This document shows positions 1-64,000 of a stretch of 64,000 nucleotides of DNA, in pieces. Source of the DNA: Colwellia sp. BRX10-3 (GTDB taxonomy: Bacteria > Pseudomonadota > Gammaproteobacteria > Enterobacterales > Alteromonadaceae); assembly GCF_014077505.1 (NCBI RefSeq), contig NZ_JACGWA010000001.1:310001-374000 (forward strand), read 5' to 3'. The stretch's first letter is position 1, and each line of letters begins with the position of its first letter. A model generated the notes under the pieces. That model made no database searches. It was not told the origin of the DNA and saw nothing but the letters and a program-made list of their open reading frames with translations. Made by a program: the position numbers and the translations under genes.

Positions 1-788
1 AAGCCAGAGGTAAAACTCTAGGCATTATTGGTTATGGCCATATCGGTATGCAACTAGGCATATTAGCTGAAACGTTAGGCATGAGAGTTCGCTTTTTCGA
101 TATTGAAACTAAACTACCATTAGGTAATGCTAGCCAAGCACCAACCATGACAGCATTACTGAAAGAAGCTGATGTTATTAGCTTACATGTTCCCGAAACA
201 CCACAAACGAAAAATATGATGGGCGCGGCCGAATTTGAGGTCATGAAAGACGGTGTTATCTTTATTAATGCGTCACGCGGTACAGTGGTTGATATCGATG
301 CGTTAGCAGAGGCCTTAAGCACTAAAAAAGTGGCGGGTGCAGCAATCGATGTATTCCCAATTGAGCCTAAAAGTAACGACGAAGAATTTATCAGCCCGTT
401 ACGCGCATTTGATAACGTTATTTTAACGCCACACATTGGTGGTAGTACGAAAGAAGCACAAGAAAACATTGGCCTTGAAGTTGCCAGTAAACTTGCTAAA
501 TATTCAGACAATGGCTCAACATTATCTGCGGTTAACTTCCCTGAAGTATCGCTGCCTGGACATATAGGTACTAGCAGATTACTGCACATTCACCGTAATC
601 AGCCTGGGGTATTAACGCAAATTAACCAAATGTTTGCTAAACACGATATCAATATTGCCGCACAGTATTTACAAACTGCTGATCAAATTGGTTATGTGGT
701 TATAGATATTGAAGTTGAAAATCGTGAGTTGGCGTTAAAAGAATTGAAACAGATTGACGCCACTATCAGAGTAAGACTATTAAACTAG
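1..788 (+). CDS. serA: D-3-phosphoglycerate dehydrogenase, C-terminal part (5' end outside window)
   Basis: This is the 3' part of the gene; the reading frame is already open at base 3, so the start lies upstream. SerA oxidises 3-phosphoglycerate to 3-phosphohydroxypyruvate with NAD, the first step of serine synthesis, in the cytoplasm. The visible part opens with the NAD-binding glycine motif GIIGYGHIG. It continues with the dehydrogenase signatures NASRGTVVD and LTPHIGGST, where the His is the catalytic acid/base. It ends in an ACT-type regulatory domain of about 70 residues (HRNQPGVLTQINQMF) that in the family binds serine for feedback inhibition. A strong hairpin follows the stop. Family identity is very likely; the missing N-terminus cannot be assessed. 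Confidence 0.95.
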   Translation, partial: ARGKTLGIIGYGHIGMQLGILAETLGMRVRFFDIETKLPLGNASQAPTMTALLKEADVISLHVPETPQTKNMMGAAEFEVMKDGVIFINASRGTVVDIDALAEALSTKKVAGAAIDVFPIEPKSNDEEFISPLRAFDNVILTPHIGGSTKEAQENIGLEVASKLAKYSDNGSTLSAVNFPEVSLPGHIGTSRLLHIHRNQPGVLTQINQMFAKHDINIAAQYLQTADQIGYVVIDIEVENRELALKELKQIDATIRVRLLN

Positions 789-810
789 TATCAACCTGAT
801 TTAAATACGA

Positions 811-842
811 AAAAGCCAAAGATTATTATCTTTGGCTTTTTT
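811..842 (+). terminator. Rho-independent terminator after serA
   Basis: A 13-bp perfect stem (AAAAGCCAAAGAT and its complement) with a TATT loop is followed by a T-run. The left arm starts with an A-run, so the hairpin can also work on the minus strand for the converging pgpA operon. Confidence 0.9.
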
Positions 843-899
843 ATTGGCTGTTTACTATCTGTTTTTGACGATTACATTGTATTAAATCAATAACTCATT

Positions 900-1370
900 T
901 TAGTAAAAAATCAGCATCATACAGGCCCAAGCAGCTATACCTGCGACAATATCGTCAAGCATAATACCTAAGCCACCATGGCAATTTTTATCAATATAAG
1001 ATATCGGCCAAGGCTTTAAAATATCGAAAAAGCGGAATAACGCAAATCCCACTATCAAAGTTTGCCATGTTACAGGTATCAAAAACATGGTGATAAGAAA
1101 ACCAACAAATTCATCCCAAACTATGGCGCCATGATCAGGAACCCCAGCATCTTTGGCCGCTTTGCCACAAATATAAATACCAGCAATGCTCATTATTACT
1201 AACAGCGATAAATAAAGCGTATTATTCAATGGTGCCATCAGTAAAAATAATGGAACTGCGGCTAAGGTGCCAAACGTACCTGGTGCTTTAGGCGCTAAAC
1301 CACTACCAAAACCTAATGCCAAAAAATGGATTGGATTGGATAAGCGAAAATTTGCCGTAGAAGCTTTCAT
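900..1370 (-). CDS. pgpA: phosphatidylglycerophosphatase A
   Basis: A 156-residue inner-membrane enzyme that dephosphorylates phosphatidylglycerol phosphate to phosphatidylglycerol. The PgpA family signatures are visible: APGTFGTLAAVP near residue 30, the acidic segment DHGAIVWDEFVGF around residue 80, and DILKPWPI followed by GGLGIMLDDIVAG near the C-terminus. Several hydrophobic segments run through the protein. Its ATG overlaps the thiL stop by one base (TAATG), so the two are probably translationally coupled. It is the last gene of a ribH-nusB-thiL-pgpA operon, an arrangement common in gammaproteobacteria. Confidence 0.95.
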   Translation of the reverse strand: MKASTANFRLSNPIHFLALGFGSGLAPKAPGTFGTLAAVPLFLLMAPLNNTLYLSLLVIMSIAGIYICGKAAKDAGVPDHGAIVWDEFVGFLITMFLIPVTWQTLIVGFALFRFFDILKPWPISYIDKNCHGGLGIMLDDIVAGIAAWACMMLIFY

Positions 1371-2344
1371 TATGAATCTTTACTACTAGAAAAGTGTTCG
1401 AAGCTTTTAGTATGAATAGCGACAGGTTTACTGTTTAAGGTTGTGGTAATTTTTTCACTGCGATTTATCTGACCGATACAAGTGATGGTATTACTGGTAT
1501 TTGCTAAAGCGGTTTCCATACCCACTTTATTATCTTCAGCTACCGTAAATAACAATTCGTAGTCATCGCCACCGGTTAGTGTCATCTCAAACGCTTTATC
1601 CAAACCTACGGTATCACGCAATGCGTTTGAAATAGGTAAGTCATCTAACACGATATTAGCGCCTACTTTAGAAGCGGTACAAATATGCCCTAAATCAGCA
1701 ATTAAGCCGTCAGAAAGGTCGATTGCAGAACTTGCATATTCGCGCAGTGCTTGTCCGGCCAATATTCTTGGGGTTGGAAAATCTAAGCTACGCTGCACTC
1801 TTTCTCGATATTCAGGGGCAACATTCACTTCTTTTAATATATGCTTAAGTGCTAACGCTGCATCACCAATTTCACCGGTAACATAAATCCAGTCGCCAGC
1901 TTTAGCGCCTGATCGGGTAAGGTGTTTATTTTTTGGTACTAAACCTTGAGCGGTAACGGTAATACACAAAGGGCCTTGCGTTGTATCGCCACCAATTAAT
2001 TGCACATTATAATATTCGCACAATTCAAAAGCACCAATACAAAACTCTTCAACCCATTTTAGATCGACCTTGGGCATAGTAATAGCCAACGAAATCCAAG
2101 TAGGTTCAGCGCCCATTGCTGCTAGGTCTGATAAATTCACCGCAATTGATTTATGGCCAATTGCGCGTGCGCTGGTTTCATGGGTAAAATGAACTCCAGC
2201 GACTAATGTATCTGTGGTTATTGCAATATTTTGACGCTCAGAAGGACTGACTATGGCGCAGTCATCTCCGATCCCGAGCACAACATCCTTGCGTTTAATC
2301 GCTTGCTCACTAAAGAAGCGTTTGATCAATTCAAACTCTTTCAT
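1370..2344 (-). CDS. thiL: thiamine-monophosphate kinase
   Basis: A 324-residue cytoplasmic kinase that makes thiamine pyrophosphate from thiamine monophosphate and ATP. Motifs typical of the AIR-synthase/ThiL fold are present: GIGDDCAIV near residue 25, TTDTLVAGVHF, a central GGDTTQGP metal-binding loop, SAIDLSDGL and GGDDYELLF. The length is normal for the family. It lies 18 bases downstream of nusB and overlaps pgpA by one base, which fits one transcript. Confidence 0.96.
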   Translation of the reverse strand: MKEFELIKRFFSEQAIKRKDVVLGIGDDCAIVSPSERQNIAITTDTLVAGVHFTHETSARAIGHKSIAVNLSDLAAMGAEPTWISLAITMPKVDLKWVEEFCIGAFELCEYYNVQLIGGDTTQGPLCITVTAQGLVPKNKHLTRSGAKAGDWIYVTGEIGDAALALKHILKEVNVAPEYRERVQRSLDFPTPRILAGQALREYASSAIDLSDGLIADLGHICTASKVGANIVLDDLPISNALRDTVGLDKAFEMTLTGGDDYELLFTVAEDNKVGMETALANTSNTITCIGQINRSEKITTTLNSKPVAIHTKSFEHFSSSKDS

Positions 2345-2362
2345 ATTACAACCAAATTTTAT

Positions 2363-2779
2363 CTATTCGTTCGGACGAACAAGCTTAACGACTTTATCTA
2401 AAACACCGTTGACAAACTTATGACTATCATCTGCACCAAATGATTTTGCTAACTCAATGGCTTCGTTGATGATAACGCGATAAGGCACATCTAGGCATTC
2501 AGACAATTCAAATACCGCGACGCGTAAAATAGCTTTTTCAACCGGGTCAACATCTTTTAGTGGGCGGTCAACATGTGGTGAAATTTTTTCATCAATGCTG
2601 CCAACCTGCGCTGAAATACCGCGAAATAATTGTTGAAAATAAGGGATGTCGAAACGACGTGCACTATTTTCAGTCAAAAAATTTAATTCGATTTCAGCAA
2701 TATTATTTTGGCTTAGTTGCCAAGAGTAAACTGCTTGTACTGCCAACTCTCTGGCTTTTCTTCTAGGTGATGGTTTCAC
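2363..2779 (-). CDS. nusB: transcription antitermination factor NusB
   Basis: A 138-residue all-helical protein that, with NusE (S10), binds boxA RNA and supports antitermination in rRNA operons. The start [23 protein letters not shown] and the C-terminal [31 protein letters not shown] are diagnostic of NusB. It sits 12 bases after ribH, and this ribH-nusB pairing is widely conserved. Confidence 0.96.
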
Positions 2780-2791
2780 AAAAATATCCTG

Positions 2792-3256
2792 TTATAGCTT
2801 ATCTAGCACGTTAACCATTTCTAAAGCACTTAATGCTGCTTCAGCGCCTTTATTGCCTACTTTAAGGCCAGCACGGTCAATAGCTTGTTCAATACTGTCG
2901 GTGGTAATAACGCCAAATGCCACTGGTAAAGTATATTCCATTGCCACTTGTGCTAAACCTTTATTACATTCGCCAGCAACAAAATCAAAATGAGGTGTAC
3001 CACCTCGGATGACGGCACCAATAGCAATAATGGCATCGTATCCACCTTTAGCAGCGATTTTCTTAGCCGCTACTGGCAACTCATAGGCACCAGGAACACG
3101 AATTAATGTTATGTCACTATCGGCAACATTACCATGGCGTTTAAGCGCATCTACCGCACCTTCAAGTAAACTTTCAACAACAAAACTATTAAAACGAGAG
3201 ACAACAATTGCGAATTTCTTACCGGTTGCATCAAAGTTAGCTTCTATGACATTCAT
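2792..3256 (-). CDS. ribH: 6,7-dimethyl-8-ribityllumazine synthase
   Basis: A 154-residue enzyme that condenses 5-amino-6-ribitylaminouracil with 3,4-dihydroxy-2-butanone 4-phosphate to form lumazine, the penultimate step of riboflavin synthesis. Typical motifs are [26 protein letters not shown], the substrate loop [14 protein letters not shown] and [12 protein letters not shown]. It is first in the operon with nusB, thiL and pgpA. No ribBA, ribD or ribE gene is next to it, so the rest of the pathway must be elsewhere. I see no FMN riboswitch in the upstream gap. Confidence 0.96.
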
Positions 3257-3620
3257 TTAAAAATCACCTACTGATAAAAATTGCCGCAATTCTAGCAAAT
3301 TGCACGCCCCTGAGGAACTCGTTTTGACAAATTTATCGGAAATTGCGCACCTAAAGTCTAAATTTGGGTTTTATTGTTGCTTGGCAGCAACTTAAACTTT
3401 AGTCCAATATCTTGATTTAGTTTTTTTAAAGGCACTTACTGAAAAATTTGACCATATAAATGCTGATTTACAACTATTAGAAAGGATATAAGTGTTAATG
3501 CTACTTAGCCCAATCATTTTTACTAAATCTCTAGCTATAGTATTTGGTCATGGCACATTTAGCGCCATTTTTGTATCATAGTGCTATCTATAGTTTAAGC
3601 GCATATTTATTTGAAATTTT
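3257..3620. other. intergenic region between divergent ribH and a small membrane-protein gene
   Basis: An AT-rich gap of 364 bases. The only structure seen is a short hairpin at 3376-3391 (GTTGC/GCAAC, 6-nt loop). It presumably carries promoters for ribH (leftward) and the small gene to the right, but none could be assigned by eye. Confidence 0.4.
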
Positions 3621-3929
3621 ATGACCATTTATTTCTCTTCCAATAAAATACCAGCATTGCATGAATTTAGCTTACATCAGCGACAAGCTATTTTAACATT
3701 GGCGCAATCCAAGCTTACTGCACCTGAAAAATTTATCTTAAATATGATTAAGTTATCGCTGTTGATTCCGCCATTTCTGTTTATCGCTAATTTACAAGGT
3801 ATTGCCTTAGCCTCTTCTGTTGCTTTAGTGCTGATCGCCTATTTCGCAGTGTTAAGACCTATCATGCTGTTCTTTTCACAAAAACACCTTGATAAAGCCA
3901 TTGCCCAATACCAAAAAAGCGAACATTAG
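3621..3929 (+). CDS. small two-helix inner-membrane protein, unknown function
   Basis: A 102-residue protein I cannot assign with confidence; it may belong to one of the small DUF families of the Alteromonadales. The first 40 residues are soluble (MTIYFSSNKIPALHEFSLHQR). Two hydrophobic segments follow at about 42-60 and 62-86, joined by a very short loop, and the C-terminus is charged (QKHLDKAIAQYQKSEH). This suggests a membrane hairpin with both ends in the cytoplasm. The stop codon lies at the loop of the downstream terminator hairpin. It stands alone between divergent ribH and convergent mlaA. Confidence 0.75.
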   Translation: MTIYFSSNKIPALHEFSLHQRQAILTLAQSKLTAPEKFILNMIKLSLLIPPFLFIANLQGIALASSVALVLIAYFAVLRPIMLFFSQKHLDKAIAQYQKSEH

Positions 3930-3940
3930 TTCGCTTTTTT
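3913..3940 (+). terminator. terminator shared by the small membrane-protein gene and mlaA
   Basis: A 12-bp perfect stem (AAAAAAGCGAAC and its complement) with loop ATTA and a T-run on both strands. The TAG stop of the plus-strand gene runs from the loop into the stem, so coding sequence forms the whole left arm. Confidence 0.88.
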
Positions 3941-3971
3941 ATTCCTACTTATAATGGTGAATGTATTAAAA

Positions 3972-4772
3972 CTACATTCCTTCAAGTTCTTCTAGGTAGG
4001 CGTCAATATTTTCTTCTTCTGCTTGGTTCACTTCAATCGGTGGGTTACCGTCGTAAACCTTATACTGCATATTTTGAAAATAAGCATTTTTAACAAATTC
4101 ATAAGGGTCAATAGCGTCATTTAAAATAGCTTCTTGATCCGCAAAAGACGCTCGAGCTTCTAAACCTAAAATGCCGGCACGTAATATATTAGGCCAAAAA
4201 TCAATCACCGCAAGTGGCCAATAATAGCTATCAACAAAGTCACCAACCTCTTCACGTACAGATGAAGGGCCAAGCGCAGGAACTACTAAGAAAGGGCCAT
4301 CGCCAACACCATAACTACCCAACACCTCACCGAATTCTTCTTCTTGTCGGTCCCAACCAAAATCACTCGCTGGGTCAAAAAAACCCAATAAGCCAATCGT
4401 TGAATTCAACACAAAACGTCCGGTTGATTTTGCCGCATCAGTGAACTTTGCTTGTAACAAATGGTTAATGATTGTTGAAGGTTCGTTTAAGTTAAGTGCC
4501 ATGTTATGAACACCTGTGCGCAAATCTGTTGGCATATATTCAACATATCCTTGAGATGCTGGCTTGAAGACGTATTTGTCTGCATAGTCCCATGTAAAAG
4601 TCCAAAATGGGCGGTTAATAGCTTCTAGCGGATCTTTTGGATCAGATACTGTTTGCTCTGATGAAGGCGTTGTAGAACAAGCCGTTAAAAATAACGAAAG
4701 CATTACGGTTAATATAAGTTTTAGACTAAATGTTGCTTGGGCTTTCAATGCAATGTTGCTTATTCTGTTCAC
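3972..4772 (-). CDS. mlaA: MlaA (VacJ) outer-membrane lipoprotein, phospholipid retrograde transport
   Basis: MlaA sits in the outer membrane and removes mislocalised phospholipids from its outer leaflet, passing them to the MlaC/MlaFEDB system. The family core is clear: DPLEAINRPFWTFTWDYADKYVFKP, then FVLNSTIGLLGFFDPASDFG and the glycine-rich GVGDGPFLVVPALGPSSVRE. A lipoprotein signal ends in LFLTAC (Cys about 32). I choose the GTG start because AAGGA lies 7 bases before it; an ATG 33 bases further upstream (4805) has no good ribosome site. The other mla genes are not in this window. Confidence 0.93.
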   Translation of the reverse strand: MNRISNIALKAQATFSLKLILTVMLSLFLTACSTTPSSEQTVSDPKDPLEAINRPFWTFTWDYADKYVFKPASQGYVEYMPTDLRTGVHNMALNLNEPSTIINHLLQAKFTDAAKSTGRFVLNSTIGLLGFFDPASDFGWDRQEEEFGEVLGSYGVGDGPFLVVPALGPSSVREEVGDFVDSYYWPLAVIDFWPNILRAGILGLEARASFADQEAILNDAIDPYEFVKNAYFQNMQYKVYDGNPPIEVNQAEEENIDAYLEELEGM

Positions 4773-4944
4773 TACAGGATCCTTGTTTTTATAACCGCGA
4801 TTCATTCGATATTACGGTTATAATTGAAATATAAACTTTTCTAACACCAGTTTATCACGGGAGCATTAAGAGTTTTATTTAAAAAATGTAATTTTAAGTG
4901 TTGCGCGTTATACAACATGACTCTCTGTAAATAGCGCTAATAAA

Positions 4945-5412
4945 TTATTTTGATATTTTTTGCCGATGAACGGAAAGTAACATTTCGGCCTCGGCTCTTG
5001 GAATATCGCACTCGCGCATAATTTCGGCAATATCTGCGCCTAGCTCAACAAGCTTTTGCGCCCGAGTGTACAGCTTATCTTCTGGTTGTTGATGTAAAAG
5101 CTGTTCAATGGTTTGAAATTTATTATTGAACTGTTCTTGAGTCACTTTAATGCGGTGTTCTAGTTGTTTGCTAACTTGTTCATTTTCGATTTGCGACTCG
5201 CTACACAGTTTTTGGTTAATATCTAACTGCGATTGACTACTGGCGAGCAAATCTTGCAACTCTAACAATTGTATTTCTTGGCTATTTACTTGTTGTTGTA
5301 ATTCATCAATTTGCTTAGCAAAACGATTCTTCAGTGCCAACAATAACATAGCAACAAGCATCACAATGGCGAATGCGATTAAGCTGATCAGATTAGCGGG
5401 TATATTTTCCAT
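4945..5412 (-). CDS. DUF2802 membrane-anchored coiled-coil protein at the end of the che operon
   Basis: A 155-residue protein with one N-terminal membrane helix (about 8-28), a long Gln/Glu-rich coiled coil (about 35-105) and a conserved C-terminal segment, LYTRAQKLVELGADIAEIMRECDIPRAEAEMLLS, that matches my recollection of DUF2802. Genes of this family often follow cheW in Pseudomonas and its relatives; the function is not established. The C-terminal segment looks like a small helix-turn-helix-like fold. It is separated from cheW by a terminator-like hairpin, so it may be expressed at a lower level than the rest of the operon. Confidence 0.82.
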   Translation of the reverse strand: MENIPANLISLIAFAIVMLVAMLLLALKNRFAKQIDELQQQVNSQEIQLLELQDLLASSQSQLDINQKLCSESQIENEQVSKQLEHRIKVTQEQFNNKFQTIEQLLHQQPEDKLYTRAQKLVELGADIAEIMRECDIPRAEAEMLLSVHRQKISK

Positions 5413-5430
5413 AATTAAATTAAGTTCGCT

Positions 5431-5456
5431 GAAAATAAAAGCCTGCTTATGCAGGC
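5431..5456 (-). terminator. terminator-like hairpin between cheW and the DUF2802 gene
   Basis: On the minus strand GCCTGC-ATAA-GCAGGC is followed by TTTTATTTT. It lies directly after the cheW stop and just before the next gene, so it should end or attenuate the long flhA-cheW transcript. Confidence 0.75.
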
Positions 5457-5469
5457 CTATTGGTCGACG

Positions 5470-5964
5470 TTAGAATTGTTTTAATTCATCCCATTCGTCA
5501 TCAGAGAGTAATTTATTCAAATCAACCAAGATCAGTAACTCACCTTCTCGGTTAGACACACCTTGAATAAACTTAGCACTTTCATCGTTGCCAACATTTG
5601 GCGCAACATCAATATCTGATGCTTTCAAATAAACGACTTCAGCAACACTATCAACTAAAATACCAATAACTTGTGTTTCAGCTTCAATGATCACTACGCG
5701 TGTGTTGTCTGATATTTCAGCAGACTCAAGCCCAAATCTTGCACGAGTATCAATAACGGTAACCACATTGCCACGCAAGTTGATAATACCCATAACATAC
5801 ATTGGCGCACCCGGAACAGGTGCTATTTCAGTGTAGCGTAATACTTCTTGAACTTGCATTACGTTAATACCATAGGTTTCGCTGCCGAGCTTAAACGTTA
5901 CCCATTGTAGTAGTTCATCATTGATGTCTACACGTTCGCTTGCATTGCGTCTTTCATCAGACAT
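5470..5964 (-). CDS. cheW: chemotaxis coupling protein CheW
   Basis: A 164-residue single CheW domain that links chemoreceptors to CheA in the sensory array. Typical segments are VTFKLGSETYGINVMQVQEVLRY, VMGIINLRGNVVTVIDTRARFG and ILVDSVAEVVYL. A short polar N-terminal tail and a C-terminal acidic tail (LSDDEWDELKQF) flank the domain. It is near the end of the che operon, downstream of the CheW-like parP. A terminator-like hairpin follows. Confidence 0.96.
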   Translation of the reverse strand: MSDERRNASERVDINDELLQWVTFKLGSETYGINVMQVQEVLRYTEIAPVPGAPMYVMGIINLRGNVVTVIDTRARFGLESAEISDNTRVVIIEAETQVIGILVDSVAEVVYLKASDIDVAPNVGNDESAKFIQGVSNREGELLILVDLNKLLSDDEWDELKQF

Positions 5965-6051
5965 ACTGCTGACCTCTTTAAATTTCTGTTTTACTTAAAT
6001 ACTTATACTCTAAGTATACTGGCAAGTTTGAATTCATCAATTATTCTTGTC

Positions 6052-6960
6052 TTATATTTGCGTTATATTTGCGCCTTTTTCCAATAACTTAATTAAAGAC
6101 CCAACATCTAAGAGTGCACACATACGATTTTTCACTAATCCTGCAAGCCAAGGACGTTTGTTTGCTGAATCTAACCATTTAACATCTTCTTGCTTGAGCG
6201 TTACCGTATCGATCAATTTTTCAGCCGTCAAGCCCCACGATGAATCACTCAGCATTATGATGTATTGGTAGTTAAGCGCGGAGATTAATGCTTCATCGCA
6301 CTTTTCAGGCATTACCCAACGAGCAGTATCAACTACTTTTACTTTTTCTTCTCGGTGCAGCATAACACCCTTAAACCAATCAGGCTTGCCCATTAGTGGT
6401 GTGGTTTTATCTGTGTTATGGATACCACCCAACTCGATCAGCGGAACAGCAATGGTTAAACCAGCAACTTCAAAAAACATCGCCTGAAAGTCGCCTTGGC
6501 GATAGCTTAATTTTTTACTCGCTACGAAACCGCCTGAGCTTTTATGGGTTTTAATTTCATTTTCGCTAACGTTAGCGGCACTTGTTACTGACTTTAACTC
6601 TGGTGTTAATTCGGGCTTAAATTCTGGTTTAATTTCTGGTTTAACTTCTGGTTTTCTTGGCGCTGTTCTAGCTACTACTTTTTTCTGGACTGGCTTAACA
6701 ACTGTTTGTCTTATGACCGGTTCGGTAATAGTTAGGCCTTGAACTAGGATTTTATTCTCAGCTTTTGCTGAGCTTAACTGTTTTGTGTTTTCTGGTGCAA
6801 AAACCTGAGGGAAAGTAGCACTGTTAAGTAACTTATCTAAAGGTTGAGCTTGTTTGATTTTAACCGGCAATGCTGGCTTTTGCTCTATTTCTTCTTCAGT
6901 AAGCAACTCTGACAAATAAGTCTGCATCAATTTTTTACTTGCAGCTAAAGGCTTCGGCAT
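6052..6960 (-). CDS. parP: ParP-like CheW-domain protein, polar chemotaxis array partner
   Basis: A 302-residue protein with a CheW-like domain in the C-terminal half (from about residue 160: MFFEVAGLTIAVPLIELGGI). It is preceded by a long low-complexity linker with a run of KPE units (KPEVKPEIKPEFKPEL, about residues 108-123). In Vibrio, the ParP protein encoded at this position joins CheA and the ParA-like ParC to keep the array at the cell pole. The gene starts 4 bases after parC ends. Assignment as ParP rests on domain layout and position between parC and cheW. Confidence 0.88.
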   Translation of the reverse strand: MPKPLAASKKLMQTYLSELLTEEEIEQKPALPVKIKQAQPLDKLLNSATFPQVFAPENTKQLSSAKAENKILVQGLTITEPVIRQTVVKPVQKKVVARTAPRKPEVKPEIKPEFKPELTPELKSVTSAANVSENEIKTHKSSGGFVASKKLSYRQGDFQAMFFEVAGLTIAVPLIELGGIHNTDKTTPLMGKPDWFKGVMLHREEKVKVVDTARWVMPEKCDEALISALNYQYIIMLSDSSWGLTAEKLIDTVTLKQEDVKWLDSANKRPWLAGLVKNRMCALLDVGSLIKLLEKGANITQI

Positions 6961-6964
6961 CGGC

Positions 6965-7741
6965 TTACTTACTCACAGTGTTTAAATTAGCGATATATTT
7001 TAATAAATTATCATAAGCAATGATACCACGAGAGTTTGCGGCATAATCTGAAGGCACCTTTTGAGCAACACTGGCATTTCGAAAATTAGTATCAATTGGC
7101 ACAACACCCGGCCATACAGAGTCACCGTAAAGCTCTTGTAATTTTTTGTAAGTCATTATTGATGCTTTAGTACGTTTATCAAACATAGTGGGGACTATAG
7201 TATATTTAAAGGGTTCAGGTTGTTGACCTTGCATAATGTCTAAAGTTTTCATCATGCGATCTAAACCTTTTAGCGCTAAGAAGTCGGTTTGAACGGGTAC
7301 GATAATTCTATCACTGGCTGCTAACGCATTCACCATAAGCACCCCTAAAATTGGTGGGCAATCAATTAATACATAATCGTATTCGTCTTCGATTGCGCGC
7401 ATAACTTTTTTTAACACTAACCCCATGCCACCTTTATTACCAAGCGAGCGATCGAGTGTAGCTAAGCCCATAGTCGCAGGCAATATGTCGATATTATCAT
7501 AATGAGTAGGACATAAGCTTTGCATGATTTGCTCTTTGGTAGACACCTGTAAAAACAAATCATAAACGCTGAGATCTAAGTCTTCAGATTCGATACCAAA
7601 ATAGTAACTTAATGACGCATGGGGATCGGTATCCACTAAAAGTACCCTATGCCCTTGTTCAGCTAATAAACCAGCTAAGGCAATAGCTGAGGTAGTTTTA
7701 CCCACGCCACCTTTTTGATTTGCAACGGTCCAAACTACCAA
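6965..7741 (-). CDS. parC: ParA-family ATPase ParC (chemotaxis array positioning)
   Basis: A 258-residue ParA/Soj-type ATPase with a deviant Walker A motif (KGGVGKTTSA, residues about 10-19), the switch segment LLVDTDPHASLS and a Walker B-like YVLIDCPPILG. No DNA-binding N-terminal domain and no parB partner or parS site is nearby, which argues against plasmid or chromosome partitioning. Its place between motD and parP in the che operon matches the Vibrio/Pseudomonas ParC group that positions chemotaxis arrays at the old pole. This is distinct from topoisomerase IV subunit ParC, despite the name. Confidence 0.92.
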   Translation of the reverse strand: MVVWTVANQKGGVGKTTSAIALAGLLAEQGHRVLLVDTDPHASLSYYFGIESEDLDLSVYDLFLQVSTKEQIMQSLCPTHYDNIDILPATMGLATLDRSLGNKGGMGLVLKKVMRAIEDEYDYVLIDCPPILGVLMVNALAASDRIIVPVQTDFLALKGLDRMMKTLDIMQGQQPEPFKYTIVPTMFDKRTKASIMTYKKLQELYGDSVWPGVVPIDTNFRNASVAQKVPSDYAANSRGIIAYDNLLKYIANLNTVSK

Positions 7742-7750
7742 GAGAAATTC

Positions 7751-8749
7751 CTATTGATCATTAGCTTTTATTTCTGATGGTTTGACCACTTCATTGTCTA
7801 TATTAGGCTCAGTACGCGTGGTTATACGAATACCGCCATTATCTAGTCGAATAATACGAATTTCGTCAGTTTTTTGTTCAGTGCTAATGCTTTTAATCGC
7901 TTCAACATCTTTGACTGAAATGGTGGGTGTTGCCAATAAATTGGCTTTTTCTAAACCATATTTAGAAATCGCAATAACGACACGGCGATTTTTTGCTCGA
8001 CCTGTTGCTGTAGCATTGTCTGCGCTTGGATAGTATTGACCATATCCTTCAATAGCCATACGCGCAGGGTTTAAAGTTAATTCTTCTAATACCCGTAAAA
8101 TTGCTGTTGCTCTAAATACTGATAACTCCCAATTAGAGGAAAAAATTTCGGTATCAATTACTTGGTTATCGGTATAGCCCCTAACCCTAATGTAATTAGT
8201 TGTATCGGCAATAATTTGGTAGATAACCGACAGAATATCTTTTGCGGCATTGGTTGGCGACGATGAACCACTTGGAAATAATAAACCGCTGTTTAATTCA
8301 ATTTCTAACCAGTCGCCATCTATTTGCAATTGCGCGTATCCGGATTCAACTAGCTCGTACAAAGCTTCATGAAGATCTTTTTCTAAAGACGTTAACGTTG
8401 TGCCAACTTGTGCGTCTGACACATTAGATAAGGTAACTTCACCTGTAACCAGCTCAGGGCCGGCATCAGACAAAATACCGTTGCCAAATAATCGTTTATT
8501 AGTTTTTGAACTGTTGACAGGTAAAATGTCATCACCATGGCCGCGATTTTTAGGTTTGTCTTTATTCGCTTGAAAGACACGACCTATAGATTCGGTAGCC
8601 GTTTCAAAAGGTTCTTCGTCGATCATCGCCATGGCATATAACACGACAAAAAGTGCAAAGAGTAAGGTCATATAATCAGCGTATGAAACTAACCAACGCT
8701 CAACATTTTCATGCTCAACTAAATGGCGTCGTGCTCGCAGGCGGTTCAT
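7751..8749 (-). CDS. motD: flagellar stator protein of the MotB family (MotD-like)
   Basis: A 332-residue stator subunit that anchors MotC-like partners to peptidoglycan. The N-terminal plug and membrane helix are clear (RWLVSYADYMTLLFALFVVLYAM), with the ion-carrying Asp at residue 25. A C-terminal OmpA-like domain (about 150-265) carries the peptidoglycan-binding region, including VRGYTDNQ and GRAKNRRVVI. A tail of about 60 residues follows the OmpA domain. The ATG overlaps the motC stop (ATGA). Location inside the che operon matches the second, MotCD-type stator pair of Pseudomonas. Confidence 0.93.
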   Translation of the reverse strand: MNRLRARRHLVEHENVERWLVSYADYMTLLFALFVVLYAMAMIDEEPFETATESIGRVFQANKDKPKNRGHGDDILPVNSSKTNKRLFGNGILSDAGPELVTGEVTLSNVSDAQVGTTLTSLEKDLHEALYELVESGYAQLQIDGDWLEIELNSGLLFPSGSSSPTNAAKDILSVIYQIIADTTNYIRVRGYTDNQVIDTEIFSSNWELSVFRATAILRVLEELTLNPARMAIEGYGQYYPSADNATATGRAKNRRVVIAISKYGLEKANLLATPTISVKDVEAIKSISTEQKTDEIRIIRLDNGGIRITTRTEPNIDNEVVKPSEIKANDQ

Positions 8750-9492
8750 TGTTCTAACCGAAATGCCGACAGTTTATTTTCAATGGCATGTGGATTTTCA
8801 GCTAAAGCAATGGCAATCAAACCTTCGGTCATCATTTCACGATACATAGTTTGTTCATGAACTATGGCTTTAATCTTATTGGCAACCGGTAAATAAATAA
8901 GGTTGGCAAACCCTACACCGTAAATAGTAGCAACAAATGCTGTGGCAATACCTTGCCCCAATAATTGTGGGTCAGCTAAATTTGACATCGCATGTATTAA
9001 ACCAAGCACGGCACCTAAAATACCTATGGTTGGGCTATAGCCGCCCATTGACTCAAAAACATGGGCTGAGCGTAAGTTATGTTCACGATATAAATCTAGA
9101 TCTAATTCTAATGAAACCCTTAAGTTTTCAACCTCTACGCCGTCAACTAGTAGGTTTAAGCCTTTGTTAACGTAAAAGTCATTTTCTTCTTCTGCAATAT
9201 GCTCCAGCGACAAAAAACCAGATTCTCGAGCTTTTTCAGCCCAAAGTACGATGGAGTCTATTCCCTGCTCAATATTGTATTTGGGCGGAACAATCAACCA
9301 TTTTAGTAAGGTCATGGCGTGTAGAAACTGACTTTGTGATGACTGCAACATTACCGCGCCGAGTGTACCACCAAAAACAATAATGAATGCAGGTAGCTCC
9401 AACAACGACGATATTGAGCCGCCATCAATAATAAAACCGAAATATATCGCCAAAATGGCAATAATTAATCCCGATATACTTAGTTTATCCAT
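8746..9492 (-). CDS. motC: flagellar stator protein of the MotA family (MotC-like)
   Basis: A 248-residue membrane protein with four hydrophobic segments (about 5-23, 29-47, 146-170, 180-205), forming the ion channel of the stator with MotD. Conserved cytoplasmic segments include [30 protein letters not shown] use the ATG preceded by AAGGA at about 8 bases; an in-frame start 69 bases upstream lies inside cheB, lacks a ribosome site and adds a polar tail not seen in MotA. The gene overlaps the cheB end by 8 bases. Ion choice (Na+ or H+) cannot be read from sequence alone. Confidence 0.92.
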
Positions 9493-10606
9493 GCTGTATT
9501 TCCTTAAGAATTGCAGATGGAAAGCTTTCAAGCGACAGTGATAATTCAGATATTCCAGCAACCGCTACCGCTTGGGGCATGCCATATACAACACAAGACT
9601 CTTCATCTTGCGCCCATATGGTGGCACCTTTACTTTTTAATAATCGTGAACCTTCACGACCATCGGCACCCATTCCGGTTAATATAATGCCTAAGACATT
9701 GCCGCCAAATATTTTAGCAGCAGAAGCAAAACTAACATCTACACTAGGCTTGAAAGCAATCCGCTCCGAATTGTCTTCGAGTATTCTTAGTTTTGCTGCA
9801 TTTTCTGTACCATCAATGACCATTTGTTTGCCACCTGGTGCTAAATAGGCATGACCAGGTTTTAAAATATCGCCAGAACTCGCTTGTTTTACATTTATTT
9901 TGCACAGACTATTTAATCGGTTAGCAAAAGCTAAGGTAAATGCCGCAGGCATATGTTGCACTATAACGATAGGCAACGGGAAATCTTCTGGTAATTGAGT
10001 TAATAATTTTTGTAACGCGACAGGCCCGCCAGTTGAAGTGCCTATTGCTAATAGCTTGTATTCTTTACCTGAGCTTTTTCTGTGCGTAGCGCTTTGGCGG
10101 GAGCTAACTGCTGAACCGGAGTTTGCACTAGATGCTTGATTTACAGTAGCTTTCGCTTCAACCGATGCGCGTGAGCGAAAGGTTGAAATTCGCGGTAAAT
10201 TAGCGCCTTTTTTTCTTGCTAATAGCCTTACTCGCTGACGTAACAAACTACCGGCGTCTTCAGTATTTTTCGCTATTTCATTAAATTTTTTCGGCAGAAA
10301 GTCTAATGCACCAGCATCAAGTGCTTCAAGCGTTGCTTGAGCGCCAGAGTGGGTTAAGGAAGAAAACATAATAATGGCTGTTGGTGCTTTTGCCATGATT
10401 TGTTTCACCGCGTCAATGCCATTTAATAATGGCATTTCTATATCCATGGTTATAACATCAGGTTTTAAGGCTATAGCCTTTTCTACTGCGTCTAAGCCAT
10501 TAATAGCGACGTCGATCACCTCGAGATCAGGATCATTATTGAGGATATCTGTTACTCTGCGGCGAAAAAAACTGGAGTCATCAACCACCAATACTTTAAA
10601 GGACAT
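9485..10606 (-). CDS. cheB: chemotaxis response regulator protein-glutamate methylesterase CheB
   Basis: A 373-residue two-domain protein that demethylates and deamidates chemoreceptors. The receiver domain (about 1-120) has the acidic pair at 9-10 and the phospho-acceptor Asp55 in MDIEMP. The C-terminal methylesterase carries the catalytic triad motifs: GTSTGGP (Ser), VIVQHMP (His) and ILTGMGADG (Asp). A Ser/Ala-rich linker of about 45 residues joins them. It follows cheA by 45 bases and overlaps motC. CheR, its opposing enzyme, is encoded about 46 kb away near cheV. Confidence 0.97.
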
Positions 10607-10651
10607 TTACAATCTATTTCCTGTCGTTATCTTGTGTTTTACCCTAGGGTA

Positions 10652-12745
10652 TTATGAACGTAATTTTTTATGCACTATCGCTTTTTTTGCATAATATTTC
10701 AGCATGTTAGGCACATCAATAATCAAGGCAATACCGCCATCACTCGTTATTGTTGCACCAGCCATACCTGGCGTACCATGTAATAATCTGTCTAACGGTT
10801 TAATAACCACTTCTTCTTGACCAATTAAGCTATCAACAACAAAACCAATTTGTTGATTACCTAGCTGTACAATTACAACATGGCCGCGTTCTCGTGGTTT
10901 TTCTACATAATCTCTCACTAACCATTGATCAAGGTAAAACAACGGGATAGCTTTTTGACGGACAATAATGGTCAACTGGCCATCAACTAAGTTAGTTTTA
11001 GTTAAATCAAGATGGAATATTTCATTAACGGCGGCCAAGGGTAATGCAAAGGTCTGCTTACCAATCACTACCATTAAGGTCGGTAATATTGCTAGCGTTA
11101 ACGGTACCGTAATTTCAAGTATGGTACCTACGCCCATTTCTGAGTCGATACTAACAGTGCCGTTAAGCTGGGTGATTTTTGTTTTAACCACATCCATGCC
11201 TACACCACGGCCTGACACTTCTGAAATTTCAGTTTTAGTTGAAAACCCTGGGGCAAAAATAAGACTAAAGGCTTCTTTGTCAGACATACGTGCTGCTGCG
11301 TCTGCATCTAAAACGCCACGTTCTATCGCAATTTCTTTTAGTTTTTCGGCATTCATTCCTGCGCCATCATCACGAATGGTTAGGAGGATATGATCGCCTT
11401 CTTGTGATGCTGACAATACCACAACACCTTCGCGTGGTTTACCTGAAGCTTCACGTTTATCAGGGTCTTCAATACCATGATCAACTGAGTTGCGCACAAG
11501 ATGCACTAAAGGATCCGCTAAAGCTTCAACTAAATTCTTATCTAAATCGGTTTCTTCGCCTTCAAGAATAAGTTTAATTTCTTTATTAAGACTTCGGGCC
11601 AAATCACGCACTACGCGAGGAAAACGGCCGAACACTTTCTTGATCGGTTGCATACGCGTTTTCATTACCGCGCCTTGCAAATCAGTAGTTACCGCGTCTA
11701 GATTTGACACTGCCTTGGTTAAGTCTTCGTCTTCTTTTGCAATACCTAAACTGGTCAGACGGTTACGCACTAAAACTAACTCGCCAACCATGTTCATGAT
11801 TTGATCTAATCGTTTGGTATCAACCCTAACCGTTGTTTCTGCTTGAGCAGGCTTAGCAGGTGCTGTTTTTTTGTCAGCTGTTGCTTGGTTTACGGCTGGT
11901 TTAACTTCAGGTTTATTCGCTGCAGGAACACTTGCAGCAGGCGCAACAGGTACCACTTTCGCAGCTTGTGCTGGTGTTTGAGCTTTAGGACTTTGGCCCT
12001 TGCCGTGAAGTTCATCTAGCAATGACTCAAAATCATCATCATTTATTTCATCGGATGACGTTGTACTTGCTGTTTTTTCATTCGCTGCGGTCACAGCAGG
12101 AGAAAACGCCCCCTGGCCGTGAAGTTCGTCTAATAATGATTCAAATTCATCATCTGAAATATCATTATTATTTGATGTAGGGGGCTTTTCAGCTGCGGGT
12201 TCACTTGCCGCAGGTGCACCACCACCATGAAGTTCGTCTAATAGCCGTTCAAATTCATCGTCTGACATTTCGTCATTTGAACCACTATTAGTTGTTGCAG
12301 TATTTGCCTCAGAAGTCGCTACAGTAGCGTCAGGCACAGTGGCTGTATCTTGACTTTCAGGTTGAGATAATCGATGTAGGTCGGCTAATAAACTTGGTTC
12401 TGCGCTTGTTAATGGCTCTTTATTTTGCACTTGAACAAACATTTCGTTAATAGTATCAAGTGCTTTAAGAATGACATCCATTAACGATGAAGTAACTGAG
12501 CGCTGCTGATTTCTTAAAATATCGAAAACATTTTCCGCACCATGACAAGCATCAACTAATTCGGCAAGTGACAAAAATCCGGCACCACCTTTTACGGTAT
12601 GAAACCCTCTAAAAATGGCGTTGAGCAATTCGGCATTATGAGGGTCATTTTCAAGCTCGACTAATTGCTCCGACAAGGTCTCAAGTATTTCTCCAGCTTC
12701 GATTAAAAAATCCTGAAGAATTTCTTCATCTTGTTCAAATGACAT
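10652..12745 (-). CDS. cheA: chemotaxis sensor histidine kinase CheA with three acidic linker repeats
   Basis: A 697-residue kinase that phosphorylates CheY and CheB. Domains in order: Hpt/P1 (about 1-105) with the phosphorylated His49 in FRGFHTVKGGAGF; a long low-complexity linker (about 125-305) instead of an ordinary P2; P3 dimerisation (about 306-370, MNMVGELVLVRNRL); the ATPase with LVRNSVDHGIE and GRGVGMDVVK; and a C-terminal CheW-like domain. The linker holds three near-identical units at residues 160-174, 196-210 and 234-248 (SDDEFESLLDELHG type). In Vibrio this linker region (called LID) tethers CheA to ParP, encoded nearby here. The gene follows cheZ by 13 bases. Confidence 0.97.
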   Translation of the reverse strand: MSFEQDEEILQDFLIEAGEILETLSEQLVELENDPHNAELLNAIFRGFHTVKGGAGFLSLAELVDACHGAENVFDILRNQQRSVTSSLMDVILKALDTINEMFVQVQNKEPLTSAEPSLLADLHRLSQPESQDTATVPDATVATSEANTATTNSGSNDEMSDDEFERLLDELHGGGAPAASEPAAEKPPTSNNNDISDDEFESLLDELHGQGAFSPAVTAANEKTASTTSSDEINDDDFESLLDELHGKGQSPKAQTPAQAAKVVPVAPAASVPAANKPEVKPAVNQATADKKTAPAKPAQAETTVRVDTKRLDQIMNMVGELVLVRNRLTSLGIAKEDEDLTKAVSNLDAVTTDLQGAVMKTRMQPIKKVFGRFPRVVRDLARSLNKEIKLILEGEETDLDKNLVEALADPLVHLVRNSVDHGIEDPDKREASGKPREGVVVLSASQEGDHILLTIRDDGAGMNAEKLKEIAIERGVLDADAAARMSDKEAFSLIFAPGFSTKTEISEVSGRGVGMDVVKTKITQLNGTVSIDSEMGVGTILEITVPLTLAILPTLMVVIGKQTFALPLAAVNEIFHLDLTKTNLVDGQLTIIVRQKAIPLFYLDQWLVRDYVEKPRERGHVVIVQLGNQQIGFVVDSLIGQEEVVIKPLDRLLHGTPGMAGATITSDGGIALIIDVPNMLKYYAKKAIVHKKLRS
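12002..12268 (-). repeat. three DDEFxxLLDELHG repeats coding in the cheA linker
   Basis: Three 15-residue units lie at 12224-12268, 12116-12160 and 12002-12046, with starts 36 and 38 residues apart. They are separated by Ala/Ser/Pro/Thr-rich spacers. The units are far more alike than the spacers, so the short acidic helix is under selection. Confidence 0.9.
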
Positions 12746-12758
12746 TGAGTAACTCCTA

Positions 12759-13502
12759 TTAAAAACCTAAGCTTGATAATAAATCATCAACGTCGTCTTG
12801 ATCTGCAACAACATCATTACGGCTTTCGCTATTTATGATCGGGCCTTCGACTAAATTTTCGCCAACTTTCGGCAGATAATTTGATTTATTTTGTTCAGAG
12901 GAAAGACCAAAGGCTGTCAGCATATGAATCAAACTATCTTCAACCTCTCGCACTAAATCAATAACCTTGCGAATAACTTGACCCGTAAGATCTTGAAAGT
13001 CTTGCGCCATTAATACATCAGTCATCAGGCTATGAATTTTATTGGTTTCTTTTTCTGTTGTTTTAAGTAATACATCAATATCAAGACACAATGCCTTAAA
13101 CTCGCCAACATCAAGTTCATTGTGCATTAACTTATGCCACAGTGGATTAACAGTGCTAATTTGCTTTTGAATACTATCGACAACCGGAAAAATTGCTTCT
13201 ACGGCATCCATGGTTTTATTAGCCGCTTCTTCGGTGCGACTAATCACAAAATTCAATCTTTCTTTAGCGTCTGGTATATCAGCAGTAGCTAAATCACTCA
13301 AACGTGAATCAATATGAAAATTATTCAATGAGTCATGCAATTGGCGGGTTAGTTTACCTATTTCTGCAAATAGTTCAGAGTTAATAGGGTTTTGAATTTC
13401 TGCAATTAATGCATCTGCTTTATCTTGTTGATCAGTTTCAATATATTCAACCAACATTTTAGCTTGTTCTAAAGAAACATGGACACTCGTATTTGTACTC
13501 AT
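12759..13502 (-). CDS. cheZ: CheY-P phosphatase CheZ
   Basis: A 247-residue helical protein that dephosphorylates CheY-P. The catalytic helix carries TDVLMAQDFQDLTGQVIRKV, with the Gln of DFQDLTGQ inserting into the CheY active site. The C-terminus DDVDDLLSSLGF matches the CheY-binding tail known from E. coli CheZ. I use the ATG with AAGG upstream; an ATG 15 bases earlier has no ribosome site. It lies between cheY and cheA in the operon. Confidence 0.95.
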   Translation of the reverse strand: MSTNTSVHVSLEQAKMLVEYIETDQQDKADALIAEIQNPINSELFAEIGKLTRQLHDSLNNFHIDSRLSDLATADIPDAKERLNFVISRTEEAANKTMDAVEAIFPVVDSIQKQISTVNPLWHKLMHNELDVGEFKALCLDIDVLLKTTEKETNKIHSLMTDVLMAQDFQDLTGQVIRKVIDLVREVEDSLIHMLTAFGLSSEQNKSNYLPKVGENLVEGPIINSESRNDVVADQDDVDDLLSSLGF

Positions 13503-13531
13503 ATAACGGCCTTGCATAAAAAGACTGGTGA

Positions 13532-13915
13532 TTAACCAAGACGTTCGAAAATTTTATCAAGCTTAGTGTTTAGCGTGGCAGCCGTAAATGGTTTTACGAT
13601 ATAGCCATTAACACCTGCTTGGGCCGCCATGATAATTTGCTCTTTCTTGGCTTCTGCGGTCACCATCAATACTGGAATATGAGATAATTTAGCATCAGCT
13701 CTAATGGCTTTAAGTAAATCAATGCCTTGCATACCTGGCATATTCCAATCAGTAACAACAAACTCAAAATTACCATCTTTAAGCATCGGCAATGCAGTAT
13801 TACCATCGTCTGCTTCTGAGATATTGGTAAAACCTAAATCGCGTAACAAATTTTTGATTATACGTCTCATTGTTGAAAAATCGTCAACAACAAGCACTTT
13901 CATATTTTTATCCAA
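13532..13915 (-). CDS. cheY: chemotaxis response regulator CheY (TTG start)
   Basis: A 127-residue receiver domain; the phosphorylated form binds FliM and changes motor rotation. The acidic pocket is D11/D12, the acceptor D56 (VTDWNMPGM), with T86 and K108 in their usual places. I start it at a TTG because GGAGG lies 5 bases before it, whereas the first ATG (13903) is about 17 bases from that site. The result is the N-terminus [12 protein letters not shown], which resembles CheY starts in related genera. Operon order fliA-cheY-cheZ-cheA is typical. Confidence 0.96.
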
Positions 13916-13964
13916 GGCACCCTCCGGTTAGAACATTTAAAATTCTATAATATTATTATTCTAC

Positions 13965-14681
13965 TTAACTTTGCCACGATTGCATACGAGCTTTTAATCT
14001 ATGCATCGCTTGACTGTGTATTTGGCTTACTCTTGATTCACTCACATCAAGTACTTGCCCTATTTCTCTCAGGTTAAGTTCTTCATCATAATACAATGAC
14101 AGTACTAAAGCTTCTCGCTCGGGTAAAGAGGAAATACATTCCGCTAGTGATTTTTTAAAGAAACTATGTTCTATATTAGCATAAGGTTCATCTTGCTGAT
14201 GACTATGGGCTACTTCAATTACATCTTCACTAACACCTAAATCATCAATGCCCAGTATTTTCCCTGAACTAACTTCATTAAGTATCTGATGATATTCATT
14301 TATTGTGATATCGAGTTTTTCTGAAACTTCAATGTCAGTAACATCACGACCATATTCAGCTTCTAAAGTTTTTATGGCGGCGCTGATCATACGGCTGTTT
14401 TTATGTACTGAGCGGGGAACCCAGTCGCCACGACGAATCTCATCAAGCATGGAACCACGAATACGAATACCAGCAAAAGTTTCAAAACTCGCACCTTTGG
14501 TATTATCAAAATTATTCGCCGCTTCGAGTAAACCTATCATGCCTGATTGAATAAGGTCATCAACCAAAACACTGGCAGGTAATCGAGCAAGCAAATGATA
14601 AGCAATACGTTTTACGAGTACTGTATGCTGCTCCAACAAAGCCGATTTATCAACACTATAAGTATGTAGTTTTACCACCAT
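13965..14681 (-). CDS. fliA: flagellar sigma factor FliA (sigma-28)
   Basis: A 238-residue sigma factor that directs RNA polymerase to late flagellar promoters and is held back by FlgM. Region 2 is seen in HTVLVKRIAYHLLARLPASV and GMIGLLEAANNFD, with RIRGSMLDEIRRGDWVPRSVH typical of FliA. The C-terminal region 4 helix-turn-helix includes LREIGQVLDVSESRVSQIHSQAMHRLKARM. It lies downstream of flhG and upstream of cheY. Its candidate target sites in this window precede flgM, the first flagellin and the 94-residue ORF region. Confidence 0.97.
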   Translation of the reverse strand: MVVKLHTYSVDKSALLEQHTVLVKRIAYHLLARLPASVLVDDLIQSGMIGLLEAANNFDNTKGASFETFAGIRIRGSMLDEIRRGDWVPRSVHKNSRMISAAIKTLEAEYGRDVTDIEVSEKLDITINEYHQILNEVSSGKILGIDDLGVSEDVIEVAHSHQQDEPYANIEHSFFKKSLAECISSLPEREALVLSLYYDEELNLREIGQVLDVSESRVSQIHSQAMHRLKARMQSWQS

Positions 14682-14699
14682 AGCTCACTTGTTCGTTGG

Positions 14700-15542
14700 T
14701 TAATGTTCTAGCAATTGCTCAATAAAGAATTCTAAATGCCCTGAGGCTTCTTTAGGTACTGGCCAGCTAATTATATTTTTGGCGAGTGCTTTAAAGCCTA
14801 TTGACGCTGGAGAGTCAGGATATGCTTCAACAATGGCTTGTTGTTTTCTAACAGATTTTCTTATGTTTTCATCATAAGGCACAACGGCGACAAGCTCCAA
14901 AGTAACATCTAAAAATCTATCGGTAACTTTAGAAAGTTTGGCAAATAGATTCTGACCTTCTTTTGGGCTACGTACCATGTTTGCCACAACTTTAAACTTG
15001 AATAAACCGTGATCTCGGCTTAGTAATTTCATCAGTGCATAGCAGTCAGTAATTGAAGTTGGCTCGTCACAAACGACTAATAAAACATCTTGAGATGCAC
15101 GGCAAAAACTTAATACCATATCGGAGATACCGGCGGCGGTATCAACAATTAAAATATCAAATTTGGTTTGCATATCACTAAAAGCACGAATAAGCCCGGC
15201 ATGCTCAGCAGGTGTTAAATCCACCATAGATTGTGTGCCAGAGGTTGCAGGAATAATATTGATGCCAGCAGGACCTTGGACAATAATATCGTCAAGTTCA
15301 CACTCACCGGATAATACATGAGACAAGTTACGCTGCACACGCAAACCTAGCATAACGTCAACATTAGCTAAACCTAAATCGGCATCAAGCACTAAAACAC
15401 GCTTACCTAATTTAGCTAAAGAAATGGCGGTATTTAATGAAACATTAGTTTTACCAACGCCACCTTTACCGCCAGAAACGGCTATAACTTTAATCTGTTG
15501 AGTTTCTTGCATTTTTCTTAAGCCGCTCGCTTGATCTATCAT
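14700..15542 (-). CDS. flhG: flagellar number regulator FlhG (FleN), MinD-like ATPase
   Basis: A 280-residue MinD/ParA-type ATPase that limits the number of polar flagella by acting on FlhF and, in Pseudomonas and Vibrio, on the master regulator FleQ/FlrA. The N-terminus DQASGLRKM is the activator helix (DQAxxLR) that stimulates the FlhF GTPase. The deviant Walker A is GGKGGVGKTNVS, followed by LVLDADLGLANVDVMLGL. A C-terminal amphipathic end (HLEFFIEQLLEH) probably serves membrane binding. It follows flhF directly. Confidence 0.96.
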   Translation of the reverse strand: MIDQASGLRKMQETQQIKVIAVSGGKGGVGKTNVSLNTAISLAKLGKRVLVLDADLGLANVDVMLGLRVQRNLSHVLSGECELDDIIVQGPAGINIIPATSGTQSMVDLTPAEHAGLIRAFSDMQTKFDILIVDTAAGISDMVLSFCRASQDVLLVVCDEPTSITDCYALMKLLSRDHGLFKFKVVANMVRSPKEGQNLFAKLSKVTDRFLDVTLELVAVVPYDENIRKSVRKQQAIVEAYPDSPASIGFKALAKNIISWPVPKEASGHLEFFIEQLLEH

Positions 15543-15586
15543 CTATGTAACTTCTCTATATAACTGCTCTGCCTAACGTGAGGCGA

Positions 15587-17173
15587 CTATACTGCTACGG
15601 GTGCCCGCCAAGAAACTGCCCCTGAGCTTTGATACTTGATTGCCATTCTATCTGCTAGCGTAACCAATTTTTCAGCATTTGCAACTTTAATATCTTCTGG
15701 AACCCTTTGTCCATCAGTAAGATAGCCAATAGCTAAACCATTTTGCAGTGAAGTGGTTATAATTTCACCCACACTAAGGCTTTCATCTAATTTAGTATAA
15801 ATACAGCCCGCCAATGGAATTTTCTTAAAGCGTTCAACATTTTCTTGCATTACACGCTGCTGAGTATTTGCAGCTAACACTAAGTAGTTACGAATCCTAA
15901 CACGAGCATTCGCAATTAAGGTAGTCAAATGCTCAGTTAAACGCATATCTCTTTGTCCCATACCGGCAGTATCTATCAATATTAATTTCTTTTGTGCAAA
16001 CTGTTGTAACAGGTTATCGAGTTCATTCGCGTCGTTGGCAAGTTTAACTTGGCAACCAATAATACGACCGTAAGTTGCTAACTGCTCAAAACCGGCAATA
16101 CGATAACTATCAGTAGAAATTAATACCACTTGGTCAGCGCCGTGAATTTGTGCAAAGCGGGCAGCTAGTTTTGCAATAGTCGTAGTTTTACCTACTCCTG
16201 TAGGTCCAACAAGTGAAACCACGCCACCACGTTGAATAATATCATTATTCGTCGTATTTAATTGTTGCGCTATAATATGTTTTGCTTGCTGCCATGCGTC
16301 TTGTTCATGCGTATTGGCGGGAATGTAACCTGCAATTTGATCGGCAACTTGTTCATTAAGGCCCATGGCCATTAACTTATTAACTAAGACTGCACGCATT
16401 GGGTCTTTTTGTGCCATATCTTGCCACATTAAACCCGACATTTGATGTTCTAAAAGCTGGCGAATTGAAGACATTTCTTTTTGCATATGGTCAAATTCAC
16501 TGCTATTTATTTGACGATCACCATGTGAACTCATTTTATCCGCACCCGCTATTGATTGTTCAATCGCGTTATTGAAATTTGAATTATTTAACTCACTCCC
16601 AGCAGCTTCCGATTTCTGATTAAATCCATCTTCAGGTGATTCTATGCTCGTAGTTTGCTCTAAACGGGTGGTAAAGTTTTTAAACTGCTGTTCGATATCT
16701 TGAGGTGCAGCGCCGCGCTTGGCACTGCCTTGATGATTTTCTTTAGGCGTTGAGTTTTCTATTTGGCTATTAAATGCACGTGTTGCAGGTGCTTTATCGT
16801 AGCCATTTTGTTGTACTTGTCGGCTTAACAACGCAGCCAAGCTATCGGCCGGCACAGTCGTCGACTGTTGCACTGACTTATCCGCTGTCTGGCTCATTGA
16901 TTTGGGTGAACCATTTATTGCGACGGTATCTTCAACACTATCTACTCGATTAGCCGGTTGGTTATTGGCATCAGCATTATGCTGCTTGTGGTCAGAACCT
17001 GATGATTTAGCAGGCTTAACACTTTGGTTATAATCAACCGCCGCCATTAATTCGACACCTTCAGCAATCTTCTTATTAGACATAATAACCGCGTCAACAC
17101 CCAATTCTTCTTTAATTTGTGCGAGTGCGGTTCTCATATCTTTTGCTACGTAACGTCTAATTTTCATCGCCAA
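15587..17173 (-). CDS. flhF: polar flagellum site-selection GTPase FlhF
   Basis: A 528-residue SRP-family GTPase that marks the pole where the flagellum is built. The short conserved N-terminus (MKIRRYVAKDMRTALAQIKE) is followed by a long Ser/Asn/Gln-rich B domain (about 65-230), then the N and G domains. The P-loop is GPTGVGKTTTIAKL; other GTPase motifs are STDSYRIAGFEQL, LIDTAGMGQRD and TKLDESLSVG. The B domain is longer than in E. coli-type relatives but normal for polar flagellates. It sits between flhA and flhG. Confidence 0.96.
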   Translation of the reverse strand: MAMKIRRYVAKDMRTALAQIKEELGVDAVIMSNKKIAEGVELMAAVDYNQSVKPAKSSGSDHKQHNADANNQPANRVDSVEDTVAINGSPKSMSQTADKSVQQSTTVPADSLAALLSRQVQQNGYDKAPATRAFNSQIENSTPKENHQGSAKRGAAPQDIEQQFKNFTTRLEQTTSIESPEDGFNQKSEAAGSELNNSNFNNAIEQSIAGADKMSSHGDRQINSSEFDHMQKEMSSIRQLLEHQMSGLMWQDMAQKDPMRAVLVNKLMAMGLNEQVADQIAGYIPANTHEQDAWQQAKHIIAQQLNTTNNDIIQRGGVVSLVGPTGVGKTTTIAKLAARFAQIHGADQVVLISTDSYRIAGFEQLATYGRIIGCQVKLANDANELDNLLQQFAQKKLILIDTAGMGQRDMRLTEHLTTLIANARVRIRNYLVLAANTQQRVMQENVERFKKIPLAGCIYTKLDESLSVGEIITTSLQNGLAIGYLTDGQRVPEDIKVANAEKLVTLADRMAIKYQSSGAVSWRAPVAV

Positions 17174-17211
17174 CCCCTATAATTCGGTACAACTTACTTT
17201 GAAGTGTTTTT

Positions 17212-19314
17212 TTACTGGCCGATTGCACTGACAATTTTAATTTGTTTGTCATCCGGAATTTCTTGATAAGAAATTACACGTAATCCCGGGATGGTATATT
17301 TCACAAATTTAGCGAGTACTGAACGTAAAATGCCAGACGTTAATAAAATTGGTGTATCGCCAGCCATTTCTTGCTGTTGTGCACCATCGGTCAAAGATTT
17401 TTGTAGTCTTTCTGCTAAACCTGGTTCGATACCTGCGCCATCGTCTCCAGCCATTTGCATTGACTGGTGCAACATTTGTTCCAACTCTGGTGACAAAGTT
17501 ATGACAGGTACTTCAATGGTTGGCCCAACTAACTCTTGCACAATGAATTTGCGCAAGGTTATACGAACCGCTGCTGTTAATACTTCAGGGTCTTGGCTCT
17601 TAGGACCGTATTCCACTAATGTTTGAATAATGCTGCGCATATCACGTACAGCAACACCTTCGTTCATTAAGTTTTGTAATACTTTAACTATAGTGCCTAG
17701 CGACAATACGTCAGGAATAAGGCCTTCAATCAATTTCGGATAACTCTTCTCAAGCATATCAAGTAAATTTTGCACTTCTTCATGGCCTAATAATTGTGCG
17801 GTATTATTAGTTAAGATTTGACTTAGATGTGTCGCTAATACGGTGGCTGCATCGACAACGGTATAACCAAGCGATTGTGCATGCTCGCGTTGATCTTGCT
17901 TTATCCATACCGCATCTAAGCCAAAAGCTGGATCTTTTGTCGCTATACCATCGAGTTTGCCAAAAACTTGACCTGGATTAATAGCTAATTCATTATCATG
18001 GCGAATTTCTGCTTCTCCAACAGTTACCCCCATAAGCGATATACGATAACTGTTAGGATCTAAATCTAAATTGTCACGGATATGAACGGCAGGCACCAAA
18101 AAGCCAAATTCTTGCGAAAGTTTTTTTCTGACACCTTTAATGCGATTAAGCAACTCTCCGCCTTGGGCTTTATCAACTAAAGGAATTAAACGATAACCTA
18201 TTTCAAGGCCGATAATGTCAACATGGTTAACATCGTCCCAGCCAAGGTCTTTAACGTCAGCTTCTTGTTGTATATTTTGCGCTTCTTGTGCTTGGCTATC
18301 TTCGACAAGTTGTGCCGCTTTTGCGACTTTGTATTTACTGCTGAAAAAAGCTACGCCGCCGATTAATATCGCAAAGGTTAAAAAGGCAACATGTGGCATA
18401 CCTGGTACTATGCCCATAACAAACATAACACCTGCAGCAATATAAAGTGATTTACCCTGCCCAAGTTGGCTACTAACTTGCTCGCCCATATCTTGAGAAG
18501 TGTTTTGACGAGTAACCACGATTGCCGTACCAACTGACAACAATAACCCTGGAATTTGTGCAACTAAACCGTCACCAATAGTAAGTAGGGTATAAATTTC
18601 AACCGCACTATCAAATGAAAGATCATGCTGAACCATACCAATAATTAAACCGCCGACAATATTGATAAAAAGAATTAAAATCCCAGCAATGGCATCGCCT
18701 TTAACAAATTTACTCGCACCATCCATTGAACCATAAAAATCGGCTTCACTGGTGACTTCAATTCGACGTTCTCGGGCTTCATCTGCCGTGATAAAACCAG
18801 CATTTAAATCAGCGTCGATTGCCATTTGTTTCCCAGGCATCGCATCTAACGTGAATCGTGCAGTTACTTCAGCGATGCGTCCTGCACCTTTGGTCACAAC
18901 AACAAAATTTATAATGATAAGGATAGCAAAAACGACTAAACCAACCGCGTAATTACCGCCAATAACAACCGAGCCAAAAGCTTCAATAACTTTCCCTGCG
19001 GCATCAGGCCCTTTATGACCTTCAAGCAATACCACTCGAGTACTGGCCACATTGAGCGCTAAGCGCAAAATAGTCGCAATTAGTAGTACGGCGGGGAATG
19101 AACCAAATTCGAGCGGTTTTAAGGTATAAACCGTAATCAATAAAACCACCAAGGACAAGGCTATATTGAAAGAAAAGAGAATGTCGAGCAATAATGCCGG
19201 CATAGGTAAAATCACCATACCGAGCGCAGCCATTACAAGGAATGGCGTACCTAGACCAGAAAGTAGGTTAAGTTTTTGTTTCTTTAAATTATTAAAAGTT
19301 GCGGCTAACTGCAT
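17212..19314 (-). CDS. flhA: flagellar type III export gate protein FlhA
   Basis: A 700-residue export-gate subunit. The N-terminal half has eight hydrophobic segments (about 25-330), including the conserved cytoplasmic loop MPGKQMAIDADLNAGFI. The large C-terminal cytoplasmic ring domain (about 360-700) docks chaperone-substrate complexes and carries AIGYRLI-like EIGYRLIPLVDKAQGGEL. It leads the flhA-flhF-flhG-fliA-che operon. A sigma-54-type site lies about 40 bases upstream. Confidence 0.97.
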   Translation of the reverse strand: MQLAATFNNLKKQKLNLLSGLGTPFLVMAALGMVILPMPALLLDILFSFNIALSLVVLLITVYTLKPLEFGSFPAVLLIATILRLALNVASTRVVLLEGHKGPDAAGKVIEAFGSVVIGGNYAVGLVVFAILIIINFVVVTKGAGRIAEVTARFTLDAMPGKQMAIDADLNAGFITADEARERRIEVTSEADFYGSMDGASKFVKGDAIAGILILFINIVGGLIIGMVQHDLSFDSAVEIYTLLTIGDGLVAQIPGLLLSVGTAIVVTRQNTSQDMGEQVSSQLGQGKSLYIAAGVMFVMGIVPGMPHVAFLTFAILIGGVAFFSSKYKVAKAAQLVEDSQAQEAQNIQQEADVKDLGWDDVNHVDIIGLEIGYRLIPLVDKAQGGELLNRIKGVRKKLSQEFGFLVPAVHIRDNLDLDPNSYRISLMGVTVGEAEIRHDNELAINPGQVFGKLDGIATKDPAFGLDAVWIKQDQREHAQSLGYTVVDAATVLATHLSQILTNNTAQLLGHEEVQNLLDMLEKSYPKLIEGLIPDVLSLGTIVKVLQNLMNEGVAVRDMRSIIQTLVEYGPKSQDPEVLTAAVRITLRKFIVQELVGPTIEVPVITLSPELEQMLHQSMQMAGDDGAGIEPGLAERLQKSLTDGAQQQEMAGDTPILLTSGILRSVLAKFVKYTIPGLRVISYQEIPDDKQIKIVSAIGQ

Positions 19315-19352
19315 GAGCTCTTAGGGATAATTTTTTGACATATTTGATAAAA

Positions 19353-19369
19353 AGCAATAATCAGACCAA
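19353..19369 (-). promoter_or_regulatory. sigma-54 promoter candidate for flhA operon
   Basis: On the minus strand TTGGTCTGATTATTGCT has the GG-N10-GC spacing and a good TTGC -12 box. The -24 box departs from TGGCAC after TGG. It is 39 bases from the flhA start. Confidence 0.6.
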
Positions 19370-19470
19370 GTCCATAAAACAGTAGTTCTAATCGCTTTAT
19401 TTTATATATTTGTAGATCAGATTTTATCCCGTGAAGCGAGCGATTAACGATATAAAAAATTGGTTTAACA

Positions 19471-19491
19471 CTTTCAGTTTAGAGCTGAAAG
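19471..19491 (-). other. hairpin after flhB
   Basis: A 7-bp stem (CTTTCAG/CTGAAAG, 7-nt loop) lies shortly after the flhB stop. The nearest T-run is about 10 bases beyond, so it is at best a weak terminator at the end of the fliK-flhB operon. Confidence 0.4.
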
Positions 19492-19508
19492 CTTAAAACT
19501 AACTTGCT

Positions 19509-20639
19509 TTAATAACGAAACTCATCAGGAATAGGTAGATTTTTAGCAACGGGTTTTGGTTTCAATGCCTTACCTTTTTTATGGGCATTAAGTTGAAAAA
19601 TAAACGCCAGTATTTGCGCTACAGCCGCGAATAATTGCTCGGGTATCTCTTCATTCGGCTCTGCGGTGTAATATAAGGATCTCGCCAAGGCAGGTGATGT
19701 CACAATTTCAATATTGTGTTCTTTGGCGATGGTGCGAATATGTAAGGCCATTTCATCTATGCCTTTAGCTACTAATACTGGTGCACCGCCAACCTCAGCA
19801 TCATATTTAAGCGCCACTGAATAATGGGTTGGGTTGGTAATGACCACATCAGACCCTGGCACATCTTGCATCATGCGCCGTTGTGACATTTCATATTGCG
19901 CTCTTCTTATTCGACCTTTGGTTTCTGGGCTACCTTCCGAATTTTTCATTTCGTCTTTAATTTCTTGCTTACTCATTTTTAATTGGCGATTATGATTCCA
20001 CACTTGATATGGCGCATCTATGACCACAATAATGCCAATTGAAAGCGCTAATGCCAAAAACATCCACATCAGTAATGACACCGCATGAGCAAAATTATTC
20101 GGGATATTTTCCGTACTTAAATTCACAATTTGACCGAACAAACCACTTAATAACAAATAAGCTGAAATAAAAACCACAAAAAACTTAAGAATTGACTTAA
20201 TCAGTTCAACGTAGGCTTGCACGCCAAACATGCGTTTAAAACCCGCCATTGGCGAAAGCTTACTGGCTTTAGGTGCCATTGCTTGCCAAGAAAAACTGAT
20301 ACCGCCAAGCAGCATATTGCCAATCAGTGCCGCAATAACAATAATAATGTGTATCCAAAGAAAAGGCACAAGAATCTCGCTGATACCATTGCTTACCACT
20401 TGATATAAAGCATGCACATCCATGGTTTCTTTACGACTTAAGCTAAAAAGACGGGTCATCAACTTAGACAAGCCCGCAACAAGTGAGCTACCCAATAGCA
20501 TCATTGCAAGGGCTGCACCGACTAAAACAAACATAGTGCCTAAATCTTTTGAACGCGCTATTTGACCTTTTTTTCTCGCTTCAGAGAGTTTTTTTGCCGT
20601 CGGCTCTTCGGTTTTTTCACCACTGTCAGACTCAGCCAT
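19509..20639 (-). CDS. flhB: flagellar type III export protein FlhB
   Basis: A 376-residue export-gate and substrate-switch protein. A charged N-terminus (GEKTEEPTAKKLSEARKKGQIARSKD, split over residues 6-31) precedes four membrane segments. The cytoplasmic domain holds the self-cleaving NPTH motif in DVVITNPTHYSVALKYD. FliK acts on this domain to switch export from hook to filament proteins. The ATG overlaps the fliR stop by one base (TAATG). It is the last gene of the fliKLMNOPQR-flhB run. Confidence 0.97.
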   Translation of the reverse strand: MAESDSGEKTEEPTAKKLSEARKKGQIARSKDLGTMFVLVGAALAMMLLGSSLVAGLSKLMTRLFSLSRKETMDVHALYQVVSNGISEILVPFLWIHIIIVIAALIGNMLLGGISFSWQAMAPKASKLSPMAGFKRMFGVQAYVELIKSILKFFVVFISAYLLLSGLFGQIVNLSTENIPNNFAHAVSLLMWMFLALALSIGIIVVIDAPYQVWNHNRQLKMSKQEIKDEMKNSEGSPETKGRIRRAQYEMSQRRMMQDVPGSDVVITNPTHYSVALKYDAEVGGAPVLVAKGIDEMALHIRTIAKEHNIEIVTSPALARSLYYTAEPNEEIPEQLFAAVAQILAFIFQLNAHKKGKALKPKPVAKNLPIPDEFRY

Positions 20640-21424
20640 TAAGGTGCTGCTCCGCAGTCAATGAGATAACAGCTAAAATCTAAGGCGCGTTGCCATTGCA
20701 TAATAAAATGACTATAGAAATTGCCCATAGTCAGCCACATAATTAATAACCCTGCACACATGGTAATGGGAAAGCCAATGGCGAAAATATTTAATTGTGG
20801 TGCTGCTCGCGTCATAATGCCAAATGAAAAATTAATCAATAACATCGCCGTTAAAGGCGCAATAGCGAGTGATAATGCGGTGGCAAACATCCAGCCGCCC
20901 CATTCGGCAATTTCTTTAAATTTGATACTGGAAAATTCAGTGGCTGGAATAGGAATAGTGTCAAAGCTGGCCACTACAAATTGTAAATAAGCTAGGTGAC
21001 CATCCATCGCCCAAAATAATAATGACGAAAGAATTAAGAAGAACTGACCTACCGCTGGCACACTTGTACCACTGGCGGGGTCAACAAGCGAAGCGAAACC
21101 TAAACCGGTTTGCATAGCAATAATTTGTCCGGCTAACGTAAAGGTGTTTACCACCATCACAGTGACAAAACCTAACATGATACCGATAATCATTTGCTCG
21201 CCAATAAGCAGTGCTGTCGCTAATGAAAACAGATCATCAACACGTGTTGGTGGTAATGCTGGCATAACGGCGACGGTAACAGCTAAGCAAAAGAATAGTT
21301 TTACCCTGCCAGGAATTGCTTTTGCACCTAAGCCAATCATTGACATTACCATGGCTGAAATACGCGTTAACGGCAGCAAAAAGTCAGCCATACTTTGGTT
21401 GATAACTGACTCAGTGAACTCCAT
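20639..21424 (-). CDS. fliR: flagellar export gate protein FliR
   Basis: A 261-residue membrane protein with six or so hydrophobic segments that forms the core of the export gate with FliP and FliQ. Typical segments are RISAMVMSMIGLGAKAIPGRVKL and MQTGLGFASLVDPASGTSVPAVGQF. Its ATG lies 3 bases after the fliQ stop, and its own stop overlaps flhB. Confidence 0.96.
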   Translation of the reverse strand: MEFTESVINQSMADFLLPLTRISAMVMSMIGLGAKAIPGRVKLFFCLAVTVAVMPALPPTRVDDLFSLATALLIGEQMIIGIMLGFVTVMVVNTFTLAGQIIAMQTGLGFASLVDPASGTSVPAVGQFFLILSSLLFWAMDGHLAYLQFVVASFDTIPIPATEFSSIKFKEIAEWGGWMFATALSLAIAPLTAMLLINFSFGIMTRAAPQLNIFAIGFPITMCAGLLIMWLTMGNFYSHFIMQWQRALDFSCYLIDCGAAP

Positions 21425-21426
21425 GG

Positions 21427-21696
21427 TTAACTTACCACACTAGGAATGCTACCAATCAGTCGAATGGTATAATCCATTAGTTTTTGTACTAGCCAATGCC
21501 CACCCATAATTAAGGAAAGCAAAGTAACAATTAAACGCGGTAAAAAACTCAATGTTTGTTCATTTATCGAGGTAGCGGCCTGGAATACTGCCACAATCAA
21601 GCCGACAATTAAGCTTGGAACAATAACGGCACTCACCAGTATAATGACTAGAAGCAACGCATCTCGCAAAATATCAACAAATACCTCAGGACCCAT
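21427..21696 (-). CDS. fliQ: flagellar export gate protein FliQ
   Basis: An 89-residue protein with two membrane helices (about 15-40 and 52-75), the usual FliQ length. Recognisable segments are FVDILRDALLLVIILVSAV and FQAATSINEQTLSFLPRL. I start it at the ATG that overlaps the fliP stop (TAATG); a longer in-frame version starting at 21750 would run inside fliP and is not expected. Confidence 0.95.
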   Translation of the reverse strand: MGPEVFVDILRDALLLVIILVSAVIVPSLIVGLIVAVFQAATSINEQTLSFLPRLIVTLLSLIMGGHWLVQKLMDYTIRLIGSIPSVVS

Positions 21697-22493
21697 TACG
21701 TAGCTCCCATACCATAACTGGTTGCCAACGTACCTATGACTAAATTCCAACCATCAATAAGCACAAATAACATGAGCTTAAACGGTAAAGATACAATCAT
21801 CGGGGATAACATCATCATACCCATGGCCATTAAAATACTGGCTACCACTAAATCTATAATTAAAAATGGAATAAATAACATAAAACCAATTTGAAATGCG
21901 GTTTTTAATTCACTGATCACAAAGGCTGGAATGATCACTGTCATAGGTAAATCTGTGGGTTGATCAACTTGATCAATACCGGCCATTTGGGCCAAGGTGT
22001 CTAAATCTTTAATGCGAGTTTGCTCTAACATAAAGGCACGTAAGGGTACTTTAGCTTTATTAATCGCTTCAACAGAAGTTAATTGGTCTTGTAAATAGGG
22101 TTGAATTGCTCGGGCATTAATTTCGTTATAGACCGGCGTCATAATAAACAAAGTCATAAACAAGGTAATACCAATAATGACTTGGTTTGACGGCGTTTGT
22201 TGTAAACCAAACGCTTGTCGCAAAATCGCCATTACCACCACAATACGGGTGAACGATGTCATCATAATAACCGCTGCGGGAATAAAACTCAGCGCGGTCA
22301 TAAAAATTAATATTTGTAAGGTAACTGAGTATTCTTGTGAACCATCAGGATTAGTGGTCAAGGTTAACGCTGATAATGAAAGATCATCGGCGGCAAAGCT
22401 AGTATTGCTAATGAGTAAAAACGACAAAATCGTAAACAATAAAGTTACGATTTTGTTTAACGATAATAATGATTTTTTATTTTTGTTTATCAT
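21696..22493 (-). CDS. fliP: flagellar export gate protein FliP
   Basis: A 265-residue protein with a cleavable signal peptide (about 1-34, ending SNTSFA), as is usual for FliP, then four membrane helices. Family signatures are [24 protein letters not shown] (split over residues 75-98) and [20 protein letters not shown]. It forms a pentamer around the export channel. The start overlaps the end of fliO by 17 bases; no strong ribosome site is seen, so translation is probably coupled to fliO. Confidence 0.96.
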
Positions 22494-23022
22494 AAGTTTT
22501 TATAGCTTTTTGTTTGAGTAGTTTAGCTATCGACTGAGCAAAGTCGACACTATTTTCTTTAGTATTCACCAAGGGTTTATCTAGGGTTTCTAACAAGGTA
22601 ATGTGCTGCGTAGTAACACCCAACAATAGTTGTTTATCTCCCGCTTGCACCACCACTACCTTCTCTTTGGAACCAAGATGTAAACTGGTGACTATTTTCA
22701 AGCCCTGGTGGCTCTGACTTACCCCTTGAAAGCGCTTTAATATCAAGGCACTAACGACGATAACTGCGAGCACCATCAGCAATGACATGATCATGCTCAT
22801 GGAGTTCATATTCGCTGTAACATGCTTGCCGACTTCAACAGGGATAACTGTTTCTTCAACAGGTGTAGCCGCTTTAGAAACAACGTCTACTAAAGGAACA
22901 TCTACCGAGGTAACATTAACTGCAGTAGGACCTAACGGTGCAACATTACTAACAACTTCTTCCGCGTGAGCAAATACGAAACATGCCAACCAGACAAAGA
23001 GTACTGACAATATTTTTTTCAT
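22477..23022 (-). CDS. fliO: flagellar assembly protein FliO
   Basis: A 181-residue protein that helps the FliP ring assemble. It has a signal-like N-terminus (1-20), a periplasmic stretch of about 50 residues rich in Val, one membrane helix (about 75-93, [19 protein letters not shown]) and a small cytoplasmic domain with [23 protein letters not shown], typical of FliO. It follows fliN by 6 bases. Confidence 0.92.
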
Positions 23023-23028
23023 TAGTCG

Positions 23029-23421
23029 CTATTTTAACTTTTTAATACGTTCAACTTGGCTAATAACATCAGTCAAGCGAATACCAAACTTGTCGTTAAC
23101 CACAACCACTTCACCGTGCGCGATTAACGTACCATTAACCAGCACATCTAATGCTTCACCTGCAACACGATCAAGTTCAACAACCGAGCCTTGGTTAAGC
23201 TGCAACAAGTTTCGAATACTGATATGGCTACGCCCGACTTCCATAGAAATGGTCACAGGTATATCTAAAATAGCATCAAGCTTATGCTTCTCTTCACCTG
23301 ATATAGAGTCACTATCTTCTTGTAAATCTTCCAATTCGACAGTTTCAGCAGCTTCTGACGCAGCTTGCTCATCCATCGCCTCATCCCACTGGCTTAAATC
23401 TTCTTCGTTATCTGTACTCAT
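23029..23421 (-). CDS. fliN: flagellar switch protein FliN
   Basis: A 130-residue switch-complex protein of the C-ring. The acidic N-terminal third is followed by a SpoA domain (about 50-128): LDIPVTISMEVGRSHISIRNLLQLNQGSVVELD and GEVVVVNDKFGIRLTDVI, which are diagnostic. I use the ATG with GAGG upstream rather than a TTG five codons earlier. It works with FliM and FliG in switching and also binds FliH. Confidence 0.95.
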   Translation of the reverse strand: MSTDNEEDLSQWDEAMDEQAASEAAETVELEDLQEDSDSISGEEKHKLDAILDIPVTISMEVGRSHISIRNLLQLNQGSVVELDRVAGEALDVLVNGTLIAHGEVVVVNDKFGIRLTDVISQVERIKKLK

Positions 23422-23555
23422 GCTATTTTGCCTCAATTTTCATCGAATAACGTCAAAAAATCCACGCGACTCGTTTGTTATTACTTATTATGCTGTTATG
23501 CGATTTTCACACCACATTTAATAAATTTTTTATAAATACTGCTTTACAAAAACGG

Positions 23556-24617
23556 TTATAAGTCGTCTTCTAATAAGTGCAGTTCAGCATCATTGTCTAA
23601 ACGCTTACCGCCCTTGGTCAATATGGTCAGTTCTGATTTCACTGACTCTGGACGCTTAATTTTTGATTCTATTTTCAGTGCTAAATTATCACGACTGCGA
23701 CCAAGTTTAGCCCTGAAAGAGGGTAAATTTTCAACTAACACGGTAATGTGGTCAGGCATTTCAATCGGAATAATATCACCAGCTTTAAAATCCATAATTT
23801 TTTGTAGTGACAATTTAACTTCTATGAACTTGGTCGATAATTCGACCGGCACATCCATAATTTCATCACGCAGGGCTTTCGACCAACGCATATCGGTATC
23901 TTCTTTGTCACTTTGCACGCCGGCATCAAGTAATTCACGAATCGGCTCTAACATCGAGTACGGTAAAGCAACATGAAAGTCGCCACCACCACCGTCAAGT
24001 TCTATATGAAAAGAGCTAATAACCACTACTTCGGTCGGGCTAACAATATTTGCCATTGAAGGGTTAACTTCTGAATCTAAGTATTCAAATGAAACATCCA
24101 TTACTGGCGACCAGGCTTCTTTGTAATCTTCAAAGATAATTTTTAGCAGCATTTGCACGATACGACGTTCGGTAGGAGTAAATTCACGACCCTCAATTTT
24201 GGCGTGGTATCTGCCGTCGCCACCAAAAAAGTTATCCACTAAAATAAAAACTAGTCGCGCTTCCATGGTGATTAATGCTGTACCTTTTAACGGGCGAAAA
24301 CGCACCATATTCAAACTGGTTGGCACAAATAAAGTATGCACGTATTCTCCAAACTTGATCATTTGGATACCGTTAATAGAAACTTCTGCAGATCGGCGCA
24401 TCATATTAAACAAACTGATACGCATGTGGCGAGCAAAACGTTCGTTGACCATCTCCAGCGTTGGCATTCGCCCACGCACAATACGATCTTGTGAAGAAAA
24501 ATCGTAATCAGACGCGCCTTCTGTTTGGGCATCATCCTCTTCAATTTCTTCTTCTTCAACATCGTCTACACCGTGTAAAAGTGCATCAATTTCCTCTTGA
24601 GATAATAAATCACTCAC
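23556..24617 (-). CDS. fliM: flagellar switch protein FliM
   Basis: A 353-residue C-ring protein. The N-terminal peptide DLLSQEEIDALLHGV is the known CheY-P docking site. A central CheC-like domain (about 50-230) with a GGDGRYHAKIEGREFTPTE segment contacts FliG. The C-terminal SpoA domain (about 255-330) contacts FliN. It precedes fliN with about 130 bases between, in the usual fliL-M-N order. Confidence 0.96.
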   Translation of the reverse strand: MSDLLSQEEIDALLHGVDDVEEEEIEEDDAQTEGASDYDFSSQDRIVRGRMPTLEMVNERFARHMRISLFNMMRRSAEVSINGIQMIKFGEYVHTLFVPTSLNMVRFRPLKGTALITMEARLVFILVDNFFGGDGRYHAKIEGREFTPTERRIVQMLLKIIFEDYKEAWSPVMDVSFEYLDSEVNPSMANIVSPTEVVVISSFHIELDGGGGDFHVALPYSMLEPIRELLDAGVQSDKEDTDMRWSKALRDEIMDVPVELSTKFIEVKLSLQKIMDFKAGDIIPIEMPDHITVLVENLPSFRAKLGRSRDNLALKIESKIKRPESVKSELTILTKGGKRLDNDAELHLLEDDL

Positions 24618-24710
24618 TCGATAGTCTCTTTATCTTGTTAATGTAGTTACGCTGTTCAAAAAACATAGCCATTGAATTAATCACTAAAAAATTATTGGTT
24701 TCAATTAGAC

Positions 24711-25244
24711 TTACTGCATAACAAAGCCGGTAAATAGTACTTTTTCGACAACTTCACTGCCTTCAACTTCAGTCATTATTTTATGAACTTCAACTAAAGA
24801 CTTTTGCTTTAATGATAGTTTTCCGGCACTGGTTGCTAAGTCATCAGCATTTGACTGTGAAAACACGCCCAGTAATGTACTTTCAATTAAAGGTACATGC
24901 TTTTTAGCCGCTTCTTCATTGTCAGCGCCTCGCACCAGCAGTTGCACACGAATTTCAACAAAACGGTCACGAGCTGTGCCTGGTACATTAAAACGAAAAG
25001 GTCTTGGCATAGGAACATATAAAGCAGAGCCAAGTTCAGCTCCTGCGCTTTCTACCGTTTGACTTTCGCCGCCTGATACTAAAGCAGCATCAAGCTCGGC
25101 TTGTGAAAGCTCATCTTCGCCACCAAGCATAAAAAATGCAGCAGCACCGCCTGCAATAGCTAAGATCACAACAATAGCGATAATAATAATCAGTTTCTTT
25201 TTCTTGCCTGAATTATCTAGCTCAAGTTCTTTTTCGTCAGCCAT
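24711..25244 (-). CDS. fliL: flagellar basal-body-associated protein FliL
   Basis: A 177-residue inner-membrane protein that supports stator function. A short Lys-rich cytoplasmic start is followed by one membrane helix (about 17-38, KLIIIIAIVVILAIAGGAAA) and a periplasmic domain ending in VVEKVLFTGFVMQ, typical of FliL. It lies between fliK and fliM. Confidence 0.94.
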   Translation of the reverse strand: MADEKELELDNSGKKKKLIIIIAIVVILAIAGGAAAFFMLGGEDELSQAELDAALVSGGESQTVESAGAELGSALYVPMPRPFRFNVPGTARDRFVEIRVQLLVRGADNEEAAKKHVPLIESTLLGVFSQSNADDLATSAGKLSLKQKSLVEVHKIMTEVEGSEVVEKVLFTGFVMQ

Positions 25245-25324
25245 GATCCCTACCTTTGAAGAGTTTTTATATCTATTAGTAAACTATATCGTTGAATAGC
25301 CCCTAATCCAACGAGTTTTATCAA

Positions 25325-27664
25325 TTAAGCGTAGTAATCGATGCCCGTTGATGAAGCTTTAACCACATTTACCATCGAGTTATCATTTTCATTGAAATTA
25401 TCTTCAGTCGACTCACTATTTTGGCCATTGTTAGTCTGTTGGTCAAAACCATTGCCATTTTGCTCTTTAGCTTGACGCTGTTCGATACTTGCTTCGCCTA
25501 CATCGACGCCACTTTCAGCCAACATATCACGTAACTTGCCCATATTTTGCTCTAAAGCTTCTTTTGCTTGCTGATTTTGCACAACAAACTGCACGGCTGC
25601 TTGTTCATTTTGTAAATTCACCCGTACATGAATATTGCCCATTTCTGGTGGATCAAGCTTAATTTCCACTTGTTGAATTTTTTGATTGATCATCACCATC
25701 ACTTTATCTTTTACTGCATTGGCAAAGTCTTTACGATAAATAGCAATAGTTTCGGTATTCATTGCGGTGATTGATTTTTGTGTCTGTACGGTATTTGTTG
25801 TTAATTGATTTATTGTGCTTTCAAAGCGCTGCTCTTGTTGCGCGGCTATTTCTGCAGAGCTTGCCGTGGGTTTAGCAGCCTGTGTATCCAATGTTTGATT
25901 AAAAGCTGATAACACTTTTTCAGCTTGAGGCAGCTGTTTCTCGCCCTCATTTTTAGTTGATTTTTGTTCTTCACCCATCACATTAGCTAGTTTGCTAACA
26001 TCTTCATTTGCCGCAGTTTTTTGATTAGCATTGTCCTTTACATCTGAAGTCGACATGCTTATCGCTGTTGCTGTACTTTGGTTTATAACACGAGCTTGTG
26101 TAGGTTCGTTACCATTAACTTGTACGAATTCGGCTACCTTTGCTTTTATTGACTCTGCCGCTTGCACTTTTACATCATTGCTTTGTGCAACGTCACTTTT
26201 ATGCACAACGTTTAATTCAGATGAGAGAGTTTTATTAGCGTTTGCGAAGTCAAGTTCACTATCACCATTACTGACACTATTGTGTAATTCTCTATTGCCA
26301 GATACTTGTTTAGCTTCTTGATTTTTATCTAAGCTTACAGCGGCTTCTCGAGCTAAATTTTGGCTACTTACTTGCTTTACTATTAAGTCGACATCATCAA
26401 CTAAGCCTCGCTCGTTGGCGAAACCCATGATGCCCGTTTCTTTTGAAGTAATTGGCTTCGCATCTAAGGCAGACAGACTATTTGCTATATTAGCAGGCGT
26501 AGTTTTAGCTACATTATCTACCACATCGTCTACTACATTCTCGATTACATTATCTACTGCTTTACCCGTTACATTATCTGATATTTTACTGACTACATTC
26601 GTTGTGGCATTTTCAGTCAATTGTTTTGCTGTATTTTTGCTGCCGACAAGTAATTGAGTTTGCTGCGCATCGCTTGCACTAGGAGAGGTTTTTACATGCT
26701 CACCTTTAGCGTTTTTTACCAGCAGGCTTTGCTCAGCAACCTGGTTTTTACCCCGCTCAGATTCAGCCATTATCTTATTGCTTGCCAATATTTGCTCGGT
26801 TACTACTGCAGAATTTTTACCTTTCTGCTCAATGTTAGGTTGCTCTGCAGCAGTTTTTGTCAATAATTGCTGTGCACCGTTTAACATTTTTAATAGATCA
26901 ACCGTATCGTCATTTGCAATATTATCAGTGCTGTCAATTTTTGATTGAGACTCTTGCTGCTGAAGTTTTTGCGACTGAAAGTCAAGGTAAGGCTTTTTGT
27001 AACTAATAGGCGCCACAGAGTCGCCTTTCAATGCTCCTTCAACTTGTTTAAATTCTCTATTTTCACTTTGTAATGGTGTTACTGGAACAGGAGTAATATG
27101 AGCATCATCTTTAGATTTAGCCGCTGTAATTAGTTGTTCAGTATTTGGGGAAATTGTTACAGGTAAAATATAATCGTTACCAAGCATTGGCTTAGTTATT
27201 AAAGATTCATCATCTATTGGCAAAGGCACAGGTAAAGTGTGCGCATCATATTTATCAGTGCTTTCTGCTTTTAGTTGTGCAGCTAAAGACTGGTTATCAA
27301 TGGGAAAAGGTACGGGTAGCGTATGAGCACTGTCACTTGCGGTTAATTTAGAGGTTAACGACTCATCATCTATCGGTAAAGGCACAGGTAAAGTATGCGC
27401 ATCGTCAGCTTTCGTGGCCTTAACTGGTGTTAATGAGCCATCATTTTTAATAACCTGTTGTTGATGTTCTGCCGCTTTAGACGCAAAATTGCCACCTTGC
27501 TTAGTGTTATCTGATTCAGCAAGACTTTTTCTGGGGTAATGTTGCTCCATCGCATCGGAAAATGCGTTGGCTTTAGCTTGACTTTTTATTGGCGCCTCAC
27601 CTTTACTACCTTGCATATCAGGGTTTTGGCCAACATCAACAGACAATAAATTTACTTGAGACAT
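25325..27664 (-). CDS. fliK: flagellar hook-length control protein FliK, with internal repeats
   Basis: A 779-residue secreted ruler that sets hook length and triggers the FlhB switch; E. coli-type FliK proteins are about 400 residues. The long low-complexity N-terminal part contains a tandem array at residues 88-198 built on AHTLPVPLPIDDESL and a Val/Asp/Asn-rich stretch around residue 360-390. The conserved C-terminal hook domain (about 645-735) includes VEIKLDPPEMGNIHVRV and LRDMLAESGVDVGEASIEQ. A sigma-54-type site is found about 63 bases upstream. It leads the fliKLMNOPQR-flhB genes. Confidence 0.93.
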   Translation of the reverse strand: MSQVNLLSVDVGQNPDMQGSKGEAPIKSQAKANAFSDAMEQHYPRKSLAESDNTKQGGNFASKAAEHQQQVIKNDGSLTPVKATKADDAHTLPVPLPIDDESLTSKLTASDSAHTLPVPFPIDNQSLAAQLKAESTDKYDAHTLPVPLPIDDESLITKPMLGNDYILPVTISPNTEQLITAAKSKDDAHITPVPVTPLQSENREFKQVEGALKGDSVAPISYKKPYLDFQSQKLQQQESQSKIDSTDNIANDDTVDLLKMLNGAQQLLTKTAAEQPNIEQKGKNSAVVTEQILASNKIMAESERGKNQVAEQSLLVKNAKGEHVKTSPSASDAQQTQLLVGSKNTAKQLTENATTNVVSKISDNVTGKAVDNVIENVVDDVVDNVAKTTPANIANSLSALDAKPITSKETGIMGFANERGLVDDVDLIVKQVSSQNLAREAAVSLDKNQEAKQVSGNRELHNSVSNGDSELDFANANKTLSSELNVVHKSDVAQSNDVKVQAAESIKAKVAEFVQVNGNEPTQARVINQSTATAISMSTSDVKDNANQKTAANEDVSKLANVMGEEQKSTKNEGEKQLPQAEKVLSAFNQTLDTQAAKPTASSAEIAAQQEQRFESTINQLTTNTVQTQKSITAMNTETIAIYRKDFANAVKDKVMVMINQKIQQVEIKLDPPEMGNIHVRVNLQNEQAAVQFVVQNQQAKEALEQNMGKLRDMLAESGVDVGEASIEQRQAKEQNGNGFDQQTNNGQNSESTEDNFNENDNSMVNVVKASSTGIDYYA
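27071..27403 (-). repeat. tandem peptide repeats coding in fliK
   Basis: Five units spaced 23-28 residues apart: DAHTLPVPLPIDDESL, SAHTLPVPFPIDNQSL, DAHTLPVPLPIDDESL again, then two decayed copies (DYILPVTISPNTEQL and DAHITPVPVTPL). Copies one and three are identical in protein. Confidence 0.9.
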
Positions 27665-27726
27665 AACAGACCTTTCTTAAACATAGACTTAAGCGTAATT
27701 TAATAAATTATTTCTATTGTTATCTA

Positions 27727-27743
27727 AGCAAAATTCGTTCCAA
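27727..27743 (-). promoter_or_regulatory. sigma-54 promoter candidate for fliK operon
   Basis: On the minus strand TTGGAACGAATTTTGCT matches the -24 TTGG and -12 TTGC boxes with N10 spacing, 63 bases before the fliK start. Confidence 0.7.
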
Positions 27744-27826
27744 AGCTAAAACTTTAGTGCTATTCGAAAGGTAACTAGAAAGCTTACTTAAACAATAAAG
27801 CAGTATTTACAGTGCAATGACGGGGA

Positions 27827-28261
27827 TTAAAGGCGACGGCGGACAAATTGTTGCGTGGCTATTTCATCGAACATTTTCTGCTCTTGTTTATTGGCTGTTA
27901 ATTGCAGGGCGGCAAGCTTTTTATCACGTAATAACTCCACCGCTTGTATTTTTCGTCTTTGCTCTAACCATTGTTTTTTTCGGGTTTCAACCAGCGCTTT
28001 AGCTTGATGAACCGCTATTTTAACTTGCTGAGAAGCATTATCTAGTTTCGCTATAAAAGCATGAAAATGGCTATAGGTAGCACTATCAATACCTTCTAAT
28101 GAACGTTGATTTAGCCGACGCATATACTCTAAGCGATAATCACTGACATTTTTTAAACGATCTTTATTTTGTTGATAGTCAAACTCCGCCGCTTGCAATG
28201 CTTGCGAGGCTTTTTGTTCTTTATTAAGCTCAAATTTATATAAGGTGTTCAACTGCTTCAT
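27827..28261 (-). CDS. fliJ: flagellar export chaperone FliJ
   Basis: A 144-residue helical coiled-coil protein that acts as the stalk of the FliI-FliH export ATPase and escorts other chaperones. It has a high Lys/Gln/Glu content, with heptad-like patterns throughout (LYKFELNKEQKASQALQAAEFDYQQ). Length and position directly after fliI are typical. Sequence is poorly conserved in this family, so position carries much of the weight. Confidence 0.88.
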   Translation of the reverse strand: MKQLNTLYKFELNKEQKASQALQAAEFDYQQNKDRLKNVSDYRLEYMRRLNQRSLEGIDSATYSHFHAFIAKLDNASQQVKIAVHQAKALVETRKKQWLEQRRKIQAVELLRDKKLAALQLTANKQEQKMFDEIATQQFVRRRL

Positions 28262-28296
28262 GGGTTTAATTCCTTATTGATATTTGTGCAGGTTGA

Positions 28297-29661
28297 TCAT
28301 TGTGCAGGCTGATTTTGTTGAGCATGCGCTTGCGCCGCTGCTAATACTTCCTGCAACTGGGTTAAACTTTGATCGTATGGAATAATTTCTAGCATTTTTT
28401 GTTGTAAGAAAAACTGAATAACCGGTTGTAAGTCAATCGCTTGATCTATTCTTGGGTCGGTTCCTCGGCTATAAGCGCCAATAGAAATTAAATCTTTATT
28501 TTCTTGATATAAAGCATAAATTTGTCGTAATTGCCTTGCAAGCTGTTGATGTTCTTCACTGGTTACCATAGGCATCACACGGCTAATAGAGCCTTCAATA
28601 TCAACCGCCGGATAATGGCCAGCATCGGCCAATTTTCGAGACAACACAATGTGACCATCTAAAATGGCACGGGCGGCATCTGCAATCGGGTCTTGTAAGT
28701 CATCGCCCTCGGTTAAAACGGTAAAAAATGCGCTGATTGAACCTTGGCCATCACCACCATTACCTGCTCGCTCAACGAGTTGCGGTAATTTAGAGAAAAC
28801 TGAAGGCGGATAACCTTTAGTGGCTGGTGGTTCACCAACCGCGAGCGCAATTTCACGCTGTGCCTGTGCGTAACGGGTAAGAGAATCAACAAGTAATAAA
28901 ACATTTAAGCCTTGATCACGAAAATATTCGCTAATTTGCACGGCAGTTTCACAGCCCTTAAGGCGCATTAATGGTGAGTTATCGGCGGGTGCGGCCACTA
29001 CGACAGAACGGGCACGACCTTCTTCACCAAGTATTTCTTCAATAAACTCTTTAACTTCTCGACCACGTTCACCAATTAAGCCTACGACAATAACATCGGC
29101 GTTTGTGCCACGTGTCATCATGCCTAAAAGCACACTTTTACCAACACCTGAGCCGGCAAATAACCCCATTCGTTGACCAACACCCACGGTAAGAAAACTG
29201 TTAATAGAACGAACACCAACATCTAATGGTTCTGTAATTGCCCGTCGTGACAATGGGTTGATAGGTTTACTATTATATTGATAACTATCAGACGCTTTGA
29301 TCGGCCCTTTTCCGTCGAGGGGTTTACCCACACCATCGACTACCCTTCCCAGTAAATCCATTGACAGTGGCAAACGTGCTTTAGTCGATAAAGGCACGAC
29401 GCGTGCACCAGGCAATACGCCTTGTAAGGTTTGTTCTGGCATTAAAAAGGTTATATCTTGTGAAAAACCAACAATTTCGGCAATAAGATCGCCCTGTGAC
29501 GTTTCTACCAAACACTGGCTACCAACAGGTGCTTTAACGCCTACTGCTTCTAACGTTAAACCAACCACGCGCACTAAACGCCCGGCAACAGACACACTGT
29601 GCGGGTGAATAAGCTTTTCACAGTTTTTTAAACGTTCAGTGATGCGATTTATATCAACCAT
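28297..29661 (-). CDS. fliI: flagellar export ATPase FliI
   Basis: A 454-residue ATPase related to the F1 beta subunit that supports unloading of export substrates. Walker A is [15 protein letters not shown] (about 165-180) and Walker B lies in [19 protein letters not shown]. The conserved ATPase block [21 protein letters not shown] and [21 protein letters not shown] are characteristic. It lies between fliH and fliJ. Confidence 0.97.
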
Positions 29662-29767
29662 AGATTTTTTTACGCTTTTTAATAAAATTTACTGGTACAA
29701 AGTGCTTTGGGGCTATGTTTATTATGCCTTGAAACTGATTGACTTATTCAAGTCATAGGCACGATAT

Positions 29768-30562
29768 TTATTGGTGTAGCGCTTCTTGTAAAAACGCGTC
29801 TAAAACCTCGTTCAAGCGGGTTTTAACGCTAAGATCAATATTCGATGTGCTGTTTTCAATTTGACAACTACCTGGGCTTAACTGCGGAGCTGCAAGTAAA
29901 CGCCAGCCTTGTTCTTGGATATGCTGTGCACCAAATTGTTTTTCTACTAATTTAATGTCTTGGGGATGCAATAGTATTTGTGTTTGAGACTCTTGTCCCG
30001 GCAAGGCTTTAATGCCTTCAGCTATAGCTGATAATAAAATATCTGGGTTAGTTTTAGCTTCATGTTTGGTTACCGCTTGAGTTAATTGCACCACTAGCTG
30101 TAATAATTGCGCTTCAACATTTTTTTCAACATTAACCAAAGGTTGATGTAAGTGTTCTAAAAGCGTTTGCATTGCCGCAATTTGTTGTTCGCTGGTCTCT
30201 TTACCTTCGGCTAAACCTTGTGTTACCCCCTCTTCGTGACCTGAGATCACCCCTTCTTGATGACCACTGGTTTTACCTTCTTCAAAACCTTTAGCAAAAC
30301 CTTCTTCTTTTCCCTGACTAAAACCTTCTTCAAACGCTGCTTGACGAATTTCTTCTATATCTTGCGCTGTTAATGGTACAGGGTCATTGAGTTCTGTTTC
30401 TTCTGGCGGTTCATAACGCCAGGTGCGTGACTTACCAAAAGCATTGGTTTTACCATCATCTTGCTCTGCATCAGGTTGTACACTAGGTGCAGACCAAGTA
30501 TTCACTTCTTCAGTTTTTTTTGACGCTACCTTTTCGCTACTTGGCTCAGAATTCGGCTCCAT
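29768..30562 (-). CDS. fliH: flagellar export ATPase regulator FliH, long GxxxG helix
   Basis: A 264-residue protein that binds FliI and tethers it to FliN at the C-ring. The acidic N-terminal third ends in a run of eleven glycines spaced exactly four residues apart (G80 to G120, GFSQGKEEGFAKGFEEG and on), the helix-packing repeat known in FliH. The C-terminal half has the V-type E-subunit-like stalk fold (LLQLVVQLTQAVTKHEAK; LHPQDIKLVEKQFG). It lies directly before fliI. Confidence 0.93.
   Translation of the reverse strand: MEPNSEPSSEKVASKKTEEVNTWSAPSVQPDAEQDDGKTNAFGKSRTWRYEPPEETELNDPVPLTAQDIEEIRQAAFEEGFSQGKEEGFAKGFEEGKTSGHQEGVISGHEEGVTQGLAEGKETSEQQIAAMQTLLEHLHQPLVNVEKNVEAQLLQLVVQLTQAVTKHEAKTNPDILLSAIAEGIKALPGQESQTQILLHPQDIKLVEKQFGAQHIQEQGWRLLAAPQLSPGSCQIENSTSNIDLSVKTRLNEVLDAFLQEALHQ
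30203..30325 (-). repeat. GxxxG periodic coding repeat in fliH
   Basis: Eleven Gly codons in perfect four-residue register over residues 80-120, with mainly Glu, Lys, Gln, Ser and Phe between. Confidence 0.9.
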
Positions 30563-30586
30563 TATTCTGCTCTCTCTGACATTGGA

Positions 30587-31639
30587 TTATAAGAATTCAT
30601 CGCCACCACCACCGCCACCTAGCATAATTTCACCGGCATCAGATAATCGACGCGCAACGGCCAAGATTTCTTTTTGTGCTGCTTCAACTTCACTAATACG
30701 CACCGGCCCCATAGCTTCAAGATCATCGGCTAACATTTCTGCTGCACGTTTAGACATATTCGCCATAATTTTTTCTCTCAAGGCTTCGTCAGCACCTTTA
30801 ATCGCTTTCATTAGCGCATCTTGCTGAACTTCTCTTAAGATAGATTGAATACCTCTGTCGTCGACATCGGCAAGGTTTTCAAAGACAAACATTAAGTCTT
30901 GTATTTGTTGGCTCATCTCTTCGTCATGTTCACGAATTGAATCCATTAACATACCTTCAACATTAGTGTCTAAATAGTTCATAATATCTGCTGCTGCTTT
31001 CAAGCCGCCCATTTTCGCTGCTTGTGCACCCGCTTGACCAGCAAATTGTTTCTCCATGATCTCGTTTAGCTCTTGTAGTGCTGCCGGCTGAACTTCTTCT
31101 AAATTAGCGATACGCATCATAAGGTCTAAGCGTACTTTATCGGCAAACTGCGTCATTATTTCTGCCGATTGTTCGGGTTCTAAATAAGATAAAACAATAG
31201 TTTGAATTTGTGGATGCTCATTACGAATAATATTCGCCACCTGCTTCGAGTCCATCCATTTCAATGAATCAAGACCCTTAGCGCCGCCACCCATAACAAT
31301 TTGGTCGATGAGGTTACCGGCTTTATCTTCGCCTAATGCTGCGGTTAAAGCTTTACGTACAAATTCTTCACTTTGGAAACCAATAGTAGAGAAATTTTGA
31401 ATTTCGTTAATAAACAACTTATGCACAGCCGTGATTTTCTTTTGAGTAAAATCTTCCATACCGGCCATGATCATACCCACTTTTTGCACTTGCTTCGGCT
31501 CTAAGTGTTTTAGTATTTGCGCAGCATCTTCTTCTGAAAGGCTCAACAATAAAATTGCGGCTTTTTCGCCACCATCAAGTTTATTGACGTCAAATCCAGA
31601 CGGCTGCTGTGTTGCTACTTCTTGATTTTCATCACTCAT
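30587..31639 (-). CDS. fliG: flagellar motor switch protein FliG
   Basis: A 350-residue C-ring protein that turns stator ion flow into torque. N-terminal domain (DGGEKAAILLLSLSEEDAAQILKHL) binds FliF; the middle domain has the EHPQ motif (RNEHPQIQTIVLSYLEPEQ); the C-terminal domain has the charged torque helix (MFVFENLADVDDRGIQSILREV). The start overlaps the fliF end by 8 bases. An unusual glycine run (GGGGGG) near the C-terminus precedes the final DEFL. Confidence 0.97.
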   Translation of the reverse strand: MSDENQEVATQQPSGFDVNKLDGGEKAAILLLSLSEEDAAQILKHLEPKQVQKVGMIMAGMEDFTQKKITAVHKLFINEIQNFSTIGFQSEEFVRKALTAALGEDKAGNLIDQIVMGGGAKGLDSLKWMDSKQVANIIRNEHPQIQTIVLSYLEPEQSAEIMTQFADKVRLDLMMRIANLEEVQPAALQELNEIMEKQFAGQAGAQAAKMGGLKAAADIMNYLDTNVEGMLMDSIREHDEEMSQQIQDLMFVFENLADVDDRGIQSILREVQQDALMKAIKGADEALREKIMANMSKRAAEMLADDLEAMGPVRISEVEAAQKEILAVARRLSDAGEIMLGGGGGGDEFL

Positions 31640-33356
31640 CTTCGTTCAACCAACTTTTAACTACTTGCGATGATAATTCTGGCTCATTTGCCACTAATGC
31701 ACGTACTGCTTTTAAGACATCTTCATCACGGTGTAAATCAGGTAATTGTAAACTACCATCTGGCGCGAAACCAACTGCGCCAGCATCGAATTCAGATGTT
31801 AGCATGTCCATGGTCTCATCACCCAAATCAATATGACTATCAAGCGATTTATCACCGTAGTCACTCGGGGTTTGTTCAGGATGAATTAAGCGTTTTAACA
31901 TCGGACGTACTACCGCAAAAAACAGTATCGATATTAAGATCACCGCACCAATCAATTTGGCATATTTATAAATAGTAGGATCTTTCCACAAGGGTACAGC
32001 TTCTACTTCTATAATTTCTGCACGAGAAAACGGTAAAGTAACCACATCTAATGAGTCACCACGTTGCAAATTAAAGCCAATACTCCCTTGCAGTAAACGG
32101 CGAATATTAGCCATTTCTTGCACAGAGCGTGGCGTTGGCATAGGTTCGCCCTCAGCATTAACGCCAGGTAAGTAATCTAAGGCAACAGAAACACTAATGC
32201 GATGAATAACGCCGGTTTGTTGTTTGGTATAGCTTATAGCTTCGTCGAGTTCATAGTTCCGTGTCGACTCTGAATGTTTACGGCCAGGCATAGTGCGTTG
32301 TTGAGCATTACCAGTCGCATCTTCTGGAATATTACTGTCAAGAGGGGGTTGATTAGTTAACGCGCCAGGAATGCCGCCAAGTAATCCACCAATGGTATTA
32401 TCTTCAACTTTCATTTCGCTACGCAAAGCAGGTAAATCAGAGTTATAACGGCGTTGGGTTTCTTCAGTATTGGTAAAGTCCATCGCAACGTCAACTTGAG
32501 CGGTAAAGTTACCTAAACCCACGACTGGAATTAAAATCGAATCGATTTTATCCATATATTCAGCTTCACGTTTTTGTTCAATTTCAAATTCTTTACGAGA
32601 GCGCGAAGAAACAGAATCTTGTGAGCCAGAATTTAATAACCGACCGTTTTGATCAGTCACTGTGACACGGTTTGGATCAAGGCTTTGTACTGCTGAGGCG
32701 ACAATATCAACAACCGCGTCAACTTCTTCTTCTGATAAGAGACGGCCGCGGCGCAAGGTCAGTACCACAGTAGCAGACGGATTTTTCTCACGTTTCGCGA
32801 AAACGTTTTCACGAGGAATAGCTAATAAAACACGTGCGCGTGAAATAGATTTTAGCTCTTCAATTGTGCGAGCGAGCTGTTGCTCTCGAGAATGCTTTAA
32901 GCGTTCACTTTCAAGACGTTGACTAACACCAAAACCCATGTCTTGCATAAGAATTTCACTACCTTGTGAAGGTGCATCACTTAGACCTTCGCGAGCAAGC
33001 ATTAGTTTAACATTTTGGTATTCATCACTTTCTACAGATATGGTGTTATTTTCTTGACGGTATTCAACTTGATTGCTGTCAAGAAAGTCCATAGTTTTAA
33101 TCAGTTGCTCGGTGGGCAATTTGGTTAAAAAACGATATTCGGGTTGGTTAGCCAACATGATGACAAAAATAGCAATCGCGAAACAAATCGCGAGTGCAAT
33201 TACTATCGTCATTTGACGCAGAAAATCAACATTACCCATGGCACCCGCTAAACCTGACTTTTGTTCACCAACGGCATCATCTGCACCGTCGTTAGCGACT
33301 AAATCACTGTTGCCATCTGCTAACATTAAATTTGTGTTGTCTGTTGTATCTGCCAC
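31632..33356 (-). CDS. fliF: flagellar MS-ring protein FliF
   Basis: A 574-residue protein that forms the MS-ring in the inner membrane. Two membrane helices flank the periplasmic region (about 49-70 and 462-484). Ring-building motifs include LEEL-like ARTIEELKSISRARVLLAIPRENVFA and PSATVVLTLRRGRLLSEEEVDAVVDIVASAV (in separate stretches). The acidic C-terminus (DVLKAVRALVANEPELSSQVVKSWL) is the FliG-binding tail. It lies between fliE and fliG. Confidence 0.97.
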   Translation of the reverse strand: MADTTDNTNLMLADGNSDLVANDGADDAVGEQKSGLAGAMGNVDFLRQMTIVIALAICFAIAIFVIMLANQPEYRFLTKLPTEQLIKTMDFLDSNQVEYRQENNTISVESDEYQNVKLMLAREGLSDAPSQGSEILMQDMGFGVSQRLESERLKHSREQQLARTIEELKSISRARVLLAIPRENVFAKREKNPSATVVLTLRRGRLLSEEEVDAVVDIVASAVQSLDPNRVTVTDQNGRLLNSGSQDSVSSRSRKEFEIEQKREAEYMDKIDSILIPVVGLGNFTAQVDVAMDFTNTEETQRRYNSDLPALRSEMKVEDNTIGGLLGGIPGALTNQPPLDSNIPEDATGNAQQRTMPGRKHSESTRNYELDEAISYTKQQTGVIHRISVSVALDYLPGVNAEGEPMPTPRSVQEMANIRRLLQGSIGFNLQRGDSLDVVTLPFSRAEIIEVEAVPLWKDPTIYKYAKLIGAVILISILFFAVVRPMLKRLIHPEQTPSDYGDKSLDSHIDLGDETMDMLTSEFDAGAVGFAPDGSLQLPDLHRDEDVLKAVRALVANEPELSSQVVKSWLNEDE

Positions 33357-33401
33357 TTATATCTCTCCGCGTAAATATCGTTTTATTTTTAGCAACTGGA
33401 G

Positions 33402-33752
33402 CTAAACCGGCATGCTCATAATTTCTTTATAAGCTTCAACGAACTTATTGCGAACCTGAATTGTCGCATCGAAAGCAATTCCGGCTTTTGACGCCGCAAT
33501 CATGGTGTCGGCCAAGGTAACACTGCGGTCACCCATCTCAAAAGCCATTTTTTTCTCACTGACATCTTTTTGTAGTTCATTGACATTATTTACAGCATCT
33601 TTTAATAAACTACCAAAATCACTACCTGATTTGCTAACAGCTGGCGTGCCCATACCCATGCCATTTTCTTGGCCTATAGGAAGTCGGTTACCCATAGCTT
33701 CCATAGACATGCTTTGCATTTGGGCGTATAAAGAATTGGTTTTAATATCCAT
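33402..33752 (-). CDS. fliE: flagellar basal-body protein FliE
   Basis: A 116-residue rod/MS-ring junction protein. The conserved C-terminal half has FGSLLKDAVNNVNELQ and MIAASKAGIAFDATIQVRNKFVEAYKEIMSMPV, typical of FliE. It is the first gene of fliEFGHIJ and has a near-perfect sigma-54 site about 50 bases upstream. Confidence 0.96.
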   Translation of the reverse strand: MDIKTNSLYAQMQSMSMEAMGNRLPIGQENGMGMGTPAVSKSGSDFGSLLKDAVNNVNELQKDVSEKKMAFEMGDRSVTLADTMIAASKAGIAFDATIQVRNKFVEAYKEIMSMPV

Positions 33753-33803
33753 AGCTATCTCGCTTACGTCAATTTCTTGTTACTTAATATTACTTATGGT
33801 TAA

Positions 33804-33820
33804 AGCAAGCATAGTGCCAA
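33804..33820 (-). promoter_or_regulatory. sigma-54 promoter for fliE operon
   Basis: On the minus strand TTGGCACTATGCTTGCT matches TGGCAC-N5-TTGC exactly, 52 bases before the fliE start. Confidence 0.88.
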
Positions 33821-33912
33821 GCTAATAAACATTAAAAGACGCCTTAATAAACCTGCTTTAAAAAATCAATAAAACTCTTTTAAATCAATAAGAAAAAAAT
33901 AAAAAATCAAGC

Positions 33913-33940
33913 AAAAAAAAGCGACGTGAATTACGTCGCT
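33913..33940 (-). terminator. terminator after flrC
   Basis: On the minus strand an 8-bp stem (AGCGACGT/ACGTCGCT, loop AATTC) is followed by eight T residues, 30 bases after the flrC stop. Confidence 0.92.
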
Positions 33941-33969
33941 TATAGGTATTTATATTAATAATTGATGAT

Positions 33970-35310
33970 TTAAAGTGGGATTTGAATACCACTATCACGC
34001 ATCCGTGCAATTTTATAACGCAAGGTACGTGGACTGATTCCCAAACGCTCAGCAACATCTTTACGACTACCGCGACAAGCATGCAAAGTATCTAATATTA
34101 TTTGATGCTCTTGCAATTTAAGTTCACTGCCTAATTTGTCGTTTTTTGCTGAGTCAACAGCATCGATTTGAACCTTAGGTGTTTCAAAATTATCAATTAA
34201 CAAATCATTCGCGTCGATACAACGGTCACTTTGTAAAATTAACGCCCGTTGAATAACGTTGTCTAATTCTCGCACATTACCGGGCCAGTCATAAGCCAGT
34301 AATTTACTACGGGCGGCAACTGTGAATTCTGGAATAACATTACCGTCTTTTTGACAAATACGGGAAATAAGATGTGTTGCTAATGGCAAAATATCATCTC
34401 TGCGTTCGTTAAGTGGTAACCAGGTTAACGGGAATACATTAAGGCGATAATATAAATCTTCTCTAAAAATGCCTTCTTGCACGGCGTCTTTTAGATCGCG
34501 GTTACTGGTTGCTATCACCCTCACATCTAAGTTAATAGTTTTACGTCCGCCGATGCGTTCAACTTCTCGCTCTTGTAAAACCCGTAGAATTTTTGCTTGT
34601 AAGCCTAAATCCATTTCGGTAATTTCATCAAGTAAAATAGTGCCGCCTTGTGCTTGTTCGAATTTACCTGGACTGGCTTGAATTGCACCAGTAAAGGCAC
34701 CTTTTTCATAGCCAAATAAAGTCGCTTCAAGCATGTTTTCAGGAATTGCAGCACAATTAATGGCCACAAAAGGGGCTTGGCTGCGTGGCGAATAATTATG
34801 AATATATTGTGCTAACACTTCTTTACCCGAGCCACTTGGCCCTAAAACCATAACAGAGGCTTCAGTATTCGCCACTTTTTTAGCGAGTTTAAGTAACTCA
34901 AGACTTTGAACGTCAGCCACTACGGGGTCACAACCATCACTAGTTTGTAATGGCACATACTGAGTAACCATATTAAGCAATACTTCTGGGGCAAAAGGTT
35001 TTGCCATATAATTACAGGCACCATCTCGCATAGCTTGTACCGCGTCATCAATAGTGCCATACGCGGTCATGATCAATACGGGTAATTTGGGATAATTATT
35101 GCGAATGCTTTTTAATAACGATAGTCCTGACATACCACCCATTTGTACGTCGCTAACGACTAAATCAACCGCATGCGATTTGAGCTTTATTAGTGCGTCT
35201 TCGCCGGAATCAACGGCTAAACATTGATAGCCAGCCAAAAGCAAAGTATCAACAAGTGCTTCTCTAAGTCCAGCATCATCCTCGACTACCATGATTTTAC
35301 TTGTGCTCAT
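33970..35310 (-). CDS. flrC: sigma-54-dependent flagellar response regulator FlrC (FleR)
   Basis: A 446-residue NtrC-type activator of mid-class flagellar genes. Receiver domain (about 1-120) has E10/D11/D12 and acceptor Asp54 in VVSDVQMGG. The AAA+ domain carries Walker A GPSGSGKE and the sigma-54 contact loop GAFTGA. A Fis-type helix-turn-helix ends the protein (GSRKDVAERLGISPRTLRYKIARMR). It overlaps flrB by 14 bases. Its likely targets here are the sigma-54 sites before fliE, fliK, flgF and others. Confidence 0.96.
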   Translation of the reverse strand: MSTSKIMVVEDDAGLREALVDTLLLAGYQCLAVDSGEDALIKLKSHAVDLVVSDVQMGGMSGLSLLKSIRNNYPKLPVLIMTAYGTIDDAVQAMRDGACNYMAKPFAPEVLLNMVTQYVPLQTSDGCDPVVADVQSLELLKLAKKVANTEASVMVLGPSGSGKEVLAQYIHNYSPRSQAPFVAINCAAIPENMLEATLFGYEKGAFTGAIQASPGKFEQAQGGTILLDEITEMDLGLQAKILRVLQEREVERIGGRKTINLDVRVIATSNRDLKDAVQEGIFREDLYYRLNVFPLTWLPLNERRDDILPLATHLISRICQKDGNVIPEFTVAARSKLLAYDWPGNVRELDNVIQRALILQSDRCIDANDLLIDNFETPKVQIDAVDSAKNDKLGSELKLQEHQIILDTLHACRGSRKDVAERLGISPRTLRYKIARMRDSGIQIPL

Positions 35311-36505
35311 TACTAAGCTCCTTAGACAAAAATGCGTTGTTGTTATTTTCAGTTAATTCGGTGTTAAGGTTTTCACTTACAAGCAGTGGTAGTTTTATAC
35401 AAAAATGTGCCCCTTCACCGGGTTTACTGATCAAGCTAACTTCACCTTGGTGCGCATTAGTCACTGATTTTACTACGGCTAGGCCTAAACCTGTGCCCTG
35501 GCTTCTTGAAGTATAAAAAGGTTCGAATATCTTATCGGCTTGCTCTGCACTAATGCCGGGGCCATTATCTCGGACGCTAATATAGGCATATTCACCCTGA
35601 CAATAAGCACTCATATCAATAACAGCATCAGTTTTAATTACCGATAAACTGTTGTGTATTAAGTTATGAATTGCGCCAGTTAAGGCACTTACATTGCCTA
35701 AAATTTCACAACCTTGTTGAGAGAAATACAGATTTACTTTTGCACCCGCTTGATTAACTTGCGGCTCAATCGCCTGCGTTGCTTGCTCAATAAGCTGATT
35801 AACATTTATCGGTTCAACTACCGCTTTACTGCCACTTTTAGCAAATAAAAGCATGTCATTAACTTGTTGCTCTAAATCTTGTAAACGCAGCATTAATTTA
35901 TCTTGAAAATTAACTCGTGCATCGTCGTTAAGTTTTTTGTTACGTAGGTTGGCGCCATATAACATCGCAGCAGACAACGGTGTGCGAATTTGATGCGCTA
36001 ATTTTGACACCATACGCCCTAAAGACGATAGACGCTGTAATTGGCCAAGTTTATCTTGTAAGAGGCGAGTTTCTGTTAAGTCAGTAATCATGATCAATTG
36101 CCCAGGTTGGCCACCTAAAGCAGTAATTTCTAGTTTGACACGGCGACCATCATTTAAAGAAACCTCATGCCAATCATCTGCCCGTGGTTTAAAAGAGCGT
36201 TTAATCACATTAAACCAAGGTTGACCTAAAATAGGCTCATCTAGCAAACGTTGTGCGGTATCATTCATTTTCACCACGATGCCATTACCATCAAGCATGA
36301 TCATACCGGTTGGCATGACATCAATAACGTGCTGCAGTTGTTTATTTTGTTGACGTAAAAACGCCAATTCACCCGCGTAATTTTCGCTTTCTAATCGATT
36401 TGGTTGATCGCGTTTTACATTAACCTCATCAAATGAAGTTAATACACGATTCAGCACAGGATTGGCTGAAGAAGAGTTGGTCGATGTCGAATAGGCAAGT
36501 GCCAT
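35297..36505 (-). CDS. flrB: flagellar sensor histidine kinase FlrB (FleS)
   Basis: A 402-residue kinase, the partner of FlrC. It has no membrane helix, so it is cytoplasmic. A coiled coil (about 45-60) is followed by a PAS domain (about 60-145, IDVMPTGMIMLDGNGIVVKMNDTAQ), the dimerisation helix with His171 in LAHQIRTPLSAA, and an ATPase domain with IHNLIHNSL, DNGPGIS and GTGLGLAVVKS. A sigma-54 site lies about 37 bases upstream, in line with control by FlrA. Confidence 0.95.
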   Translation of the reverse strand: MALAYSTSTNSSSANPVLNRVLTSFDEVNVKRDQPNRLESENYAGELAFLRQQNKQLQHVIDVMPTGMIMLDGNGIVVKMNDTAQRLLDEPILGQPWFNVIKRSFKPRADDWHEVSLNDGRRVKLEITALGGQPGQLIMITDLTETRLLQDKLGQLQRLSSLGRMVSKLAHQIRTPLSAAMLYGANLRNKKLNDDARVNFQDKLMLRLQDLEQQVNDMLLFAKSGSKAVVEPINVNQLIEQATQAIEPQVNQAGAKVNLYFSQQGCEILGNVSALTGAIHNLIHNSLSVIKTDAVIDMSAYCQGEYAYISVRDNGPGISAEQADKIFEPFYTSRSQGTGLGLAVVKSVTNAHQGEVSLISKPGEGAHFCIKLPLLVSENLNTELTENNNNAFLSKELSNEHK

Positions 36506-36541
36506 AATATTTCACCCGAGTAAAGAAGTACACTCAAGTAA

Positions 36542-36558
36542 AGCATGAACTATGCCAA
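36542..36558 (-). promoter_or_regulatory. sigma-54 promoter for flrBC
   Basis: On the minus strand TTGGCATAGTTCATGCT has TTGGCA and TGC boxes with N10 between GG and GC. It is 37 bases before flrB, giving a leader of about 25 bases. Confidence 0.8.
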
Positions 36559-36728
36559 TCAATTAAAGCTATATTATTCAGTGGTTAAAGCTAATAATAA
36601 CGGCTGATTATCGCTGTCAATAAAATGGCTGAAAAATAATAAAACACCTGAACTATGCGCTAAGATCCATGCTTAAATTATACATTTCAATTATCTTTTG
36701 GCTGACAACTTTGGTTGCTTTAAAAACT

Positions 36729-36767
36729 AAAACGCCATTGAAAAAGTGATTATTTCAATGGCGTTTT
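36729..36767 (-). terminator. terminator after flrA
   Basis: A 15-bp perfect stem (right arm TTTCAATGGCGTTTT) with a 9-nt loop and T-rich flanks on both strands. It isolates flrA from flrBC. The remaining bases between flrB and flrA hold only the flrBC promoter. Confidence 0.85.
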
Positions 36768-36843
36768 TAATAAACTGGCTGGCAAGGAGTCGTGATTAAT
36801 CTTGATGAAGCCTTAAGTTTATCCTCTTTACCCTCTAATTTTA

Positions 36844-38322
36844 TTAGCTGGCTTTTTGTAAGTTATATTTGCGCATTTTCTCTACCAAAGTAGTACGGCG
36901 CATACCTAAAAGTTCGGCAGAACGAGCCACAACCCAATCATTTTTACCTAAGGCTTGGTTAATCAACGAAATCTCTAGCTCAGCTAAATACTCTTTTAAA
37001 TTGAGGCCATCATTTGGCAAAACATCGACTGTTTTACCATTAACAGCAATAGCGTTTTCTGCGCTAATTTCATCGGCATCATCATCTTGGTCGTCATAAT
37101 CAAAACCTGAAAACAATTCATTAATCGCTTCACGTTCTTGCAACTCTTCAGGATATTCAGGTTGATAGTCTTCTACATCTAAGTGGCGGTACTTTAACGG
37201 TAATTGTCCAACATTAACCACCTGTTCTCCATACATGATAATCATACGTTCAATTAAATTAGACAGTTCTCTAACATTACCGGCCCAAGGGTGTTCTTTT
37301 AGCGATTCAACAGCTTTTTCAGTAAAACGCACTGACTGCCTTTGCTCGGTAGAAAAACGAGAAATCAGCTCTTGTAACAATAGCGGAATATCTTCTTTTC
37401 GCTCTCTCAGCGCAGGTGTTTCAATAGGAAAAACATTGAGTCGATAGTAAAGATCTTCACGAAATTGATTAGTTTTAATCATGTTTTCTAAGTGCTGATG
37501 CGTCGCGGCAACAATTCGCACGTTAGCTTTTATACTTTTAGAACCACCTACGCGCTCAAACGTCCGCTCTTGTAACACACGTAATAATTTTACTTGCATT
37601 GGTTGTGGCATATCACCAATTTCATCAAGAAATAGTGTGCCACCTTCAGCCATTTCGAAGCGGCCTTTACGGGTGGAAATAGCGCCAGTAAAAGCGCCCT
37701 TCTCATGACCAAACAATTCACTTTCTAGTAATTCTGCTGGAATAGCACCACAGTTAACAGGAACAAAAGGACCTTTACTTCTCTCTGATAAATTATGAAT
37801 ATTGCGCGCAACAACTTCTTTACCCGTCCCAGATTCACCTAAGATCAACACATTAGCTTCGGTGCAGGCAACTTGTTCAATTAAAAATCGAACTTGTTGC
37901 ATGGGCTCACTTGTACCCACCAAGGAGCGAAATAATGAGTTCGGACGATTAACTCCTCGTTTAGAAGGCAGGTTATTATGATATTGATGACTGTGATGTA
38001 CTAATTCGGTTAATTGCGCATAATTTAGCGGTGTGGTTAATTCACCAATAACATTGACGTAGCCATTGAGTTGTTTTTTATCAATTATGTCATGATAAAT
38101 AAATGGGCAAGCCGGCTGAGATTTAATAATATTTTGTAATTTTGAGGAAATATCACCACATAAAATAATGGTAAGAATATTAGGGATTTCAGCTATGTGT
38201 TTATCAATTTCATCTTCAGCAAGAACATGGAAATTTTCACCAACAAAGGCTAAAACTGTTTCTATTTGATGGCGTCTTGCTGCGTCGTTATCGACGACTA
38301 GAATATGTTTTTGCCCTTGCAT
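36844..38322 (-). CDS. flrA: flagellar master regulator FlrA (FleQ)
   Basis: A 492-residue sigma-54 activator at the top of the flagellar hierarchy. The N-terminal FleQ domain (about 1-120) is receiver-like ([12 protein letters not shown]) without an obvious phospho-acceptor. The AAA+ domain has GESGTGKE, the GAFTGA loop and [10 protein letters not shown]; the C-terminal Fis helix-turn-helix is [25 protein letters not shown] choose the second ATG, 6 bases after AAGGG. An upstream in-frame ATG (38337) arises from a 15-bp duplication and has no ribosome site. FlhG and, in Pseudomonas, cyclic-di-GMP modulate this family. Confidence 0.96.
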
Positions 38323-38506
38323 ATTATGCCCTTGCATTTTTTATTGCTGTATTTTTTGTCATTGTTATATGGTTGTTTTGTCATTACTATTTTATTGTGT
38401 AGCGTGCTGACAAAAGTATTTGTTATTTTAAGCTTTATCTATTATTAACTTGCTGTAATGAATAATCAACAATAAATTGACGCTAATATGTCATTTTATT
38501 GTCAGT

Positions 38507-38533
38507 TAAAGCAATAATAAAGCCTGCCGATAA
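38507..38533 (+). promoter_or_regulatory. sigma-28 (FliA) promoter, consensus match
   Basis: TAAA (38507-38510), 15 bases, then GCCGATAA (38526-38533): an exact match to TAAA-N15-GCCGATAA. Transcription would start near 38541 and run toward the 94-residue ORF, fliS and fliT, or end at the hairpin at 38619-38658. Confidence 0.75.
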
Positions 38534-38618
38534 AGAGGAAGGTTAGAAAATCAGTTAGCAATTAAAGTATCACCTAAACAAGTTATTAAATTAACAATTA
38601 AATCAATGTCAAAAATTT

Positions 38619-38658
38619 AACGACTAAACTCAACTTAAACTTAAGTCATAGTCGTTTT
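38619..38658 (+). other. terminator-like hairpin downstream of the sigma-28 site
   Basis: Outer stem AACGACTA/TAGTCGTT and inner stem ACTTAA/TTAAGT, followed by TT after the stem. The stem is AT-rich and the T-run short, so termination is uncertain. With the upstream promoter it would delimit an RNA of about 120 bases. Confidence 0.4.
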
Positions 38659-38737
38659 AGTAAGCTCGATATTTACATATTAAGATAAACGCTTATATTT
38701 CAGCAAAATACTAACAATTGTTCAACTTAGATAAAAA

Positions 38738-38754
38738 GTGGCATGAAATGAGCT
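38738..38754 (+). promoter_or_regulatory. sigma-54 promoter candidate for the 94-residue ORF
   Basis: GTGGCATGAAATGAGCT has GTGGCA and the GG-N10-GC spacing; the -12 box reads GAGC rather than TTGC. It is 69 bases before the ORF start. Confidence 0.55.
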
Positions 38755-38822
38755 TATCAAAAAACACTATGCTTCAATTAACCTTTAAATTGAAGCTACA
38801 TTAAATTTAATAGGAATATCCA

Positions 38823-39107
38823 ATGTTAATTATTAACGGTACGGCTGAGCTTATGAATAACAGTAACAACTTGAACAAAGGCGACAGATACGAGTTCAAT
38901 ATGTTCTCATTAAATATGCCGCTAGAAGACCAACTTGCGCAAATAGAAGACTACTTAGTCACCCGTGGTTGGGACAATATTGAAGTCGCCAATAACGGTA
39001 TTATTGAAGATCCAAGTGAAATTCAGCACGAAGTGTTGCTAAGCGCATACGAAAAAGCTAAAAGCGAAGGTTATGCTGTAACCATTAATAACCAAGCTTT
39101 AATATAA
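38823..39107 (+). CDS. unknown 94-residue protein in front of fliS, behind flagellar-type promoters
   Basis: I do not recognise this protein. It is acidic, with no signal peptide, membrane segment or cysteine. The first 30 residues look flexible and Asn-rich (ELMNNSNNLNKGDRYEFN). The rest (NMPLEDQLAQIEDYLVTRGWDNIEVANN, then HEVLLSAYEKAKSEGYAVTINN) looks like a small alpha/beta fold. AGGA lies 7 bases before the ATG. fliS follows after 72 bases on the same strand. A sigma-28 and a sigma-54 site precede it. Position suggests a flagellar export, chaperone or regulatory role, but this is inference. Confidence 0.8.
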   Translation: MLIINGTAELMNNSNNLNKGDRYEFNMFSLNMPLEDQLAQIEDYLVTRGWDNIEVANNGIIEDPSEIQHEVLLSAYEKAKSEGYAVTINNQALI

Positions 39108-39179
39108 TTTATAACACACAATTTTAAATTTAGTGTATTTTAGTATAATAACGTTATTGCATTAAAGCTGGAGATATCT

Positions 39180-39578
39180 ATGACTCACGCGTCATTAAAA
39201 AAATATCAACAAGTTAACAAAAGTACCGCTCAAGAAGCTTCGCCTTATCAGTTAGTTGCTATGTTATTTCAAAAGTTACTCGATAACATTGCTACGGCTA
39301 AAGGCGCGATTACACAAAAAAATTACGCTAAAAAAGGTACTGAGTTATCAAATGCCATTGCCATTATTGGGGTGTTAGAGTCTTCGCTTGATTTTAAACA
39401 AGGTGGAGAAATATCCAATAACTTAGCATCTATCTATCTTTTTTGCTCAGAACAATTGCTCGCTGCTAGCGTTGACAATGATATAGATAAACTTAACGAA
39501 GTGGCGCAAATATTAATTCCTATAAAGTCAGGCTGGGACGAAATTCCGGTTGAGAATCATGAAAAGGTAAGTTTCTAG
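39180..39578 (+). CDS. fliS: flagellin export chaperone FliS
   Basis: A 132-residue helical chaperone that binds the flagellin C-terminus before export. The start KKYQQVNKSTAQEASPYQLVAMLFQKLLDNI is diagnostic of FliS. GGAG lies 8 bases before the ATG. Its TAG stop shares a base with the GTG of the next gene. Usually fliS follows fliD; here it is on the opposite strand and converges with fliD. Confidence 0.94.
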   Translation: MTHASLKKYQQVNKSTAQEASPYQLVAMLFQKLLDNIATAKGAITQKNYAKKGTELSNAIAIIGVLESSLDFKQGGEISNNLASIYLFCSEQLLAASVDNDIDKLNEVAQILIPIKSGWDEIPVENHEKVSF

Positions 39579-39946
39579 TGGTGTTAAACGCTGTTGAAAC
39601 TTTAGACGATATTATCGGCGTATCTGAAATGCTGCTTAAGCTTTTAGTTACGTCGGATATAGAAAGTACAAAGTCGATACCTGAATTGTACAACCAACCC
39701 GATGAGAGCCCTGCTGATACAGATAAACTATGGAAACTAATTGCGAAAAGAGAAAAAAAAATTCACCAATTATTTGAAAATTTTAGTAGCGAAGAATTAC
39801 AATTACACCAGGTAAAGCTGCAAACGATGGCAGCGCTAGACACCCAACTCGTCGACAAAGTAAACCGTACTCAAAAATCAGCAAAATCTAAAATTTTAAA
39901 ACTAAAGCAGAATAAAAAAGCAATCAGCCTTTACCAAAAGCTGTAA
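39578..39946 (+). CDS. fliT: FliT-like chaperone candidate
   Basis: A 122-residue, mostly helical protein starting at GTG (AAGG about 11 bases upstream), overlapping the fliS stop by one base. It has the size and helical nature of FliT, the FliD chaperone. The basic end (RTQKSAKSKILKLKQNKKAISLYQKL, in part) resembles FliT/FlaI-type proteins of marine gammaproteobacteria. Sequence identity to FliT is too weak to be sure by eye; position directly after fliS is the main argument. Confidence 0.7.
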   Translation: MVLNAVETLDDIIGVSEMLLKLLVTSDIESTKSIPELYNQPDESPADTDKLWKLIAKREKKIHQLFENFSSEELQLHQVKLQTMAALDTQLVDKVNRTQKSAKSKILKLKQNKKAISLYQKL

Positions 39947-40268
39947 TCGTTACCCGTTATTAAGGTTGTTATACAACCTTCTCCCTTATATGTAACCTCA
40001 TGCATTTAAGCTATTAAAATACTGTATTTATAGTGCAGACCAGCGTTATATATAGGTTAGTATATAATTTGTTTTGTGTCTTATTTTGCTTTTTAGAGAT
40101 TTATTATCATTTCAAGCTTATCTTAAATAAACTTTTCTGAGTTTAAGTAAGTAGATACATAATTTTTCCATTTGCATAAAAAAATCGCTTTAACTTAATA
40201 GTTAAAACGATTTATTGTGTGTTTCTAGTCAGCCTACTGAATAGTCTGTTTGGGATTTTTTGTGGAAA
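39947..40268. other. intergenic region between convergent fliT and fliD
   Basis: 322 bases, AT-rich. It contains a small hairpin after fliT (39962-39980, AAGGTTGT/ACAACCTT) without a T-run and the fliD terminator. Nothing else was recognised. Confidence 0.5.
40178..40213 (-). terminator. terminator after fliD
   Basis: On the minus strand a 14-bp stem with one G-U pair and an ATTA loop is followed by seven T residues, 55 bases after the fliD stop. Confidence 0.9.
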
Positions 40269-41675
40269 TTAATTAGATTCTCTTACTACACCTGGCAAGT
40301 TATCAAGCTGTTGCTGTAGATAACTACTAGTTGCATTCAAGTTAGATACTAGTAAATCCATAGCATTATATTGTGAGAATAATCGAGCTTCTAGCGCATC
40401 AATTCGTCTGGTAAAAGCTTCTCTTTCATCATCAAGTTTTGATAATTGACTATTTTTACTGTCAATTCGCCCTTGAATAATACCATCAGATTCCGTGTAA
40501 AACTCAGTTAAGGTTTTAAGTGATGCAGCAAAACCTGGCGTCTCATCAGAGCCAACAAAAAAGTTTTGTACGCCGTCAACATTCAATGCTATTTGTGCGT
40601 CTAAGTCATCAGTATCTAATTCAAATTTGCCAAATTGGTCTGAACGAACACCTAACTGGTTCAATGTTAAACTGTCACTACCGGTACTTGAAAATGAACT
40701 GCTTAGTTCTTGACGCAGTTTACTCATTACGCCTCGTAACAAAGAGTCACCGGCAAGCGGCCCCGCTGAATTTTCACCTGATTGTCCGAGTTGCTTACTC
40801 AGATCTACAAGCGCGTTATAGCTAGTAACAAATTCTTCAAGACCTAATTTTATATTACTATTGTTTTCAGTAACACTTGCCGTGCTTATATCGTCATCAA
40901 CTTCGTGCATTTTTTTTGCTGTAATGGTAATACCGTCAATAGCGTCAACAAACTCATTAGTACTATTGGTTACAACCAAGGATCCATCTATGGTTATTTG
41001 AGCGTCTTTTGCCTCACGAACTTCTGTTAGGTTTGTTGCCCCCGTATCATAAGCTAAGCGGGATAACCCTACTTTGTCAGTATTGTTGGTGTCAGAAACA
41101 TCGTTTACGGTTATCTTTATTGCATTAGCAAGACCGGTTTCTTTGCTCGTTAAAACAAGATGTTGACCGTTATCATCGGTGATAATAGTCGCAGATATAG
41201 AGGTGTTATCTAAACTGTCGTTGATAGCATCACGAATATCACCCAGTGTGGCAGTCGTTGATACATTAATATCAAAACTTTCGCTGCCTGACGATAAAGT
41301 CATTGTACCTTCGCCAACAGCTTCGCTGCTTCCAAAAGCATCCGAAACTAGTTTATGAGAAGTGGCGATTTGATCAACATTGATAGAATAACTGCCTACC
41401 TCAGCGCTTTTGGTACTACTTAACGAAACAAAACTATCAGAGCCACTGGTCACTCTTTGTTGGTACTTATCCGCACTGGCTAAATTATCTATGGCATCAG
41501 CAACACTTTCTAGCGCTCCTTTTAAAGCACCAACAGCCGAAATATCTGTTGTTATCGCAGCCTGACGGCGGTTTAAGCGACCTTCGAATGGCGCACGTTC
41601 AGCCCCAACAATCGCATCAACGATTTCAGAAATCTGAAGGCCTGAACCTATACCTGTAAATGCAATATCTACCAT
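40269..41675 (-). CDS. fliD: flagellar filament cap protein FliD (HAP2)
   Basis: A 468-residue cap protein that folds flagellin at the filament tip. The N-terminal domain begins FTGIGSGLQISEIVDAIVGAERAP, typical of FliD (GLGSGLD-like). The middle holds a hook-IN-type segment, and the C-terminus has the coiled coil SKLDDEREAFTRRIDALEARLFSQYNAMD. It follows flaG by 85 bases and probably shares its transcript. Confidence 0.95.
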   Translation of the reverse strand: MVDIAFTGIGSGLQISEIVDAIVGAERAPFEGRLNRRQAAITTDISAVGALKGALESVADAIDNLASADKYQQRVTSGSDSFVSLSSTKSAEVGSYSINVDQIATSHKLVSDAFGSSEAVGEGTMTLSSGSESFDINVSTTATLGDIRDAINDSLDNTSISATIITDDNGQHLVLTSKETGLANAIKITVNDVSDTNNTDKVGLSRLAYDTGATNLTEVREAKDAQITIDGSLVVTNSTNEFVDAIDGITITAKKMHEVDDDISTASVTENNSNIKLGLEEFVTSYNALVDLSKQLGQSGENSAGPLAGDSLLRGVMSKLRQELSSSFSSTGSDSLTLNQLGVRSDQFGKFELDTDDLDAQIALNVDGVQNFFVGSDETPGFAASLKTLTEFYTESDGIIQGRIDSKNSQLSKLDDEREAFTRRIDALEARLFSQYNAMDLLVSNLNATSSYLQQQLDNLPGVVRESN

Positions 41676-41760
41676 AATTTCACCAAATTTTGTTGCGGTA
41701 AGCTTTTGTTATAAGTATACCTGAATAAACAATATCCATTAATCTAAGTTTTAATAACTG

Positions 41761-42189
41761 TTATATTTCTGTATCTATCAAGCTACCTGTTGCATTAGAT
41801 AATTTAGAAATAATAGCCAACACTTCTTCAGAAGGGTATTGCTTAATTAAATCACCCGTACCTTTATCTAGTACTTTAATAACGTCGCGTCCCGAATCTT
41901 TATCAACTAAAAACTCTAGACTTCGGTTCATTTCGCCCATAAATTCTTGCAATTGCTGCGCCACTTTATCTAACTGTTCAGGTGTCATTGCTTCCGCTTT
42001 TTTCGCTTCGCTTATACGATCGGTCTTTTTTTCTTCTAGAACGGAAATCTCTTTAGCTAAAGTATTTTTTTCCACTTCTTCAGTATTTGGCTTCTTTATA
42101 TTTTTTCGCTCGGCCTTGTCATTTACTAATTCAACGTTTGTTGAGTTATTTGAATTAACAGAGGTATTGACGGTGTTAGATACATTCAT
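41761..42189 (-). CDS. flaG: FlaG family protein
   Basis: A 142-residue protein of the FlaG family, linked to filament length. The first 75 residues are polar, Asn- then Lys/Glu-rich. The conserved C-terminal half contains VAQQLQEFMGEMNRSLEFLVDKDSGRDVIKVLDKGTGDLIKQYPSEEVL (in pieces), typical of FlaG. I use the ATG preceded by AGGAG at 6 bases rather than a GTG six codons upstream. It lies between the flagellin and fliD, the usual order. Confidence 0.93.
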   Translation of the reverse strand: MNVSNTVNTSVNSNNSTNVELVNDKAERKNIKKPNTEEVEKNTLAKEISVLEEKKTDRISEAKKAEAMTPEQLDKVAQQLQEFMGEMNRSLEFLVDKDSGRDVIKVLDKGTGDLIKQYPSEEVLAIISKLSNATGSLIDTEI

Positions 42190-42234
42190 CTTTGACTCCT
42201 TTATCACCTTAATACATTAATTCTATGACGATTA

Positions 42235-42262
42235 TTAACGCTATTTTAAGGCACAAACTTTA
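42235..42262 (-). promoter_or_regulatory. sigma-28 promoter candidate for flaG-fliD
   Basis: On the minus strand a perfect TAAAGTTT -35 box is followed after 12 bases by AGCGTTAA, matching GCCGATAA at 5 of 8. Spacing is one base longer than consensus. Confidence 0.45.
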
Positions 42263-42273
42263 TTAACTATAAA

Positions 42274-42308
42274 AACACAAAAAGGAAGAGGTATTATGCC
42301 CCTTCCTT
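42274..42308 (-). terminator. terminator after the first flagellin gene
   Basis: On the minus strand AAGGAAGGGG pairs with CCTCTTCCTT (one G-U pair, 7-nt loop), followed by TTTTTGTGTTTTT. A second 9-bp hairpin (42319-42341) lies between it and the stop codon and may protect the abundant mRNA. Confidence 0.88.
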
Positions 42309-42354
42309 AACTTATGCAACTAACATAGAACTTATGTTAGTGTCACTTCGAGGC

Positions 42355-43536
42355 CTAACCTAACAAGCTTAATGCGGCTTGTGGTAATTGGTTAGCTTGT
42401 GACAAGATTGACGTACCTGCTTGTTGCAAGATTTGGTTCTTAGTCAAGTTAGCTGTTTCTACTGCAAAGTCAGTATCTTGTATACGGCTACGTGACGCTG
42501 AAACATTTTCTTGGATGTTAGCAAGGTTACTAATCGTGTAACCAAATCTGTTTTGAAGTGCACCCAAATCAGAACGCTGTTCATCAATTTGTTTCAAAGC
42601 GGCATCAATTGACGTAAGTGCTAATTGAGCACCAGTACCATCTGAACCACTAATGTTAATTGAATTTACAGCTGTACCACCAACTGCAGTGTCTGCGCCA
42701 CCTAAGGTGCCAGCGCCAGGAGTAGTATTAAAAATACCTGCATCGGCTGCAACACTACTACCTGCCGTAACAGCAGTTACTTCATTTGTTGAGGTAAAAG
42801 TAATTGAACCAGAACCATCAGAAACGGCTCGAATACCTAAACCACCTACATTCTCATTAACTGCATCAATTAAGTCATCTGTACCTTGACCAACACCAAT
42901 GTCGAAAGTTACCGTGTTAGTACCCGATGCAGTTGTAACAGCAAAGGTAAGTGTTTCAGCAGCAGCAGCACCACCTACAACAGTATTATCAAATCCCGCT
43001 ATAGTAAGACTTTGACCAGATACTGTGCCTAAATCAGTCGCTTTTATGCTTGATAGACTTAAGTCTATTGTTTCATTAGCGTTGGCACCAACCTGGAAGC
43101 TTTTAGATGTAAAAGTACCATCTAATAATTTTTGGTCACCAAAGCTAGTAGTATCCGCAATTCGTGTTAACTCTGTGTTTAATGATGTCACCTCTTTTTG
43201 AAGTGCATCACGGTCGGCTGCTGAGTTTGAACCGTTAGCCGCTTGCAGTGCTAAGTCACGCATACGTTGTAATATATCTGTTGATGCTTGCATAGCACCC
43301 TCAGCAGTTTGTGCCATTGAGATACCGTCGTTAGCATTACGTTGAGCAACACCTAAACCATTAATTTGCGAAGTTAAACGGTTTGAAATTTGTAGACCAG
43401 CCGCGTCATCTTTAGCACTGTTGATGCGCATACCTGATGATAAACGTTGCATTGAGGTTTGTAGATCACCGCCTGATTTAGCTAGGTTACGTTGTGCATT
43501 AAGTGATGCTGTGTTTGTGATTACTGATAAAGCCAT
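42355..43536 (-). CDS. fliC: flagellin (first tandem copy)
   Basis: A 393-residue filament subunit. The conserved N-terminal D0/D1 helix region ([36 protein letters not shown]) and C-terminal region ([29 protein letters not shown]) flank a variable part (about 165-300) rich in Thr, Ala and Gly with a hook-IN-type motif. No signal peptide, as expected for type III export. It has a good sigma-28 site about 90 bases upstream. It is nearly identical in protein to the next copy. Confidence 0.97.
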
Positions 43537-43626
43537 AATAAAACTCCTGATTACAATATGTAATGCGTTAGTTAGTTAGTACATCAGGGGCTTTGTTAAA
43601 ATCATCAAGCTCCCGTTCTATAAATG

Positions 43627-43653
43627 GTAACGGCAGTTAAAATAATAACTTTA
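43627..43653 (-). promoter_or_regulatory. sigma-28 promoter for the first flagellin
   Basis: On the minus strand TAAAGTTA, 11 bases, then GCCGTTAC: 7 of 8 and 6 of 8 matches to TAAAGTTT-N11-GCCGATAA with exact spacing. The leader would be about 80 bases. Confidence 0.75.
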
Positions 43654-44014
43654 ATCTTTTTACAAAAAAAATATAAATCTACTAAAAAAAATAATTAAAC
43701 ACCTCTTAAAAAAACGCATAAAACCCTATTAATAAAGGCCTGTACGGTATTTTATTTATATGACTAAATTTAATAAATAAAACAATCAAGCATCTTCAAT
43801 TTTTTCAAATAGGCATAAAAGAGTGCTTTATGCCTATATATCGTAGCTTTTATCGACTTTACTAACTTACTTTTCAAATTCATTAACGTTATCTGACCAT
43901 ATATAATGGTAAGTAATTATTATGCTTCCTTCAGCAGCAGTATAATTTCACGACTCTATATTTACACTCTGCTTAATCATTCTCATTCATCTGTTTAATA
44001 AGCTGAAAAAAAGC

Positions 44015-44043
44015 AAAAAAAAAGCTGAACAATATGCTCAACT
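44015..44043 (-). terminator. terminator after the second flagellin gene
   Basis: On the minus strand AGTTGAGC pairs with GTTCAGCT (two G-U pairs, loop ATATT) and is followed by nine T residues. Confidence 0.85.
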
Positions 44044-44078
44044 TTTCAACTATTTTTACTTTTCTTTTCAGGCAACTA

Positions 44079-45257
44079 TTAACCACCAAGTAAGCTGATT
44101 GCTGCTTGTGGAATCTGGTTGGCTTGCGCCAAAATAGACGTACCTGCTTGTTGCAATATTTGATTTTTGGTCAAATTAGCTGTTTCTACTGCAAAATCTG
44201 TATCTTGTATACGGCTACGTGACGCTGAAACATTTTCTTGAATGTTAGCTAGGTTACTAATGGTATAACCAAATCTATTTTGAATCGCACCCAAGTCAGC
44301 GCGTTGTTCATCTATTTTTTTCAATGCCGCATCGATTGATTCCAGTGCCGCTTGCGCACCGGTGCCATCAGCACCACTGATATTAATTGCATTTACTGCC
44401 GTGCCACCAGTTGCTGTATCTGCGCCACCTAGCGTACCCGCACCAGGAGTTGAATTAAAAATACCCGCGTCACCCGCGACACTACTACTGGCCGTAACGG
44501 CTGTTACTTCATTCGTTGATGTAAAAGTAATTGAGCCTGAGCCATCAGAAATAGCACGAATACCTAGCGCACCGACATTATTATTTACTGCATCAATTAA
44601 ATCGTCAGTACCTTGACCTACACCAACATCAAAAGTTACCGTATTTGTACCCGATGCTGTGGTAACAGCAAAGGATAAGGTTTCAGCAGTAGCACCAACA
44701 ACGGTGTTATCGAATCCTGCAATAGTAAGGCTTTGACCCGATACTGCACCTAGATCAGACGCTTTGATACTTGATAATGACATTTCGATTGTTTCATTTG
44801 CATTAGCGCCTACTTGAAAACTTTTAGTACCAAATGTGCCATCAAGTAAAGTTTGATCACCAAATTTAGTTGTCTCTGCAATTCTTGTTAATTCTGTTTG
44901 CAAAGCAGTAACTTCTTTTTGTAATGATTCACGATCAGCTGATGAGTTTGACCCATTGGCAGCTTGCAGAGCTAAATCACGCATACGTTGCAAAATTTCG
45001 GTTGAGGCTTGCATTGCACCCTCAGCGGTTTGCGCCATTGAAATACCATCGTTAGCATTACGTTGGGCAACACCTAACCCATTAATTTGAGATGTTAATC
45101 GATTTGATATTTGCAAACCAGCAGCATCATCTTTAGCACTGTTAATACGCATACCTGATGATAATCGTTGCATAGCAGTAGCTAAGCCATCACCAGATTT
45201 AGTCAAGTTACGTTGAGCATTCAATGATGACGTGTTAGTTATTACTGATAAGGCCAT
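44079..45257 (-). CDS. fliC: flagellin (second tandem copy)
   Basis: A 392-residue flagellin with the same domain plan as the first copy and only scattered substitutions (for example [20 protein letters not shown] against [20 protein letters not shown]), plus one extra Gly at the C-terminus. The DNA differs at many synonymous sites, so the duplication is not recent or an assembly artefact. The upstream region has a degenerate -10-like AACTGGCGTTAC (45456-45467 region) similar to the first copy but with non-consensus spacing to TAAA, so the promoter is unclear. Confidence 0.96.
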
Positions 45258-45564
45258 GATAGACTCCTAGAAATTTAAATTATCTTTAACATAGTTATGC
45301 GTTAGTCGGTTTGCCTTTTGTATCAAACTTCCAACACTGTATATTTCAGCCCTTGTTTATATTTACTAAAACTCATCATTAATAAAACAATGTATGCAAT
45401 GCATTTGGGCTTCATTGGCCTTAATAGCCAGTTTTTGCGATATAGGTTTACAACCTTGTAACGCCAGTTTTCTGTTTCTTAATTTAGATAAAAGCAACAT
45501 CTGTACCAAAATTAACCAATGTATTCTAATTACCTAATATAAATATCCATTAGTGGGTGATTTG
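45258..45564. other. intergenic region between flgL and the second flagellin
   Basis: 307 bases. It carries the leader of the second flagellin and a weak sigma-28-like site (TAAA, 17 bases, GGCGTTAC on the minus strand, 45458-45486). No clear terminator for flgL was seen. Confidence 0.4.
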
Positions 45565-46770
45565 TTATCTAATATAATTAAATAAATTTAAACCCTGTAC
45601 TTGCGTAAAGGTTTGCTGCGCGGCTTGTAGGGCTATTTTTGATTGTTCAAATGTTGATATCGCCTTGGCAAAATCAAGGTCTTCAATTGAAGACCTGCCT
45701 GCCGACAAATACAACGCAGTATCTAAGTGATTACTTTTTTGACGGTCAATAACTTGTAAATTAATGCCTGATTGCGCTCGACGAGACGTTAGGTGATTCA
45801 TGGAATCGCTTAATTGGTCAAGAATTCGATTAAAGTCAACTTGTACTTGTGGGTCTTCGCCTGCACCTGCCTTGCTATTTATCCAATCAATGGCTGAATT
45901 TATCGTGTCAAAAACACCAATATTTTGTTCAGGTGTAAGTGAGAAGTTATCGCCCGGCAACGGATTGCCGCTTAATTTAACTTCAATACCGTTAAAGGCA
46001 ATGGTTTGCCCAGGTGTATAACCGGAAACATTAGTTACGTTGCCCGCACCGTCAGTAATGGTTAAGTCAGTGGCCGTGGTAAAGTTAAATGTGAAGTCTG
46101 CTGGGTTTGTTGAGCTATTGTAAACACTGGCATCTGCAACAATGGCACTTTCAACGGCTAAACCTGAAGTGTTGGTGTTATAAGTAGCAGAAAAGTCACC
46201 AATAGCATTGGGTACTTTTTGAAAAACTTGTTCACCACTTTGGTTAGTGGCAATTGAAACGTTCTTTGCTATTTGTAGCTCTCTAACACCATTATCGCCG
46301 CGATAGTTCACCGAATTATCTGTTTGTTGCACAAATGGTGCATCATCAATTTGGTAACCTGCAAAAACATAACCACCCGATGCATCTTTGGTATTAGCAA
46401 TATCGAGTATTTGCTGTAAGCTTTGGCTAGCCTGCTGTCCAATAGAGGCAAGGTCATCAGCTGAGTACACGCCGTTATTGGCTTGTAGCATTAAATCTTT
46501 TAATTCATTCATAATACCTTCAGCATTCGCCAAGGTGGTATCGATTAAACTATTTTTATTTTCTGCTTGAGTAATATTACGTTGGTACTTATCAATACTG
46601 GCAAGATCATTCTTATAACCTGCTAACGTGCCAAAAGCTACAGCATCATCTTTTGCTGTAATAACGCGCTTACCCGTGGAAATATGATTAACTTGCTCGT
46701 TAACGCTGGCCTGCTGATTAGACATCTGCAAACCACTTTGAATATAAAATTGTGCTGTAGAAACGCGCAT
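45565..46770 (-). CDS. flgL: hook-filament junction protein FlgL (HAP3)
   Basis: A 401-residue junction protein. The N-terminus RVSTAQFYIQSGLQMSNQQASVNEQVNHISTGKRV (in part) and the C-terminus SIEDLDFAKAISTFEQSKIALQAAQQTFTQVQGLNLFNYI are typical. The middle part is Thr/Asn-rich. It follows flgK by 8 bases. Confidence 0.95.
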   Translation of the reverse strand: MRVSTAQFYIQSGLQMSNQQASVNEQVNHISTGKRVITAKDDAVAFGTLAGYKNDLASIDKYQRNITQAENKNSLIDTTLANAEGIMNELKDLMLQANNGVYSADDLASIGQQASQSLQQILDIANTKDASGGYVFAGYQIDDAPFVQQTDNSVNYRGDNGVRELQIAKNVSIATNQSGEQVFQKVPNAIGDFSATYNTNTSGLAVESAIVADASVYNSSTNPADFTFNFTTATDLTITDGAGNVTNVSGYTPGQTIAFNGIEVKLSGNPLPGDNFSLTPEQNIGVFDTINSAIDWINSKAGAGEDPQVQVDFNRILDQLSDSMNHLTSRRAQSGINLQVIDRQKSNHLDTALYLSAGRSSIEDLDFAKAISTFEQSKIALQAAQQTFTQVQGLNLFNYIR

Positions 46771-46778
46771 AATAACTC

Positions 46779-48779
46779 CTATCTAGTGGCTGCTAATAAA
46801 GTATCAAAAATGGTATTTGCCACTGAAATTATCTGTGACGACGCTTGGTAGGCTTGTTGGTATTTCAATAAATTTGCTGCTTCTTCATCAAGATTTACCC
46901 CTGACTTAGATTGATTGCGGTTATATGCTTGGGTAAACAACGCCTGTGCTGTATTAGCCACAAGTTCTGCAGAACTTGCGCTCGACCCAACTTCAGCTGT
47001 TGACGTAGCTAATGCTTGACTAAATGTTTGTTTGCCGCCACCAAGAATTTGCTGCTCTTGGGTTGCAGCCATTTGGGATGCATTACTGGCGTTACCTGAG
47101 CCAAAAGCGTCTGATACGGTGAATTTCTCACGGGCTAATGCCCCTTGCCCCACTGGCGAACCTGCTATTTCAATTTGAAAAGCGGCGGTGGCTGGTGAAG
47201 GTGGCATATCAATAACAGCTGTTGCACCCGCTGCAAAGCTACCACTGGCCAATGTCGCTGCCGGTGGTGGATTAGCCGCGTCGTAAACTCGATAATTAAA
47301 CGTGCCTGGTGCACTTTCATAAACATCGACCGTTAAATTTGCATTGGTACCTTGGGTAAAAGAGCGAGCAACTTCTGGGTCAGTGACATTAATAATACTC
47401 ACAGCGCCATTACTGATATTGTTATCATCCGCCTCAACCTCAATAGCAGAGCTTGCTGCAATGCCTTTAGGATCGGTAAGCGTTACCTGCATTAATGCAG
47501 CGCTATTTTCTGTTGGGCGAAGAGTAAAGCTGTCGTCAGCAATTGGTGTGCCTGAGTTAACTTTAAATTCAAAGCCGTAGTCTGTTGGATAAACACCAGG
47601 AGACGAAGCAACCAAAGTCGTTGTAGAGCCATCTCGAGGATTAGTCATTATGTAATCTGTACCATCATACTTAATGGTAAATTCATTAGTTGGGACTAAT
47701 GAAACGTCAGTAATTGTTATACCCGCTTCAACGTTGCCAGAATTTTTTGACGAGGCTAATACCCGAGAGTTTTGTAGATTAGTCGCATTGATATCAGTAA
47801 ATATATCTAAACCTTGTTTAGCATTTAAATCTAGTCCTTTGGCTTGCGATTGATTTAATGTTTGTGAAACTGCCATAGCTAAACGATTCAGTTCGCTGCG
47901 CGCTTTTGCGACATGCTCGTCTCGATATTCTATTTTAGCGGCAATAGCTCCACCGAGTTTAGTAGCGTCTAGTGCGACTTTACCGTTGCGACTATTTAAC
48001 TGTAATCTTGTTTGTAATGGATCCGGATTTCCAGCCTCAACACTCACCGTTAACGGCGTAATACCTGCTACAAGTGTTGCGCCATTGCCGATCATCACCG
48101 TCATAACGCCATGAGTATCTTCAATGGTACTAACCGAGGTATATTCACCCAGTTGGTTAACAAGTTGATCACGTTTATCTAATAAGTCATTAGGTTGGCC
48201 GGTTAGATTTAAGTCTTTATTCTGTAATATTTGTTCATTAATTTTCGCTAAATCAAGCGATATTTGCGATATTTTGCTCGCCATTTGCTCTATTTCGCCG
48301 TTAGTCGACTTTTCAAGCTGGTCTAAATTTTGATTTAAACTGTTAAAATCTTTTGCTAATACGTTAGCTTGGCTAAGGGCGATATTACGTAAACCAATAT
48401 CATTTGGATTGTCAGCTATGCCATTAACCGCTTGATAAAAACGATCAATAGAGCCGCCAATAGCTTCGCTTGAGAATGACATTATTTCGTTTAATTGATT
48501 AAGATCTAAACTAATTGAATCAGCATTACCCAAGTTACTTTTATTGAGTAATTGTTCTTTATAAGAAAATTGATCGTAAAGGCGGGTTATGTCTTGAACA
48601 TAAGTACCAGAGCCAACAAAGTTACCACCGTTAAAATTCCCAACTGCCGCACCCTGTTCAGTACGTTGACGGGTATAACCTTCGGTATTAACGTTAGCAA
48701 TGTTATGTCCTGTAGTCGCTAACTGTTGTTGCGCGGACAGTAAACCACTAACACCAGTTTGATACAGATTAATCGACAT
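46779..48779 (-). CDS. flgK: hook-filament junction protein FlgK (HAP1)
   Basis: A 666-residue protein that joins hook and filament. The rod-type N-terminus is YQTGVSGLLSAQQQLATTGHNIANVNTEGYTRQR (in part), and the C-terminal motif is SGVNLDEEAANLLKYQQAYQASSQIISVANTIFDTLL (in part). The central variable domain is long, as usual for FlgK. It lies 52 bases after flgJ; a short 8-bp hairpin (48803-48822) is in the gap. Confidence 0.96.
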   Translation of the reverse strand: MSINLYQTGVSGLLSAQQQLATTGHNIANVNTEGYTRQRTEQGAAVGNFNGGNFVGSGTYVQDITRLYDQFSYKEQLLNKSNLGNADSISLDLNQLNEIMSFSSEAIGGSIDRFYQAVNGIADNPNDIGLRNIALSQANVLAKDFNSLNQNLDQLEKSTNGEIEQMASKISQISLDLAKINEQILQNKDLNLTGQPNDLLDKRDQLVNQLGEYTSVSTIEDTHGVMTVMIGNGATLVAGITPLTVSVEAGNPDPLQTRLQLNSRNGKVALDATKLGGAIAAKIEYRDEHVAKARSELNRLAMAVSQTLNQSQAKGLDLNAKQGLDIFTDINATNLQNSRVLASSKNSGNVEAGITITDVSLVPTNEFTIKYDGTDYIMTNPRDGSTTTLVASSPGVYPTDYGFEFKVNSGTPIADDSFTLRPTENSAALMQVTLTDPKGIAASSAIEVEADDNNISNGAVSIINVTDPEVARSFTQGTNANLTVDVYESAPGTFNYRVYDAANPPPAATLASGSFAAGATAVIDMPPSPATAAFQIEIAGSPVGQGALAREKFTVSDAFGSGNASNASQMAATQEQQILGGGKQTFSQALATSTAEVGSSASSAELVANTAQALFTQAYNRNQSKSGVNLDEEAANLLKYQQAYQASSQIISVANTIFDTLLAATR

Positions 48780-48831
48780 GACCTAAACTCCTACAGTAAC
48801 CTTAATTTCAACAGTGAAATTACCGATGAAC

Positions 48832-49824
48832 TTATTTATTTAATAAGCCAGTTACTGTCCGAAGTGTTCCCATTATCTTTTTAGCGTAATTAGGGTCGGT
48901 AGCATAACCAGCACTTTGTAGGTTATGCAAAAATTGCTCCACATCTGTAGATTTTTCTAATGCGCCGCGATAACGCTCACTTTGAGTGAGTAAATTCAAG
49001 TAATCATTAACACTTTGACCAATAGACTCATACACCCTAAACGGCTCACGTTTTTTCACCATGGCACCGTTTTCAAACTCTAAGGTTTCTTTATGGGTTT
49101 TCTCGCCAGCCCAACGGCTATCAGCTTTAATATTAAATAAATTATTCGAACTCTCACCTGAATCGGTTTTGATGATTTTTTGGCCCCAACCGGTTTCTAG
49201 TGCGGCTTGGGCAATAACCACTTCAAATGGCACATTAATTTTGTCTTGCACGCGTTTAGCGTCGGCGGTTAAGGCAGTAACAAAATCTTTTGGCTCTTTA
49301 AATGTAGGGCTTTGCAACATACTCGAGGCTTGGGCTGCCATTGAGCCATTTGTTTGACGATCTTTATTAGGATCCTGATTCGCTGACGAGTCTTTGACTA
49401 AACTTACTGTGTTGACTAATGAAGGTTCGCTAATACGCACACTGCCTCGACTATCAAGGTTGCCATCGCTTCGTAAAATGGTATGCGGGGTAAAGTTTTC
49501 ACTGTCGCCACCAAGTTGACGAACGATTAACGGTGCAAGACCTAAAGCACCATTATTAGAAAGCTCGAGCGACATTTGTTGATCATGCATATCACGATAA
49601 AACTTGGTTGACTCAGAGTTCAGCGGACTATCAGATTCCAAAACTTCTTGCGCTTTACGCATGCTCTTCATCAGCATTTGCATAAAAATAGCTTCAAACT
49701 GCTTTGCAGCTTGTTCTAATGCGTCTTTTTTACTGGCGTTATCACCCGATTTCGCGTCTTGGCGGATCGAGTTTAAACCGTTAACGTCTAAAAAGTTTTG
49801 TGCGTCTGCAATACGTGTTGTCAT
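48832..49824 (-). CDS. flgJ: rod-assembly peptidoglycan hydrolase FlgJ
   Basis: A 330-residue two-domain protein. The N-terminal rod-cap domain (about 30-105) includes AAKQFEAIFMQMLMKSMRKA. The C-terminal glucosaminidase domain (about 175-328) contains the catalytic Glu210 in AQAALETGWGQK, LFNIKA and YESIGQSVNDYLNLL. It opens the cell wall for the growing rod. It lies between flgI and flgK. Confidence 0.96.
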   Translation of the reverse strand: MTTRIADAQNFLDVNGLNSIRQDAKSGDNASKKDALEQAAKQFEAIFMQMLMKSMRKAQEVLESDSPLNSESTKFYRDMHDQQMSLELSNNGALGLAPLIVRQLGGDSENFTPHTILRSDGNLDSRGSVRISEPSLVNTVSLVKDSSANQDPNKDRQTNGSMAAQASSMLQSPTFKEPKDFVTALTADAKRVQDKINVPFEVVIAQAALETGWGQKIIKTDSGESSNNLFNIKADSRWAGEKTHKETLEFENGAMVKKREPFRVYESIGQSVNDYLNLLTQSERYRGALEKSTDVEQFLHNLQSAGYATDPNYAKKIMGTLRTVTGLLNK

Positions 49825-49840
49825 AAGCTTTATTTGTTCA

Positions 49841-50935
49841 TTAAATAATGATCAAATCTCCACGTAATGCGCCCGCTTGATCTAGGGCTTCTAATATTGC
49901 CATTACATCACCAGGGCCTGCGCCCACTTGGTTTATAGCACGTACCAAGGCATCTAAAGTTACGCCGGGGTCAAAAACGAACATTCGTGAGTCGTCTTGC
50001 TTAACATCTATAATGGATTGATTAGTCGCTACCGTTTCGCCCGCTGCAAATGCATTGGGTTGTGAAACTGCCTCGACTTCATTAATGGTGACGGTAATGC
50101 CACCATGAGTTATCGCTGCTGGTAGCAGGCGCACGTCAGCGCCAATAACTATGGTACCGGTGCGTGAATTAACAATAATTTTTGCTGATGGCGTTCCCGG
50201 TTCAAACTCTAAGTTTTCTAAGGTTGCCAAAAAGCTAACACGATCAGCGGCATCTCTAGGGGCTGTAACTTGTACTGATGCGGCATCAATAGCACGTGCA
50301 GAACCAGAAATTAAGTTATTAATAGTGTCAGAAAGACGTTTTGCTGTTGTAAAATCAGCATTATGAAGATTAAAAGTAATATGATCACCAGAAGAAAAAG
50401 GCGATAACACTTCTCGCTCAACCATGGCACCATTAGCAATACGACCCACCGTTGGTGTATTAGCAATCACTTTTGAGCCGTCTAATCCTTCAGCGCCTAA
50501 GCCGCTTACAATTAAGCTGCCTTGAGCAACAGCATAAGCGTTGCCGTCAAGTCCCATTAAAATCGTTTGTATTAACGTACCGCCACGTAAGCTTTGCGCA
50601 CTGCCCATAGACGAAACAGTAACATCAATTTTTTGCCCTGGTTTTGAAAATGCCGGTAACTCAGCATGTACTGCCACAGCAGCAACATTTTTAATTTTTG
50701 GCTTTAAGTTCGTTGGCATTTTAATGCCAAAGTTACTTAACATAGTTTTAAAACTTTGTTCCGTAAACGGGCTTTGCTCGCCTGTACCCGGCAAACCTAC
50801 AACCAACCCATAACCTATTAATTGGTTGCTGCGCACACCAGCAACGTCAGCCAAATCTTTAATGCGTTGGGCATTTGCCTCTGGTAATAAAACCAAAGCA
50901 GATAAAAGCGCTAAACTTACTAAATATTTTTTCAT
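49841..50935 (-). CDS. flgI: flagellar P-ring protein FlgI
   Basis: A 364-residue periplasmic protein with a signal peptide (about 1-22, LVLLPEANA). The first mature part [30 protein letters not shown] and the C-terminal [35 protein letters not shown] (in part) are FlgI hallmarks. It forms the P-ring with help from FlgA. It follows flgH by 12 bases. Confidence 0.97.
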
Positions 50936-50947
50936 TATATTATCCTG

Positions 50948-51655
50948 CTAAATAGGCCACCATGAACTATTGAAGAACTTAGACAACCAGCCTTGCTCTT
51001 GCGCGTCAGCAAAGGTACCCGTTCCTGCATATTCAATACGAGCGTTAGCCACTTTACTGGAAGTAACCGTATTATTTGAGCTGATGTCTTGCGATCGCAC
51101 TATGCCTGTTAATCGAATATATTCATCACCATTATTCAATGACATCCACTTTTCGCCGCGGATCATCAAATTACCATTGGGAAGAACTCTCAAAACATGA
51201 ACAGAAATATTGCCAGCTAAGCTATTGCTCTGATCGGCTTTTGAGTCACCTTTAAAGTTTGACGTTTGGTCATAACCAAATTGTAATGCCTTGTTGTTGA
51301 AATTTATCGCCGCGCCACCAATACCCGTGATCGGATTAAGAGTGGCGTTATTGGCTTTTTTCAATTCAGTTTTGGCATTTTTATTTGCTTGTGTACTTTC
51401 ACTTAAAATCACTGAAATAATATCGCCGACTCGATGTGCTTTAGAGTCTGAATAGATATTATTTACATAGTTGACGTTAAAAAGTGAGCCCGTTGGCACT
51501 AAAGGTTCATCTTCCATTTCCGGCAAAATAGGTGCAAAGTCAGGATCATTAGGCATTGTTTTTGCCTGTTCAATACTGGCACAGCCAGTAAACAATATGG
51601 CGACTATGCTCACCGTAAATAAGGTGCTTAATAACGAAGATTTTTTGCCTTTCAT
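50948..51655 (-). CDS. flgH: flagellar L-ring lipoprotein FlgH
   Basis: A 235-residue outer-membrane lipoprotein with lipobox LFTGC (Cys25). Family segments include GSLFNVNYVNNIYSDSKAHRVGDIISVILSE (in part), LPNGNLMIRGEKWMSLNNGDEYIRLTGIVR (in part) and the conserved ARIEYAGTG. I use the ATG after GAGGAAGG; a 54-base longer in-frame version lacks sense as a lipoprotein signal. It lies between flgG and flgI. Confidence 0.96.
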   Translation of the reverse strand: MKGKKSSLLSTLFTVSIVAILFTGCASIEQAKTMPNDPDFAPILPEMEDEPLVPTGSLFNVNYVNNIYSDSKAHRVGDIISVILSESTQANKNAKTELKKANNATLNPITGIGGAAINFNNKALQFGYDQTSNFKGDSKADQSNSLAGNISVHVLRVLPNGNLMIRGEKWMSLNNGDEYIRLTGIVRSQDISSNNTVTSSKVANARIEYAGTGTFADAQEQGWLSKFFNSSWWPI

Positions 51656-51671
51656 GATACCTTCCTCAACT

Positions 51672-52460
51672 TTATAATTGCTGATTGATGTAGCTAAGCA
51701 TTTGGTCAACTGCTGAAATAACTTTCGAGTTCATTTCATAAACGCGCTGACTTTCAATAAGATTAACCAACTCTTCTGTCGTATTAACATTGGATGTTTC
51801 TAACGCTCCTTGCACTAATAGGCCATATCCGCCTAAGCCCGGAACACCCTCTTGTGGCGCGCCACTGACTGATGTTTCAACGTATAAGTTTTGTCCAATT
51901 GGCTCTAAACCTGTTGGGTTAATAAAATTAACGGTATTAATTTGTCCAACTACGGCGGGTTCAGCTTGACCTTGCAAAGTGACCGAAACTTCACCATCTT
52001 GTGAAACAATAATGCTTAAAGCATCCTCAGGCACAGTAACTTGCGGTTGTAATAAATAACCCGCGCCAGGCGTGACTACGTTACCTTCTTCGTCCATGGT
52101 AAACTGGCCATTACGTGAATAGGCAGACGAGCCGTCTGGCATCAAGATTTCAAACATACCTTCCCCCTGAATCATAAGATCCAGTGCATTATCGGTATTT
52201 AGCATGTCACCTTGGGTATGAATTTTTTGCGTTGCCACCACTTTGGTACCCGCACCTAACATTAAACCTGATGGCATTTCAGTGTCTTGCGCTGAACGAC
52301 CACCTGGTTGGTTAATATTTTGATAAAGTAAGTCTTCAAATACCGCGCGACTCTTTTTAAAGCCAATAGTACTGGCGTTGGCTAAGTTATTGGAAATAAC
52401 CGCAATCTCTTTTGTTTGCGCGTCTAAGCCTGTTTTACTAATCCATAATGCTGGGTTCAT
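51672..52460 (-). CDS. flgG: flagellar distal rod protein FlgG
   Basis: A 262-residue rod protein. N-terminus NPALWISKTGLDAQTKEIAVISNNLANASTIGFKKSRAVFEDLLYQ (in part) and C-terminus LVNLIESQRVYEMNSKVISAVDQMLSYINQQL (in part) are typical of FlgG. It lies between flgF and flgH. Confidence 0.97.
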   Translation of the reverse strand: MNPALWISKTGLDAQTKEIAVISNNLANASTIGFKKSRAVFEDLLYQNINQPGGRSAQDTEMPSGLMLGAGTKVVATQKIHTQGDMLNTDNALDLMIQGEGMFEILMPDGSSAYSRNGQFTMDEEGNVVTPGAGYLLQPQVTVPEDALSIIVSQDGEVSVTLQGQAEPAVVGQINTVNFINPTGLEPIGQNLYVETSVSGAPQEGVPGLGGYGLLVQGALETSNVNTTEELVNLIESQRVYEMNSKVISAVDQMLSYINQQL

Positions 52461-52482
52461 ACATCACCTCAAAATATTTTAT

Positions 52483-53226
52483 TTAAAACGCTCGCAATAA
52501 TGACGCTGCACTTTCATCAATTTCTTCAGCTGTTTTCATCATTTTTAACTGCATTTCAAATTGACGTTGCAGTGCGATCATATCGGTCATTTCACTAATA
52601 GGGTTTACGTTACTTGATTCTAATGAACCGCTCGCAACTCTTATCGTGACATCAGCCGGCTCATTGTTGCCGTCTTTACGACGAAATAAGCCATCGCTGC
52701 CTTTTTCTAGCAAGCGATTATCTGGGTTAACAAATTTAATTCTGCCGACTTCATCTTGAACAGTACTAGGCGCACCCTCAGGCTGAACCATAATGGTGCC
52801 ATCAGCAGAAATATTAAGTTTACTAATAGGTAACGGTAAAAATATTGGCCCACTATCGCCAATCACTAGATCACCTCTTGAGGTTTCTAGTGCGCCATTG
52901 TCATTTAATTTTAATTGGCCATTACGGGTATAGGCTTCACTACCATCTTTGGTTTGTACCGTTAACCAGCCTTGACCTTGAATAGCGAGATCGAGATCAC
53001 GCCCGGTACTCAATAATGCACCACTGTCAAAGTTTTGGCCTGCTCGTTCGGTCATTGAAAACACTCGAGTAGGCATACCTTCACCGAAAGCTTGCATTGC
53101 TCTAGCATTAGCTAAATCAGCTTTAAAGCCCGTAGTTTTGGCGTTAGCGAGGTTATTAGCATTCACTGATAAGGCTTGCATGTTTTGCTTCGCACCACTC
53201 ATGGCGATATACAGCAACTTATCCAT
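52483..53226 (-). CDS. flgF: flagellar proximal rod protein FlgF
   Basis: A 247-residue rod protein starting MDKLLYIAMSGAKQNMQALSVNANNLANAKTTGFKAD (in part), with the C-terminal rod helix VNPISEMTDMIALQRQFEMQLKMMKTAEEIDE (in part). I use the ATG matching family starts rather than a GTG four codons upstream. It begins the flgFGHIJKL series and has its own sigma-54 site 40 bases upstream, unlike species where flgB-flgJ form one operon. Confidence 0.95.
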   Translation of the reverse strand: MDKLLYIAMSGAKQNMQALSVNANNLANAKTTGFKADLANARAMQAFGEGMPTRVFSMTERAGQNFDSGALLSTGRDLDLAIQGQGWLTVQTKDGSEAYTRNGQLKLNDNGALETSRGDLVIGDSGPIFLPLPISKLNISADGTIMVQPEGAPSTVQDEVGRIKFVNPDNRLLEKGSDGLFRRKDGNNEPADVTIRVASGSLESSNVNPISEMTDMIALQRQFEMQLKMMKTAEEIDESAASLLRAF

Positions 53227-53265
53227 AATGAAATTCACCCATAATATTAATCATATTTGATGTGT

Positions 53266-53282
53266 TGCAAATAAAGTGCCAG
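53266..53282 (-). promoter_or_regulatory. sigma-54 promoter for flgF operon
   Basis: On the minus strand CTGGCACTTTATTTGCA matches TGGCAC-N5-TTGCA exactly, 40 bases before the flgF ATG. Confidence 0.88.
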
Positions 53283-53702
53283 AAAATTAAGAAAGGTAAA
53301 TGTAATAGACAAACGGTAAATGAGTATTTGCTGGTCGCATTGATGCCAAAAATAAGTTAATAAAATAAATAAACTAAAAATCAAGATGATGCACTAAAGT
53401 TCAATCTAGGAGTAGCCTATAAATACACGCGCCAGCAAGCCAAAATAGAGTTTCGAGGTTGGTCGATTTAGAGCAACATTTATGCCGTCAAAAAGTATTA
53501 AAATATTAAATAAAAATTCGAAAATCAAATGTGGTTATCAACGGCCATTTGATCGCAGCATTGCCGACAAAGTATTAGGTACTTAGCTTTTATCTGATAC
53601 AAAAAACTGACCGTTATTCGACGTGCATGTTCTTCCACGGATGTTATTCAGTAAAGTAATGCAGGAGCAATTACCGAGATGGCTAGGAACGGCCCGAACA
53701 TA

Positions 53703-53739
53703 AAAAAGCCAGATATCAATATTTGATGATCTGGCTTTT
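53703..53739 (-). terminator. terminator after flgE
   Basis: On the minus strand an 11-bp stem (AAAAGCCAGAT/ATCTGGCTTTT) extended by an inner ATCAA/TTGAT pairing, followed by TTTTTT. It ends the flgBCDE transcript. Confidence 0.92.
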
Positions 53740-53797
53740 AAAATTTTCGGACTAACTTATTAATCCTTAAGCATCATACAATTATCATCTATTTAAA

Positions 53798-55174
53798 CTA
53801 ACGAATTTGTAGAATGGTTTGGTTTAGCTGATTATCAACTTCCAGTGCTCTTGAGTTCGCTTGGAAATTTCGTTGAGCAGAGATTAAATCAATTAATTCT
53901 GAAGTTAAGTTAACGTTAGATTGCTCTAATGCTGAAGAGTTTATCGTACCAAAGGTACCTGAACCACCCTCGCCCGCTAATGCTTCACCTGAAGTAATAC
54001 TTTCTTTCCAAGCAGTGCTACCTACCTGCTTTAAGCCTTGTTCATTAGCAAAGTTTACCATGGCAATTCGTGATAAAGGCTCTGAAGTACCATTACTATA
54101 AGTTGCTCTTACTAAACCATCAGTACCAATATCAATTCCGGTTAATCGACCAACAGCTAAACCATCTTGTTGTAAAGAGGTGACTTCAAAATTAGAAGCA
54201 AACTGTGTAGGCTCATTTGGATTCGGGCCTAAGGGATCTAGGTTAAAATCAATTTGAATGGTTTGTGAAGTATCTGCACCATTAGGTAAATGATTACTAA
54301 AGTCTGTAGTAATAATGCCACCATTAGCTGCCGACGGAATTTGAGATTGAAAGTCACCAGATGAGTCGAAAACTAATCTCGCACCTGTTAATCCACCGCT
54401 TGTTGATAATGGACCTGAGATATCACCTCCAACAGGGTTAGTTCCGCCACCTGCAGGGTCTTCAAGATTAATAGGCTTGCCATCAACAGAGGCAAAAAGC
54501 ATCCACTCATTTGGGTTTACACTCGGGTCATCTTTAATGAAGTAATAAGTCATAATATGACTATCACCTAATGAATCAAATATGGTTACTGATGTTGAAT
54601 GATTAAATGTTAATGGATCTTCAGGGTCAAAATTACCTGGCGCCGAAGAAATATAAGAATCACCCGCGGGTAAATTCATTCTTATATCAACTTCTGAAGA
54701 TTTTTGCGGAGCACCAGAAGCCGTTGGTATACGAATAGGCTCAGCCGTACTTAAACTGACTGAAGCAGAAGTACCATCGGCATTAACAGGAAAGCCCAAC
54801 AAATGCCCGCCTTGTGAGTTAACAATAAAGTTGTCTTGGTTCAATTTAAACTGACCAGCTCGGGTATATGAGGTTTCTAAGCTATTTAACTCAGGTACCG
54901 TGGCAAAAAAACCATTACCGGTAATCGCCAAATCTAACGAGTTATTGGTAAACTTGATGCTACCTTGTGAAAACTGCTGTGCAACTTCTGCCGTCAAAAC
55001 ACCGTCACCTACTTTAGTTTTGCTTGAAGATAGAAGCGAAGCCGCATAAACGTCGACGAACTCTGCACGTGATTCTTTAAAGCCAGTTGTGTTTACATTG
55101 GCTATGTTGTTGGATGTTACATCCAAATCTTTCTGAGCTGCGTTTAATCCGCTCAACGCTACATTAAATGACAT
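53798..55174 (-). CDS. flgE: flagellar hook protein FlgE
   Basis: A 458-residue hook subunit. N-terminus SFNVALSGLNAAQKDLDVTSNNIANVNTTGFKESRAEF (in part) and C-terminus LEQSNVNLTSELIDLISAQRNFQANSRALEVDNQ (in part) are hallmarks. The middle (about 140-360) is rich in Ser, Gly and Asp, as usual for hook surface domains. It is the last gene of flgBCDE. Confidence 0.96.
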   Translation of the reverse strand: MSFNVALSGLNAAQKDLDVTSNNIANVNTTGFKESRAEFVDVYAASLLSSSKTKVGDGVLTAEVAQQFSQGSIKFTNNSLDLAITGNGFFATVPELNSLETSYTRAGQFKLNQDNFIVNSQGGHLLGFPVNADGTSASVSLSTAEPIRIPTASGAPQKSSEVDIRMNLPAGDSYISSAPGNFDPEDPLTFNHSTSVTIFDSLGDSHIMTYYFIKDDPSVNPNEWMLFASVDGKPINLEDPAGGGTNPVGGDISGPLSTSGGLTGARLVFDSSGDFQSQIPSAANGGIITTDFSNHLPNGADTSQTIQIDFNLDPLGPNPNEPTQFASNFEVTSLQQDGLAVGRLTGIDIGTDGLVRATYSNGTSEPLSRIAMVNFANEQGLKQVGSTAWKESITSGEALAGEGGSGTFGTINSSALEQSNVNLTSELIDLISAQRNFQANSRALEVDNQLNQTILQIR

Positions 55175-55203
55175 AATTTCACCTCATATAAAAAACTGAT
55201 TGC

Positions 55204-55893
55204 TTAACCTTGAGAAACTTCGACTACGTCAGAAAGTTTCATGGTGCTGCCACCATTAAGGTTTAATAAAATACTTCCGCCACTACCGGCCAAAGTGACA
55301 CTATCTACTTTGCGATAAGTCATCGCTTGCAATTCTGATGCATTACCTTCAACTAAGCCGGCAACACGAAAGCGATAGGCACCTTCTGGTGCAGGCTCTC
55401 CATTAGATCCTTTGCCGTCCCAAGTAAAGGTAAATTCACCTGATGCAACGCTACCTACTGGCACGGTTTGAATAATTTCACCGGCAACGTTTTCTACGTA
55501 AATATTGACATTACTTGCCGGCTGGTCGGTCACTAACTTACCTTTTACCGATTGACCTTCTTCCATACCAAATACGTTGTCTTCAACTAAAACACTGCGA
55601 CCAACAAGCGATGATGCTTGCAGGGCTTGGCTAGACGACATTGATGCAGCAAAGCTGCTAAATTGGTCGTTTAACTTTGTCACGCCGTCTGTGGTAGAGA
55701 AAGCGGTCATCTGAGATATCATCTCATTGTTTTCAACCGGCTTGGTCGGGTCTTGATTCGAGAGTTCTTGGGTTAGCAACGCGAAAAAATCTGCTTGCGT
55801 TAACATTCCTCGATCGTTTTCAGCCTCAGGAGTGTTATTCTCCTGTTGCCAGCGAATATTATCTAATGGGCTAGAGCCAGATACAGTTTCCAT
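55204..55893 (-). CDS. flgD: hook cap / hook assembly protein FlgD
   Basis: A 229-residue scaffold that caps the growing hook. The N-terminal export segment LTQADFFALLTQELSNQDPTKPVENNEMISQMTAFS (in part) is diagnostic. The C-terminal Tudor/FnIII-like hook-cap domain includes FTWDGKGSNGEPAPEGAYRFRV. It lies between flgC and flgE. Confidence 0.96.
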   Translation of the reverse strand: METVSGSSPLDNIRWQQENNTPEAENDRGMLTQADFFALLTQELSNQDPTKPVENNEMISQMTAFSTTDGVTKLNDQFSSFAASMSSSQALQASSLVGRSVLVEDNVFGMEEGQSVKGKLVTDQPASNVNIYVENVAGEIIQTVPVGSVASGEFTFTWDGKGSNGEPAPEGAYRFRVAGLVEGNASELQAMTYRKVDSVTLAGSGGSILLNLNGGSTMKLSDVVEVSQG

Positions 55894-55911
55894 GTTAATT
55901 CCTATTTAACC

Positions 55912-56331
55912 TTAGCGTTGACCAAGTGTTAGCGTTTTAGTTAGCATACTTTTTGCTGACTCGGCTAATTGCACATTGGTTTGATATGAACGAGAAGCAG
56001 AAATCATGTTAGTCATTTCTTCAATAACATTAACGTTCGGCTTGTAAATATATCCCTCGCCGTCTGCCATTGGATGGTCAGGGGCATATTCGACATTAAG
56101 AGGCTTATTGCTTTCAACAACCCCAAGTACCTGAACACCTACCGACTCATTTTGTCCTGCGGCAGCTTTTTGCATCTGGGCGGCAAAAACTGGGTGGCGT
56201 GCACGATATGTTTTATCGACACTACTGCTAACACTATCAGCATTAGCAATATTACTAGCCGTGGTATTTAAGCGTACAGACTGTGCGCTCATACCAGAAC
56301 CAGATATAGAAAATACATTAAATAGGCTCAT
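55912..56331 (-). CDS. flgC: flagellar proximal rod protein FlgC
   Basis: A 139-residue rod protein. N-terminus SGSGMSAQSVRLNTTASNIANADS and C-terminus PNVNVIEEMTNMISASRSYQTNVQLAESAKSMLTKTLTLGQ (in part) identify it. It starts 2 bases after the flgB stop. Confidence 0.97.
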   Translation of the reverse strand: MSLFNVFSISGSGMSAQSVRLNTTASNIANADSVSSSVDKTYRARHPVFAAQMQKAAAGQNESVGVQVLGVVESNKPLNVEYAPDHPMADGEGYIYKPNVNVIEEMTNMISASRSYQTNVQLAESAKSMLTKTLTLGQR

Positions 56332-56333
56332 TT

Positions 56334-56732
56334 TTATTGCCCTCCAGTGATTGCTTTTCTTAAGCCTTTAATACTTCCGTTAAGAAATTGTAGGCTTGCT
56401 TGATATTCCATAGAGTTTTCTAGATACAAGTTTCGTTCCACTTGTACATCTACACTGTTACCGTCACCTGTATCAGCTTGGTCAGGTACGCGAAAACCCA
56501 CGCCGTTATTGAGTTCCATACGAACATCGAAATGTTTTTCGTTAGTGCGAGTCATGCCGGTTTGTTGCTTTGAGGCTGCTTGCGCTAATGCGGCTTTGAA
56601 GTCCATTCCTTTAGCTTTGTAGCCTGGTGTATCGGCATTGGCAATATTGCCTGCAATAAGTTCCGCACGTTGAGCGCGCACTTGTAAACTTTGCGGATGA
56701 ATGCCGAATGCTTTTTCAAAACTAATAGCCAT
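56334..56732 (-). CDS. flgB: flagellar proximal rod protein FlgB
   Basis: A 132-residue rod protein: FGIHPQSLQVRAQRAELIAGNIANADTPGYKAKGMDF (in part) and a C-terminal LENSMEYQASLQFLNGSIKGLRKAI (in part). The ribosome site GGAGG lies inside the right arm of a hairpin in the 65-base gap after cheR. No sigma-54 site was found in that gap, so expression may depend on read-through from cheV-cheR. Confidence 0.96.
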   Translation of the reverse strand: MAISFEKAFGIHPQSLQVRAQRAELIAGNIANADTPGYKAKGMDFKAALAQAASKQQTGMTRTNEKHFDVRMELNNGVGFRVPDQADTGDGNSVDVQVERNLYLENSMEYQASLQFLNGSIKGLRKAITGGQ

Positions 56733-56764
56733 AAAAAAATACCTCCATATTAATGAAGGTATTT
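56733..56764 (-). promoter_or_regulatory. hairpin overlapping the flgB ribosome binding site
   Basis: On the minus strand AAATACCTTC pairs with GGAGGTATTT (one G-U pair, 8-nt loop) and is followed by a run of seven T residues directly before the flgB ATG. It can act as an intrinsic terminator for cheVR and/or hide the flgB ribosome site. Confidence 0.65.
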
Positions 56765-56797
56765 ATTCAAGATTTATGCCAGAGATTTAGAGAGAGG

Positions 56798-57628
56798 TTA
56801 TTTTTTTTGGTAAACGATGCCAGGGTTGCAACGGATCATATTAAAGTCTTTGCTAATACCGGAAAGTGATTCTGAGGCACCTAGAAATAAATAACGGTCC
56901 TTATTTAACGTACCGTGGATTTGTGAAATTATTTTTGACTTTAACTCAGGAGAGAAGTAAATCAAGACGTTGCGGCAGAAAACCAAATCAAAACGCCCCA
57001 TTAAGCTATAACTATTTAACAAGTTAATTTGGCGAAAGCTGACCATGTTTTTAATGAAGTCCTTCACCTTCATCATACCATTATCACCGGCTTCAAAAAA
57101 TTGTCTTTTACGCTCTGGAGATAAACCTCGTGATAAGGCTAAATTATCATAATGAGCATATTTGCAATGATCTAACATGGTGTCAGAGATATCAGTGCCA
57201 ATAATTTGAACACCAGCAGGAAATGCGCCTGGGTTGCTTTGTTGGAATTCATAAATCGCCATAGCAATTGAATAGGGTTCTTGTCCTGATGAGCTTGCCG
57301 CTGACCAAATTTTTAATTGTGTTCGTTGGCCTTTAAATTCTGGCAGGATTTTCTTTTTCAAAAGTTCGAAAGGATAGTCGTCACGAAACCATAAAGTTTC
57401 ATTGGTGGTCATGGCGTCAATAACTGACGCCCGCAGTTGCCGTTTAACCGGATTAAGCGTTTGCGCTACTAAATCAGACAAAGACGCAACATCAAATTTC
57501 GCCATCAGTGGTGTGAGGCGACTTTTTACCAAGTACTGCTTACTTTCACCTAAAACAATACCGCATTGCTGCTCTAGAAATATTCTAAACTGATCATAAC
57601 TTTTATCATCGAGTTGCTTAGTTAACAC
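56798..57628 (-). CDS. cheR: chemotaxis protein methyltransferase CheR
   Basis: A 276-residue enzyme that methylates chemoreceptor glutamates with S-adenosylmethionine. The N-terminal helical domain (about 10-75) precedes the Rossmann methyltransferase with LKIWSAASSSGQEPYSIAMAIYE (in part), IIGTDISDTML and FDLVFCRNVLIYF. It follows cheV by 39 bases. This pair lies beside the flgB operon, far from cheB. Confidence 0.96.
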   Translation of the reverse strand: MLTKQLDDKSYDQFRIFLEQQCGIVLGESKQYLVKSRLTPLMAKFDVASLSDLVAQTLNPVKRQLRASVIDAMTTNETLWFRDDYPFELLKKKILPEFKGQRTQLKIWSAASSSGQEPYSIAMAIYEFQQSNPGAFPAGVQIIGTDISDTMLDHCKYAHYDNLALSRGLSPERKRQFFEAGDNGMMKVKDFIKNMVSFRQINLLNSYSLMGRFDLVFCRNVLIYFSPELKSKIISQIHGTLNKDRYLFLGASESLSGISKDFNMIRCNPGIVYQKK

Positions 57629-57667
57629 TAGCTATAATCCACCTTATCTAAAGAATGCAAACAAACA

Positions 57668-58603
57668 TTAAGAAGTTGCATCATGCTTTAACCACTTTTT
57701 CACCGCAGTAGCTAACTCGTCAGGATGAAATTTAGGAATAAAATCTTCAGCCCCAACTTTCTCGACCATAGCATTATTAAAAACCCCACTCAGCGAGGTA
57801 TGCAAAATAACAGGCATTTTTTTCATGCGGTCGTTGTGCTTAATTTGTGCTGTTAGGGTATAGCCGTCCATTTCAGGCATTTCAATATCAGAAATCAACA
57901 AAGCGACTTTTTCGGTGATACTATTTTGACACCCGTCAGCAATTGTTTGTAATTGATCAAGTGCATCTTGTCCATTCTTCGCTAAAAGCATTGTTAAACC
58001 TAAAGGTTCAAGCGCACGTTTAACTTGATTTCGTGCCACGGTTGAATCATCAGCGATCATAATAACTCTGTCACCGATTTCTTCGCCAACGGTTGCATCA
58101 GCAATACCGTCACTTAATTCAGTTGAAATTGGACTAATTTCATTAAGAATTTTTTCAACATCTAAAATAGATACCATTTCGTTATCAATTTCAGTTACCG
58201 CCGTAAGGTAACTTGATTTACCAGCACCTTCTGGCGGCGGCATAACATCTTTCCAACTAAGGGTTACAATACGTTCAACACCGGCAACAAGAAAGCCCTG
58301 CACACTGCGATTATACTCAGCAATAATGACAAAACTACTTTCTGTTTGAACAATTTCAGGGCCACCCGTTGCTTTACTTAAATCAATAACTGAAATAGTT
58401 TGCCCGCGAATATGAGCCACACCTTTAATAAATTTATCTTGCTTAGGTAATATAGTCAGCCTAGGGCATGGCATAACTTCACGCACTTTAAATACGTTGA
58501 TACCAAAGCGCTGTCTACCAATAAGTTTAAATAACAGCAACTCAAGTCGGTTCTGACCAACTAATTGGGTACGCTGATTAACTGAGTCTAATATACCTGT
58601 CAT
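57668..58603 (-). CDS. cheV: chemotaxis protein CheV (CheW-receiver fusion)
   Basis: A 311-residue protein with an N-terminal CheW domain (about 20-160, LLFKLIGRQRFGINVFKVREVMPC) and a C-terminal receiver domain (about 180-305) with IADDST and acceptor Asp in LLISDIEMPEMDGYTL. It couples receptors to CheA with phosphorylation-tuned strength. AGAGG lies 6 bases before the ATG. It is divergent from flgA. Confidence 0.96.
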   Translation of the reverse strand: MTGILDSVNQRTQLVGQNRLELLLFKLIGRQRFGINVFKVREVMPCPRLTILPKQDKFIKGVAHIRGQTISVIDLSKATGGPEIVQTESSFVIIAEYNRSVQGFLVAGVERIVTLSWKDVMPPPEGAGKSSYLTAVTEIDNEMVSILDVEKILNEISPISTELSDGIADATVGEEIGDRVIMIADDSTVARNQVKRALEPLGLTMLLAKNGQDALDQLQTIADGCQNSITEKVALLISDIEMPEMDGYTLTAQIKHNDRMKKMPVILHTSLSGVFNNAMVEKVGAEDFIPKFHPDELATAVKKWLKHDATS

Positions 58604-58629
58604 AAAAAACCTCTTAGGTATGCCGATGA
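58603..58629 (+). promoter_or_regulatory. sigma-28 promoter candidate for flgA
   Basis: TAAA (58603-58606), 15 bases, GCCGATGA (58622-58629): one mismatch to TAAA-N15-GCCGATAA. Its first base is the A of the cheV start codon on the other strand. A sigma-54-like AAGGCACGATTCTTGAT follows at 58640-58656, but its -12 box has GA instead of GC. Confidence 0.5.
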
Positions 58630-58781
58630 AAGTATAACAAAGGCACGATTCTTGATTGTTTTATCATGTAAACGACAATATTTAAACGACAACGTAAATA
58701 CTTTGACGTTATTCATGCTAAATCGTATTTAGTTAAGCTTAGACGAGTATTTTTATTTCCCTAGCAGTCAGATAAAAAATT

Positions 58782-59474
58782 ATGCATAAATTAAAGATAT
58801 TAGTAAAAATCACCCTTACATACTTAGCCATAGTTAATCCTGGTTCAGCGATGACATTTGATCGAGATTATCTCTATAACTTAATCAAAACCCACGTCGA
58901 AAATAACGTGAGCTTACCTGCTCAGGGAAAGCTGAAAGTCGAAGTTGCTGAAATAGATCCTCGAATATCTTTGCAGCCATGTTTATCGCCATTAACGGCA
59001 AATATACCTGAAAACCATAACGGTAGAAACGTAAATGTTAAAATTGTTTGTCCAGACGAAGAATCTTGGCAATTATATATCCCGGTAAAAATTCAGACGA
59101 TCGTGCCTGTATTGGTTACGCGCATGCGCATGAACAAAGGCACCTTACTCAATAGCACTAATATCGAAATTATATTTAAAGATAATAGCCAAATAAGGGG
59201 CACAGTACTTACTGATCCTAAAGTTGTCTTCGGTGCTCGAACAAAAAGAAACTTATCTCAAGGCGGTGCGATCACTAATAAAAACACCTGTTTTGTCTGC
59301 AAAGGCGAACCGGTTAACATTGTTGCTATGTCAGATAATTTTGAAATTAAATCTTTTGGTATTGCCTTAGATGACGGTAGTTTAGGCGAAATAATATCTG
59401 TGCGAAATAAGAAATCTGGCCGGGTAATTCAAGGGCAAGTTAACGCTATTAACCAAGTAGTAATTAATTTATAA
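58782..59474 (+). CDS. flgA: P-ring assembly chaperone FlgA
   Basis: A 230-residue periplasmic chaperone for FlgI with a signal peptide (about 1-23, ending PGSA). The C-terminal SAF-type domain (about 105-228) contains RMRMNKGTLLNSTNI, AITNKNTCFVCKGEPVNIVA-like sequence and SVRNKKSGRVIQGQVNA, typical of FlgA. It starts the flgA-flgM-flgN series, divergent from cheV. Confidence 0.94.
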   Translation: MHKLKILVKITLTYLAIVNPGSAMTFDRDYLYNLIKTHVENNVSLPAQGKLKVEVAEIDPRISLQPCLSPLTANIPENHNGRNVNVKIVCPDEESWQLYIPVKIQTIVPVLVTRMRMNKGTLLNSTNIEIIFKDNSQIRGTVLTDPKVVFGARTKRNLSQGGAITNKNTCFVCKGEPVNIVAMSDNFEIKSFGIALDDGSLGEIISVRNKKSGRVIQGQVNAINQVVINL

Positions 59475-59481
59475 TAATTAC

Positions 59482-59508
59482 TTAAGTTTTCAGCTGTTTT
59501 GCCGATAA
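59482..59508 (+). promoter_or_regulatory. sigma-28 promoter for flgM
   Basis: TTAAGTTT, 11 bases, then a perfect GCCGATAA: 7 of 8 and 8 of 8 matches with exact spacing, 40 bases before the flgM ATG. Confidence 0.88.
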
Positions 59509-59548
59509 AAGGTTAGAAACCAATAACTGTTGTAAGTAGGATACAATA

Positions 59549-59863
59549 ATGGCTATTAATATCAATAACTTGAATAACACAAATCAAGTAAAACAAAAAA
59601 TTGAACAGCAAGTTCAAACCAAGCAGCAAGTTAGCGAAAGTGCAAATGCCTCGCAACAAGCTAAATTGGCGCCTCGTGATTCGGTATCAATTACCCCTCA
59701 AGCGAAACAAATGAGTGAACTGCAAAAAAAAGCGGCTGACTCTCCTGTACTTAATCAGAAAAAAATTGCTGAACTAAAAAGTGCTATTGCCTCTGGTGAT
59801 TATAAAATTAACCCAGAAAAACTAGCGGCTAGTATTGCCAACTTCGAATTTGATCTTGATTAA
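59549..59863 (+). CDS. flgM: anti-sigma-28 factor FlgM
   Basis: A 104-residue exported inhibitor of FliA. The Asn/Gln-rich disordered N-terminal half precedes the conserved DSVSITPQAKQMSELQK and the FliA-binding C-terminal KIAELKSAIASGDYKINPEKLAASI (in part). It has its own sigma-28 promoter, giving the usual feedback loop, and also follows flgA on the same strand. Confidence 0.95.
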   Translation: MAININNLNNTNQVKQKIEQQVQTKQQVSESANASQQAKLAPRDSVSITPQAKQMSELQKKAADSPVLNQKKIAELKSAIASGDYKINPEKLAASIANFEFDLD

Positions 59864-59888
59864 CTCGTCACTAAAGTGGAGTAAATAA

Positions 59889-60320
59889 GTGTCTGAAAAA
59901 ATAACGCCGCAACAATTGGTTTCTCAACAATTATCACAATTGACGCAATTAGAGGCGTTATTAGACACAGAAAAAAATGTTCTGCAGCAGCAAAATCCTG
60001 ATGCACTTATCAATATTACCTCTGATAAAAACACCCTACTCTTAGCGATTCAAGACATTGATAATGCCATTGGACAAAGTTTTGAATTCAAACAAGAAAA
60101 ATTAGCTGGCAGTTTCGATAAAGAATTAGTAGAAATTGAAGCGAGTTTAGCGCGCTGTAAAAAGAAAAATCTCATTAATGGTCTTATCATTCATCAGTCG
60201 CAATTATCAGTTGAGCGAATGAAAACCTCATTATTGGAAAATCACGATAGATCATCGATGACCTATGATAGTAAAGGCAAAACCTCGGGCGGACTTAGCA
60301 GCTTGGGTATAAAAGCTTAA
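59889..60320 (+). CDS. flgN: FlgK/FlgL chaperone FlgN
   Basis: A 143-residue helical chaperone for the hook-filament junction proteins. It starts at GTG with GGAG 7 bases upstream. N-terminal segment LSQLTQLEALLDTEKNVLQQQNPDALINITSDKNTLLLAI (in part) is typical of FlgN. It follows flgM by 25 bases and is followed by a strong terminator. Confidence 0.92.
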   Translation: MSEKITPQQLVSQQLSQLTQLEALLDTEKNVLQQQNPDALINITSDKNTLLLAIQDIDNAIGQSFEFKQEKLAGSFDKELVEIEASLARCKKKNLINGLIIHQSQLSVERMKTSLLENHDRSSMTYDSKGKTSGGLSSLGIKA

Positions 60321-60340
60321 TTTTAGTTACTTTATTATCA

Positions 60341-60366
60341 AAAAAACCAGCAATTGCTGGTTTTTT
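60341..60366 (+). terminator. bidirectional terminator between flgN and flgP
   Basis: A perfect 26-base palindrome: AAAAAACCAGC, loop AATT, GCTGGTTTTTT. The A and T runs serve both strands. Confidence 0.95.
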
Positions 60367-60399
60367 AATGCGTTTAAAATGCAGAGCAATTCAATCGCG

Positions 60400-60864
60400 T
60401 TAGTAATATGAGATATGCTTTATTTCTTTGCGATTAGATGTCGCGTTATAAATTTCATAAACATCTTTAAAGTCTAAACTCAACTCTGTGGTGTAACTGT
60501 CACCAACCGGATAGCTTTTCACTACTTTTGCGCCACGTATGATCCCTTGAACCGATGCCTTTAATTGCTGATTATTAACCACTAAATTAGACATTGTGGT
60601 GTTGCCATCAATACTTTGACCATAAACTTGTTCAGCTAGCTCAGCATAAGCAGCAATTTTTGAAGCTTTTATCGCCATCAGCATACGCTGGGTTTTATGT
60701 TGAGATTTTTGCAAACTGATGGGGGCTTGCCCTATCGCAGTTAGCACAGGAAATTTTTCAGGTTTTATATTCTGCCACTCAACATGTTTATCAAACACCG
60801 AAGAGCATGCGCTTAAAACTATAGCACTTATAAAAACCCAGATACCATTGCGTAAAGTATTCAT
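60400..60864 (-). CDS. flgP: flagellar outer-membrane lipoprotein FlgP (H-ring/LPP20 family)
   Basis: A 154-residue lipoprotein with lipobox VLSAC (Cys20). The rest fits the LPP20 family: VLTAIGQAPIS, then RMLMAIKASKIAAYAELAEQVYG and LVVNNQQLKASVQGIIRGAKVVKSY (in part). In Vibrio FlgP belongs to the outer-membrane-associated disk around the polar motor. I use the ATG with AAGG 5 bases upstream; a 63-base longer in-frame start lies in flgO-side sequence and spoils the signal peptide. It follows flgO by 28 bases. Confidence 0.9.
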   Translation of the reverse strand: MNTLRNGIWVFISAIVLSACSSVFDKHVEWQNIKPEKFPVLTAIGQAPISLQKSQHKTQRMLMAIKASKIAAYAELAEQVYGQSIDGNTTMSNLVVNNQQLKASVQGIIRGAKVVKSYPVGDSYTTELSLDFKDVYEIYNATSNRKEIKHISYY

Positions 60865-60892
60865 ATTCACCTTCGATATTTTTTTGATAACA

Positions 60893-61537
60893 TTACTTTT
60901 GTATCGCAATTGCACGCGCATCGTCAACTAACATCGCGCTATCGCGCAAGATCATGCCATCTTTCATTTTAACATTTTCATGACTGTTAAAATCATCGCC
61001 GACAACCCAAGCTGGAATAAAAGACTGCGCGGTAGCAACCACAACGCGTGATTGCATACCTATCATTCTAGCGTTAACTAAAATCCCCGCTTCTTGTTGC
61101 ATCATAGTGCCAGTAACCACATAGTCAATTATCTGACGTTCAGGTAATTCTTTCCAATCACGACTGAAAACATAATCGCCATCTTCGGTTACGCGAATAT
61201 GTCCAGTAGTTTTAAAATCAATAACTACTAAGCCATGTCGTTGCATTTCATGGACAAAACTTTCTGAAATTTGATTACCTAGCCAGTTAGTTGATTCTAA
61301 ATTTTTTAAATCTACAAACGAAGCAACCGCGATTGGTGTTTTAGGATTAACAAAGGTGCTACTTTCCAACATTTGATATGCGAGACCTTTAACCACGTCA
61401 TTTATCGCATGGCGAGGTAACTCAAAACTGTCAATTTCTTGTTTATCGACATAAGAAGAACGATAGAAATCTTTATTAGTATCCACAGAACACGACATAA
61501 CTGCCGGTATTAGTATTGCTATAAGCCAATTTTTCAT
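60893..61537 (-). CDS. flgO: flagellar outer-membrane lipoprotein FlgO
   Basis: A 214-residue lipoprotein with a short signal and Cys16 (AVMSC). The FlgO domain is visible: PIAVASFVDLKNLESTNWLGNQISESFVHEMQRHGLVVID (in part) and DYVVTGTMMQQEAGILVNARMI. In Vibrio it is needed for full motility with FlgP and FlgT. GAGGAG precedes the ATG; the 102-base longer in-frame start is not supported. It has a sigma-54 site about 50 bases upstream and is divergent from flgT. Confidence 0.92.
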   Translation of the reverse strand: MKNWLIAILIPAVMSCSVDTNKDFYRSSYVDKQEIDSFELPRHAINDVVKGLAYQMLESSTFVNPKTPIAVASFVDLKNLESTNWLGNQISESFVHEMQRHGLVVIDFKTTGHIRVTEDGDYVFSRDWKELPERQIIDYVVTGTMMQQEAGILVNARMIGMQSRVVVATAQSFIPAWVVGDDFNSHENVKMKDGMILRDSAMLVDDARAIAIQK

Positions 61538-61587
61538 TGAGCTCTCCTCAATTAATGCAAATGTCATAAAATTAATACAAATATTAA

Positions 61588-61604
61588 AGCATGATCCGCG
61601 CCAA
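61588..61604 (-). promoter_or_regulatory. sigma-54 promoter for flgOP
   Basis: On the minus strand TTGGCGCGGATCATGCT keeps TTGGC and TGC boxes with N10 spacing, 51 bases before the flgO ATG. Confidence 0.7.
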
Positions 61605-61677
61605 TGTTCTTTTATCAATTGAATTAATCTATTCATCACTTAGCACTAATTATTCCAATTCGACATCTATTACTAAA

Positions 61678-61694
61678 TAGGCACAAAACCTGCA
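61678..61694 (+). promoter_or_regulatory. sigma-54 promoter candidate for flgT
   Basis: TAGGCACAAAACCTGCA keeps GGCAC and TGCA with N10 spacing, 43 bases before the flgT start. Confidence 0.65.
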
Positions 61695-61736
61695 TATTTC
61701 AAAACAGAAATCGACCCCATATTAAAAGAGATGTTT

Positions 61737-62900
61737 ATGCGCTTAAGTTTAATCGGCCTTTGTTTTGCTATATATAGTAGCGCTAGTTTCGGGCAATGGT
61801 ATGAATCGCAAGGTGTCGCGAGCATAAAAAACAATGATAATAAAGCCGCAAAAGCTCAGGCTGTTCACAATGCATTGAAAAAAGCCTTATTAGTTGCAGG
61901 TGCCTCAGTGTCAAGTGTTCAACAGGTAGTCAACGGTTTGTTAACCCAAGATGAAATTAGCATTCGTGCCAGTGGCAGCGTTAATTCACTAGAGCTGATA
62001 AGCGAGAACTATAGCGGCGACCTGGTTACTGTTACTATTCGAGCTGATATTTTCCCTCAAGAAAAAAAATGTTTCGCCGCTGATTATAAAAAATCAATGC
62101 TGTTAACCCGCAGTAACATACTACACCGCGAACAAGCTAATATTGGTAACATTTATTCTATTGATCGAACATTGATCAAAAAACTCGCTAATAAAATACA
62201 GCAGCAAGGCATATATTTAGATACTAAACTGGCCTTACAAACCAAAACTGAATTTTCACGCTATAACCAAAGTCTGCAAACACAGAGTTTAAAAAACTTA
62301 ACCATGTCATTAGCGAATATGACGGATAGCCAATATGTTTTATTTTCAGAAATCCAAGATCTTTCTTTGGCGAACGACGAAAATAATGACTGGCAATTTT
62401 GGCAAAAAAACATCTATCAACGCCAATTCAATATCGCACTTTATATTCACGACGGTACCACAGGTGAAAGAATTTTGGATAAGCACTACCAAAGCTCTGC
62501 CCCTTGGGATTTCGATGATCGTAAACAAGTGGACGTAACTAGTCATAATTTTTGGCAGAGTGAGTACGGCCAACAAATTAGTGTAACTTTGGATGATATG
62601 GTCAGTGATATTGATGAAAATATGATGTGTCAGCCAACCCAAGGCAGAATTGTACAAGTTCAAGGAAATTCAATTACTTTTAACTTAGGCAAAAGGCACG
62701 GCGTTAAGGTAGGTGATAAATTCTCATTGTTGCATTTAAATAACTTTATTAGTGATGATAAACGCTCATATTCGGGTTTTAATATCAGCCCTTATAAAGT
62801 TATTGTCACTTCTGTTAGTCAAGACAGTGCACATGCAACCACCGCAGAACAACACATATTGGACAATATTCAGGTCAATGATTTGGCGGTAAGATATTAG
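61737..62900 (+). CDS. flgT: flagellar H-ring protein FlgT
   Basis: A 387-residue periplasmic protein with a signal peptide (about 1-19, ending SASFG). The N-terminal domain (WYESQGVASIKNNDNKAAKAQAVHNALKKALLVAGASVSSVQ, in part) resembles Vibrio FlgT; the C-terminal part (QVQGNSITFNLGKRHGVKVGDKFSLLH, in part) is a small beta-barrel-like domain. In Vibrio FlgT builds the H-ring that helps place MotX/MotY for the sodium motor. I use the second ATG, 6 bases after AAGAG. motX and motY are not in this window. Confidence 0.9.
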   Translation: MRLSLIGLCFAIYSSASFGQWYESQGVASIKNNDNKAAKAQAVHNALKKALLVAGASVSSVQQVVNGLLTQDEISIRASGSVNSLELISENYSGDLVTVTIRADIFPQEKKCFAADYKKSMLLTRSNILHREQANIGNIYSIDRTLIKKLANKIQQQGIYLDTKLALQTKTEFSRYNQSLQTQSLKNLTMSLANMTDSQYVLFSEIQDLSLANDENNDWQFWQKNIYQRQFNIALYIHDGTTGERILDKHYQSSAPWDFDDRKQVDVTSHNFWQSEYGQQISVTLDDMVSDIDENMMCQPTQGRIVQVQGNSITFNLGKRHGVKVGDKFSLLHLNNFISDDKRSYSGFNISPYKVIVTSVSQDSAHATTAEQHILDNIQVNDLAVRY

Positions 62901-63412
62901 AGAACTTCATAGCGCTAGGCTTAATATAAGTTTGTTGATGTCCATACTAAATATATAACAGAGTGTTAGCTGTGCTACATATACAACACTTAATACTTAA
63001 TACTTAATAGTACTAATTTACCCGCGTTATGAACTTAATTAAGTAATACTGCCTACTATTAATACTTGGGTGATATTGGGTAATTGTGACATTGAAAGGT
63101 CAGCTATTAGCTTTTTGAAAGAAAAAATTAGTCTGTATATCTTTAGAAATACACATTAAAAAAAAGCTAATAAAAACGAAAGGCGAAAGCACTTGAAACA
63201 TCAAAATTTCTCTTTCAATTCCATTTGATAATAATTCAGTGTTACTAAAATAATATGGTTTAAAACTCTATATTTAAATTTGCGCTACTACTTTTAAAGC
63301 AACAGCCCTATTGAAAAATAAATATCAACTAATTGAAATTTGATGTTAATATTTTAAAATATTGAAAAACAACTGTTAACCTAATTGATTTTCTATTATA
63401 TTTTTCAATTAA
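62901..63412. other. AT-rich intergenic region before the tRNA-like sequences
   Basis: 512 bases with no convincing ORF and no clear flgT terminator. The only repeat seen is the heptamer ACTTAAT three times in tandem at 62988-63008. Confidence 0.5.
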
Positions 63413-63466
63413 GTCCCAGTAACTCAGTTGGATAGAGTACTAGCCTCCTAAGCTGGAAGTCGCAGG
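63413..63466 (+). pseudogene. tRNA-Arg(CCT) fragment, 3' part lost
   Basis: The 5' acceptor strand GTCCCAG, D-arm (ACTC/GAGT), anticodon arm (CTAGC-CTCCTAA-GCTGG, anticodon CCT) and variable loop are in order, ending in the T-stem strand GCAGG. Then TTTTTTATG replaces the T-loop; no matching T-stem or acceptor strand follows. The D-stem has compensating changes from the usual GCTC/GAGC, so it was a working tRNA before it was cut. Confidence 0.75.
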
Positions 63467-63520
63467 TTTTTTATGTGCTATAGAGGGAGGGCACAAGTAA
63501 AAGGTAAATAAAAGTTCAAT

Positions 63521-63597
63521 CGAGGCGTAGCTCAACTGGATAGAGCATCCCCCTCCTAAGGGGAAGGTTGTGGGATCGTCCCCCACCGCTTCGGCCA
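63521..63597 (+). tRNA. tRNA-Arg(CCT), with unusual T-loop
   Basis: A full cloverleaf of 77 bases: acceptor CGAGGCG/CGCTTCG (one G-U), D-stem GCTC/GAGC, anticodon stem TCCCC/GGGGA with loop CTCCTAA (anticodon CCT at 63555-63557), variable AGGTT, T-stem GTGGG/CCCAC, discriminator G and encoded CCA. The T-loop reads ATCGTCC instead of TTCRANY; positions 54 and 58 are A and T, the reverse of the usual T54-A58 pair. It may be functional, divergent or a recent pseudogene. Confidence 0.65.
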
Positions 63598-63624
63598 TTG
63601 AGACATACAGCACATCCTGTACAT

Positions 63625-63650
63625 AAAAAAACCCCGCTGTTGCGAGGTTT
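63625..63650 (-). terminator. terminator after the 49-residue ORF
   Basis: On the minus strand AAACCTCGC pairs with GCGGGGTTT (one G-U pair, loop AACA), followed by TTTT. It starts about 15 bases after the ORF stop. Confidence 0.85.
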
Positions 63651-63665
63651 GTATTATTTAGTGAG

Positions 63666-63815
63666 CTAATTTACTAGCTCCGTATTTATTTTTTCTACTA
63701 CAACGTCCTTGTCGTCTGCTGCTGAGCCACTACTCAACAACGCTGATATTGCTAATATTAATACCGCTAATATTACCGTGGTCAGCTTAATTCCGCTTGA
63801 CGACGACTTGTTCAT
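63666..63815 (-). CDS. 49-residue small secreted or membrane-anchored protein, unknown
   Basis: Not recognised. A short Ser/Lys start (MNKSSSSGIKL) leads into one hydrophobic segment (about 12-28, TVILAVLILAISALL), then SSGSAADDKDVVVEKINTEL, so it is either a single-pass membrane protein or a signal peptide with a small acidic product. AGGA lies 7 bases before the ATG and a good terminator follows. A loose sigma-70 promoter (TTGAAA, 15 bases, TATAGT) is visible at 63876-63902 on the same strand. The set of signals argues for a real gene. Confidence 0.6.
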   Translation of the reverse strand: MNKSSSSGIKLTTVILAVLILAISALLSSGSAADDKDVVVEKINTELVN

Positions 63816-64000
63816 TACTTAATCCTATGTCAGGTTATATGTTATTAGTTTTATTGGTACATACAACCAATTCACACTATAGGATCTTCATTTCAATTTC
63901 AATAGCTTACTTTAAAAAACCAGTTATCATTGTACATTTATGCAGCAATATAATCTGAGAAATAAAAAGCCGATACCCATAAAGTAGTATCCTCTTATTA

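Follow-up and report, generated by a model that had tools for sequence, protein, structure and literature searches.

X94, an unnamed family of small proteins that probably belongs to the FlrA/sigma-54 tier of flagellar genes

We analysed a 64,000-nucleotide stretch of Colwellia sp. BRX10-3 DNA (hereafter, the window) that contains, among flagellar genes, an ORF for a 94-aa protein, here given the working name X94; labels starting with G, L and g are handles for genomes, loci and genera, respectively. The assignment of X94, as an undescribed gene, to the flagellar FlrA/sigma-54 tier is well supported on sequence grounds, and its membership in the FlrA/sigma-54 regulon is very probable: judging from its upstream elements, X94 seems to be turned on in step with early flagellum genes, also in species whose copy has moved to another part of the genome. 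A sequence-only reading of this DNA had proposed an undescribed flagellar gene; a conserved sigma-54 site and the flagellar neighbourhood of 43/65 copies speak for that proposal, whereas for the link to FliS, FliT or flagellin that went with it, we found no support as a necessary one.

The X94 gene, its distribution and its neighbours

The ORF of 94 codons predicted at this locus, with a ribosome site (AGGA) upstream, is there as claimed (Table 1). Given the low dN/dS among close relatives (0.035-0.178 among 8 sequences, with 25/28 pairs computable), X94 is a real protein-coding gene, and the family alignments have a conserved core in common. The product was described as acidic, which is true of the protein in the window (pI 4.16) but not of the family, because pI spans 4.05 to 8.59 over 65 sequences. 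By eye, X94 is a small protein in which neither a signal nor a membrane segment is obvious. AlphaFold2, run twice on 9 close sequences, gave poor models both times (mean pLDDT 47-49) and no usable fold; the second model, of low confidence like the first, consists of three strands and two helices, such that X94 looks alpha/beta rather than all-helical. In the leader, at 38771-38796, there is a 9-pair hairpin that a scan scored as terminator-like on the minus strand.

The earlier statement that the protein falls into no recognised family stood up to library searches: Pfam, NCBIfam, PHROGs, PADLOC (three X94 proteins scanned) and PDB sequences yielded no credible match, and family searches detected no sequence similarity to chaperones of the FliS, FliT or FlgN type. 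DUF6509 gave weak matches only, in 4/19 members (best E=0.03). Searches of plasmids, phages and viral contigs with the window X94 and one cassette protein (see below) found nothing, and the titles and abstract openings of the open-licence literature searched do not name the protein.

Table 1. Features of the X94 locus in the window
Feature	Coordinates	Strand	Basis
flrA/fleQ-type sigma-54 activator, divergent neighbour	36844..38337	-	PF06490 E=5.2e-24, PF00158 E=9.3e-76
FleQ/FlrA-like box AACAATAAATTGAC	38468..38481	+	2 mismatches; conserved block
FleQ/FlrA-like box GACAATAAAATGAC	38490..38503	-	2 mismatches; conserved block
Sigma-28 site TAAAGCAATAATAAAGCCTGCCGATAA	38507..38533	+	exact TAAA-N15-GCCGATAA
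FleQ/FlrA-like box GTCAAAAATTTAAC, upstream of the sigma-54 site	38608..38621	+	GTCAAAAA identical in the window and 10/10 aligned relatives
Sigma-54 -24/-12 site GTGGCATGAAATGAGCT	38738..38754	+	GG-N10-GC in 10/10 aligned relatives; family-wide survey
X94, 94-aa protein, unnamed family	38823..39107	+	ORF call, homologues, dN/dS
fliS, 72 nt after X94	39180..39578	+	PF02561 E=1.2e-34
fliT-like gene, overlapping the fliS stop	39578..39946	+	PF05400 E=0.008, below cut-off

In the window, flrC, flrB and flrA on the minus strand are followed by X94, fliS and the fliT-like gene on the plus strand and, beyond these, by fliD, flaG, two flagellin genes, flgL and flgK on the minus strand. Of these gene names, FlrA, FliS and FlaG have the backing of family searches, and the others are read from the translations. 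Thus, the position of X94 before fliS-fliT was borne out as far as gene order goes, although the FliT label is weak, its match lying below the cut-off.

A profile of X94 matches 66/395 sampled genomes of the family, with one copy each, in 13/52 genera. In an order-wide sample, 7/394 genomes match, six of them from the same family and the seventh, from another family, marginal and with stop codons; in a class-wide sample of 369 genomes, the sole match is the genome of the window itself. A scan of genome contigs produced 8 loci, all named Colwellia or Cognaticolwellia. The set used for context and tree comprises 64 fetched relatives and the window, that is, 65 copies; L102 (G417), with no ORF of at least 60 aa, was left out. 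In the tree, X94 of G013 (L029) groups with the g25 and g38 copies rather than with those of its own genus, a position that suggests transfer of the module.

Neighbours were surveyed in fetched stretches that reach roughly 8 kb to either side of X94, or not as far where a contig ends. The homologues do not lie mainly outside flagellar loci: 43 of the 65 copies have a flagellar neighbourhood, comprising 41 with flrA as a neighbour and those of G420 and G429, beside fliS at contig edges. The arrangement relative to flrA varies, and in eight of the 41 a flagellin gene separates it from X94. In 35 of the 65 copies, fliS follows X94 directly. Eight flrA-linked copies have no adjoining fliS: X94 adjoins flrA with no fliS alongside in G049, where a polysaccharide-biosynthesis gene comes next after it, and in G139, and lies between flrA and flrB in five g30 genomes and G047. 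In these flrA-flrB intervals (L031, L086-L089, L091), X94 is on the strand opposite to both genes, and L087 and L091 contain an additional ORF between flrB and X94. For the other 22/65 copies, no flr or flagellar structural gene was found in the fetched stretch; these come from g13 (4), g46 (3), g48 (1) and g18 (11), along with three cassette copies.

The sigma-54 site and FleQ/FlrA-like boxes

The promoter originally read as GTGGCA-N5-GAGC is indeed a sigma-54-like site (GG-N10-GC), with a spacer of N6 rather than N5. The bare pattern TGGCAY-N7-GCW is unremarkable (5 occurrences in the window vs 2.7 expected); the site carries weight because GG-N10-GC is kept in 10/10 aligned relatives while the flanks diverge. 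G013, which is of the same genus but outside that alignment, has GA at -12. We surveyed the family with a simple in-house weight scheme (maximum 21, threshold 16, 30-170 nt upstream). The threshold was reached by 52/64 relatives; the corresponding rates were 4.4% for dinucleotide shuffles and 15.1% for 570 other genes of these loci, among which true sigma-54 flagellar genes are included. Each of the 19 stand-alone chromosomal copies passed, as did 33/42 copies in flagellar loci, but 0/3 cassette copies. In seven of the nine misses in flagellar loci, this element is there but reads GA at -12, and the upstream regions of G139 and G047 have nothing clear as a sigma-54 site. The standard site is present in 9/13 genera, the related regions not being independent, and occurs in genera on either side of the midpoint root of the X94 tree, which is built from few columns and rooted for drawing only.

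The available text of PMC6120874 gives a FleQ consensus, GTCaNTAAAtTGAC, and its KT2440 form, GTCAaAAAAtTGAC, and states that the motif is a poor predictor of FleQ sites, even in Pseudomonas; a FleQ pseudopalindrome is described also in the accessible part of PMC10723142. In the window, there are 8 FleQ-like matches with 2 mismatches vs 2.6 expected. The GTCAAAAA block is located 165-216 nt before the X94 start in the window and the ten aligned relatives, and the AACAATAAATTGAC box may serve flrA, X94 or both. Across the family, a FleQ-like box scoring at least 9.5 anywhere upstream was detected for 26/64 copies vs 2.4% of shuffles and 14.7% of control genes, a modest general enrichment.

In g13 and g46, where X94 is unlinked from the flagellar locus, the sigma-54 site is followed at 23-24 nt by a box in 7/7 copies (scores 9.5-10), against a null of 0.6% per region at 9.5 or above; altogether, 8/52 regions tested contain such a downstream box, namely, these seven and G049, at 26 nt. 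The same layout characterizes fliE promoters, with a box at 22-23 nt in 4/5 loci that have a listed fliE site (scores 9.0-9.5 in the window, L175, L173 and L176; none in L036). For continued control of the unlinked copies by FlrA, this shared fliE-type layout is the strongest evidence. The flrA gene was found in 26/27 genomes checked; in G063, with a stand-alone X94 and a genome 85% complete, there was none above the cut-off.

We infer from these upstream elements FlrA control and early co-expression of X94 with basal-body genes. In the explanation that we favour, X94 acts as an accessory protein in the FlrA/sigma-54 (class II) tier of the polar flagellar hierarchy. From the FleQ-like boxes, bound FlrA would drive RpoN polymerase at the -24/-12 site, such that X94 would be produced along with early basal-body and regulatory genes; in the window, X94 would head a likely X94-fliS-fliT unit. 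The protein might then bind a partner and tune an FlrA-controlled step, with FlrA, FlrB or FlhG as candidates. Such a modulator is the likeliest role because X94 settles by flrA with or without fliS and also stands alone, but this is a guess that we offer tentatively, and the linkage with flrA could reflect only an insertion hotspot. Taken whole, with class II accessory protein and modulator of the FlrA step combined, the explanation has, in our estimate, about an even chance.

The sigma-28 site and the filament module

The exact sigma-28 motif reported upstream of X94 is present, and no other exact match occurs in the window, where 0.01 would be expected by chance. It precedes the X94 start codon by 289 nt, a distance absent from the earlier description. 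Both promoters that had been claimed are thus found in the window, but the sigma-28 one is patchily distributed among relatives. Among relatives with no flagellin gene between flrA and X94, 9/26 have a site with at most one mismatch, located 222-356 nt upstream of X94, and 17/26 have none. In eight loci (L029, L058, L061, L062, L068, L078, L079 and L081), the interval between flrA and X94 contains the gene for a third, long flagellin of 582-591 aa (621 aa in L081, with an uncertain start), which the window does not have; in 7/8 of these, a sigma-28 site with at most one mismatch ends 29-63 nt before the flagellin ORF.

Because the site precedes a flagellin ORF in those seven loci, that in the window may be left over from a lost flagellin. 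We read it as the promoter slot of the third flagellin, missing from the window, and it may still be in use; tblastn of the eight intervening flagellins against the flagellin-less intergenic regions gave chance-level matches and no remnant. Alternatively, the site is a genuine second promoter of X94-fliS-fliT that adds late expression. The exact match in the window and the near matches in nine flagellin-less relatives favour this possibility, which is compatible with FlrA/sigma-54 control as the main explanation; set against the seventeen relatives without a site and the proximity of the site to the intervening flagellin, it is a serious candidate that falls somewhat short of an even chance.

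The filament genes bear on a further alternative, that X94 aids filament assembly as an export chaperone or a co-factor of FliS/FliT, FliD or flagellin. Besides the position directly before fliS in more than half of the copies, the evidence in favour comes from the genus of the window, where 12/12 sampled X94-positive genomes have the window-type FliS and five X94-negative genomes (G001, G002, G004, G010 and G016) have another FliS (33-40% identical), FliD about 32% identical, shorter flagellins of about 270 aa and, near fliS, genes that by eye resemble sugar-biosynthesis genes. Since X94-positive and X94-negative genomes differ in FliS, FliD and flagellins, the filament module appears to switch as a block, and X94 with it. 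Comparison of L177-L182 with the window shows the type switch of the whole module (FliS, FliD, FlaG, flagellin size) within one genus.

Also in favour of this alternative, X94 is found across the family in 41/42 genomes with the window-type FliS vs 25/353 genomes without it, a co-occurrence whose p value ignores ancestry. The link between X94 and FliS is one-sided: 25/66 X94-positive genomes lack the window-type FliS. In G061, G172 and G122, flrA, fliS and the fliT-like gene are together and X94 is elsewhere; in G019, flrA and fliS are adjacent and there is no X94. The partnership with FliS/FliT is unsupported because X94 also occurs beside flrA without fliS, between flrA and flrB, off the locus and in cassettes. 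Together with the lack of matches to chaperone families, the unlinking of X94 from fliS in g13 and g46 and the sigma-54 site kept by stand-alone copies, this makes a role in filament assembly unlikely.

Cassette relatives and comparison with known systems

Three X94 relatives are flanked on both sides by attC-like sites: L085 in G413 (475-774), L090 in G154 (minus strand) and L035 in G050 (9934-10236). Their proteins form one tree group (support 100/99). In G154, there are six repeats with at least 83% identity to one reference, spaced 390-546 nt; G413 has several attC-like repeats along 5 kb; and in G050, just the two flanking sites are seen. When four of the flanking sites were folded as single strands of DNA, each gave a long, imperfect hairpin (z -2.9 to -6.7). 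The cassette assignment rests on flanking position, the repeat array and these hairpins because our ad hoc attC scans were less clear: a first folding scan found 6 sites in L085, 2 in L035 and 1 in L090 vs 0-3 in each of six ordinary loci and 0 in shuffles, and a complementary-arm scan recovered none of the L090 sites, four in L085 and both flanking sites of L035, with a background of 53 sites over 62 ordinary loci, or 0.27 per 10 kb. An integron integrase (TIGR02249 above cut-off) is encoded in all three genomes, on other contigs, but is not discriminating because 11/12 searched genomes have one. The genome of the window has such an integrase at G000:C11:2120-3067, and in G050, the X94 copy is preceded by a gene for a DUF7660 protein.

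The cassette relatives, found in three genera, the patchy presence of X94 and its several genomic settings are what one would expect of a passenger, that is, a general small accessory gene (for example, in stress or phage defence) that was captured by the flagellar regulon and so is made when flagella are; with the sigma-54 site kept on both sides of the tree root and in every stand-alone copy, and with PADLOC matching none of the proteins scanned, we consider this unlikely.

The FlrA-tier reading thus stays our preferred one, with the promoter signature, kept across genera, tying an unnamed family to this tier even off the flagellar locus. Flagellar genes that are accessory to the core set are difficult to recognise when neither position nor homology gives them away. 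The integron relatives suggest that a motility regulon can contribute components to the pool of cassettes. As a long shot, X94 might found a family of small, dispensable FlrA-circuit modulators exchangeable via integrons that keep a fliE-type promoter wherever they land; if so, a captured mobile X94 cassette could alter motility. The split of one genus into X94-positive and X94-negative genomes, coupled to the change of FliS, FliD and flagellin type, makes the role of X94 directly testable.

Among known systems, SO3234 of Shewanella oneidensis and flaI of Vibrio, between fliD and fliS, are similarly small, of unknown role and adjoining fliS; the likeness considered is in size and in the fliS neighbour, and these genes differ in their position on the fliD side and in length (106 aa). 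As far as the accessible text of PMC3120886 goes, deletion of SO3234 leaves full-length flagella and about 56% motility. In the available part of PMC5550985, fliTX of Xanthomonas oryzae is likewise reported as a flagellar gene regulated by RpoN2 and FliA, but it is FliT-type by name, whereas X94 has no FliT match. With the class II genes under FlrA/FleQ and sigma-54 (fliE, flrBC), X94 shares the sigma-54 site and, in part of its copies, a FleQ-like box, which has the same spacing as at fliE in two genera and is weak or absent in many other copies; it differs in having no named family, in being absent from most genomes of the family and in lying sometimes outside flagellar loci. Finally, the three relatives between attC-like sites resemble integron cassettes of unknown function, whereas the other X94 copies are single genes on the chromosome, mostly behind a sigma-54 site of their own.
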